A DNA stretch of 17,067 nucleotides from assembly GCF_000188695.1 (NCBI RefSeq), contig NW_004754931.1, positions 1,189,960 to 1,207,026 on the forward strand, written 5' to 3'. The DNA is from Salpingoeca rosetta. Lineage: Eukaryota; Opisthokonta; Choanoflagellata; Craspedida; Salpingoecidae. The position numbers and the translations under genes are program-made. The notes under the pieces were generated by a model that did no database searches, had not been told where the DNA came from, and was given only the letters and a program-made list of their open reading frames with translations. Below, piece after piece: positions 1 to 17,067 of the stretch (its first letter is position 1; each line of letters begins with the position of its first letter).

Positions 1-62
<62 letters not shown>

Positions 63-243
63 TGTGTGTGTGTACTGTGTTTGTTTTGGTTGTGGACGTG
101 TGTTGCTGATGTAGTTTGTGCTAGTCCTGGCTGTACATATGCACTGTGTACTTGTGAGCCTCTGTGCGTGTGCATGTTCGTGTCTCATCGTGGGCCCTAC
201 TGGTACGTGTGTGCGTGTGTGTGCTGCGTGGTTGCGGCTGCAG
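1..243 (+). repeat. Left edge: (TG)n microsatellite and partial acetyl-CoA synthetase intron
   Basis: Bases 1-73 are an almost pure TG run with one interruption near 60. Bases 74-243 are TG-rich sequence without recognisable coding, ending in a cag acceptor at 241-243. I read all of it as the 3' part of an intron of the acetyl-CoA synthetase gene. The long open frames across it are products of the repeat and encode only Cys/Val alternation. Confidence 0.8.
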
Positions 244-466
244 GAGTTGAGGGCGGACTCCGCGCCGGTGATATTGATCTCATCGACGCCATGGCCAAGG
301 TGCGCTGTTCACCACAGAACTGCTGCGGCGGTGTTGCTGGGTGGCAAATGTGTTCAGTGCACAGCTGTGTCTTTCAGAGAGATGCATCTGCCCAACGCAA
401 AGCTGTGTCTTCCACAAATGCAGTCCTCACCCATACACATACATACAACTCACACAACACACACAC

Positions 467-537
<71 letters not shown>

Positions 538-734
538 GCGCACATGTACGCATGGGCAGGAACGGCCGTACTGCGAGCCGGAGATGCTGTTCAGCGAGGA
601 GCCGCTTTTCATGCTGTACACGTCCGGATCAACGGGGCAGCCAAAGGTCGGCGGACACCTGCTTGGCTTCAGTGTCATATTGGGCCGCGGGGGGGGGGTT
701 GGACATGCCACGATGGCTAGGCGATAGTCAACCC

Positions 735-829
<95 letters not shown>

Positions 830-2949
830 AGGGGCTGGTGCATAGCACTGCTGGGTACATGACGCAAGCTGCTGTGACGCACCGCGCAATCTTCGACTAC
901 CAGCCCGGCGACGTGTACGCGTGCGTCGCCGACGTTGGCTGGATCACGGGTCACTCATGTGCGTTTTAAGAGTAGGGCAATGGTGTGTGGTGTGCGGTGT
1001 GTTGCGTTTGTGTGTTTGCGTGTGCTTTGGTTGCTGCAATGCTGGGTCACATTTGTCGCATGCAACGCAACGCCAATGGCCAGATGTTGTGTACGGCCCA
1101 CTTGCCAACGGTGCAACAACGCTGCTGTTTGAGAGCATCCCCACCTACCCCGACAGCGGCCGCTACTGGGAGGTGCGCGTGGCGGTGTGGTGTGACATGA
1201 CGTGATTTGTCGGCAATGAGTTTTATTCCATCACGTGTCAATCCCACACACGTGCGTGCTTTGCCGTGCACATGCGCGCGTACATGTGTGTGTGTGTGCG
1301 TTGTGCGTGCTCACGCCTTGCTTTGTGCACGCACATTGCAGATGGTTGAGCGGTACGGAATCAACCAACTGTACCTGGCGCCTACGGCCCTGCGTCGCCT
1401 CATGAAAGACTGTCAGTGAATGCCAGTCACACCATGGTTTGGAGCATGTGCTCCTGCCCTGTGCTCACTGTGCAAACCATAACCCTGTGTGGCATTATTC
1501 ACCTCTCTCGGCTTTGTTGTGTCTTGCGTCAACCACCCCGTGGTTCGGGCTGTTTCCGCACCCATCCGTGGCCTTCTCACGCTACACCACCACCACCACC
1601 GCCACCACCACCATCATCCAACCACCACCATCACCGCAAACAGCTGACGAGTTTGTGACCAAGTACGACCGCTCCAGTCTTCGCGTCCTCGGATCAGGTG
1701 CGCGCTTGTGTGCACGCGTCTGTGCGTGCGTACATGTGCATGCAAACACGCGTTGTAATGACCTGTGCACTCCCGATCATCACGGCATCTCGCATATGCA
1801 TTCAGGTCGTCATTGCTTCATTCTCACATGCAACCCTGAAACCTGGTGCCTTCCGATGTGCTGTTGCCCGTTGTGCTTGTGATCAGTCGGCGAGCCACTG
1901 AACCCCGAGGCGTATCGCTGGTTCCATGAAGTGGTCGGCAACGGAAAGTGTTCCATCGTCGATACGTGGTGGCAGACAGGTGCGTGAATGCATGCAAACC
2001 CACGCACTACTTTATGTGCGCGCACGCGCGCGTGAGTGGCTCCTGAATTGCATTCACGGCTGCATCCTTCTCATCACCTCACCATACGCACGGCTTCATT
2101 CCTGTTCATGCAGAGACGGGTGGTGCCATGATTTCACCGCTGCCTGGTATGAAGAACTGCAAGGCGGGATCAGCAATGCAGCCGTTCCTTGGCGTTGTGC
2201 CTGTCATCCTCGACAATGACGTACGCTTCACTGATTCGCCGCCTACGGCATATGGTTGTTGTGCCACGCTTCTAGCAACATGGGCATGTTCCGATCATGC
2301 TGCACCCCATCAACCGTGTGTCCTGCTTAACGCTCACGTGCTTTCTTCCACACGCTCGTCCTTGCGTTCATCCATGTACTGTGTGACTGTTTCTTTACAG
2401 GGAAACGAGCTGCAGGGCAACAACGTGGAAGGCGTTCTGGCCATGAAGCATGTACGTGCGCGAACACATGATTCACCTGCCCACAAGCTCGATAGCGCGT
2501 GTGTCGTGCCTTCACATTGCGTCGTGCCTTGCTTAGCCGTATGTGTTCATGCCCATGAATTCCCTACCCTTCAACTGCGCATTCTCCAATATGGGGACTT
2601 ATTGTCACAGCCCACGCCTGGCATGGCGCGCACGATCCACGGGGACCACGAGCGGTACACGAGCACGTACTGGGGCGTGTATCCGGGGTACTACTTCACG
2701 GGTGACGGCGCGCGGCGGGACGAGGACGGGCACCTGTGGATCACGGGACGCGTCGACGATGTCATCAACGTCTCCGGCCACCGCATGGGCACTGCCGAGG
2801 TGCTGCGATGATCTTGATGGTGGTGGTGGTGGCAGTGGCAGTGGCAGTGGTGGTGGTGGTGGTGGTGGTGTTCGTGTGTGTGTGCTCGTGCAGTTGCTGC
2901 GCCCTCTCCTGTTATTCCTTCGTCCTTGTTCTCACCACCACCCCCCCTC

Positions 2950-2980
<31 letters not shown>

Positions 2981-3197
2981 GTCCACCACCGCCACCACCA
3001 CCATCATCACCAGATTGAGAGCGCGCTGCTTGAGCACGGCGGCGTTGCGGAGGCCGCTGTTGTCGGATATCCTCACGACGTCAAGGGCCAAGGTCTTGTG
3101 TGCACGCGCTTGGTGCTGAGAGCGTGAAGAGAGAGAGGGAGAGAGGGGGATTGTGGCACGTTGCAGGTTGCCTGCAGACTGTGGTTGTGTATTCGTG

Positions 3198-3233
<36 letters not shown>

Positions 3234-3545
3234 CTCTCTCTCTCTCCCTCCCTCACTCACTCCCACACAAACACACACACATGATGTAGGCGTGTATGCG
3301 TATGTGATTCTGAAGGCCGGGGAGCGCGTGACGGCGGAGACAGCGGACGAGCTGAAGGCGGCGGTGCGACGCAGCATTGGCGGGCTGGCCGTCCCAGACG
3401 TCATCCAGATCACGCCAGACCTGCCAAAGACCCGCTCCGGCAAGATCATGCGTCGCATCCTCCGCAAAATCGCCGCAAACCAGGTGCCATCGTTGGTGTG
3501 TGTGTATGTGTGTATGTGTGTGTGTTGTGCGTGTGTGTGTGTGTG

Positions 3546-3577
<32 letters not shown>

Positions 3578-3873
3578 GTGTCGTGATGGTGCAGGGTCGT
3601 TGGTTCATGTCCACATGACGCGTGCCCTTGATGTGCGTTGAGGGTATGTGACTCCTGCTTGACTTTGCGTGAAATTGTTTCCTGCCTCGCTGTTCATTAT
3701 CTTTACGCTCACCGTGCATGTGTCTCCGCGCATGTTTCCCGGATCCTGCCACGTCTGGTCATTATACCTTCCAGACGGATGACCTTGGTGATGTGACAAC
3801 GTTGTCCGACCCCGAGATTGTGCAGCATATCATTGAGAGGCACCAGGCCTTGCTGGAGCGCGACGTCGACTGA
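244..3873 (+). CDS. ACSS2: Acetyl-CoA synthetase (AMP-forming), ACSS2/AcsA family, 5'-truncated, 13 visible exons
   Basis: This enzyme activates acetate with ATP and CoA to acetyl-CoA, AMP and PPi, normally in cytosol and nucleus. Exons that join in frame are 244-299, 560-646, 832-958, 1084-1172, 1342-1411, 1644-1697, 1887-1979, 2114-2220, 2401-2451, 2611-2799, 3014-3092, 3290-3483 and 3775-3873 (TGA). They encode about 430 residues. Motifs in order are the P-loop-like [11 protein letters not shown] (617-646 into 832), [35 protein letters not shown], the acetate-pocket motif [23 protein letters not shown] followed by [20 protein letters not shown], and the C-terminal [17 protein letters not shown], whose lysine is the usual acetylation-regulated residue. 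Family members have about 650-700 residues, so roughly the first 250 lie left of the window. The GDIDL and SYVVYGPL segments fit the eukaryotic ACSS2 type better than the bacterial type. Family assignment is very sure; the first exon boundary is the weakest. Confidence 0.95.
451..531. repeat. (CA)n microsatellite in intron 300-559
   Basis: A CA run, nearly pure from about 471, ends 28 bases before the acceptor of the 560-646 exon. It belongs to the intron between the [11 protein letters not shown] and ERPYCEPEM exons. Confidence 0.95.
737..830. repeat. (CA)n microsatellite running into a splice acceptor
   Basis: The run begins about 90 bases into intron 647-831 and continues practically to the acceptor (acatacacag). 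The usual polypyrimidine tract is therefore replaced by alternating CA. Confidence 0.95.
1585..1639. repeat. (CAC)n-rich tract in intron 1412-1643
   Basis: Triplet repeats of CAC/ACC with CAT variants lie just upstream of the acceptor at 1642-1643. Translated they give poly-His or poly-Pro, which does not fit the enzyme between its KD and DEFVTKYD segments, so the tract is intronic. Confidence 0.85.
2800..3013. repeat. Intron with opposed (GGT)n and (CAC)n tracts
   Basis: This intron of the acetyl-CoA synthetase gene holds a GGT/GGC tract (about 2817-2870) and then a CAC/CAT tract (about 2935-3011). The two are close to reverse complements, so the intron RNA could fold on itself and bring donor and acceptor together. 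The flanking exons (GTAE before, IESALLEH after) join at phase 0. Confidence 0.85.
3200..3280. repeat. (CA)n then (TC)n tract in intron 3093-3289
   Basis: A CA run (about 3200-3230) is followed by a TC run (about 3231-3247) and CA-rich sequence to the atgtag acceptor at 3289. The pyrimidines probably serve as the polypyrimidine tract. Confidence 0.9.
3495..3577. repeat. (TG)n microsatellite in intron 3484-3774
   Basis: A TG run with TATG and TGCG interruptions begins about 12 bases after the donor of the last acetyl-CoA synthetase intron. Confidence 0.9.
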
Positions 3874-3878
3874 TCCCC

Positions 3879-3936
<58 letters not shown>

Positions 3937-4274
3937 CACACACACACACGCACACCTTTCCTGGTCCTTTTGACATGCACCGCTGCCCACCGTTACTTCT
4001 GCAAATGTCATCTTTGTGTGGTTGCCTGTCTAGATCTCCCACTCTCTGTTGCACACATTTGCACCGCCTCGCTCTTCAGCGTGTTTGTGTGAATGTGCGG
4101 CTGACTCCTCTGTTGCGTTCTTGATGCTGTGGGCTCGTTTACTTACATGTGTGGGGCTCTCAACCACCGCAATGAGGAAGAGACAACGAGGATGAGGGCG
4201 CAGAGACTGCACTGTGCACACAAACACGTGGTGTATATGTGGCACGTGCACCAACGAATGACCGTTGGAATTGG
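3874..4274. other. Convergent intergenic spacer with (CA)n run
   Basis: This is the space between the acetyl-CoA synthetase stop (3873) and the stop of the minus-strand YAE1-like gene (4275). A (CA)n run occupies about 3880-3955. The remainder is unremarkable and should hold both 3' UTRs. I saw no AATAAA signal on either strand. Confidence 0.6.
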
Positions 4275-5069
4275 TCATACTCTCTTCTCTGTTCGGCTTG
4301 TCGGTGTGGGTGTGATGGGGTGGAATGCTGTTGCAATGATGGCCTGTAGCCGCTGGTGTCGCTCGCGCACACCAGACATGAACTCGCACAAGATCCGGGA
4401 TTTGGAAGCTGCTCGCATTAACGATGGAGGGCAAGGTGAGTCGGGTTTCTGGGCTGATCGGGGTTGATCTGATGAGGCGGTTGTTGCTTCTTCCGGTTGC
4501 TGCTGACAGCACGCGTCAGCTTGTGTCTTGCCGCATTCACAGTTACTGCAGCCGTGCTGGGGCGGCTCCTCTGGCGCCTGCGTTGTTGTTGCACTGTCCC
4601 CTTCTTCACTCTTCTGGGCATCAGACTCGCCGGGCAGCACCAGCTCGTCGGCCACTGCACGGGAGCAAACCCGATGTGGCAGTGTGAAGATTGAGGTGCA
4701 CTTTGTTTCGCTGACACGCTGATACAGGCACAGAGAGGCACGCACAGGCATGCGCAAGCAAGGGTCATATGTACCGACGTGCACAGCATAGCGGGGTACC
4801 TGTCAATGGGTCAAACAGGTATACGTCTTGATACAATGCCTCCATCTCTGCCACGGCATCCTTGGAGACCTTGTCTGCGTTCTCTGGTCTCGTGAAGTAC
4901 ATCAACATGGAGCTGCAAGTGATGGTGAGGTTTGTGACGGGGGGGGGGACGGCCACAGTGCAACGAGGCCGCGTGAGCCTATGTGTCTCGCGGACAGCAG
5001 AGCATACGCAAGCACACACAGCGACGTATACATACGCATACGCACGCAGACAAACGCAACAGAACATAC

Positions 5070-5106
<37 letters not shown>

Positions 5107-5419
5107 AGAGCATACGCACAAACACCAGAGCATACACACAACAACAGGGCATACGCACAACAACAGGGCAACAGAGCATTTGTACCCACACGCACACGCA
5201 CCACGTGCTGCCGAGGATGCGCCCCAGTTCAACCGCCATGCTGATGCCTTCCGATACACCGTGTTCAAACCCTTCTTGTCTTGCTTCCTCACGCGCTTTC
5301 GTCGCAGCCTCTGCATACGCGTTCTTCCGCATCACCCGCTCCCTCGCCCGAGCATCCTGCTCAGCCATCGCCAGCGCATGATCGTGGCCATCGTCATCGT
5401 GCACATCATCATCCCACAT
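4275..5419 (-). CDS. YAE1: YAE1-like protein with deca-GX3 repeat (Fe-S cluster assembly adaptor)
   Basis: In known systems Yae1 pairs with Lto1 and links the cytosolic iron-sulfur targeting complex to the ribosome-recycling ATPase ABCE1/Rli1. Exons on the minus strand are 5419-5202, 4912-4800 and 4654-4275; phases agree (TG|C and G|TG codons) and give 236 residues, close to the human protein (about 226). The N-terminus MWDDDV is acidic. Residues 34-70 show Ala or Gly every fourth position: A34, A38, A42, A46, G50, G54, G58, A62, G66, G70, ten units in all. This matches the family's deca-GX3 signature and ends in GRILG. Exon 3 adds an acidic stretch and a Cys cluster (CSNCEC). The start at 5419 is the first Met before the acidic segment; an open frame continues upstream through a CAAG repeat. 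The last 50 residues are less certain, since a good plus-strand splice donor lies opposite them. Confidence 0.78.
5066..5165. repeat. (CA)n and ACACCAGAGCATACGC-type repeats in YAE1-like intron
   Basis: A CA run at about 5071-5105 is followed by short imperfect repeats built from CAGAGCATACGCAC and CAACAGGGCATACGC. All fall within the 289-base intron (4913-5201) of the minus-strand gene, so the transcript carries UG repeats. Confidence 0.85.
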
Positions 5420-5539
5420 CTTCGCCTTGCTTGCTTGCTTGCTTGCTTGCTTGAAACGTGTTTTGCGTGCAAAAACAAAGCAAGCAAGAAGGACGGCACA
5501 ACAGCTGGCACAACCCACCCACCACCACACCCACCACTG
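5420..5539. promoter_or_regulatory. Shared divergent promoter region between the YAE1-like and NACHT genes
   Basis: Only 120 bases separate the minus-strand start codon (5419-5417) and the plus-strand ATG at 5540. The interval holds a (CTTG)n tract (about 5427-5452), then an A-rich part and a CCACC-rich part. No TATA box is evident. Placement implies that both transcripts start here or within each other's leader; this is inferred from geometry only. Confidence 0.4.
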
Positions 5540-6881
5540 ATGGTGTTGCTGTCAAAGGCGGAGCGATGGGCGCTGCTTCGCAATGCACTGAACAAGTGTG
5601 CTGCCGTGCGTGGACAGGACGGCCAAGGAGAGGCCATCCTCACCGCTGTACAAGGTGTGCGGGTGTTTTGTGCAGTCATGGTTGTGTTCGCTCGTCATGA
5701 CGCGCTGTGCCTCTCTCTCTCACTGTCTCTCTCTGTCTCTGTCTCTCTCTCTCTCTGTCTGTCTCTGTCTCTCCATCTCTCTCTCTCTCTCCATCTCTCT
5801 CTCTCTCTCTCTCTCTTGCATCGGTCCATCGATCCATCATGGAGTCTATCATTTGCTACCCAACGCTCACAGTGAGCAACCCGTGTACCTCCTTCTCCCC
5901 CACCAACAGCGGCTGAATCGAACGGCAACGTTCAAGTGCTTGTGGACAAGCTGGCCGAAGTCGTTGGCACGTGGCCGGACAGCACCCTGCTATATGTTGC
6001 CGTCGCACACGCCCTGCCGTCGCGCCTGTGCCGTGCGTTTCAGGAAGCAGTGGCCGCGCTTACGACGGGGACGGTGCCGCGAAACACTGCAGCAGCTTCT
6101 GACCACACCAGCGTGCCAGTGGACGGCGCAACGGGCGCTGTCCGTGACCACTGCACCGAGCTGGCAGGCAGCAGCGCCATGCACGCTGCTCTTCGAGCGC
6201 GTGTGGAGGCCACCGCCAGCGTAACCGTGTTTCTGTCGTCCCCGTTCGGGGGCCTGGAGGAGGAACGAGCCTTTTTCGTCGAGCGGTACCTGCCTTCCTT
6301 GCGAACGCTGTGCGAGAACAAGGGCGTGGCCCTCTCCCTGGTTGACCTTCGGTGGGGTATCACAGAGGAGCAGGCGGCACAATTTGAAACGCTGCGCATC
6401 TGCCTGCAGGAGATTGACCGGTGTGACATCTTCGTCGGCTGTTATGGCGCCCGCTACGGCACACGACACAGCTCGTCAAACAGCAGTACGCATTGGGTCG
6501 GCTGCTCCGTTGACAGGGCCATGCCGCAGTACCCCTGGCTTGACAAACACCGCGACAAGGGCATCACGGAGCTCGAGTTCAGACACGGCGTGCTCAACGA
6601 CCCGTGTGCACGCCCATCGCTGTTTCTCTTTCGCGATCCGGCCTATGATGCAGCCAAGGCGGAGCTGTATGCCCACGACCCAGCGCATAAGGCGAAGTAC
6701 ATCAACACGCACGAAGACAGTGCCCAGCTGCGTCGAGTCTTGGAGCAGGAGATTCGTGAGCTTGCGTGGAAGCAGCAGCACCTCAACATCACCGCCACTT
6801 CCTATTCCGCCCCAGAGGATGCCGCCAAACACATGTTTGATATCCTCCATGCAACCCTGCAACAGGTGTACGCTTGCGCAT

Positions 6882-6972
<91 letters not shown>

Positions 6973-9900
6973 TGAGTGTGCGTGCGTGTGTATGTGTGGG
7001 TGGGTGTACAGTGTGTGTGCGTGTGTGCGTGTGTGTGCGTGTGTGTGCGTGCGTGCGTGCGTGCGTGCGTGTGTGTGTGTGTGTGTGTGTGTGCAGTATG
7101 TGTGTGCGTGTGCAGTATGTGTGTGCGTGTGTGTGTATGCAGTGTACACATATGGTGTATGCGGTGTACACATCTGTTCTGTGGGCGTGTTTCTGTTCTT
7201 TGATCCGTTTATGCTATTCATGCCACGTACACAACTGTCCTCGATTCCTTCACAATCTCACCCCGTCTTCGCACTTGCCCGCCACATCGCACACCACACG
7301 CCACTGCCACTCGTGCACCATGTGTGGTACAGGTGTTGCCTCGCGAGGGTGTGGCTCAGGATGCAGACGGGCAAGTGCATGCGAGCTTTGCTGCTGTGCG
7401 CCGTGGCTTCTATGTCGGCAACCGTGCCCTCGTGCGGCAAATCAACCTGCACCTCGACCAACACTCGCCTGCGCCGCTTGTTGTTGAGGGCGAGAGCGGC
7501 AGCGGCAAGAGTGCACTGCTGGCAAATTGGGTGCACCAGCACACGTCCCTGCATGCACACGACCGCGTGTTCTGCCACTTCACCGGCTGCGATTCCGCCA
7601 GCACCGCCCTTCGCAACCTGCTGTCCCGCCTTCTTGTGTTCTGTGACCCAGACATGGCAGAGTCGCTCAGCGGCATGACAACACAGCAGCTGTGCGAAGC
7701 GTTGCCTGCATGCATCGCCTCGGCTGCTGACACAGCTCGTGCGCAGCACGCAGGCGCCCGCCTTGTCATTGTGCTGGACGCACTCAACCAGCTTGAGAAT
7801 GAGACGTTCCCCTGGCTCCCTCAGCGGCTGGTGCATCGCCTCGACTGGCTGCCCACCACCTTTCCCGAGGGCGTTGTGCTCGTCTGCTCCACCCTGCCCG
7901 GTCTCTGCCAGGACGCCCTGCGCGCACGTGCGTACGACCGCATCACCACCGCACCGCTCTCCCGCCACGACTGCAAGGCGTTTCTTGAACAACGGCTTCG
8001 CCTTGCCTCCAAGACGCTCATGGCAGCACAGATGGACGTGATTCTGGACAGCCCGCAGTGCGGTAACCCGCTGTTTCTCACGCTGCTGATCGAGGAGCTC
8101 ATTGCGTTTGGCGTGTTTGAAGAACTGGACTCGAAGATTGCAGAACTTGCCGCCTGCACCAATGTCCCAGTCCTCTTGCAAGCTGTCCTTTCTCGGTTGG
8201 AGCAGTCCTTTGGCTCTGTTGGTGGGGCACGTGTGATTGGACAAATCTTCCGGCTGATTGGGGTCAGCCGCGAGGGCGTGCTTGAGCAAGAACTGCAGGC
8301 TGCATGTGGCGTCATGTCGACGACATTCGCACAGGACAGCAGGGCTGATGGTGATGGTGATGGTGATGCAGCGCTGAGCATGAGCGGATTCATGTGGTCG
8401 TCCCTCTATTTCGCCATTCGTCATCTTCTCGTCGTCAAGAGCGGTGAGTGTGCATGCGTGTGCATGTGTGTGCATGTGTGTGCATGTGTGTGCATGTGTG
8501 TGTATGTGTGTGTATGTGTGTGTGTCGACGCACGTTGTCCAGCATGGCAATCTCATTGCCCTCACACTTACCATCGTGGTGGCTGCTGCAGGGCGATTCA
8601 CGTTTCTCCACGACTACATTCGCCAGGCCGTGCACGAGCGCTATTTGTCCACGGAAGAGGAAGTGCGTGGCGCCCACGCCGCCATGGCGAAAACGCTGAG
8701 TCAGCACGCGCTGTTTCTCCACGCCCACAGGAAAACACCCAAGGGGGATCGGGGCGGTAATGATGGTGGTGATGATAACGGCCATGATACTGCTGACGCG
8801 GATGACAGCGGCGGTGATGCTGCTGTTGCTGTTGGTGCTGACGAAGTGGCGGCGACCATTAACGTGCGATATGTGGGGCAGCTGCCCTTCCATCTTGTGC
8901 GCTGCGGACGGTTGCACGAGTGCGTGTCATTGCTGAGCGACTTGGAGTTTGTGGAGGCCAAGTGCTCGTGTGGGCTTGTGTACGACCTGCTGGAAGACTT
9001 TACCGCGTGCGAGGCCGCCATGTCCGCGTCCCAGCTGCGACAGCACCCGACCGGCGCCATGTTCAAGGAACTCAAGCAGATGCTCGCATTCAACCTTCCC
9101 ATCCTCAGCCGTCTGGTGCGTGCATTTGCTTGTGTGTTTGCTTGCTTGCTTTCTTGCTTGCTTCGTTTGTTATATGCTTGTGTGGTTGGTCGGTTTTGTT
9201 TGCGTACGTGATGGCTGTGCGGTTGGTCTGAGCCACAGACACTGCGCGTGCGTGCGTGCGAATGCATTGATCTGGGAAAACATCCAACTTTAAGCACGCG
9301 CTGTGCTTCTCATCGAAACGACGCCACCCACCGCCCCCTGATCCCCCCTTGCCTGCATCAACTCATCCTTTCCATTTTTTTCTCGCACTTCTTGTATCTG
9401 CTGTCAACGACACTTGCTTCCCTGCTTCCACACCCAACGCCGTCAGCCTGGCAACTTCCTGCCTGTTGCTGTGAACCAACCCAATGCGAGCCCCATTCAC
9501 GACCAAGCGCAGCAGCTGATGGCACGCCGCCGTCTGCCCCACTTCAAGTGGATCAACAAGGTCTGTCCTCACAAGGGATGACATGGTGTTGGGGGGAGGG
9601 GATTGCAGCTCTGTATCCATTCATGTGTGGTTCGTCATGGTTGATGCAATCAGCGCTGTGTGTATGCATGTGGCCCTTTGTGGACTCGATGTTGGCGCTT
9701 GTGGTTGTGTGAGCTCACATCACGTCATGCCAATGGTGGCGTGTTCATGGTATGCATTCACACGTAACCAGCCGCAGTCAAAGAGCGCATGCATCATGCA
9801 CATTGAAGGCCATTCCAACCCCGTCTACTGTGCGTCCATCAACCAGCACAGGTGCGCCATGTCGCGTTGCTCTGGTGTCGTGCTGTTTCCGTGCCACTGG

Positions 9901-12900
9901 CCACCCTTGCCTCCGTGCTGGTTTCGGCTTCTTCGTTTGTTGTTGGGTGGTTATCACTGCCCACCCTTGCATCTAACACGTCAGCCTCCTCACCCGTTGG
10001 TGCGTCCCCCCTCCTTTTGTGGCTTGGTCCTGCCGTGTTCATGCGACCACAGGATTGCGTCGGGTGCACGAAATGGAGAGCTCCGCGTGTGGGACGTCAA
10101 GACGGGAACGCTGCTCAACCTCCTTGCAGTGAGTGTGCGTGCTCTGTGGCTCTGTGTGTATGTGTCCATCTCTCTATTCGCAGCATTTGTACCTCCACTG
10201 ACATGCTCTAACACACGCCACATACACACATGCACACACATCACACGTGTGCGACTCGTAGGCGCACCGAGCACCGATCAACGACGTGTGCTGGTTAGAA
10301 GACGATGTGCTGGCAACGGCATCGGACGATGGGTCAATCTGCACGTGGCGCCTCAGCACGGGCACGTGCGCGTCTGTCCAACGAGCAGAAGCAGGGTGAG
10401 CGGATTTACATCTTGAGGGGTTCCACATGGCGTGTGATATGGCAGTGGTCGTCCATCCATGAACACATGACCACTTGCACACATGAGCACATGAACACAA
10501 ACACACATGTTTGTAGATGCAACATAACCTGACACCAACTTGTTGCCTCACCTCACTCGGGATTGCGGTCCACATCACTCCCTTGTTTTCAGAGCTGTGC
10601 AGTCGCTGTTGGTGTTGAGAAAGGCCGGGCTGATGGTGTCTGCGCACACGTACAGTGACCCTCCGCTGTCGGCACACTCCATCGAACCACAGCCAGGCAT
10701 ACTGTGTTTCTGGTCGCTTGACAACGGCACTCTGCTGCACAAGGCGCAGACCAAGGTGTGTACCGCAACCCTCACTCGCCATATCAAGAGGGATTGCGGC
10801 TTTCTGTGTGACCCTAACGCACACGCACACATGCATTACACGTGCGCAACCGCACCAACAACCTTCACACACACATACACACCAAACACACACACACATA
10901 TTCACACACACACACCAAACACACACACATATTCACCCCTCACGCACCTACCCATGCAACACACATGTACACGTAGGACGGGTCGCCCGTATGCGTGTGC
11001 GCAGATGCGAGGCAACAGTTGCTGGCGGTGGACGTGAGCGGGAGTCTCCTCGGCGGGCAGTCTGCGTATGTGTTGTATGATCTTGGACACGCCGCTGCCG
11101 TCTCAGTAACAGAGCGTCAATCGCTGCCTGCGCAGCGCACGCGCCGCGGTGCTGTCAATTCACGCGAACGCACGCACAGGTATACCAACGCGCGTGTATG
11201 TGTGTGTGTGTGGGTGTGAGTGTGTACGTGAATGCATGTGGGCGTTGTGGGGTCTGTACATGCACTCGTATGCGTGTGGGCCTGCCGTGATGAGATACGA
11301 TGCGCAACATATTCCTGTCTTGCATCTACAAGTCATTCATCACCACGGCCGCACACCCACCGCCATTGCTCATTCTCTCATGCAATTGTTGTGCTACCCC
11401 GCACATGTCCCTGTAAAGATTGCGGTCCTGTGCGTTCAGTGCTGACGGCGAACACCTCATCACCATTCACGGAGACGCGCTCATCAAGTACACGCGCGCA
11501 GGCGCCGGCAGTGCAGCGGTGTTTGAGCAGACCTGCATCACGCCCGATGGTGTTCACCAAGGCACGGTGTACTCTGTGGCATACGGTGATGACACCATTG
11601 TGTCTGGTGGCGCCGATAAGCTCGTTGTCGTGTGGAACACGGACCTGACGCTGCGCGCGTGCCTCGTTGGTCACGCCTGGAGCGTGTTCTGCGTCACGCT
11701 CGTTCCTCCACTCTCCTCTGCGTCATCCTTCACCTCCACCACCACCACCACCACCACTCATTCTGCACCGTCCAACCCAGACGCGTGCAATGGCGATGGC
11801 GATGGCGATGGTGGGCGCGGGCTGATTGTGTCGTGCGCTGGCATCTGGGACAAGCGCTTGATGGTGTGGGAGATCCCTGCCAAGGCAAGCACACCATCAT
11901 CAGCAGCTGCAATAGTGCCAGCAACGGCAACAGCATCAACGTCGGCGCCAGTGGTAGGAGGTGTAACGGGAGACGCAAGGCCACCGCACTTTGGTGAGAT
12001 TGTGATGGGTGGCGTGTACACGCCTGATCTGCAGGCGTTTGTGTCCTCTGGGCAGAATGCGCGTGCAACGCTGCAGCTGTGGGATGTGCGCACGACCACG
12101 CGACGGGCAATGGTGTTCAGCCCTGACAGCGGTGACAGCGGCGTGCTGTTCCCTGGAAGCATGGGCAGCGCACCGGCAGTGCTGCCGACGGGTGAGGTGG
12201 TGGTGGCGTCTCGCCGTGGGAAGGTTGGCGTGTTCAGGGCCAAGACCACAGCAGCTGCCTTGGATGCTTCGGCTTCAAACACCCGAGCGAGCACCACGCA
12301 CCAACACACAGAGGAGCAAACACATGACGTGCAGCCCAAACAACAACAACAGCAGCAGCAACAACAACTGCAGAAACAACGTGAGGAAAGGGTTGCTGGC
12401 GAAGAATGGGAGGTGGTGACCGACACGCCCGCTGCAAGTGCGTTTGGCAACATGACAAGCAATGGCGACATTCTCCGCATGCCTGGCGGCCAGCACTATG
12501 TTGTGTGCGACGCTGCTGTGCGGGTGGTGAGCATCAAACAGCCTGCCGAGCCGCCACAGGAGCTGCTGAACGGCACCGGCCGCATTGCCGTCGTCTCGCC
12601 CTCGGGCAGACGTGTGGTCATCACGGGGCAGTCGCGGGCACAGGTGTGGGCGCTGAAGCCACCGCGCCTCATCAAGAAACTTCGCAATCCGCACGTGCCC
12701 AACAGCCGGCTGTACGGCGCTGCCTACTCGCCCGATGGCCGGCTGATTGCGCTTGCTGACCACGCACGGTATGTCACCGTGTACTGCGCGCGCACCTTCC
12801 GTGTGCTGCACGCGTTTCGCATGTGGGACCGTGCGTACCGGTGTACGTTCACGCCCGATGCGCGCATGGTGCTGTGCGGCGGCGACGACAAGACGGTGGG

Positions 12901-13185
12901 CCTGTGGGACGCCATCAGCGGGGTTGAGGTGGCCCGGTGCTACGTGGGCGCGGGCGTGGGCACGGTGAGCATTGGGCCCGGTCTGCGCGTGGTGGCTGGT
13001 GATGATCTTGGACGCGTCAACTTCCTGGATCTCGTCAACTGCGGCGTTGGGGTGCCGGTTGTGACGGCAACGTACGAGTGGGATGCAGACGCCAACGCAT
13101 GGTCTGCAGAACCACTCATCACGTGCCCGCACACTGGCAAGCGGTTCCCCCTGCCCGCCGAGTGCCACGCAGTCATCACCACTGT

Positions 13186-13249
<64 letters not shown>

Positions 13250-14376
13250 GCAACAGCAACCCAAAATGGCTTGGCATACAATGGCTCGACACGAAGTGGC
13301 CCACGCCCCATGTCTTCAGCGCACAAAACGGCGTCCGCGACAGCTGGCTCGAGTGCCACGGGTGAGGAGCAAGGCGTTGACTGCCCTGCTGCTGTGCTGC
13401 CCTCGGCTGCATTTGAACACGCAGCGTTGGTGATTGCGTCGCCCTTTGATTCGACCAAACACATGCGTGTGAATCCATTTATTGCAGACATGCGCAGCAT
13501 GAGGTACGATGCCCGCGCAGTGGCGCGAAGTTTGCTTCTCAACGACGTGGATAGGGCGTGGCTGGCGGAGGACCTTGTGTGCGTGCGGTTTGACCAGGGC
13601 AGGTACGCGGGGCAGTGCCAGTGGATGCAGCGGACCAAGGTGTACCTGGATGCGCCTGTGCTCACAGCGGAGGAAGGCATGCGGCTGCCAGCCGACACAC
13701 CCGTGATTGCACTGCATCCAAACTACACGCCGATGTGGAGTGCAACCCTATCCACCGATCGCTCAGCTGACAAGGTCGGTTGGTTTGGATGGTTGGTTTG
13801 GATGGATGGATGGTTTGTGGGATGGTTTGGATGGTTTGGATGGACGGACGGATGATTGGTTGTTGGATGGATGGATGGACGATTGGTTGTTTGATGTTGA
13901 ATGGTTTGAATGATTCAAGCGACACGTGTGGTTTACGCGGCATCATGCATTGGACGCACGCACACAGTGCGTGTGTGTGCTCACACGACTTGCTTCTTGT
14001 TCCATCTTCATTCCCTCCCACCTAACAAACACTCATGCCCAAACACATGTACACCGTAGGTCTATCTCAACTTTTACGACGGCGACGACGCGTACCAGAC
14101 GTGGGATAACGTTGTGCTGCCTCGCCACCCGTCGCACGACACGTGGGAGGCGCAGCCGGGGTGCTGGGCATGCAAGGACATACACGCTGGCCGGTATATC
14201 CACGGCAACATGATTGCATACCACAGGGGAGGTGAACCCGTGCCAGGTGTCTCAGACCAGGACGACCCCTCCACGGCAGCACCACAACAACAGCAGCAGC
14301 AGCGGCAGCAGCGGCAGCAGCAGGTGGAGTCTTCACCGAAACACAGTGATGCAAAGCCCGAGATCCGCGCTCGATC

Positions 14377-14427
<51 letters not shown>

Positions 14428-15152
14428 TTTGGTTGTTTGCTTGTTTGGTTGTCACAGCCACACCGACTTTCTTTTAGCATGCTGATTGAAACTGTCCCAT
14501 CTCCCACCTCTTCCTAACCTCACTCCACACTGGTTACCCCAACCCCATTGCGTACACGTGGACCTCGCTGCTGTGTATGTGTGTGTGCGTGTGTTATGTG
14601 CGTTGTATTGTGGCAGGCACGCTGATGGGTCGGGTGGGCATGGTGCGGCTCAATGTCGCCCGCTTCGTCCGCAACTGCTCCACAGCCTCAGGTGCGGACC
14701 TTCATGCACAGCCGGCAGGGACGAGGGAAGGCGGCACGAGCGCTGGCGTGGTCAGGGGTAGTAGTGGTGGACGCGGTGGCGGTGTTGAAGGCGACGACGA
14801 TGCAGTGCTGCTGCGACGGCGACTGGCAGAGGAAGAGGCAGCTGCTGCCGAGCTTGATGGCGGGAAGATTGTCGTGTACACGAGCGGCGTTGTTGCGCGT
14901 GCGGAGGAGCGGGAGACGTGTGCGCGTGTGCTTGCGTTGCTGCGAGACGGGGAGCATGTTGAAGTTGAAGAGCGCGATGTCGCTGCGAGCGCGGCGTTTG
15001 CGCGGGAACTGCTTGCACGGTGCGGTGTGTGCTGCAGCGTGCCGCAGGTGTTTGTCAATGGGCGGCACATTGGCAACGGTGCCACGCTGGATGCCATGGC
15101 CCAGACAGGCAAGCTGCAAACGCTGCTGTCCACCATCCCGCGCACAGCGTGA
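5540..15152 (+). CDS. DUF4062-NACHT-WD40 STAND ATPase with C-terminal glutaredoxin-like domain, 13 exons, 2,226 residues
   Basis: This is a predicted signal-transduction ATPase: a NACHT NTPase switch attached to a WD40 sensor, as in NWD1-, TEP1- and NPHP3-related proteins. Exons are 5540-5654, 5910-6865, 7333-8443, 8592-9115, 9447-9560, 9778-9851, 10053-10128, 10262-10395, 10593-10755, 10977-11179, 11419-13774, 14060-14378 and 14617-15152. Every intron is GT...AG, every junction keeps frame, and the total of 6,681 bases is 2,227 codons including the stop. Order by residue: helical N-terminus 1-140; DUF4062 about 142-284; NACHT from about 404, P-loop GESGSGKS at 410-417, Walker B aspartate D506; winged-helix and HDYIRQAVHERYL segment to about 760; WD40 about 948-1700; uncharacterised region about 1700-2130 with 21 consecutive Thr (1747-1767) and Gln tracts; glutaredoxin-like domain about 2131-2222. 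No signal peptide or membrane span is evident, so it is probably cytoplasmic. Exon 13 could be a separate gene, but matching phases and the open upstream frame argue for one protein. Confidence 0.88.
5655..5909. repeat. Intron 1 of the NACHT gene with (TC)n tract
   Basis: About 5710-5817 is almost pure TC with TGTC and CCATC interruptions. It lies in the middle of the first intron, well upstream of the caacag acceptor at 5909. The transcript therefore contains a CU-rich stretch of about 100 bases that could bind PTB-type proteins. Confidence 0.9.
6218..6645 (+). other. DUF4062 domain (residues about 142-284)
   Basis: The segment opens with the beta strand SVTVFLSSPFGGLEEERAFF and contains LVDLRWGITEEQA (RWGI at residues 186-189) and CDIFVGCYGARYG. 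These are hallmarks of the DUF4062 module found before NACHT domains in NPHP3- and NWD1-like proteins, a fold thought to resemble TIR or nucleoside-binding Rossmann-like domains. No catalytic function is established. Confidence 0.88.
6866..7332. repeat. 467-base intron with two long (TG)n runs
   Basis: TG runs occupy about 6883-6967 and, with GCG and CAG interruptions, about 6975-7142. GCGT units repeat near 7048-7070. Acceptor is tggtacag at 7332. This is the longest intron in the window and its length is almost all repeat. Confidence 0.92.
7465..8004 (+). other. NACHT P-loop NTPase domain
   Basis: Walker A is GESGSGKSALLANW (lysine K416, serine S417), preceded by PLVVE as in STAND ATPases. 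Walker B is LVIVLDALNQLEN with D506. A sensor-1-like strand is VVLVCSTLPGL, followed by the linker RITTAPLSRHDCKAFLEQRL. Key nucleotide-binding residues are present, so the ATPase is expected to be competent. Downstream, GNPLFLTLLIEELIAFG is the typical helical GxP segment of NACHT proteins. Confidence 0.93.
8444..8591. repeat. Intron with eight-base TGTGTGCA repeat
   Basis: From about 8449 to 8500 the unit TGTGTGCA recurs, then TGTGTGTA units to 8526. The repeat begins within a few bases of the strong donor gtgagt at 8444-8449. The join restores GRFTFLHDYIRQAV, a conserved segment after NACHT domains. Confidence 0.88.
9116..9446. repeat. 331-base intron with (CTTG)n-like tract
   Basis: About 9128-9170 holds TTGC/CTTG units like those in the divergent promoter at 5427-5452. 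The intron joins ILSRL to PGNFLPVAVNQP, a joint typical of NACHT-WD40 proteins just before the propeller. I saw no coding sequence in it. Confidence 0.75.
10129..10261. repeat. Intron with TG-rich donor side and CA-rich acceptor side
   Basis: The 5' half is rich in TGTG (10131-10165) and the 3' half in CACA (10211-10247), giving complementary arms that could pair in the RNA. Donor is gtgagt, acceptor cgtag. Confidence 0.8.
10756..10976. repeat. Intron with CA-rich repeats
   Basis: Between about 10820 and 10975 the intron contains CA-rich units including a recurring ACACACCAAACACACACACAT segment (about 10880-10930), with acceptor acgtag at 10976. It opens with gtgtgt. Confidence 0.85.
11180..11418. 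other. Intron joining WD40 exons
   Basis: This 239-base intron begins gtatac and ends gtaaag. Near its donor it is TG-rich; the rest holds nothing I recognise. The join gives RLRSCAFSADGEHLIT, a normal WD40 strand, which supports the unusual aaag acceptor. Confidence 0.75.
13187..13249 (+). repeat. (ACA)21 coding repeat: 21 consecutive threonines
   Basis: Twenty-one uninterrupted ACA codons encode Thr1747-1767, followed by two GCA/ACA variants. The run is in frame within the 11419-13774 exon with good coding on both sides. Pure triplets imply recent expansion and probable length variation. In other frames the same DNA would read Gln or Asn. Confidence 0.9.
13775..14059. repeat. Intron 11-12 of the NACHT gene with (GGAT)n/(GGTTTGGAT)n minisatellite
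   Basis: From 13780 to about 13915 the intron consists of GGAT, GGTT and GGTTTGGAT units with a GGACGGAC stretch. The remainder to the acgtag-like acceptor (accgtag, 14059) is unremarkable. The reading frame stays open into the repeat, so an unspliced product would end in Trp/Gly/Asp-rich sequence. Confidence 0.85.
14379..14616. repeat. Intron starting directly in a (TG)n microsatellite
   Basis: The donor gt at 14379 is itself the first unit of a TG run of about 46 bases (14379-14424), so there is no distinct donor consensus beyond gtgtgt. The intron ends in tggcag at 14616. The junction codon G|GC keeps frame into the last exon. Exact donor choice within the run is ambiguous only outside the reading frame, since the first GT is needed for phase 1. 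Confidence 0.8.
14862..15140 (+). other. Glutaredoxin-like domain, GRXCR type, without CxxC
   Basis: Residues about 2131-2222 read KIVVYTSG, then ERETCARVLALLRD, HVEVEERDV, AFARELLARCG, VPQVFVNGRHIGNG and LDAMAQTGKLQTLL. This is the beta-alpha-beta, cis-proline (VPQVF) and GxxIG pattern of glutaredoxins. It most resembles the GRXCR1 and plant CPR-type group, where helix 1 has one Cys about ten residues after the TS motif instead of CPYC. The cysteine-rich tail of GRXCR1 is absent; the protein stops five residues after the fold. Function may be glutathione binding or protein contact; redox catalysis is doubtful. Confidence 0.82.
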
Positions 15153-15479
15153 TGTGACATTGTGAAGGGTGCAGCAGTGCAGCGAGAAGCGTTTGTGGCT
15201 TGCTTGTATCTGTGATATTGTTGATATGAGCCGCAGAAGAGACCTGCATCGAGCCTGTGCATACAGTGCATGTGTGTTGCGTGTATTGCGTATGATGAAC
15301 GATCGAACATTATTATGAGCATGATGATGTCAAGTAGAGTGGTGGTGGTGTTCAACGCGAATCGAAGAAGTGAAACGAAGAAGAAGAGAAGAAGAGAAGA
15401 AGAGAAGAAGAGAAGGGGGGAAAACAAGAACGCAACACCACAAACCATCAACAACAACCAACAACAAACCAAGATCAAG
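15153..15479. other. Intergenic spacer and METAP1D leader with purine tract
   Basis: This 327-base gap separates the NACHT gene stop and the next start on the same strand. It must hold the first gene's 3' end and the second's promoter and leader. A GAA/GAAGA purine tract covers about 15364-15420 and ends in six G; an ACAACA-rich, probably unstructured leader (15430-15475) follows up to the ATG. No TATA box or AATAAA was seen. Confidence 0.6.
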
Positions 15480-16885
15480 ATGCTGTTGCAGCGTTTGTGG
15501 TGCAGCGGTGGCCGCCGATGCTGCAAGCCTACGATCAACGCTGCGCGTGGCATTGCCACGACGCGTGTGAGTGGATATGAGAAGATTGCCGCGCCTGGAG
15601 AGGTGTCGCCGCGACGCGTGGTACCGGATGACATTGAGAAGCCGTCGTACGTTCGGGCGCTGATTGCACGAGCAGCCGACATGCACACGACCCAGTCACG
15701 CATCAAGCCGCTGCAAGGGGAGATGCTGGGACGCATGAGGGACGCAGGGAGGCTTGCCGCAGATACGCTGGCGTACACGGCATCGCACATCGCCCCTGGA
15801 GTGACGACAGATGCGCTGGACGAACTGGCGCACGAGTTTATTGTGTCGGCGGGCGCGTATCCGTCGCCGCTGGGGTACATGGGCTTCAAGAAGAGCATCT
15901 GCACATCAGTGAACAATGTCATTGTCCACGGTGTCCCGGATGACCGTGAGCTCCAAGAGGGCGACATCATCAACATCGACGTCACCGTCTTCCTCAACGG
16001 CGTGCACGGTGAGATCGCCGTGCGTGGTGGTGGTTATGATCTGGATACAGTGTGGTCAGCTCTTGTTGTTGTTGTGCGTGTTGTATTGCTGTTGTGGGGT
16101 ATTGTTATTACGGGTGTTGTGACTCACAATGCGCCATTCTTGCTCGCTTTCCCTGTCTCTGCCTGTCTGTGTTTCGCTGTCTCTCTCTCTCTCTGCCTCT
16201 CTCCACCCTCTCACGTCCAGGGGACACGTCGCGAACGTTTGCGGTTGGCGCGGTGGACCGGTCTGCCGAGCGGCTCATCGAAGGCGCAGAGAAGGCGCTG
16301 CACGATGCCATTGCGACATGCGGGCCAGGCGTGCCCTACTGCGCTATAGGCGAGGCTGTGGAGGCTGTGGCAGACTTCTACAGGCTGAGCATCTGCCCCT
16401 ACTTTATTGGTCACGGCATCGGACCCTCCTTCCACGCGCCCCCGGCAGTGCTGCACTACTACAACGACGAGGACTACGTCATGAAGCCCGGGCACGTGTT
16501 CACGATTGAGCCCGCGCTGAACGAGGGCTCGCCGGAGTTCCGCATCTTGGCCGACGAGTGGACGGCGGTCACGCTGGACGGGCAGCGGTCGGCGCAGGCC
16601 GAGCACACCGTCCTCATCACCGAAGAGGTACTCGTGTGTGTGTGTGTGTGTTTGTGTGTGTGCGCGTGTGTGTGTGTGCGCGTGTATGTGTGCGTGCGTG
16701 TGTGTGTCTGTGTGTGTCTGTGTGTGCGTGTATGTGTGCGTGTCTGTGTGTGTGCATTGCATGGGCACATGGCTTTGCATGCTTACCATCCCAACCTTTG
16801 CCACCACCACGGCCACAACTCCATGCAGGGCGTTGAGGTGCTGACGCGCCGGAAGGACGAGGACTGCGAACGGGCGGTTGAGTGA
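15480..16885 (+). CDS. METAP1D: Methionine aminopeptidase type I, probably mitochondrial (METAP1D)
   Basis: The enzyme removes the initiator methionine from new proteins, here probably in mitochondria. Exons are 15480-16008, 16221-16627 and 16829-16885 (TGA), giving 330 residues, the usual length for METAP1D. The N-terminus [16 protein letters not shown] is Arg-rich and free of acidic residues for about 30 positions, as in a mitochondrial presequence. Metal ligands are all present: D167 (NIDVTV), D178 (HGDTS), H241 (FIGHGIG), E273 (FTIEPAL) and E304 (QAEHTVLIT); the substrate-binding histidines H150 (VHGVPDD) and H248 are there too. The H-G junction codon is split by intron 1 (G|GG). It lacks the zinc-finger N-terminus of cytosolic METAP1. 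The start is the first ATG after the purine-rich leader. Confidence 0.94.
16009..16220. other. METAP1D intron 1
   Basis: A 212-base intron with a strong gtgaga donor and a CT-rich 3' half (about 16138-16210, with TCTCTC and TGTCTC units) acting as polypyrimidine tract before gtccag. Confidence 0.85.
16628..16828. repeat. METAP1D intron 2 with (TG)n tract at the donor
   Basis: The intron begins gtactcgtgtgtg and stays TG-rich, with GCG, TATG and TCTG interruptions, to about 16755. The acceptor is atgcag at 16828. Both flanks are phase 0 and give [13 protein letters not shown]. Confidence 0.88.
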
Positions 16886-17006
16886 ATGCAGCAGAACTGA
16901 TTCGCGTGTTGTGCTGCGTTTGTGTATTGGATTGTGGTGCGTGTGTGTGTGTGTGTGCGTATGTGCGTTTGCGCGCGTGTGAGTGAGCGAGCGAGTGAGT
17001 GAGTGA

Positions 17007-17067
<61 letters not shown>
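16886..17067. repeat. Right edge: 3' flank with (TG)n and (GAGT)n repeats
   Basis: Downstream of the METAP1D stop the sequence becomes TG-rich. A (GAGT/GAGC)n run lies at about 16979-17011, and a pure TG run at about 17012-17067 reaches the window end. Confidence 0.9.

Follow-up and report, generated by a model that had tools for sequence, protein, structure and literature searches.

Background

DUF4062 has been reported as a family of TIR-like NADase domains that is active in human TEP1 (PMC13174449, a 2026 preprint). According to the same preprint, the domain lies beside a NACHT ATPase and an APAF-1-like helical domain in NWD1, NWD2, NPHP3 and TEP1. Of these four proteins only TEP1 hydrolyses NAD+, human NWD1, NWD2 and NPHP3 being inactive (PMC13174449). 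Plant NLRs can carry additional integrated domains, and glutaredoxins have been described among them in barley, sorghum and potato (PMC4759884), with the barley and sorghum cases also in PMC5819176. Thioredoxin integrated domains of plant NLRs are likewise in print (PMC4759884, PMC5819176). Proteins that combine NACHT with LRR have been reported from choanoflagellates, where they are described as having neither a Death nor a CARD domain (PMC6040629).

Here we describe a locus of the choanoflagellate Salpingoeca rosetta at which DUF4062, NACHT and WD40 coding sequences are followed on the same strand by a glutaredoxin-like domain. The presence of these domains, and the order in which the DNA encodes them, are confirmed. 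We find it considerably more likely that positions 5540–15152 hold one predicted gene than two, because of the frame periodicity, a poor splice donor at the annotated break and, weakly, a metagenomic relative. We infer that this gene yields a single transcript and a single protein.

Results

Exon structure and public gene models

The window, that is, the whole stretch of 17,067 nucleotides that was analysed, contains thirteen exons that can be assembled into one reading frame (Table 1). The rebuild has 2226 codons and 0 internal stops. Rfam and tRNA searches of the window gave no match.

Table 1. Exons, domains and disputed segments of the S. rosetta locus
Feature	Position	Strand	Basis
Exon 1, start codon	5540..5654	+	Start identical in PTSG_01838
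Exon 2, DUF4062 (TIR-like)	5910..6865 (Pfam stretch 6227-6496)	+	DUF4062 E 5.6e-16; E261 is the catalytic-Glu equivalent
Exon 3, NACHT ATPase, Walker A GESGSGKS at residue 410	7333..8443	+	NACHT match and motif
Exon 4, bulk of the APAF-1-like helical domain (from 8867, continuing into exon 5)	8592..9115	+	APAF1_C
Exon 5	9447..9560	+	Model residues 1-940 equal PTSG_01838
Exons 6-10, WD40 repeats	9778-9851, 10053-10128, 10262-10395, 10593-10755, 10977-11179	+	WD40 match in PTSG_01838
Exon 11, WD40 to ~13030, CPHTGK, (AAC)n, RVNPF, then a stretch without assigned fold	11419..13774	+	Single open frame, periodicity and codon tests, alignment A3
89-nt intron of PTSG_01838, here judged a coding repeat	13162..13250	+	Exact reconstruction; poor donor
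Public "intergenic" gap separating the two annotated genes, with a coding signal in the exon 11 frame	13366..13489	+	Periodicity
Exon 12, unassigned fold, then Gln-rich linker	14060..14378	+	Contained in PTSG_01839
Exon 13, linker, glutaredoxin-like domain (14859-15149), stop	14617..15152	+	Pfam Glutaredoxin; alignment A4

The public annotation divides the locus into PTSG_01838 (1777 aa, DUF4062-NACHT-APAF1_C-WD40) and PTSG_01839 (379 aa, glutaredoxin-like), and records of both models are found in ncbi, uniref and eukprot. We found no mention of either in the literature searched. PTSG_01838 is matched letter for letter when exon 6 is begun at 9772, 6 bases upstream of the 9778 read in an earlier note on this DNA, and when the 89-nt segment in exon 11 is spliced out. 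After that intron the frame shifts and reaches a stop at 13365. PTSG_01839 starts at the ATG at 13490, and only 124 bases separate the two models.

The earlier note had joined exon 13 to the preceding exon through a codon split as G|GC, in a 2226-residue model free of internal stops, and the rebuild reproduces this. The junction is also public: PTSG_01839 equals model residues 1848–2226, and its introns (13775–14059 and 14379–14616) are identical to ours. In the periodicity analysis described below, our reading frames for exons 12 and 13 are preferred by 20.9 and 58.8 bits, respectively. Both splice sites of intron 12 had been called good, which is true of the donor (0.27% of 1495 GT sites score as high) but not of the acceptor (61.5% of 717 AG sites score as high). 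Since the exon 12–13 junction is common to the public models and to ours, the dispute concerns the continuity of exon 11.

Reading frame across the annotated break

Periodicity frame models were trained on long open reading frames from 12 other S. rosetta stretches. Among 78 such frames of at least 250 aa, 23 were removed for simple repeats and overlapping ones were skipped, and 31 were used. The gap between the two public models favours the exon 11 frame by 20.2 bits, a value reached by none of 610 noncoding windows (maximum 16.4), which were taken from 14 introns and one spacer and which overlap and are hence non-independent. As a coding control, 163 of 170 windows from the other exons of the gene score no higher than the gap. 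An earlier run on 13366–13496, which included 7 bases of PTSG_01839, likewise found none of 571 noncoding windows as high. Between 13262 and 13365 the exon 11 frame beats the public frame by a modest 3.9 bits, and the codon scores of the two frames are 0.143 and -0.114.

Two codon usage tests were also applied. When the training sequence came from the window itself, 28 of 565 noncoding windows equalled or exceeded the target and 13 of 85 coding windows scored no higher; with training on the 12 other stretches, the corresponding counts were 9 of 571 and 9 of 85. Codon usage agrees in sign with periodicity and has less force. Periodicity is the test that separates best, and its result in the gap carries the argument for one gene. 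The open frame across the break was also considered as evidence and set aside as weak because noncoding DNA here is stop-poor: the chance of 78 open codons is ~26%, and 177 of 504 noncoding windows are open.

Splice sites of the 89-nt intron

A splice matrix was built from the 14 introns of the window and applied to comparison sets of 1495 GT and 717 AG sites. The donor of the disputed intron scores -7.56, and 76% of the GT sites score as high or higher; within exon 11 itself, 122 of 163 GT sites match or beat it. Position -1 is A and position +5 is C in this donor, whereas 12 and 11 of the 14 window introns, respectively, have G there. The intron spans the (AAC)n repeat, and its length lies below that of all 14 window introns (133–467 nt). 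Its acceptor, CAACAACAG, is good, with a score of 5.61 that 11% of the AG sites attain.

A metagenomic relative of the exon 11 tail

P0006, which has the DUF4062-NACHT-WD40 layout, is encoded on a metagenomic contig, presumably of bacterial origin. In P0006 the last WD40 repeat is followed by CPRCG and then RLNPFV, and in exon 11 of S. rosetta the corresponding motifs are CPHTGK and RVNPFI, the latter falling inside the public gap. The two tails are identical at 21 of 94 columns in an alignment (A3) from which inserts in both sequences were omitted; with the unedited sequences, the best local alignment ends before CPHTGK. The score of the NPF piece was reached by 52 and 76 of 20,000 shuffles (about 0.3%), and one frame of an antisense control for the tail motif scored 31 against 32. 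The motif lies past the break and lends the one-gene reading a weak, sequence-based hint from one metagenomic protein.

Beyond NPF, P0006 resembles a separate small-protein domain present in 11 of 195 genomes of the Pyxidicoccus phylum. A profile of P0006 and six of these 11 domains (five were not recovered as ORFs) gave no match to the S. rosetta tail. Among the same 195 genomes five weak matches to the tail were judged on reading to be chance. The best plasmid matches had E values of 4 and 10, and no relative of the tail was found among solved structures.

The DUF4062, NACHT, APAF1_C and WD40 part

The upstream part of the locus resembles TEP1/NWD-type proteins, with DUF4062 adjoining NACHT in the Pfam matches. 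DUF4062 exceeds its cut-off, and NACHT does so as well (E 1e-7; 32.3 bits, cut-off 26.7). In spliced PTSG_01838, APAF1_C is matched at E 7.5e-9 (36.1 bits against 22.8) and WD40 at E 1.8e-18 (66.6 bits against 27). NB-ARC remains below its cut-off (12.1 bits against 23.5), and no LRR family is among the Pfam matches listed, which for spliced PTSG_01838 are 25 of 33. PADLOC returned a single weak match for PTSG_01838 (mads_8, E 0.004) and none for PTSG_01839.

The S. rosetta DUF4062 aligns with the TEP1 chain 11gz_A at E 4.5e-15. With the numbering fixed by R908, R954, R976 and E1008 of TEP1, Glu261 corresponds to the catalytic E1008. The active-site arginines R908, R954 and R976 correspond to G152, E198 and R220, so that one of three is kept. 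NADase activity of this domain is possible, as a prediction from the alignment.

The glutaredoxin-like domain of exon 13

Exon 13 had been read in the earlier note as an open coding exon with a glutaredoxin-like domain, and Pfam bears this out with a match to Glutaredoxin (PF00462; E 1.4e-7, 32.1 bits against a cut-off of 22.9) that covers positions 10–60 of 60. A profile search of the species' own genome agrees (Glutaredoxin, 34.3 bits). No Pfam family matches exon 12 at E <= 1.

We aligned the exon 13 domain with an S. rosetta GRXCR gene and E. coli glutaredoxin 3 (A4); no glutaredoxins for the alignment were found in viral contigs. The nucleophilic cysteine of CPYC is replaced by Arg2147, only the second cysteine (C2150) is kept, and the active site contains neither CxxC nor CxxS. 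The domain keeps the YT strand start and the SVP loop (SVPQVF); (T/S)VP is the cis-proline loop motif of glutaredoxins. Exon 13 encodes five cysteines, four of them in the domain, and C2184, C2187 and C2188 lie before the SVP loop.

The nearest S. rosetta sequence that we found elsewhere in the genome is the GRXCR gene used in the alignment (L022 on contig C7), with 45% identity over 85 residues. The aligned segment of contig C7 contains one TGA, which by eye lies within an upstream intron. This gene encodes a glutaredoxin domain and a GRXCR1-2_C zinc domain (PF23733, E 2.7e-12). In exon 13 nothing matches the zinc tail, even at E <= 10. The earlier suggestion of a GRXCR-like function is partly borne out: the closest S. 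rosetta sequence found is a GRXCR gene, but the tail is lacking.

Two structures predicted from single sequences had low confidence, with mean pLDDT of 38.0 and 56.5, and we do not take them as proof of the fold. The domain model (56.5) has a roughly thioredoxin-like order of helices and strands, with TM scores of 0.30–0.42 normalised to query length in the best 50 of 393 Foldseek matches. For this low-confidence model glutaredoxins ranked first, yet none of those best 50 of 393 matches reached E <= 0.001.

Discussion

Alternative readings of the locus

The fusion of a STAND protein to a glutaredoxin-like domain, as proposed earlier, is favoured by the periodicity, the poor donor and, weakly, P0006, but the public record has two genes, one ending at 13365 and the other starting at 13490. 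That annotation has weight, as the S. rosetta ab initio gene models were refined using ESTs and RNA-seq (PMC4054682), the acceptor of the 89-nt intron scores well, and the public frame trails by just 3.9 bits in 13262–13365. We nevertheless regard two separate genes as unlikely. They would require a donor poorer than 76% of GT sites and the shortest intron of the set, and the coding periodicity in the gap and the codon scores in 13262–13365 speak against them. Moreover, PTSG_01839 would have its first 95 residues begin mid-exon, in the same open frame as the WD40 part. The models are only 124 bases apart, and the same genome paper reports that two other neighbouring S. rosetta models were fused following cDNA PCR (PMC4054682). 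A split at the other end, with exon 13 as its own gene or as an alternative transcript whose start codon is the ATG at 14625 or 14640, perhaps encoding a mitochondrial leader, is highly improbable. The in-frame ATGs near the exon start and the weak acceptor would suit it, as would the first 24 residues from 14625, with four Arg and no Lys, Asp or Glu. PTSG_01839, however, joins exons 12 and 13, and the donor between them is strong and phase-compatible. Among 1877 candidates of about 97–310 aa there were no matches at E <= 0.01, in a search that detects only relatives sharing short exact words, and we rejected an independent gene for want of a standalone record in that length range.

The function of the exon 13 domain is a separate matter. 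The earlier note had proposed redox- or glutathione-linked control of the switch, and as catalysis this finds no support, since only the second cysteine position of CPYC is kept; redox catalysis by the domain is unlikely, on the alignment, because the position of the nucleophilic cysteine is arginine. The idea that the domain gates the NACHT ATPase as a functional switch responding to redox state or glutathione, through C2150 or the C2184-C2187-C2188 cluster, could draw on the retained SVP loop and on the five cysteines of exon 13, and zebrafish GRXCR1 is reported, in work cited within PMC8333275, to act via glutaredoxin activity. We consider it unlikely, given Arg2147, the missing CxxC or CxxS and a Pfam match confined to positions 10–60 of 60. 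Mouse GRXCR1, moreover, which is without the dual cysteines, had no detectable activity as a glutaredoxin, and a role as an interaction surface has been suggested for its fold (PMC8333275). The exon 13 domain would be better explained as a module for docking or sensing, placed at the WD40 side of a switch of the TEP1/APAF-1 type, than as a redox catalyst.

A possible mechanism

Taken as a whole, we favour a single STAND protein with a TIR-like effector, a NACHT switch, a WD40 sensor and a degenerate glutaredoxin-like docking end, and we give this reading a probability of roughly 0.55. In such a protein the DUF4062 effector would be followed by the NACHT and APAF-1-like helical switch, the WD40 sensor, a stretch without assigned fold and the degenerate glutaredoxin-like end. 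From sequence comparison and analogy we infer a non-catalytic docking role for this end, NADase activity, and activation by oligomerisation. The WD40 side would keep the switch off, by analogy to APAF-1 and to published speculation on TEP1. Release of the switch would be aided by a partner or ligand that binds at the C-terminal end, where the glutaredoxin-like domain would serve for docking or as bait instead of as a thiol enzyme. The freed NACHT domain may then oligomerise and line up the TIR-like domains to cleave NAD+.

More tentatively, and with the odds clearly against it, the protein might be an integrated-bait immune receptor outside plants, in which a dead GRXCR-type domain serves as the sensor and tampering with the glutaredoxin/GRXCR system would lead to NAD+ depletion. 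If the fusion is true, a TEP1/APAF-1-like switch that pairs a TIR-like effector with an inactive redox-fold sensor end exists in an organism closely related to animals. Two public gene models would then be corrected, whose split conceals the architecture from domain surveys.

Comparison with known systems

TEP1, NWD1/NWD2 and APAF-1-like STAND proteins share a common layout in which an effector (DUF4062 or other) is followed by NACHT or NB-ARC, APAF-1-like helices and WD40 repeats. The S. rosetta protein has in addition a glutaredoxin-like domain, and none is named for the TEP1/NWD proteins in PMC13174449, where the word 'glutaredoxin' occurs 0 times. GRXCR1 and GRXCR2, the nearest relatives found of the exon 13 domain, carry a Cys-rich zinc tail, whereas exon 13 does not.

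Within S. rosetta, a paralog on contig C24 also combines DUF4062, NACHT and WD40, with a DUF4062 that is 65% identical in one exon and 53% in another. Downstream of its WD40 repeats we read a PDZ domain directly from the DNA, and the 19.4 kb of this contig that were compared contain no match to the glutaredoxin-like residues. A PDZ domain in place of the glutaredoxin-like domain would fit exchangeable C-terminal sensors. A full-length protein search returned 17 proteins, of which PTSG_01838 alone is labelled as choanoflagellate, most others having no organism label. No ortholog with the same fusion was found by protein search, which detects only relatives sharing short exact words.

The earlier note knew of no such combination. 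This stands outside plants, where no NACHT/WD40/DUF4062–glutaredoxin fusion was found in the literature as represented mainly by titles and the openings of abstracts, but plant NLRs with glutaredoxin or thioredoxin domains are in print. Like the S. rosetta protein, the plant NLR-IDs join a STAND switch to a thioredoxin-fold domain. They are nucleotide-binding leucine-rich-repeat proteins, whereas the choanoflagellate case is built from NACHT, WD40 and DUF4062. Of the known systems, these plant proteins with an integrated glutaredoxin come closest to a precedent.

Neighboring genes and the repeat in exon 11

The STAND gene is adjoined in the window by a metallopeptidase M24 gene, two exons of which match the Pfam family (6e-18 and 1.2e-23). 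By eye this gene is methionine aminopeptidase-like, and its Arg-rich start could be a mitochondrial leader. The GxxxGxxxG stretch of the minus-strand exons scores 23.3 bits against Yae1_N, under the cut-off of 27.5; these exons perhaps represent an LTO1-like gene adjoining the start of the STAND gene. For the synthetase-like gene, a Pfam match was absent in both pieces scanned. Within exon 11, 21 AAC units lie in the coding frame, and coding repeats of this type may be a source of false introns in automatic gene models.

Features of the window and of related loci
Feature	Location	Strand or frame	Remarks
Acyl- or acetyl-CoA synthetase-like gene	window 1-3700	+	by eye
Exons with GxxxGxxxG stretch	window about 5490-4700	minus	weak Yae1_N likeness
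(AAC)21 run	window 13186-13248	coding frame	encodes poly-Thr
Metallopeptidase M24 gene	window 15480-16885	+	Pfam, two exons
S. rosetta GRXCR gene	L022 (G000:C7:1125000-1134900), about 5000-3480	minus	Pfam domains
DUF4062-NACHT-WD40 paralog	L027 + L037 (G000:C24, about 831500-850900)	minus	PDZ domain
Proteins sharing P0006 C-terminal domain	L021 5608-6543; L033, L038-L047		mostly about 300-350 aa

Related domains and proteins

A predicted GRXCR gene is present in this choanoflagellate genome, with a glutaredoxin domain (4.4e-11) followed by a GRXCR1-2_C zinc domain (2.7e-12) once its exons are joined by eye. The C-terminal part of P0006, a metagenomic relative of the STAND protein, shares a domain with small proteins in 11 of 195 genomes (phylum of Pyxidicoccus). 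The L021 protein, the sole one of this set scanned, matched no Pfam family.

Across the S. rosetta genome DUF4062 gave nine matches over the cut-off (36 candidates scored), four of which lie on contigs C34 and C30 and match profile positions 1-79. In the C24 paralog a PDZ domain (2.7e-9) is situated downstream of the WD40 repeats, which suggests that the C-terminal modules carried by the DUF4062-NACHT-WD40 switch vary.
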